In this document: positions 1 through 42,220 of the stretch, in pieces
How positions within the stretch are numbered: position 1 is the stretch's first letter
Layout: each line of letters begins with the position of its first letter
Origin: Alphaproteobacteria bacterium
GTDB lineage: Bacteria > Pseudomonadota > Alphaproteobacteria > Rickettsiales > JABCZZ01
DNA: 42,220 bases
Assembly (NCBI GenBank): GCA_013288985.1
Contig: JABDAT010000011.1
Span: 1-42,220 of the forward strand
Reading direction: 5' to 3'
Position numbers and translations under genes: made by a program
Notes under the pieces: model-generated
Told to the model about the DNA's origin: nothing
The model's database searches: none
What the model saw: the letters and a program-made list of their open reading frames with translations, nothing else

Positions 1-299
1 GGGTTATCGGAGAAGGGATTATATTGAACAATGCCATGAAGAAAACGAAGTGGAGGAATAACTTTATTCTTGGGAATTTCTTCGTATTCACTGCCATTGA
101 TTCTATGGCCGAACACAATATCCGCCAGGTATTTTACAGTACTAAATCCCACCACCATGCCAACAACGTTGAACAGGCGGTGCAAGCTAGGCAATGTTTT
201 AAGAAAATTAGGATCATGTCTGGGCACAGCATGAAAGCCATGCGCGATATATTCCGCAATTTCTGTACTTTTTTGAGGGAATCTTTCTATCCAACCCAT
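1..299 (-). CDS. Hypothetical protein, partial (C-terminus outside window)
   Basis: An open frame of 99 codons runs from an ATG at 299 off the left edge without a stop. The predicted protein has a mixed, protein-like composition (starts MGWIERFPQK and contains VVGMVVGFSTVKYLADIVFG, possibly one membrane-associated helix). Upstream in the same frame a TGA lies about eight codons before the ATG, so the start cannot lie much further upstream. A weak GAG sits four bases before the ATG. I prefer this frame over the overlapping plus-strand frame (24-389), whose product is poorer in composition. I do not recognise the family. Confidence 0.45.
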   Translation of the reverse strand, partial: MGWIERFPQKSTEIAEYIAHGFHAVPRHDPNFLKTLPSLHRLFNVVGMVVGFSTVKYLADIVFGHRINGSEYEEIPKNKVIPPLRFLHGIVQYNPFSDN

Positions 300-440
300 A
301 GCACTCGCAATCCTATAACTATTTCATTCATGATACCATTCATGAAGGGGGGAGTTCAACCTAAGACTATGATACATCGAAGAATTTAACAAAACTGTAA
401 CAATAGATAAAATTGTATGGATGCAGTGCGGTAAAACAAG

Positions 441-500
441 CGGGTTAACGGGATAATAAGCTTATGAGTTAAAGGGTTAATAAGTTAACTCATTAACCCG
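441..500. repeat. Nested palindromes after the ELM1-like gene
   Basis: ATGAGTTAA (464-472) and TTAACTCAT (485-493) form a perfect 9-bp stem with a 12-base loop. CGGGTTAA (441-448) pairs with TTAACCCG (493-500), and GGGTTAAT (474-481) with ATTAACCC (492-499), as alternative stems. The array spans the stop codon of the minus-strand gene, so it may act as a transcript end, but no T-run follows. The remaining spacer, 300-440, shows nothing recognisable. Confidence 0.4.
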
Positions 501-1460
501 TTTCTTTATCTCCGCTGCAATAGAAAGAGCATCATTCAGCCGGTAGGCGGGAGGGAGCAGCGTATTACTTGTTGCCTGAAGCGGTGTTGCGAGTTTGCGT
601 TCATAGAGCGTATGCACAAACTGCTTATGTTTTCCTTTTACAAAATCATCAGCGGCGTAAATAGCAACCGGTTTTCCGGTAGCGCAGGCTTCCGAACACA
701 TGGAGACTGAGTCACCTGTCACGATAATCGCATCTGCCAATCCTAGGAATCCGTAGTAAGGGTTGGCTTCCGGCCCGTCGCTATCTTGCCATTTATGCAG
801 GTAATAAGGGCAGGTGAGGTGTCGGGGTAATGCAGCTTCCATCTCTTTGCCGGTACGCCTGCTGGTTGTGATAAAAAGAGAGCCACCCTGCGATTGCGCA
901 AGCGCAGAAGCATAACGGGCGATGGGTTCAGCATGACTGGCGGCAAATGTTTTGCTTCCGCCACCACCGCCAATCAGCAAGGCGATTTTAGGGGAAGGAA
1001 GGCCGGAAAGTGTAGAACTCCATTTCGCTGCTTCTTGCTTGAGAATATCTTCCGTTACGCGGTGCGGTGCGCCAAGCGTAATAAAAACATTTTTCCCTTC
1101 GGCAATGCCGTCATGCAGGGGCGTGGCGATTAAATCAAACTGACTGGCTGGAAAGCCTGGCCACTGGATTTGCACGGTGAAACATTCATGATGTCTGGAT
1201 TTAATGTATGAGGCTACAATGCCAAGTCTGCGGGCAGTGGATATGGTGATGTCAGGCCAGGGCGGCGTTAATGCATTTAAACAGGATTTATCAAATCCAA
1301 GTGTGGTTTTATTAATGAGTATATTAGGCAATTTTATAAAGCCATTAAAGGCAATGCGCTTGATTTCATAAGGCAGGCCAAGTGCTTCTGCAACTCCCAG
1401 CGTCTGGCTGGTATTGCCGGCGCGTTCATCAAGTAGGGCCCATATTTTTTTTGGAACCAC
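477..1460 (-). CDS. ELM1/DUF1022 family protein (mitochondrial fission ELM1-like)
   Basis: The product has the hallmarks of the ELM1/DUF1022 family common in alphaproteobacteria. These are an N-terminal stretch IWALLDERAGNTSQTLG, a central PWPDITISTARR segment, a glycine-rich ALLIGGGGGSKTF loop and a C-terminal TGDSVSMCSEACATGKPVAIY block, which resembles a GT-B glycosyltransferase nucleotide-sugar site. The frame stays open upstream to 1637, but that part overlaps the divergent oxygenase gene and has an odd composition. The best start is GTG at 1460 (AAGG eight bases upstream), with TTG at 1463 as the alternative; this gives about 327 residues. The bacterial function is unproven; a cell-envelope glycosyltransferase-like role is inference. 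It is divergently arranged with the 2OG oxygenase gene. Confidence 0.8.
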   Translation of the reverse strand: MVPKKIWALLDERAGNTSQTLGVAEALGLPYEIKRIAFNGFIKLPNILINKTTLGFDKSCLNALTPPWPDITISTARRLGIVASYIKSRHHECFTVQIQWPGFPASQFDLIATPLHDGIAEGKNVFITLGAPHRVTEDILKQEAAKWSSTLSGLPSPKIALLIGGGGGSKTFAASHAEPIARYASALAQSQGGSLFITTSRRTGKEMEAALPRHLTCPYYLHKWQDSDGPEANPYYGFLGLADAIIVTGDSVSMCSEACATGKPVAIYAADDFVKGKHKQFVHTLYERKLATPLQATSNTLLPPAYRLNDALSIAAEIKKRVNELTY

Positions 1461-1536
1461 CAATATTACCTTGTTTATTATATTGCAGTTGTACTGTATC
1501 GTGTAGCCCGCAATTAAGGAAATGCATAGGAAAAAT

Positions 1537-2223
1537 ATGTCGCAAGCGCAGCCAAAGATCGTATCGCCTTCTACGCAATCCCAGCCTGAACTCACCATGC
1601 TGGATATTAAAAAATTTAAAACCACAGGCCTTAGCAAAGATCCGTATGATTATATTCTCGTGCCTAATTTTCTGCACCCTGAAGCCTTTGTGCGCAGCAT
1701 CGAGGATTACCCCGTTATCGATAAAAGGGGCAGTTTTGCTCTTGCCTCACTTAAATACGGGCCGGCTTTTAAGCAGCTCATCAGTGAACTGCAAAGTAAT
1801 GCATTCCGTGATGCAGTGGCGGAAAAGTTCGGCGTGGATTTAAACGGCAAGCCCACGATGGTGACCGTGCGCGGCATGTGCAGCCGCAGGGACGGTAAAA
1901 TCCATACGGATACGGAAAGCAAAATCCTCTCCCTCCTGCTCTATATGAACCGCAGCTGGGAGGAAAATGAAGGTGGCCGCCTGCGTCTGCTGCGCAGCAA
2001 GAATATCGACGATGTGGCGATGGAAGTACCCCCCGCTTCAGGTGCGTTGCTTGTATTCCGCCGCTCGGATCATTCTTTCCATGGCCATAAGCCTTTTGCC
2101 GGCACCCGCCGTGTAATTCAGCTTAACTGGGTGACGGATCAGAAATTTGTCGATACAAACATGAAGCGTCACGGCCTCTCTGCGCTGATTAAAAGGCTGA
2201 ACCCGTTTAGTGGCGAGTATTAA
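1537..2223 (+). CDS. 2-oxoglutarate/Fe(II)-dependent oxygenase (prolyl-4-hydroxylase-like)
   Basis: The product carries the double-stranded beta-helix facial triad: HTD (HxD) in KIHTDTESKILSLLLYMN, and a distal His in SDHSFHGHKPF followed by TRRVIQLNWV, where an Arg would bind the 2-oxoglutarate carboxylate. The region between reads like the P4Hc/2OG-FeII_Oxy fold (SWEENEGGRLRLL). The chosen ATG at 1537 is preceded by AGGA with a five-base spacer; an earlier in-frame ATG at 1522 has AAGGA too close. The protein of 228 residues is expected to be soluble. The substrate is unknown: family members hydroxylate proteins, small molecules or glycan precursors. It is transcribed away from the ELM1-like gene and lies 38 bases before the glycosyltransferase gene, so it may share that transcript. 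Confidence 0.8.
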   Translation: MSQAQPKIVSPSTQSQPELTMLDIKKFKTTGLSKDPYDYILVPNFLHPEAFVRSIEDYPVIDKRGSFALASLKYGPAFKQLISELQSNAFRDAVAEKFGVDLNGKPTMVTVRGMCSRRDGKIHTDTESKILSLLLYMNRSWEENEGGRLRLLRSKNIDDVAMEVPPASGALLVFRRSDHSFHGHKPFAGTRRVIQLNWVTDQKFVDTNMKRHGLSALIKRLNPFSGEY

Positions 2224-2261
2224 GGGAACTGAATCTGATACAGGTAAATTACACTAATACA

Positions 2262-3983
2262 TTGCCAAAACGAAGCTTAGTTCATTTTATTCATTCTATA
2301 GCAGCCAATGCTATACTGCGTAATATTTGCTGGCTGTTATTTTTTGCCCTATTTCTTTGTGTGGGTACGGTCGGTCATGATCCCTGGTGGAAAAAAGGGG
2401 AAGCCTATGGTTTTGGTATTATTTATCATTTTTATACCACACATACCTGGCTCATACCGATTGATGCAGGTGCGCCATTTATGGAAAAGCCACCGCTCTA
2501 TTACTGGACCTCTGTTATCTTATGCCATCTGTTAAATGGAATTTTGCCATTACATGATGCTGCACGCCTAGCCAGTTCCTTTTATATGATTATTACGGCA
2601 GTGTTTACCTGGAAATCTGCGCGTGTACTATTCAGAGAATCTTCTCAATCTGAAGTAATGAGTAAAATAACACTATGTTTATTACTAGGCACTTATGGCT
2701 TGGTTCGTTATGCACATGCCATGATGACCGATGTCGCTTTGCTTGCAGGTACAGCGGTTGCCTTTTACGGTATGGCTTTACTCTGCGCATGGCCAGAACA
2801 TTGGAAGCAAAGTGGATTCTGGCTTGGTATCGGGGTGGGTATTGCATTTATGGCCAAGGGATTGGTGCTGCCTGCAATTCTAGGGCTTTCTATATTTTTC
2901 TTATGGTGTTTGCTTCCACAATTGCATTCCCGCAAAACATTTTGGGTGATGATCGCTGCATTTATTGTCGCATCGCCTTTTTTATTCGTATGGCCATACT
3001 TACTCTATGATTATTCACCAATATTATTCAAAGAATGGTTTTGGGAGAATAATATTGGCCGTTTTCTAGGGTTTTCTGTCTCAAAATTGGGAGCAGAAAA
3101 CAGACCGCTCTTTTTTCTCTGGATGACGCCTGTATTTGCATTTCCGATTTTCCCACTGGCCTGTACACAGATATATTGTGGTCGTAAACAGTGGCGACAC
3201 TACAGTTATTTGTTACCTCTCATTTTCTCCGTTACCGGTATGGCAGTATTATTGTTTTCTGCTTCTGGCAGATCTCCTTATTTATTGCCATTATTTATTG
3301 CATTTGCTCCTCTTGCAACCCAAGGATTAATACGTATTCCTACGACGATATTGGCGGGATGGAATGTTTTTGCACGTATTGCCATTACCTTATCGGTGAT
3401 AATTACTTGGCTGATATGGTTGTTGTTGATGCAACCTATTGCCGATAGACCGCTTGCTTGGCTGCCTGCATTATTTGACAAATGGTTGCCAGTAGCATTT
3501 GTTTACCCTGAAAGCCAATGGTTGGCATGTTTAGTAGCTATTATAATAACGCTCTTCTGGGTTGCGTCTTTTACACTGGAAAGCCGCTCTGCCTATAGTG
3601 TCGCGCGCACATGGTTTTTAGGTGCGGCATTGATATGGTGCACTATACATACGCTGCTTTCCCCGTGGATTAATGAGACACGCAGTTTTCGCACCGTATT
3701 AACCCAATTGGTGCAATATCTGGAAGCTTCTCCTTATGCCAATAGTTGTATAGGTAATTATAAATTGGGTGAGAATATAGCGCCAATGCTGGTCTATTTT
3801 ACCCATAAAACACTGCCGTTAATGAATGATGATGTAAATGAGACAGCCTGTCCGCTTCTTCTTACCTTTGCTGATAAGGAAATATCATCGGAGATAGGCG
3901 GGCATTGGGAAATGATATGGCGGGGGGTAGGGTTTCTGGATATCAGGGGCATGGAACTACGCCTTTATATGCGTGGGCAGTAA
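2262..3983 (+). CDS. ArnT/PMT-type integral membrane glycosyltransferase
   Basis: This is a polytopic membrane protein with roughly ten or more hydrophobic helices and a first periplasmic loop typical of the GT-C fold (PMT/ArnT, GT39/GT83). The loop has GHDPWWKKGEAYG, with acidic residues in the catalytic position, followed by the diagnostic FMEKPPLYYW. Such enzymes move a sugar from an undecaprenyl-phosphate carrier to lipid A or protein at the outer face of the inner membrane. At about 573 residues it has the usual length. The start is unsure: TTG at 2262 has no clear ribosome site, while a CTG at 2235 lies six bases after AGGGAA. The donor and acceptor cannot be told from sequence. The gene is more AT-rich than many neighbours. 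Confidence 0.8.
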   Translation: MPKRSLVHFIHSIAANAILRNICWLLFFALFLCVGTVGHDPWWKKGEAYGFGIIYHFYTTHTWLIPIDAGAPFMEKPPLYYWTSVILCHLLNGILPLHDAARLASSFYMIITAVFTWKSARVLFRESSQSEVMSKITLCLLLGTYGLVRYAHAMMTDVALLAGTAVAFYGMALLCAWPEHWKQSGFWLGIGVGIAFMAKGLVLPAILGLSIFFLWCLLPQLHSRKTFWVMIAAFIVASPFLFVWPYLLYDYSPILFKEWFWENNIGRFLGFSVSKLGAENRPLFFLWMTPVFAFPIFPLACTQIYCGRKQWRHYSYLLPLIFSVTGMAVLLFSASGRSPYLLPLFIAFAPLATQGLIRIPTTILAGWNVFARIAITLSVIITWLIWLLLMQPIADRPLAWLPALFDKWLPVAFVYPESQWLACLVAIIITLFWVASFTLESRSAYSVARTWFLGAALIWCTIHTLLSPWINETRSFRTVLTQLVQYLEASPYANSCIGNYKLGENIAPMLVYFTHKTLPLMNDDVNETACPLLLTFADKEISSEIGGHWEMIWRGVGFLDIRGMELRLYMRGQ

Positions 3984-3992
3984 GTAGTACCT

Positions 3993-4562
3993 CTAAAAGT
4001 GCCATATCTTGCTGCATTCATAGATGCCAAGAACGGCAAAAGCGATTCCTGATAATACCCTGACCAGCTTAAGAGGAATGCGTGTAGTAATCGCATGGCT
4101 TAATAACACCGCCGGAATATTGGCTGCCATCATGCCAAGCGTAGTGCCAACTACTACCCAAACAAAAGACTGAAAATGGGCTGCCAGCGCAACGGTTGCC
4201 AATTGCGTTTTGTCGCCAATCTCCGCTATAAAAAAGGTAATGAAGGTGGTTATAAAGATACTTTTATGGGTCAAGGGCTGATCGGTATCACAATCCACCT
4301 TATCGGGAATGAGCGCCCAGATTGCTGCGGCAAAGAATGAAAGCCCCAATAGCCCATGCAATAATTTTTCATGCAACAGGCTGCCAATCCATTGCCCGAT
4401 GAATGCGGCCATAAAATGGCTGGCAAGCGTTGCCGCCAATATGCCAAGAATAATCGGCACAGGCTTACGGAATCGTGAGGCAAGGCATAGGGCAATAAGC
4501 TGGGTCTTATCGCCCAGTTCAGCGGCGACGATTATGAAAAAAGATACGAGTAATGCGATCAT
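3993..4562 (-). CDS. GDT1/TMEM165 (UPF0016) family cation transporter
   Basis: The 189-residue product has two homologous halves, each with the family signature ExGDKTQ: AELGDKTQ near residue 15 and AEIGDKTQ near residue 114. Each signature sits at the end of a hydrophobic helix. About six membrane segments are visible in a 3+3 arrangement. Characterised relatives move Mn2+ or Ca2+ across the membrane, and bacterial members include manganese exporters; the ion here is inferred. The acidic signature residues are expected to form the ion path. The gene is convergent with the glycosyltransferase gene (nine-base gap) and lies downstream of tRNA-Gly on the same strand. The ribosome site is weak. 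Confidence 0.88.
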   Translation of the reverse strand: MIALLVSFFIIVAAELGDKTQLIALCLASRFRKPVPIILGILAATLASHFMAAFIGQWIGSLLHEKLLHGLLGLSFFAAAIWALIPDKVDCDTDQPLTHKSIFITTFITFFIAEIGDKTQLATVALAAHFQSFVWVVVGTTLGMMAANIPAVLLSHAITTRIPLKLVRVLSGIAFAVLGIYECSKIWHF

Positions 4563-4604
4563 GTTACGTATTGCTTGGGATAAATAACAGAAAAATCAAA
4601 GAAA

Positions 4605-4679
<75 letters not shown>

Positions 4680-4724
4680 TTTTCGGTAAGTTCAGGAAAT
4701 TTAGAACCCCTGAAAGCGGAGGCC

Positions 4725-4752
4725 AATATAGGGATTTGCTTTTAGTTTGCAA
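4725..4752 (-). promoter_or_regulatory. Sigma-70-type promoter for tRNA-Gly
   Basis: On the minus strand TTGCAA (4747-4752), a 16-base spacer and TATATT (4725-4730) resemble a housekeeping -35/-10 pair. The mature tRNA 5' end lies 45 bases beyond the -10. The assignment rests on motif match and position only. Confidence 0.5.
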
Positions 4753-4797
4753 GTATTTCATGCTATATCCTTCAACCTAAATAAATTGAGGGATTTT

Positions 4798-5709
4798 ATG
4801 ACATCATCGCCCCATACGCTGGCCGCTGCGGCTCCGTCGCCTTATCTCAAGGAAGTCACCGTGCAGAACTTCATGCAGGAAGTAGTGCAGGCATCGTTGC
4901 AGGTGCCGGTATTGGTCTATTTTACTGCTAGCTGGTGCGGGCCCTGCAAGCAATATGGGCCTATTCTTGAGAAAGTGGTAAATGAAGCCAAAGGAAGGCT
5001 GAAACTTGCCAAAGTGGATATTGATAAAAGCCCCCAGCTTGCGCAGCAGTTTCGCATTCAGTCAGTGCCGATGGTCTATATTTTCTTACAAGGCCAGCCG
5101 CTTGATGGTTTTCAGGGCCCCATGCAGGAAAGCCAGCTAAAGCAATTGCTTGCCCAGTTTATCGAGGCAGGACCGGAAGCAGAAATGGTACAGGTGACGC
5201 TTGAGGCTGCAGATACTCTGTTGGCTGAAGGGAATGCTGCTGAGGCAGAACAGGCCTATAAAGTTATTTTAGAGCAGGATGAACACAATATTGAGGCAAT
5301 AACGGGATTGGCGCATTGCTTTATCGCCCAAGGGACTGCTGAAAAAGCCGAACAGTTATTGTCACAAGTGCCAGAAGACAAACAGTTGCATGAATTGGTG
5401 GTAGCGGCAAAAGCGGCAGTAACCCTAGCTAAAACGGCGCCCAAAGATGCTAATCTTGATGCATTGCAAAAGAAGCTGGAAGCAAATGCTTTGGATCATC
5501 AGGCGCGTTATGAACTGGCGAGTGCTTTATTTATTGCCGGAAAACAAGAAGAGGCTATCGCCCAGTTGCTTGCGATCATTGCCAAGAATAAAGACTGGAA
5601 TGAAGGCGCAGCACGTCTGCAACTTCTTACATTTTTTGAAGCGCTCGGCCATACGCATCCGTTTACCATGCAGGGACGGCGCAAGCTTTCCTCTATTTTA
5701 TTCGCTTAA
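4798..5709 (+). CDS. cnoX: CnoX/YbbN-type thioredoxin-TPR co-chaperone
   Basis: The N-terminal third is a thioredoxin fold with an intact CGPC active site (residues 47-50, in SWCGPCK) and the cis-proline loop SVP near residue 91. The C-terminal two thirds are helical repeats of TPR type (AEQAYKVILEQDEHNIEAI and YELASALFIAGKQEEAIAQL). This architecture is that of YbbN/CnoX, a chaperedoxin shown in other bacteria to hold oxidised clients and pass them to GroEL. Many alphaproteobacterial homologues keep a redox-capable CxxC, as here. The start at 4798 is preceded by GAGGG with a five-base spacer; the longer frame from 4747 lacks this. The Trm112-like gene follows after 12 bases, probably in one transcript. 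groEL lies 1.5 kb further on. Confidence 0.9.
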   Translation: MTSSPHTLAAAAPSPYLKEVTVQNFMQEVVQASLQVPVLVYFTASWCGPCKQYGPILEKVVNEAKGRLKLAKVDIDKSPQLAQQFRIQSVPMVYIFLQGQPLDGFQGPMQESQLKQLLAQFIEAGPEAEMVQVTLEAADTLLAEGNAAEAEQAYKVILEQDEHNIEAITGLAHCFIAQGTAEKAEQLLSQVPEDKQLHELVVAAKAAVTLAKTAPKDANLDALQKKLEANALDHQARYELASALFIAGKQEEAIAQLLAIIAKNKDWNEGAARLQLLTFFEALGHTHPFTMQGRRKLSSILFA

Positions 5710-5721
5710 AAGGTATTTTAA

Positions 5722-5898
5722 ATGACTGCGATTGATCCCAAATTACTTGAAGTACTGGTATGTCCGCTTACAAAAACTACATTGCGCTATGATGCTGGCA
5801 AGAGCGAGCTTATCAGCGATAAAGCTAAACTCGCTTATCCCATCCGCGACGGAATACCGATTATGTTAGTGGAAGAAGCCAGGAAGATAGATGATTAA
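5722..5898 (+). CDS. Trm112-like protein (UPF0434/YcaR family)
   Basis: A small gene of 58 residues. The sequence fits the Trm112p-like/UPF0434 family: [20 protein letters not shown] near the N-terminus, [20 protein letters not shown], and a short acidic tail. The family normally has a CPxC knuckle, but here only the first cysteine is kept (VCPLTK), so metal binding is doubtful. AAGG lies eight bases before the ATG. It sits directly after cnoX, a pairing frequently seen in alphaproteobacteria. Eukaryotic Trm112 activates methyltransferases; the bacterial role is not established. Confidence 0.85.
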
Positions 5899-5923
5899 AG
5901 AGAGGAGTATAGCGAGTTTTGTG

Positions 5924-6985
5924 TTATCCCACCTGATTCATAATGCAGGGTTTCATGTAAGCCAACAGATCGCGGTATAAATCTTCTCCGGCTATTTCCT
6001 GCCATAACTCGCTGCGCGAAAAACGTTCATAAGCCTTATTACGGGCAACACTAAGAGTATCATCGCCTTTGATGGATATAGAAGGAGAAGATGAATCTAT
6101 CGGATAGGTGTGCCCTTTCTCTTTTGCTATAATTGTGCTGTAAATAGCACCAACCGACGCCAGCATTACCAGGTAAGGATTTGCATCAGCGCCGGCCATC
6201 CTGTCTTCTATCCGGTAAGTTTTTTCTTTATAGCCGTAGCGCAAAGTAAGTGTATTGTCCGCTTTATCATATCCTACCATAAAATTTCTTGGTGCAGTGT
6301 AGCGCTTTCCAAATCGATCATAAGATTCTGGTTTTGGGGCATAAAGTATCGTTCCTTCTTCCTGTAATTGCTTTTGGATATCGGCTACTTGTAGCGCCAA
6401 AGGGCTATGTACCCCCAGTCTTTTATTAAAAAAGAGATTTTTTCCATCTTGATTGAAGCAGCTGCTATTAATATGCATTCCTGCTGTTGTATTGCCGTTA
6501 TCATTCGTTACAGTTCTAAAAGAGGCTTCCAATCCTTTGGCAAATTGATTGAGATGAGAAGAAAGGGTTCTTCTTAGTGTAACTATCTGTCTGGCAATTT
6601 CGACAGAGGGATAAAATCCTAAGTTTTTGGGAATGGTCTGTTCTTTATCTGCTAGTCTCCTGGGCGCTGCTAAATCCATGCCAAGAACTTTTTCTACGCT
6701 ACTAAATACTGCCTCATATTCACCTTCTGAGAGTTCTTCATTATATACGCGTTCCAAGAGAGGGAATTGTAATTGGAGATCATTAGTCAGCCGATAATGA
6801 TTAATGCTATGCGTCCATATTTTTCTTCTTTTATCGAGTACAATGAATTCCTGCTCGGCACCGATTGCTATGTGAATTCCGCGTTTCTTTAGCTCATCCT
6901 CCATAAAAATAAGTCTGGCTTCTGCCTTTGCATTGATTTCATCAGTGCTGGGAGGCTTTGCCCTTTTTTGCCATGGCTGATCCAT
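5924..6985 (-). CDS. Glutamine synthetase-like protein, short and divergent
   Basis: The product shows the catalytic barrel motifs of the glutamine synthetase/gamma-glutamylputrescine synthetase superfamily. These are IGAEQEF (residues 41-47, two metal-site Glu), EGEYEAVF (about 87-94), GMHINSS (169-175, the active-site His) and RIEDRMAGADANPYL (258-272). At 353 residues it is about 90-110 shorter than usual, and the N-terminal beta-grasp domain that completes each active site between subunits seems largely missing. The glycine-rich segment before the His (NGNTTAGMH) and the Arg-rich ATP/glutamate loop are altered. It may be a ligase for another amine or a non-canonical family member. It stands alone, close to the end of the Trm112-like gene, with no clear ribosome site. 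Confidence 0.75.
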   Translation of the reverse strand: MDQPWQKRAKPPSTDEINAKAEARLIFMEDELKKRGIHIAIGAEQEFIVLDKRRKIWTHSINHYRLTNDLQLQFPLLERVYNEELSEGEYEAVFSSVEKVLGMDLAAPRRLADKEQTIPKNLGFYPSVEIARQIVTLRRTLSSHLNQFAKGLEASFRTVTNDNGNTTAGMHINSSCFNQDGKNLFFNKRLGVHSPLALQVADIQKQLQEEGTILYAPKPESYDRFGKRYTAPRNFMVGYDKADNTLTLRYGYKEKTYRIEDRMAGADANPYLVMLASVGAIYSTIIAKEKGHTYPIDSSSPSISIKGDDTLSVARNKAYERFSRSELWQEIAGEDLYRDLLAYMKPCIMNQVG

Positions 6986-7075
6986 AGTAAATTTTAACCC
7001 TATTGCTGCAAACAGAAAATTACTGATTTTAAAGGGTAACCTATTGTGGTTAATATTTAATTAAATAAAAGAAAG

Positions 7076-7104
7076 GCCGGTCAAACAAATGACAGGCTTT
7101 TTTT
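7076..7104. terminator. Hairpin with T-run, possibly bidirectional
   Basis: GCCGGTCA (7076-7083) and TGACAGGC (7090-7097) form an 8-bp stem with one mismatch and the loop AACAAA. Seven T residues follow on the plus strand (7098-7104), and a T-rich tract (CTTTCTTTTATTT) follows on the minus strand. It could back up the groEL terminator and block plus-strand read-through. Confidence 0.6.
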
Positions 7105-7138
7105 GGATAAAAAGAAGATGGGGCCAGAAGGCCCCATC
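7105..7138 (-). terminator. Rho-independent terminator of groESL
   Basis: On the minus strand GATGGGGCC (7130-7138) and GGCCCCATC (7117-7125) form a perfect 9-bp GC-rich stem with a four-base loop, followed by TTCTTTTTATCC. It lies 64 bases beyond the groEL stop, as expected for the end of a highly expressed operon. Confidence 0.9.
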
Positions 7139-7201
7139 CCTTTAGTCACGAAATTATTAGGTTCATTGCAAGGTCAGTAGACCGCGCAAGAACGATCTAG
7201 A

Positions 7202-8860
<1,659 letters not shown>

Positions 8861-8882
8861 TTAAGACTCCTTGAAATTTCTA

Positions 8883-9197
8883 TTAAGCTGCTTTTTTGGA
8901 TTTTTTGTGGTCTTCGACGATAGCGATGATGTCGGATTCTTTCATCACGAGCAGGTCTTCGCCGTCTACTTTCACTTCCGTGCCGCCCCATTTGGCGAAC
9001 AATACGATGTCACCGGCTTTTACGTCGAGCGGAATGGTTTTGCCCGAATCGTCGCGTGCGCCTGAACCAACGGCAAGCACTTCGCCCTGCTGGGGTTTTT
9101 CTTTAGCGGTATCGGGGATGATAATGCCGCCGGCGGTTTTTTCTTCCTGCTCGAGGCGGCGAACCAGCACGCGGTCATGCAAGGGTTTAATTTTCAT
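8883..9197 (-). CDS. groES: Co-chaperonin GroES
   Basis: A complete GroES of 104 residues. It has [13 protein letters not shown] at the start, [20 protein letters not shown] as the mobile loop, and [20 protein letters not shown] with a Lys-rich end. It caps the GroEL ring. The true start is the ATG at 9197, preceded by GGAG; the frame continues upstream to 9263, but that part is leader sequence. It is the first gene of the groESL operon. A CIRCE inverted repeat, common upstream of groES in many bacteria, was looked for and not found, so control probably rests on RpoH alone. Confidence 0.97.
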
Positions 9198-9265
9198 ATC
9201 GTAAGCTCCACTAATTGTTAAACGGTCAGGTTGGCCAAAAATGGCCGAAATCCTTGAGTGCAACG

Positions 9266-9295
9266 TATATAAGGAGGAGTTAAGTGCATTTCAAG
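9266..9295 (-). promoter_or_regulatory. RpoH (sigma-32) heat-shock promoter of groESL
   Basis: On the minus strand CTTG (9292-9295), an 18-base spacer and CTTATAT (9267-9273) match the alphaproteobacterial heat-shock promoter pattern CTTG-N17/18-CYTATNT in every specified base. It would leave a leader of roughly 60 bases before the groES start. The motif was read directly; regulation by heat is inferred. Confidence 0.8.
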
Positions 9296-9349
9296 GGCAA
9301 TATACAATTTTTTCATTTTATATTGTGAAAAAGACGATAAAACACATAC

Positions 9350-10063
9350 ATGTCCTATAACGCTCCAAGCTATAATTGCCCCATGTGCCCGCGTCTGGTT
9401 GCCTTTCGCGAGGCTAACCGCATTGCTTATCCAAGCTTTTTTAATGGGCCGGTGCCGTCTTTTGGGAATTTGGATGCGGAGTTGCTGGTAGTAGGCCTTG
9501 CACCCGGCCTCAAAGGCGCCAACCAAACGGGCAGGCCGTTTACGGGTGATTATGCCGGAATAATTCTTTACTCTGCGCTTAAGAAATATGGCTTTGCCGA
9601 GGGAGATTATAATCCGGAGAAAATAATAGAGACGAGGAGTGAGGCGCGAGGAAGTAGGCGCGAGGCACAAGGCACAAGGCATGAGGATGGCTTCACCCTC
9701 CAAAACTGCCGCATCACCAATGGTGTGCGCTGCGTACCACAGGCCAATAAGCCGGAGCCTTCCGAGATAAAGCAGTGTAATACATTTCTAGTGAATGAAA
9801 TCAAGGCCATGCCGCAATTAAAAGTGATAGTTACTTTGGGCCAGATTGCTCATAAAGCGGTGATTATGGCATTAGGATTAAAGCAATCCGCTTATAAGTT
9901 CGCGCATGGCGCTGAACATCACTTGTCACTTAACACTAAGCACTTATCACTACTTAATAGCTACCACTGCTCACGTTATAATATTAATACCGGGGTGCTG
10001 ACGCAGGCGATGTTTGATAAGATAATTGAAAAGGGAAAAACCTATCTATTTCCTGGCCACTAA
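9350..10063 (+). CDS. Uracil-DNA glycosylase, family 5-like (UdgB)
   Basis: Motif A reads GLAPGLKGANQTGRPFTGD (residues 49-67), motif C is SYHCSRYNINTG (204-215, His206), and ITNGVRCVPQANKP lies between them. Together they fit the 4Fe-4S family 5 (UdgB) glycosylases, which remove uracil and some deaminated purines from DNA. Likely cluster cysteines are C10 and C13 (NCPMC) with C128 and C143. Residues 95-113 (Arg/Glu/Gly-rich) have no counterpart in the family as I remember it and are encoded by a repetitive GAGG-rich tract. A smaller repetitive stretch (HLSLNTKHLSLL) precedes motif C. At 237 residues it is slightly long. It is divergent from groES and overlaps the next gene tail-to-tail by 18 bases. 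Confidence 0.85.
   Translation: MSYNAPSYNCPMCPRLVAFREANRIAYPSFFNGPVPSFGNLDAELLVVGLAPGLKGANQTGRPFTGDYAGIILYSALKKYGFAEGDYNPEKIIETRSEARGSRREAQGTRHEDGFTLQNCRITNGVRCVPQANKPEPSEIKQCNTFLVNEIKAMPQLKVIVTLGQIAHKAVIMALGLKQSAYKFAHGAEHHLSLNTKHLSLLNSYHCSRYNINTGVLTQAMFDKIIEKGKTYLFPGH
9632..9688 (+). repeat. GAGG-rich low-complexity insertion inside the udg gene
   Basis: The tract is built from repeated units such as GAGGCGCGAGG, TAGGCGCGAGG and GGCACAAGGCACAAGG. It encodes about 19 Arg/Glu/Gly/Ser residues between two conserved parts of the glycosylase without breaking the frame. Its style resembles GAGG/CCTC repeats in spacers elsewhere in the window (15.9-16.2 kb and 28.9 kb). Confidence 0.6.
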
Positions 10064-10906
10064 TGCTAGGCCTTCTTTCTCAGGCGCTATTTTATTCACA
10101 CTTTGACGCATCGCAAGATCAGCGGATAGAGATCCTTCTCCACTCAAAAACATACCTTTTAAATGGCTTAAATCGTCACCCATTCCCTGAATGGCCTCAA
10201 ATATCTTAGGACTGAGGCCGGGAGGGACATGACCATGATGTGCAGCTGCTGTGTCGTGATGATTTTCATGTCCACCATTCATATGCCCTCCGTGCAACGC
10301 GTGTGCCGGTAATTCATGCGGATGTCCCATAACTGTTTTTTGTTTTGTTTGAGCCTGGGTATCCTCCATAGCAAGAAAGTCTAAATCATTTGCAGTATTG
10401 GCAGCATCTTGTGAGGTCGTGTCTGTACTATCTCTCGCAATAAGTGGGGCAGCAGAACGATCTATAGATGCGGGACTTAAGGACTCTTCCATTATGGTTT
10501 GCTTAAATGCGGCTTTTGCTATTGCTGCAAATTTTTCATCAACACCTGAAATACTATTAATATCAGGATGGGGGCTATTTGCTGCTCTTTCCCCTGCTTC
10601 CATGGCTGCTCTGATTTCTGCGATATCATTATTACCGCTGCTGGCAATGATGTCACGTACTGCGATGTCATTTGTTACCATGGTCCTCAATTCTTTTTCT
10701 GCAATGGGGTCTTTTAACGCCTGAATATTATCTTCTATTCTTTGGTTTTGTTCAGCCGTGCCTTCTGATCGGTATGGAGCATCAATGGCCATGAAATCTT
10801 GATTATTTTTCGTGCTAGCAACAACAGTATCGGCGATATCGCCAATCTGTTTACCAACTGTGACCGCTGTATGGGCTACTGTTAATGCCGCAATAGGATC
10901 AACCAT
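10046..10906 (-). CDS. Hypothetical protein with His-rich segment
   Basis: A 286-residue protein with no family I recognise. The N-terminus (MVDPIAALTVAHTAVTVGKQ) is mildly hydrophobic and helical. The middle is acidic and Ala/Asp-rich. A segment around residues 193-230 is very rich in His and Gly (GGHMNGGHENHHDTAAAHHG), which could bind metal ions. The start ATG at 10906 is preceded by GGGAG with a five-base spacer, which supports a real gene. No signal peptide is clear. It is convergent with the udg gene and lies downstream of trpS on the same strand with a 96-base gap. Confidence 0.65.
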   Translation of the reverse strand: MVDPIAALTVAHTAVTVGKQIGDIADTVVASTKNNQDFMAIDAPYRSEGTAEQNQRIEDNIQALKDPIAEKELRTMVTNDIAVRDIIASSGNNDIAEIRAAMEAGERAANSPHPDINSISGVDEKFAAIAKAAFKQTIMEESLSPASIDRSAAPLIARDSTDTTSQDAANTANDLDFLAMEDTQAQTKQKTVMGHPHELPAHALHGGHMNGGHENHHDTAAAHHGHVPPGLSPKIFEAIQGMGDDLSHLKGMFLSGEGSLSADLAMRQSVNKIAPEKEGLALVARK

Positions 10907-11002
10907 AAAGACTCCCCAATCTGTTAGTTGATATTTTATTCCCCATTCTACCTGTGCAAGACAAAAGAATACAGTAGCGAATTATTAAGATTTTATGACG
11001 GC

Positions 11003-11998
11003 TTATAGCTGCACAAACCCCACTATCTCATGTATTTGCTTCATATTTTTAGCGGCGATAGCGCCTGCTTTCTCTGCGCCGTCCTTTAAAACCGCGTCAA
11101 TATAGCTGACGTCCTTGAGTAATTCGCGCATAAGCGAGGTAATGGGAGAGAGCTGTTCAATAGCCAGCGCTGAAAGCGCCTTCTTAAAATCCGAGAAATT
11201 CCTGGCTCCATAGTCATTCACCACTGCTTCGCGTGAAACATTAGCAAGCGCCGAGAATATATTGATTAAATTGGAAGCTTCAGGGCGGGCGGATTCATCA
11301 TAACTAATGCCCTCAACCATATCGGATTTGGCTTTGCGGAACTTAAGATCAATTGCTTCAGCGTCATCTGTGAGGTTAATGCGCGAATAGTCCGATTCAT
11401 CCGATTTGCTCATCTTTTTAGTGCCGTCGCGCAGGCTCATGATGCGGGTTGCAGGTCCCTGAATCAGCGGTTCAGGCAATGGAAAATAATCGTTCTCATA
11501 ATAGCGGTTAAAGGCTCCGGCAATATCGCGCGCCAACTCCAGATGCTGCTTCTGGTCTTCACCTACCGGCACATGCGTAGCCCTGTAAGCCAATATATCT
11601 GCAGCCATCAGCACAGGATAGCCATAAAGCCCAAGCGAAGCGTTATCACGGTTTTTTCCGGTTTTTTCCTTGAACTGGGTCATGCGGTTAAGCCAGCCAA
11701 GCGGTGTGTGGCAGCCCAGAATCCAGGCAAGATCGCTGTGGGCGGAAACGCTGGATTGCGGAAAGATGATGCTTTTTTTTGGGTCCACACCACAGGCGAT
11801 ATAGGCGGCAGTCACTTCACGCGTAGCCTGGCGCAAATCATCCGGCTTTTGCGGCACCGTAATCGCATGCAAATCCACCACGCAGAAAATACATTCATAT
11901 TGGTTCTGCATGCCAACCCAGTTGCGTATGGCGCCCAGATAATTGCCCAGATGCAGATTGCCAGTAGGTTGTACGCCAGAAAATATACGGTCAGCCAT
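11003..11998 (-). CDS. trpS: Tryptophanyl-tRNA synthetase
   Basis: A class I aminoacyl-tRNA synthetase of 331 residues, the normal bacterial TrpRS length. The HIGH-type motif is [10 protein letters not shown] (residues 13-22), and the KMSKS loop is intact (195-199). [18 protein letters not shown] is typical of TrpRS. It charges tRNA-Trp in the cytoplasm. The ATG at 11998 is preceded by GAGCGAG. The gene is divergent from the membrane-protein gene at 12129 and appears to be monocistronic or to lead into the His-rich gene. Confidence 0.97.
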
Positions 11999-12128
11999 AA
12001 TTCTCGCTCATGGGTTGAAATTGCAGTTTTATGCCACTCTAGATGGCATAATATTCATGAGAATGTAACATAAATATACCCTAATTCATGTAGAATAATC
12101 GATAATGGAAAAGGTGTGGAATCCGTTT

Positions 12129-13340
12129 ATGACGCTTGCGCCGGATACAATATCAGATAAAAGTTCTTCTTTGGCGACGGCTGCAATTTTGCCGACGCGC
12201 AAAGAGGCTGGGCTTGATTTGCCTGCCGCTGCAGAAGCGCCGCAAAAAGATATTCAAAAAACGGTGGGTGGAATAACCATCCATGGAATTATTCATTATT
12301 TCTTTGGTTGGATATTTAATTCCAGCTTATCGCTGGGCATTGCCTATTACCTTAATCCGAGGCCGGAAGTAAAAAATTTAAAAGAAACGATAACGAAAAA
12401 TATTGGCAAAATTTTTGGCCGCGCTGATCATGTCAAAACCCTTGATAGCGTACGTTCTGTTGTTGAAATTTGGTTTATGATGATAGCCGGCATCATTGCC
12501 ACCGGCCTTATGACGCCGCTCCTTGCTAACCGCGATAAGATTGCTTACTGGATTAATCAGAAGCTGGGCAAGGATACGAATGTCTTGCCTGACGAGATGA
12601 AACCAGTAGAGGCGCCAAAAACACTTGAAGATAAAATCGAACAGGAAATTAAAACACGTGTAAATGGCAAGAGAAGTGCCTTTGATTTGTGGGCGGCGCG
12701 CGCTATTTCCATGGCGTTTGTTATTATTGGTGATATCGGTTTTAACCGCCTAAGCCGTCATCTGGAGAATGCAAACAAGCCAAGCATAGATACGCTTTCC
12801 TGGAGTATGGGGCAAAGATTATATAAAACATTGCCGGCAGGCCTTGTACATAAATGGAATAAATGGTTTGAGGGCCATGGCGCAGGCATTGGTGATTTAC
12901 AGGCCAATTCAGCGGATCATTTTAATCGCCTTGAAAAATCGGAACTGGAATTTGCTGCCAATCATGGCGGGCGTAATGAAGACAGAATGGTGGTGGCTGA
13001 GCAATCACGTCTTATCACCAAAGAATGGGGCTGGGCATTAATCTGCGCAGTGATGGTCGATAAGTATACCAATATGGTGCATAGTCTGCGCATGGATAAG
13101 CAGCATGCAAAAGTGGTTCAGGATTTAACCAAGGAAGGCATTATCCCTCAAGGTTATAAAGTGTCCGTATCCCAGGAAGGCAAGGTAAAGCTTGAAGAAA
13201 AGAGTGCGAGTCAGCCGGAAAACATATCTCCAAAATCCGCGTGGTCAGAAAAATCCACAAAATCGCTTGCTGCACAAAATGGCTATGTAAATGCCACTTA
13301 TAATAACCGTGCCCTGAATGCTGAGGCGACTATCAGCTAG
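12129..13340 (+). CDS. Hypothetical four-helix membrane protein (paralogue A)
   Basis: A 403-residue protein with a polar N-terminus and hydrophobic segments near residues 49-74, 112-132, 188-208 and 298-312, then a charged C-terminal tail. After the second helix comes ANRDKIAYWINQKLGKD, which resembles DSREKISQFIDRVLG in the protein at 14101, at the same place in the fold. The frame is open from ATG 12105, but the second ATG at 12129 is preferred. GGAAAAGG-N2-GGAA lies just before it, and nearly the same sequence precedes the ATG at 14101. I do not recognise the family or function; location in the inner membrane is inferred. Convergent with the next gene (4-base overlap). Confidence 0.7.
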   Translation: MTLAPDTISDKSSSLATAAILPTRKEAGLDLPAAAEAPQKDIQKTVGGITIHGIIHYFFGWIFNSSLSLGIAYYLNPRPEVKNLKETITKNIGKIFGRADHVKTLDSVRSVVEIWFMMIAGIIATGLMTPLLANRDKIAYWINQKLGKDTNVLPDEMKPVEAPKTLEDKIEQEIKTRVNGKRSAFDLWAARAISMAFVIIGDIGFNRLSRHLENANKPSIDTLSWSMGQRLYKTLPAGLVHKWNKWFEGHGAGIGDLQANSADHFNRLEKSELEFAANHGGRNEDRMVVAEQSRLITKEWGWALICAVMVDKYTNMVHSLRMDKQHAKVVQDLTKEGIIPQGYKVSVSQEGKVKLEEKSASQPENISPKSAWSEKSTKSLAAQNGYVNATYNNRALNAEATIS

Positions 13341-13954
13341 CTTCTCGTTTTAGATGTGGATGCGCTGTTATTTTTGGCCTCGCGCCTTGCTCGAAGTTGA
13401 GCACTATCCGTTACTGGATTTTCAACGGTTATAAGAGGTCTAGGAACCTTTTCGGCTTCCCTAAATTTTAATGTATCGACCCCGGTTGATGTTTGCCTTC
13501 TTTTTGCAAAGAGTTCTGCAGTGGTGGAATGAGGGCCAGCTACGGCTTCAGGTTTAGGATCTGTAGCAGAAACAGCCGGTTCCTGCACTATTGCAGGCGG
13601 TGCTTCCGGGGTTGCCGCTTTAATGGGAGCTGGATGTGCAAGCATGGGGTGTTTAAACGGTGATCGCTCGTCATCTTTTATTATTACAATCCGCCCATTT
13701 CCATTGCCTGTAACTTCATAAGTGGCTTTTTCCCTGTAATTAATAGTTTGAGAAATCGATGTATTTTCCTTGCTGCAATATATTCGTATAAGCTTGTCTA
13801 TGCCTATGCCCTGGGTAGAAAGCATTAAATTACGTTGGATATCCCGTGTGTGATCCGTAATTTCAATCCCGCTGGCTTCACGTAGCATGAGATAAAAATC
13901 GACCGCTTTCTGTTCTGGTTCAGATAAGCTTTTATAGTCAGGTTTATCAGTCAT
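13337..13954 (-). CDS. Hypothetical soluble protein
   Basis: A 205-residue protein with no family I recognise. The N-terminal part (SLSEPEQKAVDFYLMLREAS) looks helical and is followed by a mixed alpha/beta part (TYEVTGNGNGRIVIIKDDE). The C-terminal half is Pro/Ala-rich, then basic, and probably disordered. The start at 13954 is supported by GATGAGG five bases upstream; the frame extends ten codons further to 13984 without such a site. It lies between the two related membrane-protein genes but on the opposite strand, overlapping the first by four bases. Confidence 0.6.
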   Translation of the reverse strand: MTDKPDYKSLSEPEQKAVDFYLMLREASGIEITDHTRDIQRNLMLSTQGIGIDKLIRIYCSKENTSISQTINYREKATYEVTGNGNGRIVIIKDDERSPFKHPMLAHPAPIKAATPEAPPAIVQEPAVSATDPKPEAVAGPHSTTAELFAKRRQTSTGVDTLKFREAEKVPRPLITVENPVTDSAQLRARREAKNNSASTSKTRS

Positions 13955-14100
13955 ATAAGCCTCATCAGTAATAGCCCACCGCATTCTAGCATATAATTTA
14001 CCAAATGATTACAAATAAGGCCTAATCTTCATATAAATGTCACACAATAAGTCCTTAAATATATTATTATGTGAGTGAGGGAAAAGGTCCGGAAATCAGT

Positions 14101-15090
14101 ATGGTTGCTGTAAACGACACGATAGAAGATAAGAAACCTGAAACAGGTGAGGCTAAGGCTTTGCCTGCGCAGGGTGCCGACAAATCATCCAACTCTCATC
14201 ATCGTAAACGCCGCACAGTCGGCAATATAATTTTTGACTTTATTGTTTATCCTTTAGTTACGTTTGGTGCGATATTTGTAGCTTCTGTTTGGGGCACTAG
14301 AGAGGGACGTTACGGAAAAGGCTGGGCAAATGAGCAGTATAATAATCTGGCGGAAGTCATAGAAAAGTCACCTCTTTTAAAAAACATTCCAGCAAGTGCA
14401 GAAAAAACCAGGAATGCCAAGGGCCATGCCATGGTGTTGGTTTCATTTCTAGTCGGAACACTTCTTACGGTGCCGGCTAAATTGTTTGAAGATAGCCGCG
14501 AAAAAATATCACAATTTATTGATCGGGTGTTGGGCACGGAACCTACCGATCCTTCTCAATATGCCAAGGAGCCTGATCAGGGATGGAGAAGCGTAATTGG
14601 CGGACGGGTTGCTACATTTGCTACGGTATTGGTTATTGATAAATTGATTGGCGGGAAAATTATTGATGCATCAGCAAAAACAGCAAATTTTTTTACAAAA
14701 CAGAATATCGACTTAAAAGCGCTGGAAGATGTTACCGCAGGCAGCAAATGGCAGACAGGCTTTGTTGCAGCCTTTGAAGGTATCTATACGGCGCTTTGCA
14801 CAACGTTATTGTATGGTTTTAGCCGTAGCTTTGCCAAGATTATTAATAAGAAGGAAGAAGATCAGGAGAGAAGAACTTTAGCAAAAGCGGTAACCGAAGC
14901 CGTTACCAATAAAGCAAAGCGCAAAGTTGATTATCTTCCTGAAGAGCCAGAGAATAAGACGCTGGAAGAGCAAAATAAGCGATTTGTTACAAACACATCA
15001 AAACCCGCCATGCGCTTTAATACCCAACCTCCCTCAAATTATACCGATAAAGCAAGCAGCCAGCCCAGAGAAATGGAAATAGCCGTTTAG
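14101..15090 (+). CDS. Hypothetical four-helix membrane protein (paralogue B)
   Basis: A 329-residue protein with a polar, basic N-terminus (HHRKRRTVGN) and hydrophobic segments near 43-65, 110-127, 168-185 and 219-241, then a charged tail. Helix spacing and the DSREKISQFIDRVLGTEP block after helix 2 mirror the protein at 12129, which suggests an old duplication. The start is either GTG at 14071 or ATG at 14101. The ATG is favoured because GGAAAAGGTCCGGAA lies in front of it, as for the paralogue. Function unknown. The 3' end overlaps xthA by four bases in convergent orientation. Confidence 0.7.
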   Translation: MVAVNDTIEDKKPETGEAKALPAQGADKSSNSHHRKRRTVGNIIFDFIVYPLVTFGAIFVASVWGTREGRYGKGWANEQYNNLAEVIEKSPLLKNIPASAEKTRNAKGHAMVLVSFLVGTLLTVPAKLFEDSREKISQFIDRVLGTEPTDPSQYAKEPDQGWRSVIGGRVATFATVLVIDKLIGGKIIDASAKTANFFTKQNIDLKALEDVTAGSKWQTGFVAAFEGIYTALCTTLLYGFSRSFAKIINKKEEDQERRTLAKAVTEAVTNKAKRKVDYLPEEPENKTLEEQNKRFVTNTSKPAMRFNTQPPSNYTDKASSQPREMEIAV

Positions 15091-15875
15091 GTGTTTATAA
15101 TGCAACTCACCGGCGCGTGATCGGACGGCTTTTCCTGACCGCGCAGCGTATGCATAATTTCACATGATTGCAGTTTATCAGCAGCCTGCGGCGAAAGCAG
15201 CAGATGATCGATGCGCATGCCGTAACCTGCCTCATAGCCATTGCTGCGGTAATCCCACCAGCTGAAATGCTGCTGAGCAGGATTAATAGCACGGAATGCA
15301 TCCGTCAGCCCCAAATAGCTGAGCGCGCGCAACTGTTCGCGCTCTAAAGGATGATAGCATACGGTGCCATCAAGACGCTCTGGATCGTAGACGTCGATGG
15401 GGCAGGGTGCAACATTGTAATCGCCTCCCAGAACGAGCGTTTCCTCCAGGCACAGCAGCGATTCCACATGCGCGCGCAGCCGCTTGAAAAAGCGCAGCTT
15501 GTATTGGAATTTATCGGAATCAGGCGACTGGCCATTGGGCACATAAATCGATGCTACGCGCAGTGCTGCGTCTTTCAGGCTCACTACCGCTTCAATATAG
15601 CGCGCTTCCTGATCGGAATCTTCACCAGGCAGGATGGTGCGGACATCATCAATCGGGAATTTAGAAAGTATGGCAACGCCGTTATAGGTTTTTTGCCCGT
15701 GTGCTTTGATGTTGTAGCCGAGCTCCTCAATCTCCATGTAGGGAAACGTGTCGTTAGTTGTTTTGAGTTCCTGTAACAAAACAACGTCCGGCGTATATTC
15801 CTTGAGCCAAGGCAGAAGCTGGTGCAGGCGTGATTTGATGGAATTGACGTTCCAGGTAACGATTTTGATGCTCAT
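15087..15875 (-). CDS. xthA: Exodeoxyribonuclease III (AP endonuclease)
   Basis: A 262-residue member of the exonuclease-endonuclease-phosphatase family. It starts MSIKIVTWNVNSIKSRL, with the catalytic Glu in LLQELK (E36), GGDYNVAP for the Asp/Asn pair and SDHAPV for the catalytic His near the C-terminus. It incises DNA at abasic sites and removes 3' blocks, working after glycosylases such as the UDG encoded 5 kb away. The start at 15875 is chosen by alignment to the family N-terminus; the frame is open to 15911, and the ribosome site is weak. Confidence 0.95.
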   Translation of the reverse strand: MSIKIVTWNVNSIKSRLHQLLPWLKEYTPDVVLLQELKTTNDTFPYMEIEELGYNIKAHGQKTYNGVAILSKFPIDDVRTILPGEDSDQEARYIEAVVSLKDAALRVASIYVPNGQSPDSDKFQYKLRFFKRLRAHVESLLCLEETLVLGGDYNVAPCPIDVYDPERLDGTVCYHPLEREQLRALSYLGLTDAFRAINPAQQHFSWWDYRSNGYEAGYGMRIDHLLLSPQAADKLQSCEIMHTLRGQEKPSDHAPVSCIINT

Positions 15876-16359
15876 ATGGGGTACTATGCAAATAAGTTGG
15901 GTTACTCGCAAGATTCTTAATACGTCGTTCCTCGATTTGTTATGTTTTGTTAGGCTACTCCTAACCTTGTTTGTTTCATTTTGGTACGTCTTATCACGTT
16001 GTTCCTCGATTTGTTGTGATCTGTGCCATTCCTTCTCCCTTTGGGAGAGGGGCAGAGTGAGGGTAAATCGGTTAGGTTGAAGGCAAATCTGTCAGGCCTG
16101 TTCCTCACCTTAATCCTCTCCCGGCAGGAAACTAGGCTAGACTAGACCTCACCTCACTTTTTGCATGATTGTTCCATTTTGGTTAATACGTCGTTCCTCG
16201 ATTTTTGTGAATTTGTCACCCAGTGCTACGACACGGGGGCTCATGCAAAATAATACACGGCCTGAGATCCCTGCTTGCGCAGGGATGACATTATTATGAA
16301 GAATATTATATCAGGGAATAATCCCTATTTCAATACCCTGTTTTCGGTAGGGCACAATA
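15876..16359. repeat. Gene-free spacer with several repeat types
   Basis: There is no plausible gene here. Three direct copies of TACGTCGTTCCTCGATTTGT-like sequence occur at 15921-15940, 15995-16014 (CACGTTGTT variant) and 16187-16206. The second and third copies also share a preceding TTCATTTTGGT-like stretch. At 16027-16135 CCTTCTCCC-TTT-GGGAGAGGGGCAGAGTGAGG is followed by an inverted partner (CCTCACCTTAATCCTCTCCC), a layout like REP/BIME elements. A separate perfect palindrome sits at 16267-16286. Confidence 0.7.
16267..16286. repeat. Small palindromic repeat (GTCAT-type family), single hairpin
   Basis: ATCCCTGC-TTGC-GCAGGGAT is a perfect 8-bp stem with a four-base loop, followed by GACA. 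The second hairpin of the element at 26513-26577 is almost identical. Confidence 0.75.
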
Positions 16360-17610
16360 TTAATGCACCGCGTAGCGCTTTGGTGAAGGAAGCTTCTGCG
16401 TATTGCTAAGCGCGCGCTCGCATTCGAATATATAGTCGCGCGTAAAAGGCACGGCTTTCATATCGCGGGTGATCTGCATCTGGAAGACCATCATATCGCA
16501 ATGGCTGAACTGTAATTCACAGGCCAGCAAATAAAATTCCCACATACGGCAGAACCGTTCATCGTAAAGGCTAGCAATCTTCTGGCGGTTAGCTTCAAAA
16601 CGTCGGTACCATTCGGCTATTGTGAGCGCATAATGCATGCGCAGTATTTCAATGTCGGTTATCCATAGACCACACTGTTCAATGACCGGCAGCACTTCCG
16701 ACATAGCCGGGGAATAGCCGCCGGGGAATATATATTTGCGCAGCCACTGGTTGGTAGTGCCGGGACCATCGGCGCGGCTGATCGAGTGAATCAGAGCGAT
16801 GCCGTCGGGCTTGAGCAGGGATTTTACCTTGGCAAAATAATCGGGATAATAAAGTACACCCACATGCTCAAACATGCCCACTGAAACAATACGGTCATAT
16901 TCGCCGGTTTCATTGCGGTAATCGCGCAGGTGGAATTCCACCTGACGTTCCAATCCTTCTTCGCGCGCGCGTTCACGCGCGCGGGTCAATTGTTCTTCTG
17001 AAAGCGTAAGGCCCACCACATGCGCTCCCAGTTCACGCGCCAGATATAATGCCATGCCGCCAAACCCGCAGCCGATATCGAGCACGCGCATGCCGGGCGT
17101 AATCTGCAATTTAGCAGCAATGTGTTTTTTCTTATTATATTGCGCTTCTTCCAGCGATTCCTGTTCATCGGTAAAGTAGGCGCAGGAATATTGCATGTCT
17201 TTATCAAGAAAAGATTCATAAAGCTTTTCATTAAGATCATAATGATGGGCGACATTGCCGCGCGTGCGCGAGACAGGATTATATTGCTGTATGGCGCGCA
17301 GGCAGCGATCCAGCCTTTCAATCCAGCGCATAGCTGGCGGGCGCTCAAGCTGTAGATTCATTATAAAGAGTGTAAGCACATCACGCAGCGTGCTGCCTGA
17401 TTCTACCGTCAGCGTGCCGTTCATATAGGCTTCGCCGACATGCAGGCCTGGATTCAGTAGTAAATTCAGATGCAATCTTTTATCATGCAGACGGATATGC
17501 GCAGCCGGCAACTCACCCTGGTTACCGTAATAATGATCCTTACCCTTTGCATCGGTGACGCGCAGAGAACCACGGGCAATCAATCGCTTTAATAATAAGC
17601 CCCAGAGCAT
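16360..17610 (-). CDS. cfa: Cyclopropane-fatty-acyl-phospholipid synthase
   Basis: A 416-residue protein of the CFA synthase family. The N-terminal domain is followed by NVAHHYDLNEKLYESFLD (residues 119-136). The SAM-binding loop VLDIGCGFGGMALYLA starts at 176, and VSVGMFEHVGVLYYPDYF is typical of the active site. It transfers a methylene from S-adenosylmethionine to unsaturated acyl chains of membrane phospholipids, usually in stationary phase or under acid stress. The length is close to the family norm. It lies 54 bases after cysA on the same strand and may be read from the same transcript, but the spacer holds an inverted repeat at 17619-17657. Confidence 0.95.
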   Translation of the reverse strand: MLWGLLLKRLIARGSLRVTDAKGKDHYYGNQGELPAAHIRLHDKRLHLNLLLNPGLHVGEAYMNGTLTVESGSTLRDVLTLFIMNLQLERPPAMRWIERLDRCLRAIQQYNPVSRTRGNVAHHYDLNEKLYESFLDKDMQYSCAYFTDEQESLEEAQYNKKKHIAAKLQITPGMRVLDIGCGFGGMALYLARELGAHVVGLTLSEEQLTRARERAREEGLERQVEFHLRDYRNETGEYDRIVSVGMFEHVGVLYYPDYFAKVKSLLKPDGIALIHSISRADGPGTTNQWLRKYIFPGGYSPAMSEVLPVIEQCGLWITDIEILRMHYALTIAEWYRRFEANRQKIASLYDERFCRMWEFYLLACELQFSHCDMMVFQMQITRDMKAVPFTRDYIFECERALSNTQKLPSPKRYAVH

Positions 17611-17618
17611 AAGATAAT

Positions 17619-17657
17619 AAAGTGTAATTGAAGCGGGATATTTTTATATCACACTTT
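17619..17657. repeat. Nested inverted repeat between cysA and cfa
   Basis: AAAGTGT (17619-17625) pairs with ACACTTT (17651-17657). Directly inside the second arm lies GATAT-TTTT-ATATC (17637-17650), a perfect small hairpin. It could be an operator or an RNA element in front of cfa; there is no proof. Confidence 0.35.
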
Positions 17658-17664
17658 ACCTATT

Positions 17665-18867
17665 CTAGCTACCCTCAAAAACACGCGTGTTCTTAGGGCG
17701 TACAAACACCACATCATTTTTCTGGATTGCCAGCATATCAATTACATCCTTGGGTACTTCTGCAGTGAGCACATTGCCGTTGCGCCGCTCCATTTCCACT
17801 TTAACAAGTGGTCCGGCAGGATTGATGTGAATTACCTGAGCGCGGATATATTCATGCTCGTCCGGGCTTTTCGCCACGAATAATTCATGAGGACGTGCAA
17901 ATAACTTAACCGGCTTGTCATAGTTAGGCCGCGCGGCCTTTTTCTTTTGTATAGGCAGTATAGAAGTATCACCCGGTAAAACACCCGGCAGCACCTTGCG
18001 CAGCAGATGGGTGATTTCAGGGTAACGGCTCATCCAGCCGCCGGGGCGTGGCAGTGGCACTGTTTGTGAAGCGGGTTCATCTTCTTTCACATCATATTCC
18101 AGCAGATGGGTATTGCCTTCTTCATCCTTCCAGCCTTCAAATACATTATAATTGCCAAGGAAATCATAGACGAAGCTATTGGCAGGCTGGTGATAAACTT
18201 CACCGGGCGTGCCCATCTGTTCAATTTTGCCGTTGCTCATCACAATCACGCGATCAGCTACTTCCATCGCTTCTTCCTGATCGTGGGTGACGAAAATACT
18301 GGTGACATGGATTTCGTCATGCAGACGGCGCATCCAGCGGCGAAGCTCTTTGCGCACTTTGGAATCAAGCGCGCCGAAAGGCTCATCCAGTAGCAGGAGC
18401 TTGGGTTCGACCGCCAGTGCGCGGGCAAGTGCCACGCGCTGACGCTGCCCGCCGGAGAGATGCGAAGGATAGCGATCATGGAATTTATCAAGATGCACAA
18501 GCGTAAGCAACTGCATCACCTTGCGCCGTATTTCCTTTTCTTCCAACCGTTCATTCTTCGGCCGCACGCGCAAGCCGAATGCGACGTTTTCAAACACCGT
18601 CATATGTTTGAATAATGCGTAATGCTGGAACACAAACCCGACGCGGCGCTCGCCCGCTTTCTGTGACAACGCCTCGCGCCCGTCGAGAAGCACGGTGCCG
18701 GAATCCGCCATTTCCATGCCGGCGATAATACGCAGCAAGGTTGTCTTGCCAGAACCTGATGGTCCCAAGAGCGCAATCAGCTCGCCTGACTTTACCTCAA
18801 GACTTACATTATCAAGCACATTGGTGTCGCCATAATGCTTGATGATATTGCGGACCTGGATGCTCAT
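17665..18867 (-). CDS. cysA: Sulfate/thiosulfate ABC transporter ATPase CysA
   Basis: A 400-residue ABC ATPase with Walker A GPSGSGKT (residues 35-42), signature LSGGQRQR (137-144) and Walker B LLLLDEP (157-163). A C-terminal TOBE-like regulatory region ([12 protein letters not shown]) follows. It powers sulfate/thiosulfate uptake through the CysT-CysW channel encoded just upstream. It is longer than the usual 330-360 residues because of an extra segment of about 60 residues (about 245-305) before the TOBE part. The start at 18867 is two bases after the cysW stop, which suggests coupled translation. Assignment to sulfate rather than another anion rests on the adjoining permease pair. Confidence 0.93.
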
Positions 18868-18869
18868 GA

Positions 18870-19706
18870 TTAATGCAGCGCTTTCACTTCGTACGGGAAA
18901 TAATATTCAATAATGCTCTTGATGAGCAGTGTACATAACGCAAGCAGTGTTAAAATGGAAGCGACAGCAAACGCGGCAGCGAAGTTATATTCGTTATAGA
19001 GTATCTCTACATGAAGCGGAATAGTGTTGGTAAGGCCACTGATATGGCCAGAAACAACAGAGACGGCGCCGAATTCACCCATAGCGCGAGCATTGCATAA
19101 TAGTACGCCGTAAAATAATCCCCATTTAATATTGGGTAAGGTGACATGCCAGAAGGTCTGCCAGCCGCTGGCACCCAGCATGATGGCGGCTTCTTCCGAT
19201 TCAGTGCCCTGTTCTTCCATCAATGGAATAAGCTCGCGGGCGATAAATGGAAAGGTAACGAAGATAGTGGCAATGACAAGGCCAGGCACGGCAAAGATAA
19301 TTTGTATGTCGTGGCGATCAAGCCATTCGCCGAGCATACTATTTGTGCCAAATAATAGCACATAGATAAGACCGGAAATAACCGGCGAAACAGAGAAGGG
19401 CAGCTCAATGAAAGTAATAAGCAGGCGCTTGCCGGCAAATTCAAATTTGGTAATTGCCCAACTCGCTGCAAGCCCGAACACCATATTGCAGGGCACGGCA
19501 ATGGCCGCCACCAACAATGTGAGTTTAATGGCCGAGCGTGCATTTTCGCTCATGATGGCATTTGTATAGGCCTGGAAGCCTTTACTAAGCGCTTCAGCAA
19601 AAACAATGGCCAGCGGCAGGCCTACGAATATGGCAATAAATAATACAGCCACCACGCTTAGCAATACGCGCACCTGCAGCGATTCAGTGATGAGGGATGC
19701 TTTCAT
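18870..19706 (-). CDS. cysW: Sulfate/thiosulfate ABC transporter permease CysW
   Basis: A 278-residue inner-membrane permease with about six hydrophobic helices. The binding-protein-dependent permease (EAA) loop is seen as [21 protein letters not shown], with shared CysT/CysW features such as [17 protein letters not shown] and [16 protein letters not shown]. It forms the channel together with CysT. It overlaps cysT by four bases and is followed after two bases by cysA, so the three form one operon. Confidence 0.92.
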
Positions 19707-20566
19707 GATTTCATCCTCCCGTTGCCCCAGCGTTGCAGTAGATTGATTATAAGAAGTAATATAAATGACGCCAGCAGCATGGTAAGCGCAATAGCAGTTG
19801 CACCGGCATAATCATATTGTTCTAGTTTTGTGATGATGACGAGCGGCACGATTTCAGACACCATGGGCACATTGCCTGCGATGAATATGACGGAACCGTA
19901 TTCGCCCAGGCCCCTGGCAAACGCCATGGCGAATCCTGTAAGCAATGCAGGGCAGATATAAGGAAAAATGATTCTGGAAAAAGTCTGCCAGCGGCTGGCA
20001 CCTAATCCTGCCGCAGCTTCTTCGAGTTCCGCATCCATATCCTGCAGCAGGGGTTCGACGGTCCGCACGACAAACGGCAGGCCAACAAATATAAGCGCTA
20101 TGGTAATGCCTGCCGGATTAAAGGCGAGGCGAATACCCAATGGTGCCAGCAACTCGCCAATCCACCCATGCGGCGAATAGAGTGTTGAAAGCGCAATACC
20201 GGCAACGGCGGTAGGAAGTGCAAACGGTAAATCAATCATAGCATCGAACAATTTTTTCATTGGTAGTTTGTAGCGCACGAGCACCCAGGCGATGATAAGT
20301 CCAAAGAAGACATTGACCAGCGCCGCAATAAACGAAATGCCGAAACTTATTTTATAGGCGGACATTACGCGCGGCGCAGTCACCGTGCTTACAAATGTGT
20401 GCCAGGGCATAGTGGCGGTTTTAATAAACAGACCTGAAAGCGGTATTATCACGATAAGCGTGAGGTATAGCAGCGTGAATCCTAGCGCGAATCCGAAGCC
20501 CGGAATGACGCTCGGCTGTTTAAGTTTAAAAGAGTTTTTCATGCGCGCATCATTCATGGAGTTCAT
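19703..20566 (-). CDS. cysT: Sulfate/thiosulfate ABC transporter permease CysT (CysU)
   Basis: A 287-residue permease with six hydrophobic helices, the EAA loop EEAAAGLGASRWQTFSRIIFP and the CysT-type FARGLGEYGSVIFIAGN. It is the first gene of cysT-cysW-cysA. No gene for the periplasmic sulfate-binding protein lies next to it in this window; such a gene often heads the operon elsewhere, so the binding protein must be encoded at another place. The start may be the ATG at 20566 or one of two in-frame ATGs within the next eight codons; none has a strong ribosome site. Confidence 0.92.
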   Translation of the reverse strand: MNSMNDARMKNSFKLKQPSVIPGFGFALGFTLLYLTLIVIIPLSGLFIKTATMPWHTFVSTVTAPRVMSAYKISFGISFIAALVNVFFGLIIAWVLVRYKLPMKKLFDAMIDLPFALPTAVAGIALSTLYSPHGWIGELLAPLGIRLAFNPAGITIALIFVGLPFVVRTVEPLLQDMDAELEEAAAGLGASRWQTFSRIIFPYICPALLTGFAMAFARGLGEYGSVIFIAGNVPMVSEIVPLVIITKLEQYDYAGATAIALTMLLASFILLLIINLLQRWGNGRMKS

Positions 20567-20655
20567 CAGTACAGCAACGTTTTTTTGTCACGCATCGTTA
20601 AAAACATGTAAAAAATGCATTTAAAGCTAAAAAAATCATTAAATAATAGGAGAAA

Positions 20656-20697
20656 ATGCTTTATTATCCCGTCTGTTTCCTGTATGGACACTTTTAG
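20656..20697 (+). CDS. Possible leader ORF 1 (13 codons) in the speF-like leader
   Basis: ATG at 20656 follows AGGAG with a short three-base spacer. The frame encodes MLYYPVCFLYGHF and stops at TAG 20695-20697. It overlaps leader ORF 2 in another frame by 14 bases. It may be chance, but it has the best ribosome site in the leader. Confidence 0.3.
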   Translation: MLYYPVCFLYGHF

Positions 20698-20745
20698 TTT
20701 CAGTCGGAACTTTGGTTCGCCGGAAACGCCCTTTTAACAACTGAT
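20660..20745 (+). promoter_or_regulatory. speF-type leader RNA upstream of ornithine decarboxylase
   Basis: The segment from CCCGTCTGTTTCCTGTATGG through GGAACTTTGGTTCGCCGG to AACGCCCTTTTAACAACTGA closely resembles, from memory, the conserved alphaproteobacterial speF motif. That motif is a cis-regulatory RNA found in front of ornithine decarboxylase genes, and the gene following here at 20823 is exactly such a gene. GTTTCC near 20675 can pair with GGAAAC near 20722, and CGGAAC/GTT-CG-CCG forms an inner hairpin. It probably controls the downstream gene in response to a polyamine-related signal; the ligand is not established. A weak promoter candidate, TTGTCA-N18-TAAAAA, lies at 20585-20614. 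Confidence 0.72.
20684..20737 (+). CDS. Possible leader ORF 2 (17 codons) in the speF-like leader
   Basis: ATG at 20684 opens a frame encoding MDTFSFSRNFGSPETPF and ends at TAA 20735-20737. It covers almost the whole conserved core of the leader, so conservation of that core might in part be coding. There is no good ribosome site of its own; ORF 1 overlaps its start and could feed ribosomes to it. Confidence 0.35.
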   Translation: MDTFSFSRNFGSPETPF

Positions 20746-20822
20746 GAGTTTTATATGTTTATTTTCTTCCGCTGCAAGATCCCATAGCAACTTCACCATT
20801 GATAAAAGGAATTCCATAAGAG

Positions 20823-22067
20823 ATGAACAAAATACCCCACGCAAAACCTGCACGCGTTAATCGCAACCAACAATTTCTACTATTAAATAATCCGCTTCCG
20901 CTGAAGCCGTCCGCGCTCCCGAAATTTGCGTCCGCACAGGACCTGGTTGAGCGCATGAAACCTTCCGAGCCTGTACATTGTTTGCGCCCCCATGCCATAA
21001 AAACTGCGACCAAGTTTTTTGTGTCTGCGTTTCCCGGCCAGGTGATGTATGCGGTGAAAACCAATCCCGAACCTTACGTATTAAAAACGATCTTCAAAGC
21101 GGGTGTGCGCCATTTCGACGTGGCATCACTTGCAGAAATTGAACTGGTTGCGCGCGAATGCCCCAAGGCGATGATGCATTACATGCATCCGGTCAAGAGC
21201 CGCGAATCGATCCTGCATGCCTATCATAAATTCGGCATTCGCAGCTTTTCGCTCGATTCGCTCGATGAATTGAAAAAAATTCAGGAGATGACTCAGCACG
21301 CCAAAGACCTCACTCTCTATATACGTCTTTCCATTCCCAACGATCATGCTGCCTACAGCCTGCAGGGCAAATTCGGCGTGCAGGGAGAAGAAGCAGTAAC
21401 CTTGCTGCGCGCGGCGCGTGACGTAGCAAGCAAGCTTGGCGTGTGTTTCCATGTCGGTTCACAATGCATGGATCCCGCGGACTACCGCGTTGCCATGGCA
21501 AAGACCCGCGCGTTGATTGACGATGCAGGCGTTGCTGTTGAGTCTGTGGATGTTGGCGGCGGCTTCCCCTCTATCTATCCCGATCTGGCTCCGCCTTCTT
21601 TGCAAGGCTATATGGATACGATCCGTGCTGCACTGGATGAAAATGGATTTGCCGGTGGAATGGATGTGTTCTGTGAACCAGGCAGGGCGCTTGTGGCTGA
21701 AAACGGCTCTGTCGTGGTAAAGGTGGAACTGCGTAAAGGCAATGCGCTCTATATTAATGACGGCGTGTACGGCAGCCTGTTTGATGCCGGCTATCCAGGG
21801 TTTGTATACCCCACGCGCGCCATACGTCCATTGGAGAGCTTCAGCGGTGAGTTGGAATCGTTCAAGCTTTTTGGCCCAACCTGCGATTCGCTTGATGCAA
21901 TGAAGGGGCCTTTCATGCTGCCGGCGGATATTGCCGAAGGCGATTGGATTGAAATCGGCGGATTAGGCGCATATGGCCAGACCATGCGCACAAAGTTCAA
22001 TGGATTCTTCTCCGATAAGCAGGCCGAGGTCGCCGATGCGCCGATGCTGAGTTTGTTTGGGTTATAA
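20823..22067 (+). CDS. Ornithine/lysine decarboxylase, PLP fold type III
   Basis: A 414-residue alanine-racemase-fold decarboxylase. The PLP lysine is K79 in YAVKTNP. HVGSQC follows the barrel His, and VDVGGGFPS and CEPGRALVAENGS bind the phosphate. FGPTCDSLDAM carries the catalytic Cys contributed across the dimer. These features fit the ornithine decarboxylase branch, which makes putrescine (or cadaverine from lysine) as the first step of polyamine synthesis. The speF-type leader upstream supports ornithine as substrate. The deoxyhypusine-synthase-like gene follows after a palindromic repeat. The ATG at 20823 is preceded by AAGGAATTCC at a rather long distance and by AAGAG very close. Confidence 0.9.
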   Translation: MNKIPHAKPARVNRNQQFLLLNNPLPLKPSALPKFASAQDLVERMKPSEPVHCLRPHAIKTATKFFVSAFPGQVMYAVKTNPEPYVLKTIFKAGVRHFDVASLAEIELVARECPKAMMHYMHPVKSRESILHAYHKFGIRSFSLDSLDELKKIQEMTQHAKDLTLYIRLSIPNDHAAYSLQGKFGVQGEEAVTLLRAARDVASKLGVCFHVGSQCMDPADYRVAMAKTRALIDDAGVAVESVDVGGGFPSIYPDLAPPSLQGYMDTIRAALDENGFAGGMDVFCEPGRALVAENGSVVVKVELRKGNALYINDGVYGSLFDAGYPGFVYPTRAIRPLESFSGELESFKLFGPTCDSLDAMKGPFMLPADIAEGDWIEIGGLGAYGQTMRTKFNGFFSDKQAEVADAPMLSLFGL

Positions 22068-22080
22068 CTATCACGTATCT

Positions 22081-22132
22081 GTCATCCCCGCGAAGGCGGG
22101 GATCTTAAGATTCCCGTCTGCACGGGAATGAC
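22081..22132. repeat. GTCAT...ATGAC double-hairpin repeat
   Basis: GTCAT is followed by CCCCGC-GAAG-GCGGGG, a short linker, ATTCCCGT-CTGC-ACGGGAAT and GAC. The element therefore has two hairpins and is closed by inverted GTCAT/ATGAC ends. The same plan is seen at 26513-26577 and half of it at 16267. It fills the spacer between the decarboxylase and the DHS-like gene. Confidence 0.85.
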
Positions 22133-22196
22133 AAGAGTTTTTTTGAGAAATGACAAAGCATATAAAAAATTAAAACGTAAATAAGAGGACGGAAAT

Positions 22197-23246
22197 ATGA
22201 AGGCGGCAACCAAGAAATCACCAAAGAAAACCCTGAAGCAGGAATTGCTTTCGCAAGTTGTAGAGCATATCGACATCACTTCATTTGATGCGCGCCCGAT
22301 TATTAATTCCATGGATAAGATGTCGTTTACCTCGCGTGACCTTGCCAAAGCAACGGCCATTTTTAACCGTATGCTCGCAGATAAAGATTGCAGCGTTATC
22401 CTGACGATTGCCGGTTCCACTTCAGCTGGCGGCTGCATGCAGCTTTATTCTGATTTAGTGAAATACAACATGGTGGATGCGATTGTTGCGACTGGTGCCG
22501 CCATTGTCGATATGGATTTCTTTGAAGCGCTGGGATTCAAGCATTACCAGGGCACCCCGTTCATTGACGATAAATTGCTGCGCGATACCTATATCGATCG
22601 CATTTACGATACTTATATTGATGAAGAAGATTTGCAGAACTGCGACGGCACAATTGCCAAGATTGCAGACAGCCTGCCTGCTAAACCCTATTCCTCACGC
22701 GAGTTCATCCGCGAGATGGGCCGCTATCTTACCAAAAATGCCAAGAAAAAAGGCTCGCTGGTGCAGACGGCTTATGAGCATGATGTTCCGATTTTCTGCC
22801 CGGCATTTACCGATTCTTCCGCAGGATTCGGGCTTGTGCTGCATCAGGAAAAGAATCCCAAGAAGCATATTACGCTCGATTCCATCCGTGATTTCCGAGA
22901 ACTCACCGAGATTAAACTCAAAAGCAAAACCTCTGGCTTGCTTATGATTGGCGGCGGCGTGCCTAAGAATTTTGCGCAGGATACGGTGGTATGCGCTGAA
23001 ATTTTAGGTAAAGAAGTCGATATGCATAAATACGCGGTGCAGATTACCGTAGCCGACGTGCGCGACGGAGCCTGCAGTTCTTCGACGCTGAAAGAAGCCT
23101 GCTCATGGGGCAAGGTGGACACCGCCTTTGAACAGATGGTGTATGCGGAGGCGACCTCGGTATTGCCGCTGCTGGCCTCGGATGCTTATCACCGCGGGCA
23201 TTGGAAAAAACGTAAGGCACGTGCATTCTCAAAGTTGTTTAAGTAA
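22197..23246 (+). CDS. Deoxyhypusine synthase-like protein (polyamine aminobutyltransferase)
   Basis: A 349-residue member of the deoxyhypusine synthase superfamily. It has TIAGSTSAGG (NAD contact), SSREFIREMGRYL, DSSAGFGLVL, and the region around the reactive lysine, LMIGGGVPKNFAQDTVV (K257). It ends with VADVRDGACSSSTLKEACSWGK, matching the substrate loop of DHS. Bacteria lack eIF5A, so a protein-modifying role is unlikely. Joined to the decarboxylase gene, it most likely moves an aminobutyl group onto a free diamine to make homospermidine or spermidine. That reaction is inference. The Lys-rich N-terminus (about 15 residues) is extra. GAGGACGG precedes the ATG. Confidence 0.88.
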   Translation: MKAATKKSPKKTLKQELLSQVVEHIDITSFDARPIINSMDKMSFTSRDLAKATAIFNRMLADKDCSVILTIAGSTSAGGCMQLYSDLVKYNMVDAIVATGAAIVDMDFFEALGFKHYQGTPFIDDKLLRDTYIDRIYDTYIDEEDLQNCDGTIAKIADSLPAKPYSSREFIREMGRYLTKNAKKKGSLVQTAYEHDVPIFCPAFTDSSAGFGLVLHQEKNPKKHITLDSIRDFRELTEIKLKSKTSGLLMIGGGVPKNFAQDTVVCAEILGKEVDMHKYAVQITVADVRDGACSSSTLKEACSWGKVDTAFEQMVYAEATSVLPLLASDAYHRGHWKKRKARAFSKLFK

Positions 23247-23292
23247 AGTTTATTGCCGTTATAAACGGTCAGTCATTTATAGGAGAAGAAGT

Positions 23293-23658
23293 ATGTTTTA
23301 TAAAACACATATCAGAGCTCTTATCAGCCTTGTTTTACTTGCCGATGTTACAGCCTGCAGTTTCAGTGCGCCGGAGACGCTGGAAAATCCTTCTGATAAG
23401 GAATTCCGCGCCAGCATGATGAAAATGAACCGGGATATGAAAATGTCTCCCACGGGTGACACGGATATGGATTTTGCCATGATGATGATTCCCCATCACC
23501 AGGGCGCTGTGGATATGGCCCGGGTCGAGCTTGAATACGGCACAGACCCTGAGCTTCGCAAGTTGGCCAGAAATATCATCGCGGCGCAGAAGCGCGAAAT
23601 TGCCTTGATGAAGAAATGGGAAGCACAGCGCATGCAGGATACTTCAAAAGGGCAGTAA
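23293..23658 (+). CDS. DUF305 family lipoprotein
   Basis: A 121-residue protein that starts with a signal peptide ending in a lipobox (VTAC, lipidated Cys near residue 22). It is followed by a DUF305 four-helix-type domain with FAMMMIPHHQGAVDMARVEL and a Met-rich stretch (MMKMNRDMKM). Relatives are periplasmic and some bind copper through Met/His, so a role in metal or stress tolerance is possible but unproven. The start at 23293 follows GGAGAAG at proper distance; the frame extends upstream into the previous gene but without support. It lies 46 bases after the DHS-like gene. Confidence 0.85.
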   Translation: MFYKTHIRALISLVLLADVTACSFSAPETLENPSDKEFRASMMKMNRDMKMSPTGDTDMDFAMMMIPHHQGAVDMARVELEYGTDPELRKLARNIIAAQKREIALMKKWEAQRMQDTSKGQ

Positions 23659-23991
23659 TTATTTCCAGAGGATAGAAATATAGGCTATCAGTAGTAATCC
23701 TAAAATTTGCTGAATCACTTCGAGAATTACTATGGTGCGGGCGATATATCCCCATCCAAGCCATTTTGTATTAAATGCACACCGCCATATTGAAACAAGA
23801 GACCAAACTAAATAAGTTAGTAGTACCGTCAGCAATACTGGAGCAATTCCAAATTTAGACAAAGACGTATCGGGAAAATGTATAGCTGATTGTGAACAGA
23901 TGACGAATAAAGAATTGGGAATCACCCCATAAATCCAAAACACGACCCAGAGTTTTTCATCTCCGCACCAAGCTCGTTTAATCCGGTCCAC
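23659..23991 (-). CDS. Small inner-membrane protein, unknown
   Basis: A 110-residue protein with three or four hydrophobic segments. It begins MDRIKRAWCGDEKLWVVFWI, a start often seen in small uncharacterised membrane proteins (xxAWxGEEKLWxVFW). The start is GTG at 23991, directly after the asd stop codon, so translation is probably coupled to asd. AGG lies about 12 bases upstream. It is the last gene of the leu-asd operon and is convergent with the DUF305 gene, with adjoining stop codons. The function is unknown. Confidence 0.7.
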   Translation of the reverse strand: MDRIKRAWCGDEKLWVVFWIYGVIPNSLFVICSQSAIHFPDTSLSKFGIAPVLLTVLLTYLVWSLVSIWRCAFNTKWLGWGYIARTIVILEVIQQILGLLLIAYISILWK

Positions 23992-25026
23992 TTACGCTAC
24001 CTGCATGGGCTGCAAATTATAGTTGGCAATCAGTTCCTCGGCAATCTGCACTGCGTTAAGCGCGGCGCCTTTGCGAAGATTGTCGGAAACCACCCAAAGG
24101 TTGAGCCCGTTTTCCACCGTCTTATCTTCGCGGATGCGCGACACAAAAACGGCGTCTTCCCCTGCAGCTTCCGCAGGGCTTTGATAGCCATTTTCATGGG
24201 GGTTATCAATAACGACAACGCCTGGGGCTTCATCAAGAATTTCACGTGCTTCTTCAGCAGAGAGCGGACGTTCAAATTCAATGTTAATGGATTCGGAGTG
24301 GCCGACAAACACCGGCACACGCACGCAGGTGGCGGTAACTTCAATATTGGGATCGAGGATTTTTTTGGTTTCCTGCACCATTTTCCATTCTTCCTTGGTG
24401 CTGCCGTCTTCCATGAATACGTCAATATGCGGAATTACATTGAACGCAATGCGCTTGGTAAATTTCTTGGGCGTTTTATGCTCATGGACAAATAAATCCT
24501 TGGTCTGGGAAAATAATTCATCCATACCTTCTTTACCGGCGCCGGAAACCGATTGGTAGGTTGAAACCACGATGCGTTTAATGGTCGCTGCGTCATGCAA
24601 TGGTTTAAGCGCTACCACCATTTGTATAGTAGAGCAGTTGGGGTTGGCGATGATATTACGTTTGCGGAAACCATCAAGCACTTCAGGATTTACTTCAGGC
24701 ACCACAAGCGGGATGTCTTTATCCATGCGGAAATAAGAAGTGTTATCGATTACGACGCAGCCTTGCTCAGCTGCGCGCGGCGCATGAATTTTAGAAACGG
24801 ATGCGCCAGGCGAAAAGAGCGCGATATCCGTGCCGGCAAAATCATAGTCATCGAGAATTTTGCATTTAAGAATTTTAGTGTCACCAAAGCTGATTTCCTT
24901 GCCACGTGATTTGTCGGATGCCAAGGCAACCAATTCACGTATGGGAAATTTCCGTTCCGCAAGGATGTTGATGATTTCGCGGCCTACATTACCCGTAGCG
25001 CCGACCACTGCGACTTTATATGCCAT
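23992..25026 (-). CDS. asd: Aspartate-semialdehyde dehydrogenase
   Basis: A 344-residue enzyme with the NADP-binding start VAVVGATGNVGREIINIL, the active-site Cys in NPNCSTIQM, and SVSGAGKEGMDEL and FNVIPHIDVF as found in this family. It reduces aspartyl phosphate to the semialdehyde, the branch point to lysine, diaminopimelate, threonine and methionine. A GGAAA ribosome site precedes the ATG at 25026, 21 bases after leuB. Placement at the end of the leucine genes is a common alphaproteobacterial arrangement. Confidence 0.97.
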   Translation of the reverse strand: MAYKVAVVGATGNVGREIINILAERKFPIRELVALASDKSRGKEISFGDTKILKCKILDDYDFAGTDIALFSPGASVSKIHAPRAAEQGCVVIDNTSYFRMDKDIPLVVPEVNPEVLDGFRKRNIIANPNCSTIQMVVALKPLHDAATIKRIVVSTYQSVSGAGKEGMDELFSQTKDLFVHEHKTPKKFTKRIAFNVIPHIDVFMEDGSTKEEWKMVQETKKILDPNIEVTATCVRVPVFVGHSESINIEFERPLSAEEAREILDEAPGVVVIDNPHENGYQSPAEAAGEDAVFVSRIREDKTVENGLNLWVVSDNLRKGAALNAVQIAEELIANYNLQPMQVA

Positions 25027-25047
25027 AAGACTATTTCCAATTAATAA

Positions 25048-26175
25048 TTAAGCTGCTTTTTCGCTCTCTTTTGCAACGGTTGCAAGCGCTTTTAGCACCG
25101 CATCACCCATGCCGGAAGTGGATACCTTGGTGGCGCCGTCCTGCATGATGTCGGCAGTGCGCAGGCCTTGGGCGAGCACGGCGGTCACAGCCTTTTCCAA
25201 TAAATCAGCGTCTTTGCCCAAATCAAACGAATAACGCAGCATCATGGCAAAGCTCAAAAGAGTGGCTATGGGATTGGCGATGCCTTTGCCGGCAATATCG
25301 GGCGCGCTGCCGTGAACAGGTTCGTAAAGGGCAGGCGTTTTTCCGTTTTTATCTTTGGCGCCGAGCGATGCTGAGGGCAACATACCGAGCGAGCCGGTGA
25401 GCATGGCGGCGCAATCAGAGAGAATATCGCCGAAGATATTGCCGGTTACCATCACGTCAAACTGCTTAGGATTGCGCACCAGCTGCATGGCAGCGTTATC
25501 AACATACATATGTGAAAGCGCGATGCTCTTATATTCGCTGTTGCGGATTTTCTGCACTTCCTCGCGCCACATTTCCGTGCATTCAAGCACATTGGCCTTA
25601 TCAACCGAGCAGACTTTTTTGTTGCGTTTTTCAGCGAGCTCAAATGCCACGCGCGCGATACGGTGCACTTCAGGGCTGGTGTACACCATGGTGTTGACGC
25701 CTTTGCGCGTGCCGTCTGGCAGCGTTTCCACCCCGCGTGGGGTGCCGAAATAAACGTCGCCGGTGAGTTCGCGCACGATGACGATATCAAGCCCGGCAAT
25801 GACGTCACGCTTGAGCGTTGAGGCATCGGCCAGCGCATCAAAACAGATGGCAGGGCGGATATTGGCGAATAATCCCAGTTCTTTACGCAAGCCCAAAAGC
25901 CCGCGTTCGGGGCGCGCAGCATATTCAAGCGATTCCCATTTAGGACCGCCGACTGCGCCCAGCAAAAGTGCATCGGCTTTATGTGCGGCATCGAGCGTTT
26001 CTTTGGGTAGGGGATTGCCGGTTTTGTCATAAGCAATGCCGCCAACATACGCGGTGCTGGTAGTAAAATGCGTGCCGCGATGCTGATTAAACCAGGCAAT
26101 AATTTTTTCCGCTTCTGCGACTACTTCCGGGCCGATGCCGTCACCGGGGAGGAGGAGAATATGTTTATGGGTCAT
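25048..26175 (-). CDS. leuB: 3-isopropylmalate dehydrogenase
   Basis: A 375-residue member of the beta-decarboxylating dehydrogenase family. It has [15 protein letters not shown] at the start, [27 protein letters not shown] and [17 protein letters not shown] for NAD binding. It converts 3-isopropylmalate to 2-ketoisocaproate in leucine synthesis. Its ATG is one base after the stop of the YciI-like gene, with AAGG nine bases upstream, so translation is coupled. The Ala/Lys tail is short. No anomaly seen. Confidence 0.97.
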
Positions 26176-26176
26176 G

Positions 26177-26494
26177 TTACGCTGCCTTCTTGATTAAGTC
26201 TTGAAACGAGGGGCCGAGCTGGCCGTTTAGGACGGTGATGTCATCCCAGACTTTGCCTATTACATAAGCCTCACCCTTAAGCCACTCGTCAAATTCTGCA
26301 CGTGAGGGGAAATTAGCAACAATGACAGAGCCAATCATTTTGCCAGCATCATCGGTAATTGCCACGCCGCAAATTACATTACCCTTAGCACGCCATGTGT
26401 TTATATACTCGATATGCGCGGCACGGGATTTCAGGCGGCGATCATAAGCGCCTTCGTCTTTAGCATCGTAAGCAATGAGGATGAATTGTTTCAT
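26177..26494 (-). CDS. YciI (YCII-related) family protein
   Basis: A 105-residue ferredoxin-like alpha/beta protein. It reads [19 protein letters not shown] at the start, the conserved His in [29 protein letters not shown] and DPYV-like [10 protein letters not shown]. This fits the YCII domain family, whose His-Asp pair suggests an unknown enzyme activity. It is inserted between leuD and leuB in the same operon, separated from leuB by one base. A link to leucine synthesis is not known. The palindromic repeat at 26513-26577 lies just upstream. Confidence 0.88.
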
Positions 26495-26512
26495 ACATAC
26501 TTTCTTTTTAGT

Positions 26513-26577
26513 GTCATTCCAGCGGAAGCTGGAATCTCTTTATTACGGGCAGAGATCCCTGCTTTCGCAGGGATGAC
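26513..26577. repeat. GTCAT...ATGAC double-hairpin repeat in the leu operon
   Basis: GTCATTCCAGC-GGAA-GCTGGAAT forms the first hairpin and ATCCCTGC-TTTC-GCAGGGAT the second, ending in GAC. This copy lies between leuD and the YciI gene and would be in the operon mRNA, where it could slow decay or reduce read-through. Confidence 0.85.
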
Positions 26578-26585
26578 AAATAAGG

Positions 26586-27188
26586 TTAACTATATAGCCA
26601 AGGTGTTACCGGTTTATGTGAAGATTCAAAACTGTCAATTGCGGGCAGTTTCTGCATGGTGAGGCCGATATCGTCAAGGCCGTTTTGCAGGCAATGTTTG
26701 CGGAATGGATCAATCTCAAACGAGAATGAATGATTGCCTGCGCTTACAGTCTGGGCCAGCAAATCGATTTTAATGTTTTGCCCGGCCTCGGCGGTCTGCA
26801 TGAGTTTGCTGACTGCATCGGCTGGCAAGGCAAGCGGCAGGATGCCATTCTTGAAACAGTTATTATAAAAAATATCGGCGAAGGATGGGGCAATCACACA
26901 GCGTATGCCGAAATCCAGCAGCGCCCAGGGTGCATGCTCGCGTGAAGAGCCACAGCCGAAATTATCGCGCGCCACGAGAATCTGCGCATGGGTATAAGGC
27001 TCGCGGTGGAGCACGAAATCATCATTGCGCTTGCCGTTCACGTCAAAACGCATTTCATAAAACAGGCCTTCCTTAAGGCCGGTGCGCTTGATGGTCTTTA
27101 AGAACTGCTTGGGGATAATCATATCCGTGTCGATATTTTCAATCGGCAGTGGTGCAGCAATGGCGGTGAGTGTGGTGAAGGGGTGCAT
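26586..27188 (-). CDS. leuD: 3-isopropylmalate dehydratase small subunit
   Basis: A 200-residue swivel-domain protein. It has [19 protein letters not shown] at the N-terminus, [17 protein letters not shown] in the centre and [13 protein letters not shown], all typical of LeuD. Together with LeuC it isomerises 2- to 3-isopropylmalate. It starts three bases after the stop of the small unknown gene upstream, with AGAGA as a modest ribosome site. Length is normal. Confidence 0.97.
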
Positions 27189-27191
27189 AAT

Positions 27192-27500
27192 TTATCTCTC
27201 TGATGCTAATCGCGCATTTTGGGTTATTTTAATTTTATCAACAAGTCTTTTCCATCCTATGGATTTAAGTGCGATCAATCGCTTTGATAATGGCTCTTCA
27301 TGTTGCTGTGATCCAAAAAAAGTTTGTGGATCAATATCGATATCATGTAATTTATTTACTATTATTCCCAGCGCCTGAGTAGCAAACTCTGTATCTGATT
27401 TAGAACGTAGACGTATCGTTCCTACACGGGTTCCTAAGTCAGTTATCAGCATTGCTTCTTTTAATGACTCAAATAATTTCTTATCTGCATCTATTATCAT
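27192..27500 (-). CDS. Hypothetical protein between leuC and leuD
   Basis: A 102-residue soluble protein, unrecognised. The sequence is mixed alpha/beta with charged helices (DADKKLFESLKEAMLITDLG and KLHDIDIDPQTFFG). Its ATG overlaps the leuC stop by one base (TAATG), and leuD starts three bases beyond its own stop, so it is firmly embedded in the operon and probably translated. leuC and leuD are normally adjacent or separated by known genes; I know of no leucine-pathway protein with this sequence. Confidence 0.65.
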   Translation of the reverse strand: MIIDADKKLFESLKEAMLITDLGTRVGTIRLRSKSDTEFATQALGIIVNKLHDIDIDPQTFFGSQQHEEPLSKRLIALKSIGWKRLVDKIKITQNARLASER

Positions 27501-28906
27501 TAATGTAATTCCCGTATATCCGCCAACTTGCCTTTAATTGCAGCGGCGGCGGCCATAACGGGGGACATCAGATGCGTGCGTCCACCGCGGCCCTGGCGGC
27601 CTTCGAAGTTGCGGTTGGAGGTGGAGGCGCAGCGTTCGCCGGGCTCTAGCTTATCAGCGTTCATGGCCAGGCACATGGAGCAGCCGGGCTCGCGCCATTC
27701 AAATCCCGCTTCAAGGAATATGGTATGAAGGCCTTCCTTCTCAGCTTGCTCTTTAACCAGCCCGGAGCCTGGCACAATCATGGCGAGCTTCACGTTGCCG
27801 GAAACTTTTTTGCCTTTGACGACTTTGGCAACTTCGCGGAAATCTTCAATGCGGCCATTGGTGCAGGAACCGATGAATACTTTGTCGATAGTAACGTCGG
27901 TAAGTTTGGTGCCGGCAGTGAGCCCCATATATTCAAGCGCCCGCTCGATAGTCTTGCGGCGGTTTTCGTCTTTTTCGTCCTTGGGATTGGGCACGAAGCC
28001 GGTGATGGGCAATACGTCTTGCGGACTGGTGCCCCAGGTAACTTGCGGTACGATATCTTTGGTGTGAAGCACGACTTCCGTATCGTATTTAGCATCCGCA
28101 TCCGATACGAATGTTTTCCAGTAAGCAACGGCCTTATCCCAGTCTTTGCCTTGCGGCGCCATGGGGCGGCCTTTGAGATAAGCAAAAGTTGTTTCATCGG
28201 GAGCGATTAAGCCCGCGCGCGCGCCTGCTTCAATCGACATATTACAGACCGTCATGCGGCCTTCCATGGAAAGATTTTTGATGGCGTTGCCAGCATATTC
28301 GATAACATAACCTGTGCCGCCTGCAGTGCCGATTTTACCGATGATGGCGAGCACTAAATCTTTAGCGGTAACACCGGGAAGCAAATCGCCTTCCACGCGC
28401 ACGAGCATATTCTTGGCATGCTTCTGGATAAGGGTTTGCGTGGCGAGCACGTGTTCGACTTCACTGGTGCCGATGCCAAACGCCACTGCGCCAAATGCGC
28501 CATGCGTTGCCGTATGCGAATCACCGCAGACAATAATCATTCCGGGCTGAGTCAGGCCCTGTTCGGGGCCGACGATATGGACAATGCCCTGACGTTTATC
28601 ATCCATCTTGAAATAAGTAACACCGAATTCTTTGCAATTATCTTCCAGCGTCTGCACCTGGATGCGCGAGGTTTCGTCTTTGATGCCTTGGGCGCGATCA
28701 GGAGTGGTGGGGACGTTATGGTCAGCAACCGCAAGCGTTGCATCGGGACGGCGCACTTTGCGCTTTGCCACGCGAAGTCCTTCAAAGGCCTGCGGGCTGG
28801 TGACTTCATGCACGAGATGGCGGTCTATATAGAGAAGGCAGGTGCCATCATCGGCTTGCTGGACAAGATGGGATTCAAATATTTTGTCGTAGAGTGTTTT
28901 TGACAT
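27500..28906 (-). CDS. leuC: 3-isopropylmalate dehydratase large subunit
   Basis: A 468-residue aconitase-family protein with [29 protein letters not shown] and the three cluster cysteines in IGSCTNGR and GCSMC, so the 4Fe-4S site is complete. It works with LeuD in leucine synthesis. It is the first gene of the operon leuC-orf-leuD-yciI-leuB-asd-orf and lies 79 bases downstream of rplS. That spacer carries an inverted repeat at 28928-28962 rather than a classical terminator. Confidence 0.97.
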
Positions 28907-28927
28907 ATGAACAGGGACAAGTTAACA

Positions 28928-28962
28928 GGAGCGAGTTACGAGGCTTCTAAGAACCTCGCTCC
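28928..28962. repeat. Inverted repeat between rplS and leuC
   Basis: GGAGCGAG (28928-28935) pairs with CTCGCTCC (28955-28962), and an alternative inner stem CGAGG/CCTCG is possible. GAGG/CCTC units continue on both sides. There is no T-run, so it is a repeat element or a weak pause site and not a clear terminator. Confidence 0.5.
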
Positions 28963-28985
28963 TTGGTCCTCGCCCCTTGATTGAT

Positions 28986-29375
28986 TTATTCAGCAGCAGT
29001 GTCTGTGGCGGTAATCACATCGCGCTTTTCACGAATTCGTGCTGCCTTACCGGTCAGGCCACGAAGGTAGTAAAGCTTGGCGCGGCGCACGTCACCACGG
29101 CGCACCAGGTCGATGCTGTCAAGGCGCGGCGAGTGAAGCGGGAAGATACGTTCCACACCTTCACCATGGCTGATTTTGCGCACCGTGAAAGAGGAGTTGA
29201 GGCCAGCATTTTTGCGGGCGATGCAGATGCCTTCAAAAGCCTGCACACGTTCATTATCGCCTTCGATAATGCGTACATTGACGCGCACGGTGTCACCGGG
29301 TGAAAAGTCAGTAGTTTTTTTGCCTTCGGTGAGTTTGGCGGTATATTCTTGTTCCAGTTTCTGCAGCGTATTCAT
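28986..29375 (-). CDS. rplS: Ribosomal protein L19 (bL19)
   Basis: A 129-residue L19 with [20 protein letters not shown], the bulk of the fold through [20 protein letters not shown], and [20 protein letters not shown] near the end. It sits at the 30S/50S interface. AGGGG lies before the ATG. The C-terminus has a short acidic extension beyond the core fold (about 12 residues). It closes the ffh-rpsP-rimM-trmD-rplS block. Confidence 0.97.
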
Positions 29376-29387
29376 GGTCTTATCCCC

Positions 29388-29540
29388 TTAACATTTGCGC
29401 GTTCGCGCCAATTCTATATATTTCTCGCGGCCGGACCATAGCATATCCGATGGTTTGCGTCCATTCAAAATGAGCGGCGCATTATAATTAAGATATTCAA
29501 GCAGTCCAGTAAAATCAGTGGCTAAGCTAAAAATTTCTTC
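29388..29540 (-). pseudogene. Duplicated, degenerate 3' fragment of trmD
   Basis: The frame from ATG 29540 encodes 50 residues (starting [11 protein letters not shown]). It aligns without gaps to the TrmD segment encoded at 29725-29600: [20 protein letters not shown] matches [20 protein letters not shown]. By eye about half of 42 positions are identical. The DNA is also alike (GATTTT-C-GG-CTGCTTGAATATC). The copy lies 188 bases downstream, hence out of frame with trmD, and overlaps the last 19 bases of that gene. Key tRNA-binding positions have changed (TRP to NAP, LLSGHH to LWSGRE). It is most likely a decaying tandem duplication; translation as a tiny protein is possible but unsupported by a ribosome site. 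Confidence 0.75.
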
Positions 29541-30223
29541 CATAAATCGGGCCTGCGGGTTTTGGTTGTTGTCTGCGCTTCCTGCAGGCGCCAATTTCGT
29601 ATGTCCACGTGATGGCCTGATAACAAAACATCCGGCACTTCCTGGCCGTTCCACATAGGGGGTCTCGTATAATGCGGATATTCAAGCAGCCCGGCAAAAT
29701 CGCCGTCCAGGCTGAAACTTTCTTCGCTTAATGATTCCGATGCACCCATGACGCCGGGAAGTAGCCTCACACAAGAATCCAGCAGCGTGATTGCGGCTAT
29801 TTCTCCGCCGGAAAGCACATAATCGCCAATGCTTATTTCAAGCGGTTTATGGGTTTGCAGCAGGCGTTCATCGACGCCTTCATAGCGCCCGCAGAGCAAA
29901 ATCAAATTTTTCTGTGTGAGTTCATGAGCAAGTTTTTGTGTAAAAGGAATGCCGCGCGGCGTGAAATAGATGAGCTGGGCATTAGGCAATAGGCTATGGG
30001 CGTGAGTGATGGCGGCATCCAGCACATCCGCGCGCATAACCATGCCCGCGCCGCCGCCATAAGGGGTATCGTCAACCGTCTGGTGCTTATCCTTGGCGAA
30101 GTCGCGTATCTGTGAAGTTTTTAGGCTCCACAGGCCGTTTTCAAGCGCCTTACCCGCCAGTGAATGCCCCAGGGGGCCGGGAAATATTTCCGGGAAAAGA
30201 GTGAGGATATGAGCGGAAAACAC
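29522..30223 (-). CDS. trmD: tRNA (guanine-37-N1)-methyltransferase
   Basis: A 233-residue SPOUT enzyme. It has the trefoil-knot motifs [29 protein letters not shown] and [14 protein letters not shown], then the C-terminal [11 protein letters not shown] and VLLSGHH for tRNA binding. It methylates G37 of tRNAs and prevents frameshifting. The start is GTG at 30223, one base after the rimM stop, with GGAAGAG upstream; the longer frame to 30340 only overlaps rimM. The C-terminus ([11 protein letters not shown]) runs into a partial copy of its own 3' region, so its stop codon lies within the duplicate. Confidence 0.95.
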
Positions 30224-30224
30224 G

Positions 30225-30776
30225 TTACTCTTCCTGCTTAATAAAAGTAGGCAGTTCAATGGTCGCTTTGCCTTCTTTAATATTAATGTTGGGAAAAGTT
30301 GCTTTGGTAAAAGGCATGATATCATCCGCACCGGATTCAAGGCGTATGATCACCAGATCGCCCGCGCCAAAATTATGCAATGCGGTGATAGTGCCGTAAG
30401 CGTTGCCCTCGGCGGTAAACACTTTTACGCCTACCAAATCTTCATAGTAATATTCATCATCGTCAGCGGCGGGCAGGGCAGAACGCGGGACGCATAGTTC
30501 AATATTACGTAGTTTCTCCGCATCTTCGCGGGTGGTGATGCCTTTGATGCTGGCAATCAAGACGTCTTTAGTATGGCTGGTGACTTTAACATCAAATGTT
30601 CGTTTTCCCGCCTTATCGGTAAGCGGTCCATAAGACGTAATGTCCTCGGGATCGGCTGTAAAGCTGCGGATTTTTACCTCACCGCGAATACCGTGCACGG
30701 TGGTAATAACGCCAAGGGGGATGAGACGGTTACCGTTTTCTGTTTTCCGTTGTTTGTTTTCCGTGGCTGTATTCAT
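30225..30776 (-). CDS. rimM: Ribosome maturation factor RimM
   Basis: A 183-residue protein. It has the N-terminal RimM barrel ([20 protein letters not shown]), an Arg-rich linker helix and a PRC-barrel C-terminal half ([19 protein letters not shown], ending in [16 protein letters not shown]). It assists 30S head assembly near S19. The first 17 residues ([16 protein letters not shown]) are an extra polar extension. It is separated from trmD by one base and from rpsP by 27 bases. Confidence 0.95.
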
Positions 30777-30803
30777 ACGGAAACCAGATTACGGAAAACA
30801 CTC

Positions 30804-31148
30804 TTACGCTGCAGGAGCCGCTGGAGCTGCTTCTTCTGCGCCGCCTTTTTTCTTGCTGCCGGTGCCTTTGGCTTTAGCAACATAGGTGGGTTTTGCGGTG
30901 ATGACGCCGGTAGCGCGAAGGAAACGAGCCACGGTTTCAGAAGGTTGCGCGCCGGTTCCGAGCCAGTATTTCACGCGTTCAGCATTGAAGGTGAAGCGTT
31001 TTTCATCGGTTTTAGCGAGCAGGGGATTATAAGTGCCCAGCTTTTCGATAAATTTGCTGTCACGTGGGCTGCGTGAATCGGTCGCAACGAGGCGGAAATA
31101 AGGGTTTTTCTTCGATCCGCCGCGGCTAAAACGCAGTGCTGTTGACAT
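30804..31148 (-). CDS. rpsP: Ribosomal protein S16 (bS16)
   Basis: A 114-residue S16 with [40 protein letters not shown] and [19 protein letters not shown]. The core is followed by a Lys/Gly- and then Ala/Pro-rich tail, a common alphaproteobacterial extension. The start at 31148 is supported by AAGGAAACC seven bases ahead; the frame extends five codons further to 31163 without need. Confidence 0.96.
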
Positions 31149-31220
31149 GAGGTTTCCTTCCAAGAATTAAATTTCAGGCGCGCCTTATAGCATTAAGGGG
31201 GAGGAATTTAAAGCGAAAAA

Positions 31221-32573
31221 TCACATTCCCGGAATGATGTTCTTGAGTCCCCCGCGCAGCATGCCTTTTTTGCCGAGCTTTTTCATTTGCTTCATCATGG
31301 TTTCCATCTGCTGCCAGCCCTTGTAAAGCTTATTGATTTCCTGGACGGTAGTGCCGGAACCCTTGGCGATGCGCTGTTTGCGGCCGCCGTTAAGCAGTTT
31401 AGGATTTTTACGTTCCTTGGCGGTCATGGAAAGAATGATGGCTTCCTGGCGCGCAAGCAGGCTTTCGTCGATATTGGCATTTGCCATCTGTTCCTTGATT
31501 TTTCCGATGCCGGGCAACATGCCCATGAGGCTGCCAAGCCCGCCCATTTTTTTCATATTGCGCAGCTGGGAGAGCAGATCATCAAAATCAAAGCTGCCTT
31601 CCTGCATCTTGGCGGCCATCTTTTCGGCTTCTTCCTTGTCGATGGACTCGGCGGCTTTTTCAACCAGCGAAACCACATCGCCCATATCGAGGATGCGGCT
31701 GGCGATACGCGCGGGATGGAATTCTTCAAACTCGCTCAGCTTTTCGCCGACACCGGCAAATTTAATGGGCTGGCCGGTGACAGAGCGCATGGAAAGCGCA
31801 GCACCGCCGCGGCCATCACCGTCAAGGCGCGTGAGGATAATGCCGGTGATGCCGATTTTTTCATTGAACTGTTTGGCAATATTGACCGCATCCTGACCGG
31901 TAAGTGAATCGGCAACGAGCAGGGTTTCCAGCGGCTGGCTGAGCTTTTTGACCTGCTCAAGTTCGCCCATCAATTCGTCATCTATATGCAGACGTCCCGC
32001 GGTATCAAGTAGGACTACGTCATACCCTTCAAGCTTGCCCATCTCTAAAGCACGTCTGGTAATGGCGAGCGGTTTTTCACCTTCTATGATAGGCAATGAG
32101 CCAACGCCAACTTGCTTGGCGAGCACATCCAGCTGTTGCTGCGCAGCGGGGCGGTAGACGTCGAGCGAGGCCAGCAGCACTTTTTTATTATAGCGGTTTT
32201 TAAGGCGCAGGGCGAGTTTGCCGCTGCTGGTGGTTTTCCCCGATCCCTGCAGGCCGACCATAAGAATAATAACAGGCGGCGTGGCGGTGAGATTCAGCTC
32301 AGCATATTCGCTGCCCAGCAGTTCGGTTAAATGATCCTGCACCAGCTTGATGACCATCTGCGCCGGCGAGATGCTTTTTATAACCTCAGCGCCTATGGCT
32401 TTTTCTTTGAGGCTGTTGATAAAATCTTTGACGACGGGAAGCGCTACATCGGCTTCCAGCAGGGCAATCCTGACTTCGCGGAGTGCACCGTCAATATCGG
32501 CTTCCGTGAGCACACCGCGCCCGCGCAGCTTGCCAAGAATGCCATTTAGTTTTCCAGAGAGAGAGTTGAACAT
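31221..32573 (-). CDS. ffh: Signal recognition particle protein Ffh
   Basis: A 450-residue SRP54 protein. It has the N-domain (LTEADIDGALREVRIALLEA), the G-domain with GLQGSGKTT (107-115), DVYRPAAQQQ, DTAGR and TRLDGDGRGG, and a Met-rich M-domain ending in KKGMLRGGLKNIIPGM. It binds signal sequences and 4.5S RNA and docks with FtsY to insert membrane proteins. It heads the block leading to rplS on the minus strand. Length is typical. No 4.5S RNA gene was recognised in the window. Confidence 0.97.
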   Translation of the reverse strand: MFNSLSGKLNGILGKLRGRGVLTEADIDGALREVRIALLEADVALPVVKDFINSLKEKAIGAEVIKSISPAQMVIKLVQDHLTELLGSEYAELNLTATPPVIILMVGLQGSGKTTSSGKLALRLKNRYNKKVLLASLDVYRPAAQQQLDVLAKQVGVGSLPIIEGEKPLAITRRALEMGKLEGYDVVLLDTAGRLHIDDELMGELEQVKKLSQPLETLLVADSLTGQDAVNIAKQFNEKIGITGIILTRLDGDGRGGAALSMRSVTGQPIKFAGVGEKLSEFEEFHPARIASRILDMGDVVSLVEKAAESIDKEEAEKMAAKMQEGSFDFDDLLSQLRNMKKMGGLGSLMGMLPGIGKIKEQMANANIDESLLARQEAIILSMTAKERKNPKLLNGGRKQRIAKGSGTTVQEINKLYKGWQQMETMMKQMKKLGKKGMLRGGLKNIIPGM

Positions 32574-32651
32574 GCATCAGGGCTTAAGGCTAAAGAAGGG
32601 CAACGTCAAGATGGATGCTTCCATTAATATGAGTGATTGAACGGATAATGA

Positions 32652-32679
32652 TTGACAAATTGCCGCGCGTACTTATTTT
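32652..32679 (+). promoter_or_regulatory. Sigma-70-type promoter for tRNA-Lys
   Basis: TTGACA (32652-32657), a 16-base spacer and TATTTT (32674-32679), with the tRNA beginning 33 bases later. The -35 is a perfect consensus match. Confidence 0.65.
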
Positions 32680-32712
32680 GCGGGTCTCATCTTTTGAAGA
32701 TGCAGCAAGTGT

Positions 32713-32788
32713 GATCTGGTAGCTCAGTCGGTAGAGCACCTGACTTTTAATCAGGTTGTCGCGGGTTCGATTCCCGCCCAGATCACCA
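32713..32788 (+). tRNA. tRNA-Lys (anticodon TTT)
   Basis: A complete cloverleaf: acceptor GATCTGG/CCAGATC, D-arm GCTCAGTCGGTAGAGC, and anticodon stem CCTGA/TCAGG enclosing CTTTTAA (anticodon TTT). The T-arm is GCGGG-TTCGATT-CCCGC, discriminator A, and CCA is encoded at 32786-32788. It reads AAA and AAG codons. Confidence 0.97.
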
Positions 32789-32866
32789 CATTATTTTTAA
32801 ATTCGCGTTCAAGCGCCACGCAGGCTGCGCTTCCACTTGGTCGCTAATCGTCGCTATAGCGCTCCT

Positions 32867-32893
32867 CCGGGTTTGATTCCCAGCCATCACCGA
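32867..32893 (+). repeat. Decayed copy of the tRNA-Lys 3' end
   Basis: CCGGGTTTGATTCCCAGCC followed by ATCACC resembles the T-arm and 3' end of the tRNA-Lys gene 79 bases upstream (CGGGTTCGATTCCCGCC, then AGATCACC), with a few substitutions and a short gap. No other tRNA parts are present before it. The rest of the spacer to 33008 shows only a small hairpin, AAGCGC/GCGCTT (32811-32832). Confidence 0.55.
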
Positions 32894-33008
32894 TTTTATT
32901 AAATTTGCGTTAAGTATTTTTGTACGGTTGTAAAAGTGAAAATAGATTGCACGCAAGCCCGTTTTATCTTAAAATAGAATACTATAAAATCAGATAGAAA
33001 CCCACCTT

Positions 33009-33593
33009 ATGGAACGCGAATCGCGTCATCAATGCCTCATTTATGAAGGGCCACCCTCACAACAGCTACCCGCGCTGGCGGCTATGATAAAGCGAAAGCT
33101 GGATGAGGGCTATAGATGCCTATATCTGAATAGCCGTCCAATGGTGGCTGGCATACGATCCATCCTCTCGGCCATGGACGTCAATGTCGAAAGCAATGTT
33201 GCCAGGGCTTCTTTGGTTTTGTCTTCGGAGTCCATCACCTCTGCGGATGGTGGTTTTGATGTTGATATGATGCTGGACAAGCTTGAAGACGCTTTGGATC
33301 AAGCGTTAAACGACGGCTATAAAGGACTGTGGGCAACCGGGGACATGACATGGGAGTTTGGCTCCAAGAAAAATTTTGCCAAACTCATGGAATATGAATA
33401 CCGGCTTGAGACGTTGATGCAAAAACGGCCGGAACTATCTGGAATCTGCCAGTACCATCAGGATACACTGCCACATGAAGTGCCAGGGCAGGCCTTGCTG
33501 ACGCATCCAGTGATCTTCGTCAACGAAACGCTTTCACGCATAAACCTAAACTATGTTCCTTCCGGGGTGTCAAACGAACAGCAGGCTCTGTAA
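33009..33593 (+). CDS. MEDS-domain protein (DcmR-like sensory domain, stand-alone)
   Basis: A 194-residue protein fitting the MEDS domain. It starts ERESRHQCLIYEGPPSQQLP, with ALAAMIKRKLDEGYRCLYLN in the position of the Walker-like region. GYKGLWATGDMTWEF and ELSGICQYHQDTLPHEV follow, as found in that family. MEDS domains occur in DcmR-type regulators and next to histidine kinases and are related to KaiC/RecA folds; here no DNA-binding or kinase domain is attached. It may sense a small molecule for a partner encoded elsewhere. There is no strong ribosome site before the ATG. The following spacer (33594-33818) is AT-rich and holds only an inverted repeat, TAACTAT/ATAGTTA (33695-33724). Confidence 0.78.
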   Translation: MERESRHQCLIYEGPPSQQLPALAAMIKRKLDEGYRCLYLNSRPMVAGIRSILSAMDVNVESNVARASLVLSSESITSADGGFDVDMMLDKLEDALDQALNDGYKGLWATGDMTWEFGSKKNFAKLMEYEYRLETLMQKRPELSGICQYHQDTLPHEVPGQALLTHPVIFVNETLSRINLNYVPSGVSNEQQAL

Positions 33594-33818
33594 AGAGCTG
33601 GTTATCGCGGATTAAATTACCGCGCAGATCATCATCTTTTCCATAGTATATAGGTTGGTTTGTCTAAGCGGAATCAAAGAATCCATGGTATTATTAACTA
33701 TAATTGTTTTATAACAGATAGTTATATAAAGTGATATGTTTTAAATATTAACATCTCGGTAATATTTGCATGATAGAATGCTTACTGAAAATACGTGTTA
33801 ATTTGTGGAAGTCGCTTT

Positions 33819-35942
33819 GTGAGCAAATCACCAACATTGCTATTTGAAGACGATGTAAAAGCCTTTCTTGATATATTTCGTGTGCGTTTATCGAGAAAAG
33901 ATGAACTCGATCCTTCTAAAACAGGGCGTGTCCATGTAGATCTCAAACAAGTTAAGGGAGATGAAAAAAGATCGTTTGGAAAACAGCTTAAGCTTACAGA
34001 AGCTGAAATAGCAAAAGTACCCAGCGAAAGAGAGTTGCATCTTGATCCTATATCGATAGCACATTTATTGATAGAAAAAGCGCGTCTGAATCTTGATGAA
34101 GAGGATCTAAAAAGCTTCCATGAGATTTTTGCCCAAAGCTTTCCCATTGACCGGGAAACGGGGTTTTATGAGAAGAGTTGTAAACCTCTTGTTGCTGGCC
34201 TTGCCCATTTTAATGCGAAGACCAACAAGACGCCTGTCTGCCTGATTGAAGGCGACTTCACTAATATGGGGGGCGCCAATGACAGTGCGCTTGGAAGAGA
34301 AGGCACCAACAAGCTGATTTATAAAATATCACAGATTCTTAAAAGTAGTTTTGCGAATACATTTCCAGATAAAGCGATTGAAGTGCATGGTGTGCGGGCG
34401 GGGGGTGACGAAGTGCAGCTGGCAGTTTACGGCCTCACGAAAGCAGAAGTGGATAAAGTAATTAATGAAAAGATTCGCCCTGAAATCAATATGCTTGCCG
34501 CGCAATTTGGCGTGCATGACATAGCTCACAAAAAAATAGGCAAGCTGCCTGGTTTTGGCGCTGCATTTGCTTCGGTTGAGCTTGGTCAGAGAGAAACTAC
34601 CGCTGCAATACGTACGGCTTTAGATAGTGGTGTTGCCCAAAGTAAAGAGGAAGATGGGTTTCTCAGATTCGGTTTAATAGATGACGAGAGAGTGAATCGT
34701 TATATTGAGCAGATATATGTTCCGCTCTTTAAAGCCAATCATAATAACGAAGAGCCTAGCGATGATGAGAAGGCTCAAAAAAGAGCCTCGCTTGGCAGAT
34801 ACAAAGAAAGCACCAAGGCCTATTGGCAGACACTCATTGCTCCTGGTGGGGAATATCACGATGAATACGAAGGTTTTATAAAGACAAACCCTGCAAGCGT
34901 TAGCCCACATGATTTCTTTAATTATCAGTCTGAACAGAATAAGGGGAATGTTAAGCAGGCATTAGAAGCTATTCACCTTGCCGAAGAAGGAATAGTGCAG
35001 CCACCATTTTTTAAGACAAATATTCCCTTCAGGGACGAACCTCCCGAAATGCAGCGCATGCGAATGGCATTTAAGCAATTTAGTCTTGATAAGCTTGTCG
35101 ATGGAGAGCCGCCCTTAGTATGGAATGATGAAAAGCGTTTCCTGGATCTGGATAGAAAAAGGTTAAACCATGTTAACGGGCCTATATTGCGCATGATAAT
35201 TGATTTTTACAGGCATTTCATTGATGCCCCGGATCCGGCTTCGCGTGCAAAAACAAACCGTTTCAGGTTTTTTGATGCGGATGCATTGAAAAATCATTAT
35301 CAAGGTGCGCGTATAGTGGAATTTGAATTCCAGAATTTAAACGGACTCAATAATTTGAATTATGAGATTGCCGATGCGGCGTTGCGTGATACCACTAAAT
35401 ATATCACTGATGGATTAAAGACATTAAAACACCCTCCGGAGGGAATAAAGAGTGTTGCCGATCGCATTTATAATGCGGGTCCTAAGTTTACGGTGGTTCT
35501 TCCTCCTGAATATACACAAGAGGATGTAAGAGCCTTGCATAAATATGTAGCAGGGCAAATAAAAACGCATATTGCAGATTGTCCTATTGGCAAGTTTGCT
35601 AAAAATACTTATACGTGTTTGCGCACTGAAGAGAATACGCCCAAGGCAACTAAGGACGAAATTGCAGCTATGAATGCGGAATCTAAGCAAAAAGATATTG
35701 CATTGGAAAAAGATATTGAAAGAGTAAGCGAAGGGCTCAATAAAAATAGCCGCATGCCAAAAAAATTAGTGAAAATGTCGGATGTTCCGCACCCCAAAGA
35801 TCCTGAGAAATCTATTGGCATTAAATTTTATACTGACGTTATAGCAGCTAAGGAGGATACGGTATTTAAGTTAAAGCGCATTGATGCGCTGGCAGATAGT
35901 AAATTTAATGGCGCCGCCCGCATTACTGCTACGGCTGTATAG
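33819..35942 (+). CDS. Large protein with two GGDEF-like domains (second degenerate)
   Basis: A 707-residue soluble protein. At about residues 138-255, CLIEGDFTNMGGANDSALG is followed by VHGVRAGGDEVQLAVYG (AGGDEV at 194-199). This resembles the diguanylate cyclase layout, with an Asp-containing first strand, a central signature loop and a later GFGAAFASVELG strand. At about 500-600 a second such half is seen: FEFQNLNGLNNLNYEIADAA and then RIYNAGPKFTVVLP, with AGPKF in place of GGDEF. The N-terminal 130 residues and the 250-residue linker are unrecognised. No membrane helix or EAL domain is present. GTG at 33819 has GGAAG six bases upstream; an earlier GTG at 33795 has none. Catalytic activity is uncertain. 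Confidence 0.65.
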   Translation: MSKSPTLLFEDDVKAFLDIFRVRLSRKDELDPSKTGRVHVDLKQVKGDEKRSFGKQLKLTEAEIAKVPSERELHLDPISIAHLLIEKARLNLDEEDLKSFHEIFAQSFPIDRETGFYEKSCKPLVAGLAHFNAKTNKTPVCLIEGDFTNMGGANDSALGREGTNKLIYKISQILKSSFANTFPDKAIEVHGVRAGGDEVQLAVYGLTKAEVDKVINEKIRPEINMLAAQFGVHDIAHKKIGKLPGFGAAFASVELGQRETTAAIRTALDSGVAQSKEEDGFLRFGLIDDERVNRYIEQIYVPLFKANHNNEEPSDDEKAQKRASLGRYKESTKAYWQTLIAPGGEYHDEYEGFIKTNPASVSPHDFFNYQSEQNKGNVKQALEAIHLAEEGIVQPPFFKTNIPFRDEPPEMQRMRMAFKQFSLDKLVDGEPPLVWNDEKRFLDLDRKRLNHVNGPILRMIIDFYRHFIDAPDPASRAKTNRFRFFDADALKNHYQGARIVEFEFQNLNGLNNLNYEIADAALRDTTKYITDGLKTLKHPPEGIKSVADRIYNAGPKFTVVLPPEYTQEDVRALHKYVAGQIKTHIADCPIGKFAKNTYTCLRTEENTPKATKDEIAAMNAESKQKDIALEKDIERVSEGLNKNSRMPKKLVKMSDVPHPKDPEKSIGIKFYTDVIAAKEDTVFKLKRIDALADSKFNGAARITATAV

Positions 35943-35953
35943 AAAGGTTGGTT

Positions 35954-36145
35954 ATGGATAATAAAGAAAAATTTACTGACAAGCTTATAAAGGAAATAGA
36001 AAATAACGGCGAAGAAAATATCGCTCTTGAAATCGCAGAAGATAAACGCCTGCGCAGACTGGGTATTGATCCCAATCTGGATTCAGCCTCCATTCTTGAT
36101 AAGTTGGATGAGTTAGCGCATAAGCATAAAACGCAAAACGAATAA
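35954..36145 (+). CDS. Small charged protein downstream of the GGDEF-like gene
   Basis: A 63-residue, highly charged and probably helical protein (KEKFTDKLIKEIENNGEEN and SILDKLDELAHKHK). It begins 11 bases after the stop of the GGDEF-like gene, with AAGG ahead of the ATG, so the two are likely co-expressed and could interact. I know of no family for it. Confidence 0.6.
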   Translation: MDNKEKFTDKLIKEIENNGEENIALEIAEDKRLRRLGIDPNLDSASILDKLDELAHKHKTQNE

Positions 36146-36205
36146 TGCTCGGTATTATATTCTGTTTTCTCGACTCTTACCATTCAGCTATGTTATAGCT
36201 GAGCT

Positions 36206-36934
36206 ATGTTTTGGCCCGATGTAATTGCACTGAAAGAATTTTATGCGTCGCCGCTGGGACAGATGGCGTGTCTTGCGGTGCGCAAACGCATTCACGGTTT
36301 CTGGCCGGATGCAAAAGGCGATAGCCTGCTTGGACTTGGGTTTACTACGCCCTATCTACTACCGTTTCTGGGAGAGGCGCAAAGTGTTTTTGCCTGCATG
36401 TCCTCTGCACAGGGGGTCATCCATTGGCCTACAAATGCACGTAATCTTTCTCTTCTTTCTGACGAAGCCGAATTGCCTTTTGCCGATAATAGCATCAACC
36501 GTGTGCTTGTAGTGCATGCGATTGAAAACAGCGAGCAGGTACGCCAGATGATGTCTGAACTGTGGCGGATTTTATCCCCTGCAGGCCGGCTTTTAATGGT
36601 GGTGCCTAATCGGCGCGGGATATGGGCGCGCTCACCACGCAGCCCTTTTGCTTATGGCCAGCCTTTTACGTCATGGCAGTTAAGGCAGTTGCTATCGGAG
36701 CATTCCTTTACGCCGCTCTCGGCAAATTCTGCGTTATTCTTTCCACCCACTACATGGCGCTACATGCTGCGTTCTTCGCGTTTTTGGGAAAGTATAGGCA
36801 GCCAATTCTTCCCGGGATTTGGGGGTGTATTGTTGATGGAGGCGGAAAAGCAGATTTACGCTCCTCTGGTTCAGAAAGTATGGCAGCGCCAGCGCAAAGC
36901 ATATGTACCGCTGGCACAGCCTGCGGGCATATAA
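36206..36934 (+). CDS. Class I SAM-dependent methyltransferase, divergent
   Basis: A 242-residue protein with methyltransferase (type 11-like) order: a weak glycine motif LLGLGFTTPYLLPFL near residue 41, then ELPFADNSINRVLVVHAIEN and MMSELWRILSPAGRLLMVVPN. The C-terminal half (RSPFAYGQPFTSWQLRQLL) resembles a conserved alphaproteobacterial family often encoded next to glyoxalase II, but that neighbour is not seen here. The glycine motif lacks the usual acidic residue pattern. The substrate is unknown. Another frame is open over 36622-36993 but is poorer. Confidence 0.8.
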   Translation: MFWPDVIALKEFYASPLGQMACLAVRKRIHGFWPDAKGDSLLGLGFTTPYLLPFLGEAQSVFACMSSAQGVIHWPTNARNLSLLSDEAELPFADNSINRVLVVHAIENSEQVRQMMSELWRILSPAGRLLMVVPNRRGIWARSPRSPFAYGQPFTSWQLRQLLSEHSFTPLSANSALFFPPTTWRYMLRSSRFWESIGSQFFPGFGGVLLMEAEKQIYAPLVQKVWQRQRKAYVPLAQPAGI

Positions 36935-37017
36935 TCAATTTATTTATCTTTTTCTTTACGGTATACTATGGGGTGTGCTGTTGTTTATTCTGAGACAGTA
37001 TTGAAGGAAGTTATATA

Positions 37018-37908
37018 ATGCGCAGCAAAATCAAAAGTGATTATGAATATGGGTATGAAACTGGTAAAAAAATGAAAAATGGATTTACCCTGATAGAATT
37101 ATCCGTTGTGCTGGTGGTCATTGGTTTGCTGATTGGCGGTATTATTGCGGGGCAATCTTTGATCCGGCAATCGCAGATCAACAGTATACTGGTTGATGAA
37201 CAAAAATACACGAGTGCGGCGCTTTCCTTCCAGCAGAAATATAACGCATTGCCCGGCGATTTTGCCAATGCGGTAGGGTATTGGGGATCCCCATCAGGTG
37301 CTACTACGCCCTATACCAATTCGACTTACTGCGCCGGCATGACGGGTACGGGTACGCAGACATGCAATGGAGACGGCAACGGTCAGATTGCAGAATCTGC
37401 TTACCCAGGGTATGACACAACCTATCTTTATGAGGCTTTTTTGTTCTGGCAGCATCTTGTCAATGCCCAGCTGATACAGGGGAGTTATACGGGCATAGTG
37501 GGCTCGGCAGGTTATACAAGCAGCGCCACGCCTCCTGCCGGTGACCATGTTATTGGCAGCAATAGTCCAAAGAGCCGTATCACTAATGCGGGATTTGGCG
37601 TTTCTTATGTTGGTATTATTACCAGCGCAATGACCAATGCCAATGCAAATTATTTTGCGGGCACATATGGACATGTGTTTATTTTTGGGAGTTATTCTGC
37701 AAAGAATTTACCGGTGGGCGTCGGTCTTACAGGCCAGGAAGCCGCTGCTTTTGATGCTAAATTTGATGACGGGCTGCCCGGAAGCGGCACTATATTGACC
37801 TGGGTGAATTCCACGGGATTTACTCCCAATTGCGCGACAAGTGCAACGGCTTATAACCTGACGACAACCGGATTGCAGTGTAGTTTAATATTTATAACCG
37901 GTTTTTAA
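37018..37908 (+). CDS. Type IV pilin-like / pseudopilin protein with long leader
   Basis: A class of prepilin with the cleavage/methylation signature MKNG|FTLIELSVVLVVIG, in which a prepilin peptidase cuts after Gly and the Glu at +5 is present. The mature part has a 25-residue hydrophobic helix, then ALPGDFANAVGYWG and a globular Gly/Thr/Asn-rich domain with several Cys. GGAAG eight bases before the ATG at 37018 favours that start. This gives an unusually long 22-residue charged leader; the ATG at 37072 next to the signature has a poorer site. No assembly ATPase or other pilin gene is nearby, so it is an isolated subunit. Surface pili or type II-like secretion is possible. Confidence 0.85.
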   Translation: MRSKIKSDYEYGYETGKKMKNGFTLIELSVVLVVIGLLIGGIIAGQSLIRQSQINSILVDEQKYTSAALSFQQKYNALPGDFANAVGYWGSPSGATTPYTNSTYCAGMTGTGTQTCNGDGNGQIAESAYPGYDTTYLYEAFLFWQHLVNAQLIQGSYTGIVGSAGYTSSATPPAGDHVIGSNSPKSRITNAGFGVSYVGIITSAMTNANANYFAGTYGHVFIFGSYSAKNLPVGVGLTGQEAAAFDAKFDDGLPGSGTILTWVNSTGFTPNCATSATAYNLTTTGLQCSLIFITGF

Positions 37909-38048
37909 TAAAACTTTCTAAATGCTGTGGTGTAAATGGTATTTTACTCCTAGGGCTTGATTATAAGTTGAATTTTTTATACAATACTTATGCATCAGGG
38001 GATAAGGCATAATATTAAAAGAATAAAAAATGAATGCGGCAGGAAGAT

Positions 38049-39437
38049 ATGGAATTTACTAAGAATCGGCAGACTTTTTTGATTGCGTTATTTACGGCGT
38101 TATTTTTGTATAGCGCTGTGCCATCGGTATGGGGTTCTTCAGCATCCGCCCAGGAAACGCAAAGCGACGGCAGCAAGAGCAAATCCAAACATGCTAAATC
38201 TAAAGCCGGACATTGCCGCAGCAAAAACAAACATAGCTGCCGCCATACCCATGCCGCGATGACTATGCGGGTACAGCCTGCATCATTTATTGCCGATGTG
38301 GATACGGGAAAAATACTTGAATCTGAAAACGCAGATTCCCCGCGCTATCCCGCTTCATTGACCAAGATGATGACGCTGTATCTTACCTTTGAAGAACTGA
38401 AGAAAGGTAAAATGAGACTTGATCAGACTATTCCTGTCTCGGAACATGCCGCCTCACAACCCCAGACTAATATTGCACTTCAACCGGGCAGTCGCATCGC
38501 CGTGAAGGATGCAATCTTAAGTATTGTCGTGCGTTCAGCCAATGATTCTGCCGTTACATTAGGTGAGGCCCTGGGTGGTGGATCGGAATCCGTATTTGCG
38601 CAGAAAATGACGCAAAAGGCGCGTACGCTTGGCATGAAACATACGCTGTTTTACAACGCTTCCGGCCTTCCCGATCCGGCGCAGCGGACCACAGCGCGTG
38701 ACATGGCAATGCTCGGGTTGGCCTTGCGCAGGGATTTCCCTCAATACTTTCCGTTCTTTAAAACGGAGTCCTTCACTTTCCATGGTCTTACTTACATCAC
38801 CCATAATCATGTTATGACGCGGTATGAGGGGGTAGATGGCATTAAAACCGGCTATATTCGCGCTTCCGGCTTTAACGTCGTGACATCGGCTAATCGTAAT
38901 GGGCATCATCTTGTTGCCGTAGTGCTGGGCGGCAGCACCTGGAAAGCGCGTGATGATAAGATGATAGCTTTGCTCGATAAAACCTTTACCCAGCTTGCAT
39001 CCCTGGATGCAGGAAAGAATATACATCTTGCCTCGGCTGAGCGCCGCAGAATGCCATTATTCCCCGCAAAAGCTGAAAGCACTTCGGAATATATGGAAGG
39101 CGAGGGCGACGTTCCAGGCGACGAAGGCAAGCCTGACGATGTTGTTCCGGCAGTTACCGCACAGCAGCAAGCTTCTATTGCTCCTGTTCAAGGGGAGCAA
39201 TGGGGCATACAGGTGGGAGCATTTGCGGCCGTCACTGAGGCTTCTGCTGCAGCGGCCAATGCCATGAAGCAGGCTCCGGCTGAATTGAATGCATCCGTAA
39301 TAAAGGTTTCAGACGATAATAACGGTGCCGCCATCCATCGAGCACGCCTGATAAATCTTACGGAAGATCAGGCTGAAAATGCCTGCCATAAACTTACCGC
39401 AAACCATGCGCCCTGCTTTGTTTACAGGGTGAATTAA
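38049..39437 (+). CDS. D-alanyl-D-alanine carboxypeptidase with C-terminal SPOR domain
   Basis: A 462-residue periplasmic penicillin-binding protein of the DacA type. It has a signal peptide (cleavage near SASA|QE), then a Lys/His/Ser-rich linker. The catalytic triad motifs are SLTK (S103, K106), SAN (163-165) and KTG (266-268). The C-terminal WGIQVGAFAAVTEAS and LTANHAPCFVYRVN fit a SPOR domain that binds denuded septal peptidoglycan. It trims terminal D-Ala from stem peptides, probably at the division site. The start at 38049 has AGGAAG close by; ATG 38034 is the alternative. The basic linker before the catalytic domain is unusual. No lipobox is seen. Confidence 0.9.
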   Translation: MEFTKNRQTFLIALFTALFLYSAVPSVWGSSASAQETQSDGSKSKSKHAKSKAGHCRSKNKHSCRHTHAAMTMRVQPASFIADVDTGKILESENADSPRYPASLTKMMTLYLTFEELKKGKMRLDQTIPVSEHAASQPQTNIALQPGSRIAVKDAILSIVVRSANDSAVTLGEALGGGSESVFAQKMTQKARTLGMKHTLFYNASGLPDPAQRTTARDMAMLGLALRRDFPQYFPFFKTESFTFHGLTYITHNHVMTRYEGVDGIKTGYIRASGFNVVTSANRNGHHLVAVVLGGSTWKARDDKMIALLDKTFTQLASLDAGKNIHLASAERRRMPLFPAKAESTSEYMEGEGDVPGDEGKPDDVVPAVTAQQQASIAPVQGEQWGIQVGAFAAVTEASAAAANAMKQAPAELNASVIKVSDDNNGAAIHRARLINLTEDQAENACHKLTANHAPCFVYRVN

Positions 39438-39538
39438 TAGCGCGTTGTCATAAATAATTCATATTCTCTTTTGGCTGAATTTGCTATAATTAGCGATAGT
39501 CAAAGCGTGCTTTCAAAGCCGTGAAACAGGAGCCGTAA

Positions 39539-40021
39539 ATGGCCGCAGATACTTTAGTTCTTGAACAGGATAATGCGCTGCATCAGTCTTCATTACAGGC
39601 GTTTGATCAGCGAATAACGGATTGGTTTGTAAAATCTGTGGATGCAGTCGGTGATTTAATCATTGATGGTTTTAATAATGCAATGAATAAGATAGCCGGT
39701 GCGGTAGGTGAAAAAATTGGCTCCTTGAGCGGTCTTGCTCCCACAGGCGCATCGTCCGATTTTGGTTCAGGCGGTGTGTTCTTGCAAGGGTTAAACGGCA
39801 ATGGCTCCGCGCTAGGCCATGCAATAGAACTGCAGCCGCAAATTTCCCCGTCAATTGCACAGGCTGTTGCAGGGGCAGGTATTGGCATGCGGGAATTTCA
39901 GATGGCTGATGTGCCCCTATCTTCACTGACCGGTTATGACAGTATCTCTCCCGTCTCCACCACGCCCGACATGAATATCGGTGTCCAGCCATCTCTGGCA
40001 GCTACTCCCAGCAGGCATTAA
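39539..40021 (+). CDS. Hypothetical protein
   Basis: A 160-residue protein, unrecognised. The N-terminal half is amphipathic helical (ITDWFVKSVDAVGDLIIDGF and NAMNKIAGAVGEKIGSL); the C-terminal half is Gly/Ser/Pro-rich and probably disordered. There is no signal peptide. AGGAG lies seven bases before the ATG at 39539, so translation is likely. It stands between the carboxypeptidase gene and xseB on the same strand. Confidence 0.6.
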   Translation: MAADTLVLEQDNALHQSSLQAFDQRITDWFVKSVDAVGDLIIDGFNNAMNKIAGAVGEKIGSLSGLAPTGASSDFGSGGVFLQGLNGNGSALGHAIELQPQISPSIAQAVAGAGIGMREFQMADVPLSSLTGYDSISPVSTTPDMNIGVQPSLAATPSRH

Positions 40022-40099
40022 TATTAATTTTCTTCCGCATAAATTTCCTTGCTGAAAAAGGCCATATTGCATACTATCCCCGTCTTAAATCAGGGGCAT

Positions 40100-40348
40100 A
40101 TGGCAAATACCAAAGAAGATCCTATAGCATCCATGAGCTTTGAGCAGGCGCTCAAGGAGCTTGAGATTATAGTGCGGAAGCTGGAGACCGGGCAGGGGGA
40201 GCTTGAAAGCTCGATTGCTGATTACACTCGCGGCACTGCGCTTAAGGAGCACTGCCAGAAAAAACTGGCCGATGCTAAAATGAAAGTGGAAAAGATCATA
40301 CAGACGGCAGACGGAAAAATCACTACTGCGCCGCTCGACGGCGCGTAA
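40100..40348 (+). CDS. xseB: Exodeoxyribonuclease VII small subunit
   Basis: An 82-residue XseB with SFEQALKELEIIVRKLETGQ and LESSIADYTRGTALKEHCQKK, the two-helix family signature. It partners with XseA, which degrades single-stranded DNA. The start at 40100 fits the family N-terminus and has GGGG just ahead; the frame is open to 40049. It begins the xseB-ispA-tlyA group. Confidence 0.93.
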   Translation: MANTKEDPIASMSFEQALKELEIIVRKLETGQGELESSIADYTRGTALKEHCQKKLADAKMKVEKIIQTADGKITTAPLDGA

Positions 40349-40391
40349 GAAAAAATAAAATCGCTAAAAAACGATAGTAAAAGGGAAAAGC

Positions 40392-41357
40392 ATGGAAGAC
40401 AGCTTACAACAGGCATTGCAAGACGTATCGGAAGCATTGCAGCGCAAGATGGATGAACTTCTACCCGCAGATGGCGGTGAAGACAGCGGCACGACCGTAG
40501 TGGCCTTCAAGCCGATGAATGATAACAAGCCTACCGAATCTTCTCCCATTGGCGGTGAGGATACGGTCATTAAGGCCATGCGTTATTCAGCTCTATCCGG
40601 TGGCAAGCGCCTGCGCCCCTTCCTGACGGTAGCCTGCGCGAATCTTTTTGGCGTTGGCCGCGAGGCCTCTTTGTGTACTGCGTCTGCCATCGAATTTATC
40701 CATACCTATTCGCTGATTCATGACGATTTGCCGGCCATGGATAATGATGCGCTGCGCCGTGGCAAGCCAAGCTGCCACGTGGTATTTGGTGAAGCCGCTG
40801 CCATTTTGGCGGGGGATGCGCTGCTTACTTTTGCGTTTCAAGTTCTGGCTGATGAACGCGTACATGCCGACCCGGCCGTGCGCTGCGAGCTTATCCGCAC
40901 ATTATCGGTAGCTTCAGGCTATCGCGGCATGGTCGGCGGCCAGATGATGGATCTGGAAGCGGAAAAGAAAAAACTCAGCATTGATGAAATCATCCGCCTG
41001 CAACGCCTGAAAACCGGTGAGCTTTTTGCCATGTCGTGCGAAGCAGGGGCAATTTTGGGTAAAGGCGCGCGCATGCTGCGCAGTGCCTTGCGGGGTTATG
41101 CTCATGATTTGGGGCTTGCATTCCAGATTACCGATGATCTGCTTGATGCCGAAGGCACGCGCGCGGAGGCGGGCAAGGCCGTCAATAAAGATAGGCAGGC
41201 GGGCAAGGCAACACTGGTTTCAGTGCTGGGCATTGAGCGCGCCAAGGAGCAGGCGCAAATTCTTTCCGCCCAGGCTATTGGCCATCTCGAAGTATTTGAC
41301 AAAAAAGCGGATGATCTGCGCGCGCTGGCTGAGTTTGTGATTACGAGAAGACGATAG
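40392..41357 (+). CDS. ispA: Polyprenyl diphosphate synthase (farnesyl-PP synthase type)
   Basis: A 321-residue isoprenyl diphosphate synthase. It has GGKRLRPFLT for IPP binding, the first Asp-rich motif DDLPAMDND (111-119), GGQMMDLEAE and the second motif DDLLD (248-252). The two residues between the Asp pairs in the first motif fit the bacterial FPP synthase type. It makes farnesyl diphosphate for quinones and undecaprenyl phosphate. An insert-like polar stretch of about 30 residues (27-57) precedes the core and makes it slightly long. In many alphaproteobacteria dxs follows; here tlyA follows directly after 24 bases. Confidence 0.93.
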   Translation: MEDSLQQALQDVSEALQRKMDELLPADGGEDSGTTVVAFKPMNDNKPTESSPIGGEDTVIKAMRYSALSGGKRLRPFLTVACANLFGVGREASLCTASAIEFIHTYSLIHDDLPAMDNDALRRGKPSCHVVFGEAAAILAGDALLTFAFQVLADERVHADPAVRCELIRTLSVASGYRGMVGGQMMDLEAEKKKLSIDEIIRLQRLKTGELFAMSCEAGAILGKGARMLRSALRGYAHDLGLAFQITDDLLDAEGTRAEAGKAVNKDRQAGKATLVSVLGIERAKEQAQILSAQAIGHLEVFDKKADDLRALAEFVITRRR

Positions 41358-41381
41358 TTATAATCCTATCATTTATTCTAT

Positions 41382-42119
41382 ATGGCTAAGATTCGCCTTG
41401 ATATGCTTCTTGTCGAACGCAATCTTGCCGAGTCGCGCACCCGCGCGCAGGCAATCATTGCGGCAGGCAAGGTCTATAGCAATGAGGTGAAGCTCGATAA
41501 GCCCGGTCATATGGTGGCTCAAGATATGTCCATTACCATACGCGAAGCGGAGCACCCCTGGGTATCACGCGGAGGTATGAAGCTCGCGCATGGACTTGCG
41601 TATTTTGCTGTGGATGCAAAAGACAAGATTTGTCTTGATGTGGGAGCTTCAACCGGGGGCTTTACCGATGTGTTGCTGCATAACGGCGCCGCCAAAGTCT
41701 ATGCAGTGGATGTAGGCCACGGCCAGCTTGACTGGAAACTGCGCCAGGATGCGCGCGTTGCCGTGCTCGAAAAAACCAACGCCAGGAATCTTGATGCGCA
41801 TATCATTCCCCAAGTGCCTGAGCTTATAGTATGCGATGCAAGTTTTATCAGTTTAAAAACCGTGCTGCCGGCGGCACTTGCGCTTGCCGCTTCCCGAGCA
41901 ATGCTTATTGCGCTTATCAAGCCGCAGTTTGAGGTTGGCAAAGGCAAGGTAGGCAAGGGCGGCGTGGTGCGCGATGCGGATCTGCACCAGCAGGTCTGTG
42001 ATGATATAACCGCCTGGCTTAATGGACTTGGGGACTGGTCTGTGTTAGGCATTACGGAAAGCCCGCTCAAAGGGCCCAAAGGCAATACAGAATTTCTTGT
42101 TGCCGCGCAAAAAAGGTAG
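41382..42119 (+). CDS. tlyA: TlyA family rRNA 2'-O-methyltransferase
   Basis: A 245-residue protein. The N-terminal S4 RNA-binding domain (RLDMLLVERNLAESRTRAQ) is followed by VSRGGMKL and an FtsJ-like methyltransferase domain with LDVGASTGGF (85-94), VCDASFISL and LIKPQFEVGKGKVGKGG. The Lys/Asp/Lys set expected for 2'-O-ribose methylation is present. TlyA methylates cytidines in 16S and/or 23S rRNA and affects capreomycin susceptibility in mycobacteria. It is the third gene of the xseB-ispA-tlyA group. Confidence 0.93.
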   Translation: MAKIRLDMLLVERNLAESRTRAQAIIAAGKVYSNEVKLDKPGHMVAQDMSITIREAEHPWVSRGGMKLAHGLAYFAVDAKDKICLDVGASTGGFTDVLLHNGAAKVYAVDVGHGQLDWKLRQDARVAVLEKTNARNLDAHIIPQVPELIVCDASFISLKTVLPAALALAASRAMLIALIKPQFEVGKGKVGKGGVVRDADLHQQVCDDITAWLNGLGDWSVLGITESPLKGPKGNTEFLVAAQKR

Positions 42120-42126
42120 GGAGTGT

Positions 42127-42220
42127 ATGCATCCATACTGCCAGATTTTCCTTAACAGTCTTGAAGCTGCTTTTGCGCTCGCAGTCCATGGAGAGACGGG
42201 CTGGTTTGCCGCCTGGGCGT
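42127..42220 (+). CDS. Start of an unrecognised gene (cut by window end)
   Basis: ATG at 42127 follows GGGAG closely and eight bases separate it from the tlyA stop. Thirty-one codons stay open to the window edge (starting MHPYCQIFLN). Too short to assign; position suggests co-transcription with tlyA. Confidence 0.5.
   Translation, partial: MHPYCQIFLNSLEAAFALAVHGETGWFAAWA

Follow-up and report, generated by a model that had tools for sequence, protein, structure and literature searches.

A tandem GGDEF-type protein that pairs a catalytic-looking half with a degenerate half in a lineage of Alphaproteobacteria

GGDEF enzymes make c-di-GMP as homodimers with two identical half-sites. Each GGDEF domain binds one GTP and must dimerise to react; an inactive GGDEF domain serving an active partner is common in GGDEF-EAL hybrids, and GGDEF domains can also serve as GTP-dependent conformational switches (PMC7825114). 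Diguanylate cyclases proceed via a linear pppGpG intermediate, which is sometimes seen in vitro (PMC6456294). In OptS, an Asn at the base position shifts selectivity to guanine, and one protomer supplies the metal contacts and another the base contacts (PMC12657218). Cas10 has a pair of Palm domains, of which Palm2 contains the catalytic GGDD (PMC7854544), and binds two ATPs, one in a donor site beside GGDD and one in an acceptor site opposite (PMC10600005).

We analysed a gene for a protein with two GGDEF-like halves in a 42,220-nt stretch of alphaproteobacterial DNA (the window, meaning the whole stretch that was analysed). To judge by its sequence, the protein is an uncharacterised, rare and lineage-restricted GGDEF variant with an unusual tandem layout of one putatively active half and one pseudo-half. 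The open-licence literature (titles and abstracts) on tandem, dual or double GGDEF proteins yielded GGDEF-EAL tandems and homodimers, and no family like this one was described there.

Gene, protein and neighbourhood

The 707-residue open reading frame reported in the preliminary description was recovered in full (Table 1), with the GTG codon at 33819 and the stop codon at 35940-35942. Two observations support the GTG start: a GGAAG element lies 7 bases upstream, and the beginning of the protein is colinear with that of L013, the closest relative (MSKSPTLLFEDD / MAKPELMYQEE). The two signature elements that had been picked out by eye are both present, RAGGDEV at residues 193-199 and NAGPKFTVVLP around the AGPKF of the second half. 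The highest 19-residue Kyte-Doolittle mean in the protein was 0.59, far under the level of a membrane helix; by this measure the protein is soluble, as had been proposed, and no sensor domain was found in it. Searched as a single sequence, it matched no Pfam family at E<10, gave just one weak, spurious FlgC match in NCBIfam (0.16) and found nothing in the PDB by phmmer, so that the GGDEF homology had to be drawn from relatives.

Table 1. Features of the tandem GGDEF gene and the small gene that follows it (window coordinates)
Feature	Position	Strand	Basis or remark
Possible ribosome-binding site GGAAG	33807..33811	+	7 bases 5' of GTG; consensus likeness only
Gene for 707-aa tandem GGDEF-like protein	33819..35942	+	ORF, GTG start, start colinear with L013, eight full-length relatives
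N half, residues 108-285, GGDEF-like with catalytic residues	34140..34673	+	hhalign E 2.7e-9, 150 columns; clade 97/93
DFTNMGGAN, residues 146-154, counterpart of the D-x-D-x-F-K-x-x-N strand	34254..34280	+	D146, N149, N154 identical in 9/9
GGDEV signature hairpin, residues 195-199	34401..34415	+	R193, G195, G196, D197, E198 identical in 9/9
HKKIGKLPGFG, residues 237-247, H-x-K...G-F-G family motif	34527..34559	+	K239, G245 invariant
Linker, residues 286-460	34674..35198	+	Poorly conserved in the nine-member alignment
C half, residues 461-684, pseudo-GGDEF	35199..35870	+	hhalign E 5.2e-12; PDB profile matches; PF00990 in four relatives
EFQNLNGLN, residues 503-511, first-strand motif	35325..35351	+	N506, G509, N511 identical in 9/9
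AGPKF degenerate signature, residues 553-557	35475..35489	+	Both catalytic acids lost, Lys kept
DVPHPKD, residues 655-661, counterpart of the N-half H-x-K motif	35781..35801	+	hhalign alignment to the N-half motif
63-aa ORF	35954..36145	+	11 bases 3' of the tandem gene; homologue at the same place in L013

The tandem gene lies downstream of a tRNA-Lys gene (32713-32788) and upstream of a methyltransferase-like gene. The 63-aa ORF is probably co-transcribed with it. Its local alignment with the L013 homologue scored 80, compared with a maximum of 59 in 2000 shuffles; the homologue is located just below 8794 on the minus strand, directly downstream of the L013 tandem gene, and the small protein is conserved in two genomes of different families. 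It belongs to no known family and was not found beside the other relatives examined. Two relatives from one family occupy the same spot next to sucC, and the relatives' neighbourhoods otherwise contain housekeeping genes; no shared operon or conserved effector gene was found in them.

Several further features of the surroundings were recorded. A gene for a MEDS-domain protein without an output domain (33009-33593, plus strand; Pfam MEDS, E 3.5e-33) lies upstream on the same strand and had no counterpart beside the relatives searched. A DUF6456 protein (E 9.5e-10) is encoded upstream of the tandem gene of another genome, G047 (L018, 10100-10732, minus strand). The genome that carries the window contains two genes for VirB4-type ATPases, L116 and L117 (CagE_TrbE_VirB, E 9.3e-50 and 6.0e-30), indicating a putative type IV secretion or conjugation machinery. 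The GC3 of the tandem gene was 0.37, below the window median of 0.53, and that of the relatives was mostly at or below their own local median, with the exception of L013. Low GC3, the site downstream of tRNA-Lys and the patchy distribution hint at an accessory or transferred gene. A CRISPR or other defence setting was considered and not found: for the window protein PADLOC gave no match to Cas10 or mCpol, and no direct repeats of 20 or more bases were present in window positions 30000-42220; a phage origin was without support from PHROGs.

Relatives, GGDEF homology and descent of the two halves

The tandem gene is single-copy in its own genome (a 1.31-Mb assembly, estimated to be 61% complete), where two canonical GGDEF proteins are also encoded; one of these, like PleD, has two receiver-like domains. 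When 55 related genomes were searched, a single weak match came back (L002/L018, E 4.4e-4); the matched protein has 669 residues and carries FRMGGDEL in the first half and CGGGGHVRLLY in the second. With a profile made from the first halves of two sequences, relatives appeared in five more genomes of the order. A six-sequence profile added another member within the order (L095), and its N-half version added L097 and L098, which come from two different lineages elsewhere in the class. The nine full-length members, that is, the window protein and eight relatives, align end to end; the relatives are 37% (L013) down to 18% identical to the window protein.

More diverged kin were found in G248 and G253, with SNGDEF, and in G578, with a broken signature. 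The proteins encoded by L017 (6941-10606, minus strand) and L096 (3-3161, plus strand) show SNGDEF in the N half, are extended further at the C terminus, with lengths of at least 1,053 to 1,222 residues, and are possibly a second subfamily. The 735-residue protein of L099 (5463-7667, minus strand) has a similar N-terminal motif, ETDFLNTKGMN, together with the broken signature MGDEGSF, and may be a relative whose N half has degenerated too.

In 299 genomes sampled from the phylum, the only matches besides the window were C-half matches at the level of canonical GGDEF domains. Weak PF00990 matches that were followed as intermediates to the family proved to be degenerate GGDEF-EAL proteins outside it, and no relatives of the tandem gene were found in the plasmids searched or in genomes and viral contigs scanned with degenerate DNA patterns. 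The family is rare and patchy within one bacterial class: roughly one in 40 genomes of the order has it, and it was absent from three genomes of the same taxonomic family, two of them incomplete. Canonical GGDEF proteins were present in 16 of 18 genomes (the window's own and related ones), and GGDEF-EAL proteins occurred as well.

Nine-member alignments of each half were compared by hhalign with 16 canonical GGDEF domains from the related genomes. The N half matched them at E 2.7e-9 over 150 columns and the C half at E 5.2e-12, and the two halves matched each other at E 2.2e-9, whereas reversed-alignment controls gave E 0.02 to 0.31. The result was unchanged when the window sequence was left out of the family (E 3.8e-9 for the N half and 1.3e-12 for the C half), and column-shuffled controls of a six-member version never scored above 18.3, whereas the real pairs reached 48 to 73. 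Of 177,635 PDB sequences, 25 were matched by the whole-family profile, all of them GGDEF proteins (best 3icl, 3.4e-5), and essentially all fell on the C half. The N-half profile gave 11 weak PDB matches, of which the two best were GGDEF proteins (DosC at 0.044 and another) and the following ones were unrelated. PF00990 matched the C half below threshold in four relatives (L097, 4.2e-4; L016, 7.9e-4; L015, 0.0095; L014, 0.024), and among the 44 long ORFs of the window the tandem ORF scored best with a canonical GGDEF profile (E 2.6e-4; runner-up 0.01). Single-sequence AlphaFold models were poor (pLDDT 50 for the N half and 45 for the C half). The low-confidence N model placed GGDEV in a strand-turn-strand and had a GGDEF protein, 4zmm, as its top Foldseek match (E 0.018, probability 0.98), and the C model had no convincing GGDEF match.

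On these profile comparisons the GGDEF resemblance of both halves is beyond chance, and the anatomy described here, with both halves in the GGDEF superfamily, is almost certainly right. Profile-profile and PDB profile searches, PF00990, the alignment and the tree agree with the two GGDEF-type folds, one catalytic-looking and one a pseudo-domain, that had been read from the letters, and a remote match to the GGDEF clan, on which that reading hung, was obtained for either half. The second half had been called the weaker of the two, but at the family level the C half is better supported than the N half. GGDEF-like domains do lie at residues 130-260 and 490-610, where they had been placed; their recognisable extent is wider, at about 108-285 and 461-684.

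The two halves share features that set them apart from canonical domains. In a de novo alignment, N-x-x-G-x-N was common to the first strand of both halves, where canonical GGDEF has F-K-x-x-N (the one exception being the L018 N half, with N-x-x-N-x-N), and an H-x-K...G motif precedes a later strand in both. In a 105-column tree, the N halves formed one clade (97/93) and the C halves another (93/86), with canonical domains apart (93/96). The pairs L016 with L095 and L014 with L018 recurred in both the N and C parts, and the window paired with L013 in the C part, the matching N part being unresolved. Support is moderate, given the shortness of the tree and the length of two branches among the C halves. 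The separate N and C clades and the pairings common to both point to one old internal duplication that gave rise to the tandem layout, after which the halves appear to have travelled together as a unit.

Residues of the two halves and candidate mechanisms

In the N half, D146, N149, N154, R193, G195, G196, D197, E198, K239 and G245 are invariant in all nine members, and the HKKIGKLPGFG motif leads into the counterpart of the SIGVA strand in GGDEF domains. In the alignment with canonical GGDEF, D146 corresponds to PleD D327 and N154 to PleD N335, which we take to be the metal Asp and the guanine-base Asn, respectively. GG[D/E]E, the metal Asp and the guanine Asn are found together in the N half of every member. 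PleD numbering and residue roles follow general knowledge and the residue list in PMC6629876, and of the K332, D344, K442 and R446 of that list the N half of the window protein keeps K442 alone. The K442 counterpart, K276, is Lys or Arg in 9/9 members; the K332 position is Gly in eight of the nine N halves; at the D344 position the window protein has N164, six relatives have Asp and two have Thr; and the R446 position of the window protein has no clear counterpart and is not basic. K332 and R446 are two phosphate-contacting residues of PleD.

That these N-half residues stay fixed in nine members, although the relatives share just 18-37% identity with the window protein, speaks for catalysis and against decay, and we lean slightly towards an N half that is catalytically active. 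The loss of K332 and R446 and the altered D344 of the window protein call for caution. Since the N half lacks several defining residues and the C half lacks the signature, no claim is made that the protein belongs to the active diguanylate cyclases.

The fixed positions of the C half are N506, G509, N511 and G554 (9/9). The metal Asp position is E503 in the window protein and Glu or Asp in eight of nine members; the PleD N335 counterpart, N511, is invariant, and D519, the PleD D344 counterpart, is Asp in seven of nine. The signature reads GGGK[FLV] in five members and AGPKF in the window protein: position 555 is Pro, Gly or Ser, position 556 is Lys in six of nine, and neither is acidic in any of the nine, so that the acidic residues of GG[D/E]EF are absent from the C half throughout the family. 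The C half looks like a base-binding pseudo-domain, often with Lys where the catalytic Glu is expected.

As GGDEF domains work only as face-to-face pairs, the two halves would pack face to face as an internal dimer within one chain. The N half would be the donor site, holding Mg-GTP whose alpha-phosphate is attacked, and the C half the acceptor site, where the bound nucleotide supplies the 3'-hydroxyl and Lys or Glu replaces metal contacts. If the N half alone has a working metal site, each active site would form a single phosphodiester bond, and the product would be a linear, pppGpG-like dinucleotide or a cyclic one once it had re-bound. The base-position Asn is invariant in both halves of the family, and as this Asn reads guanine in GGDEF and mCpol enzymes, a preference for guanine nucleotides is predicted at either site. 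Arguing by analogy with Cas10, we give such an asymmetric donor/acceptor internal dimer acting on guanine nucleotides a probability of about 0.4, and it is our tentative main reading. Counting against it are K332 and R446, which the N half does not keep, the altered D344 of the window protein, and the finding of neither a sensor domain nor a conserved effector gene beside the gene. A more specific version seems improbable to us: a stand-alone, CRISPR-independent two-palm synthase, with an active donor palm and an acid-less acceptor palm in one soluble chain, that evolved the Cas10 layout separately and makes a linear, mixed or non-standard guanine dinucleotide rather than c-di-GMP, a product expected on the grounds that there is one metal site only.

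Much of the same evidence could describe an ordinary diguanylate cyclase, in which c-di-GMP is made by paired N halves from two chains, and the C half serves as a GTP-binding pseudo-domain with a regulatory or structural role. The catalytic residues of the N half are invariant and the C half retains base-binding residues; a normal c-di-GMP system operates in this genome and in related ones, with the canonical GGDEF (16/18 genomes) and GGDEF-EAL proteins noted above, and GGDEF-EAL hybrids commonly have a degenerate GGDEF domain that aids the active one (PMC7825114). We nevertheless regard this account as doubtful, as the loss of K332, and of D344 in the window protein, would be unusual for an active cyclase, and a fusion that joins one N half to one C half in all nine members, with each kind of half in a clade of its own, exceeds the needs of a generic regulator. 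A non-catalytic guanine-nucleotide receptor or scaffold, with both halves binding GTP or a dinucleotide and signalling by conformation or through a partner, was weighed as well. Receptors without catalysis usually lose the signature acids, but D146, D197 and E198 never vary in the nine members, which makes a pure receptor unlikely. What speaks for one is the alteration of K332, R446 and, in the window protein, D344 in the N half, the acid-less signature of the C half, the small conserved protein encoded after the gene in two genomes as a candidate partner, and the precedent for GTP-dependent conformational switching by GGDEF domains (PMC7825114).

It is very improbable that the resemblance to GGDEF is coincidental and that the protein has another fold. 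Such a view could draw on the missing Pfam match at E<10 for the window protein alone, on the poor single-sequence models and on the C model, with its lack of a convincing GGDEF match; it is opposed by the hhalign values of 2.7e-9 and 5.2e-12 (3.8e-9 and 1.3e-12 without the window sequence), compared with 0.02 or worse for reversed controls, by the 25 of 25 PDB matches that are GGDEF proteins and by the top Foldseek match of the N model, 4zmm. The pairing of an active-type with a pseudo-type half is kept in very diverged relatives, and for this reason the protein looks like a real, specialised nucleotide-signalling protein.

In this family, two half-sites are fused in one chain, with the acids stripped from one and the other strictly intact across large divergence. 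If the protein is active, it would reveal what a single functional half-site can do, would bear on the step from symmetric to asymmetric cyclases such as Cas10, and could yield an unfamiliar signal nucleotide. Such proteins are likely missing from current c-di-GMP censuses, because the window protein escapes both Pfam and NCBIfam.

Comparison with known systems

The GGDEF cyclases (PF00990, for example PleD of Caulobacter) resemble the tandem protein in that both halves align with them from the D-x-x-T-G start through the base Asn to the signature hairpin; the N half aligns as far as the A-D-x-A-L-Y region and keeps GGDE, the metal Asp and the base Asn. Unlike these cyclases, the window protein has two domains per chain and lies below the Pfam cut-off, and the family has N-x-x-G-x-N instead of F-K-x-x-N, lacks K332 and carries GGGK or AGPK instead of GGDEF in the C half. 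The degenerate GGDEF domains of GGDEF-EAL proteins are similar in being GGDEF folds without the signature acids next to an enzymatic domain, but the partner here is a second GGDEF-type domain rather than EAL and appears to have arisen by internal duplication. The Hypr GGDEF enzymes (GacA) and mCpol/OptS are palm-type nucleotide synthases as well; they descend from GGDEF or are related to it, and their base selectivity is altered. They differ in that they have a single palm per chain, form homodimers or higher oligomers and have no pseudo-half.

Cas10 (Csm1/Cmr2, type III CRISPR) shares with the tandem protein the two palms per chain and an acidic G-G-D signature in only one of them, and its donor and acceptor nucleotide sites (PMC7854544, PMC10600005) correspond to the split that is proposed here. 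The tandem protein differs in its reversed order, with the active-type palm first, and in having Asn rather than Ser at the base position; no Cas10 was among the 25 PDB matches, and Csm1_B was matched by one relative at just E 0.061. As neither a sequence relation to Cas10 nor a CRISPR setting turned up in these searches, the tandem GGDEF protein is not a Cas10, though it may work alike.
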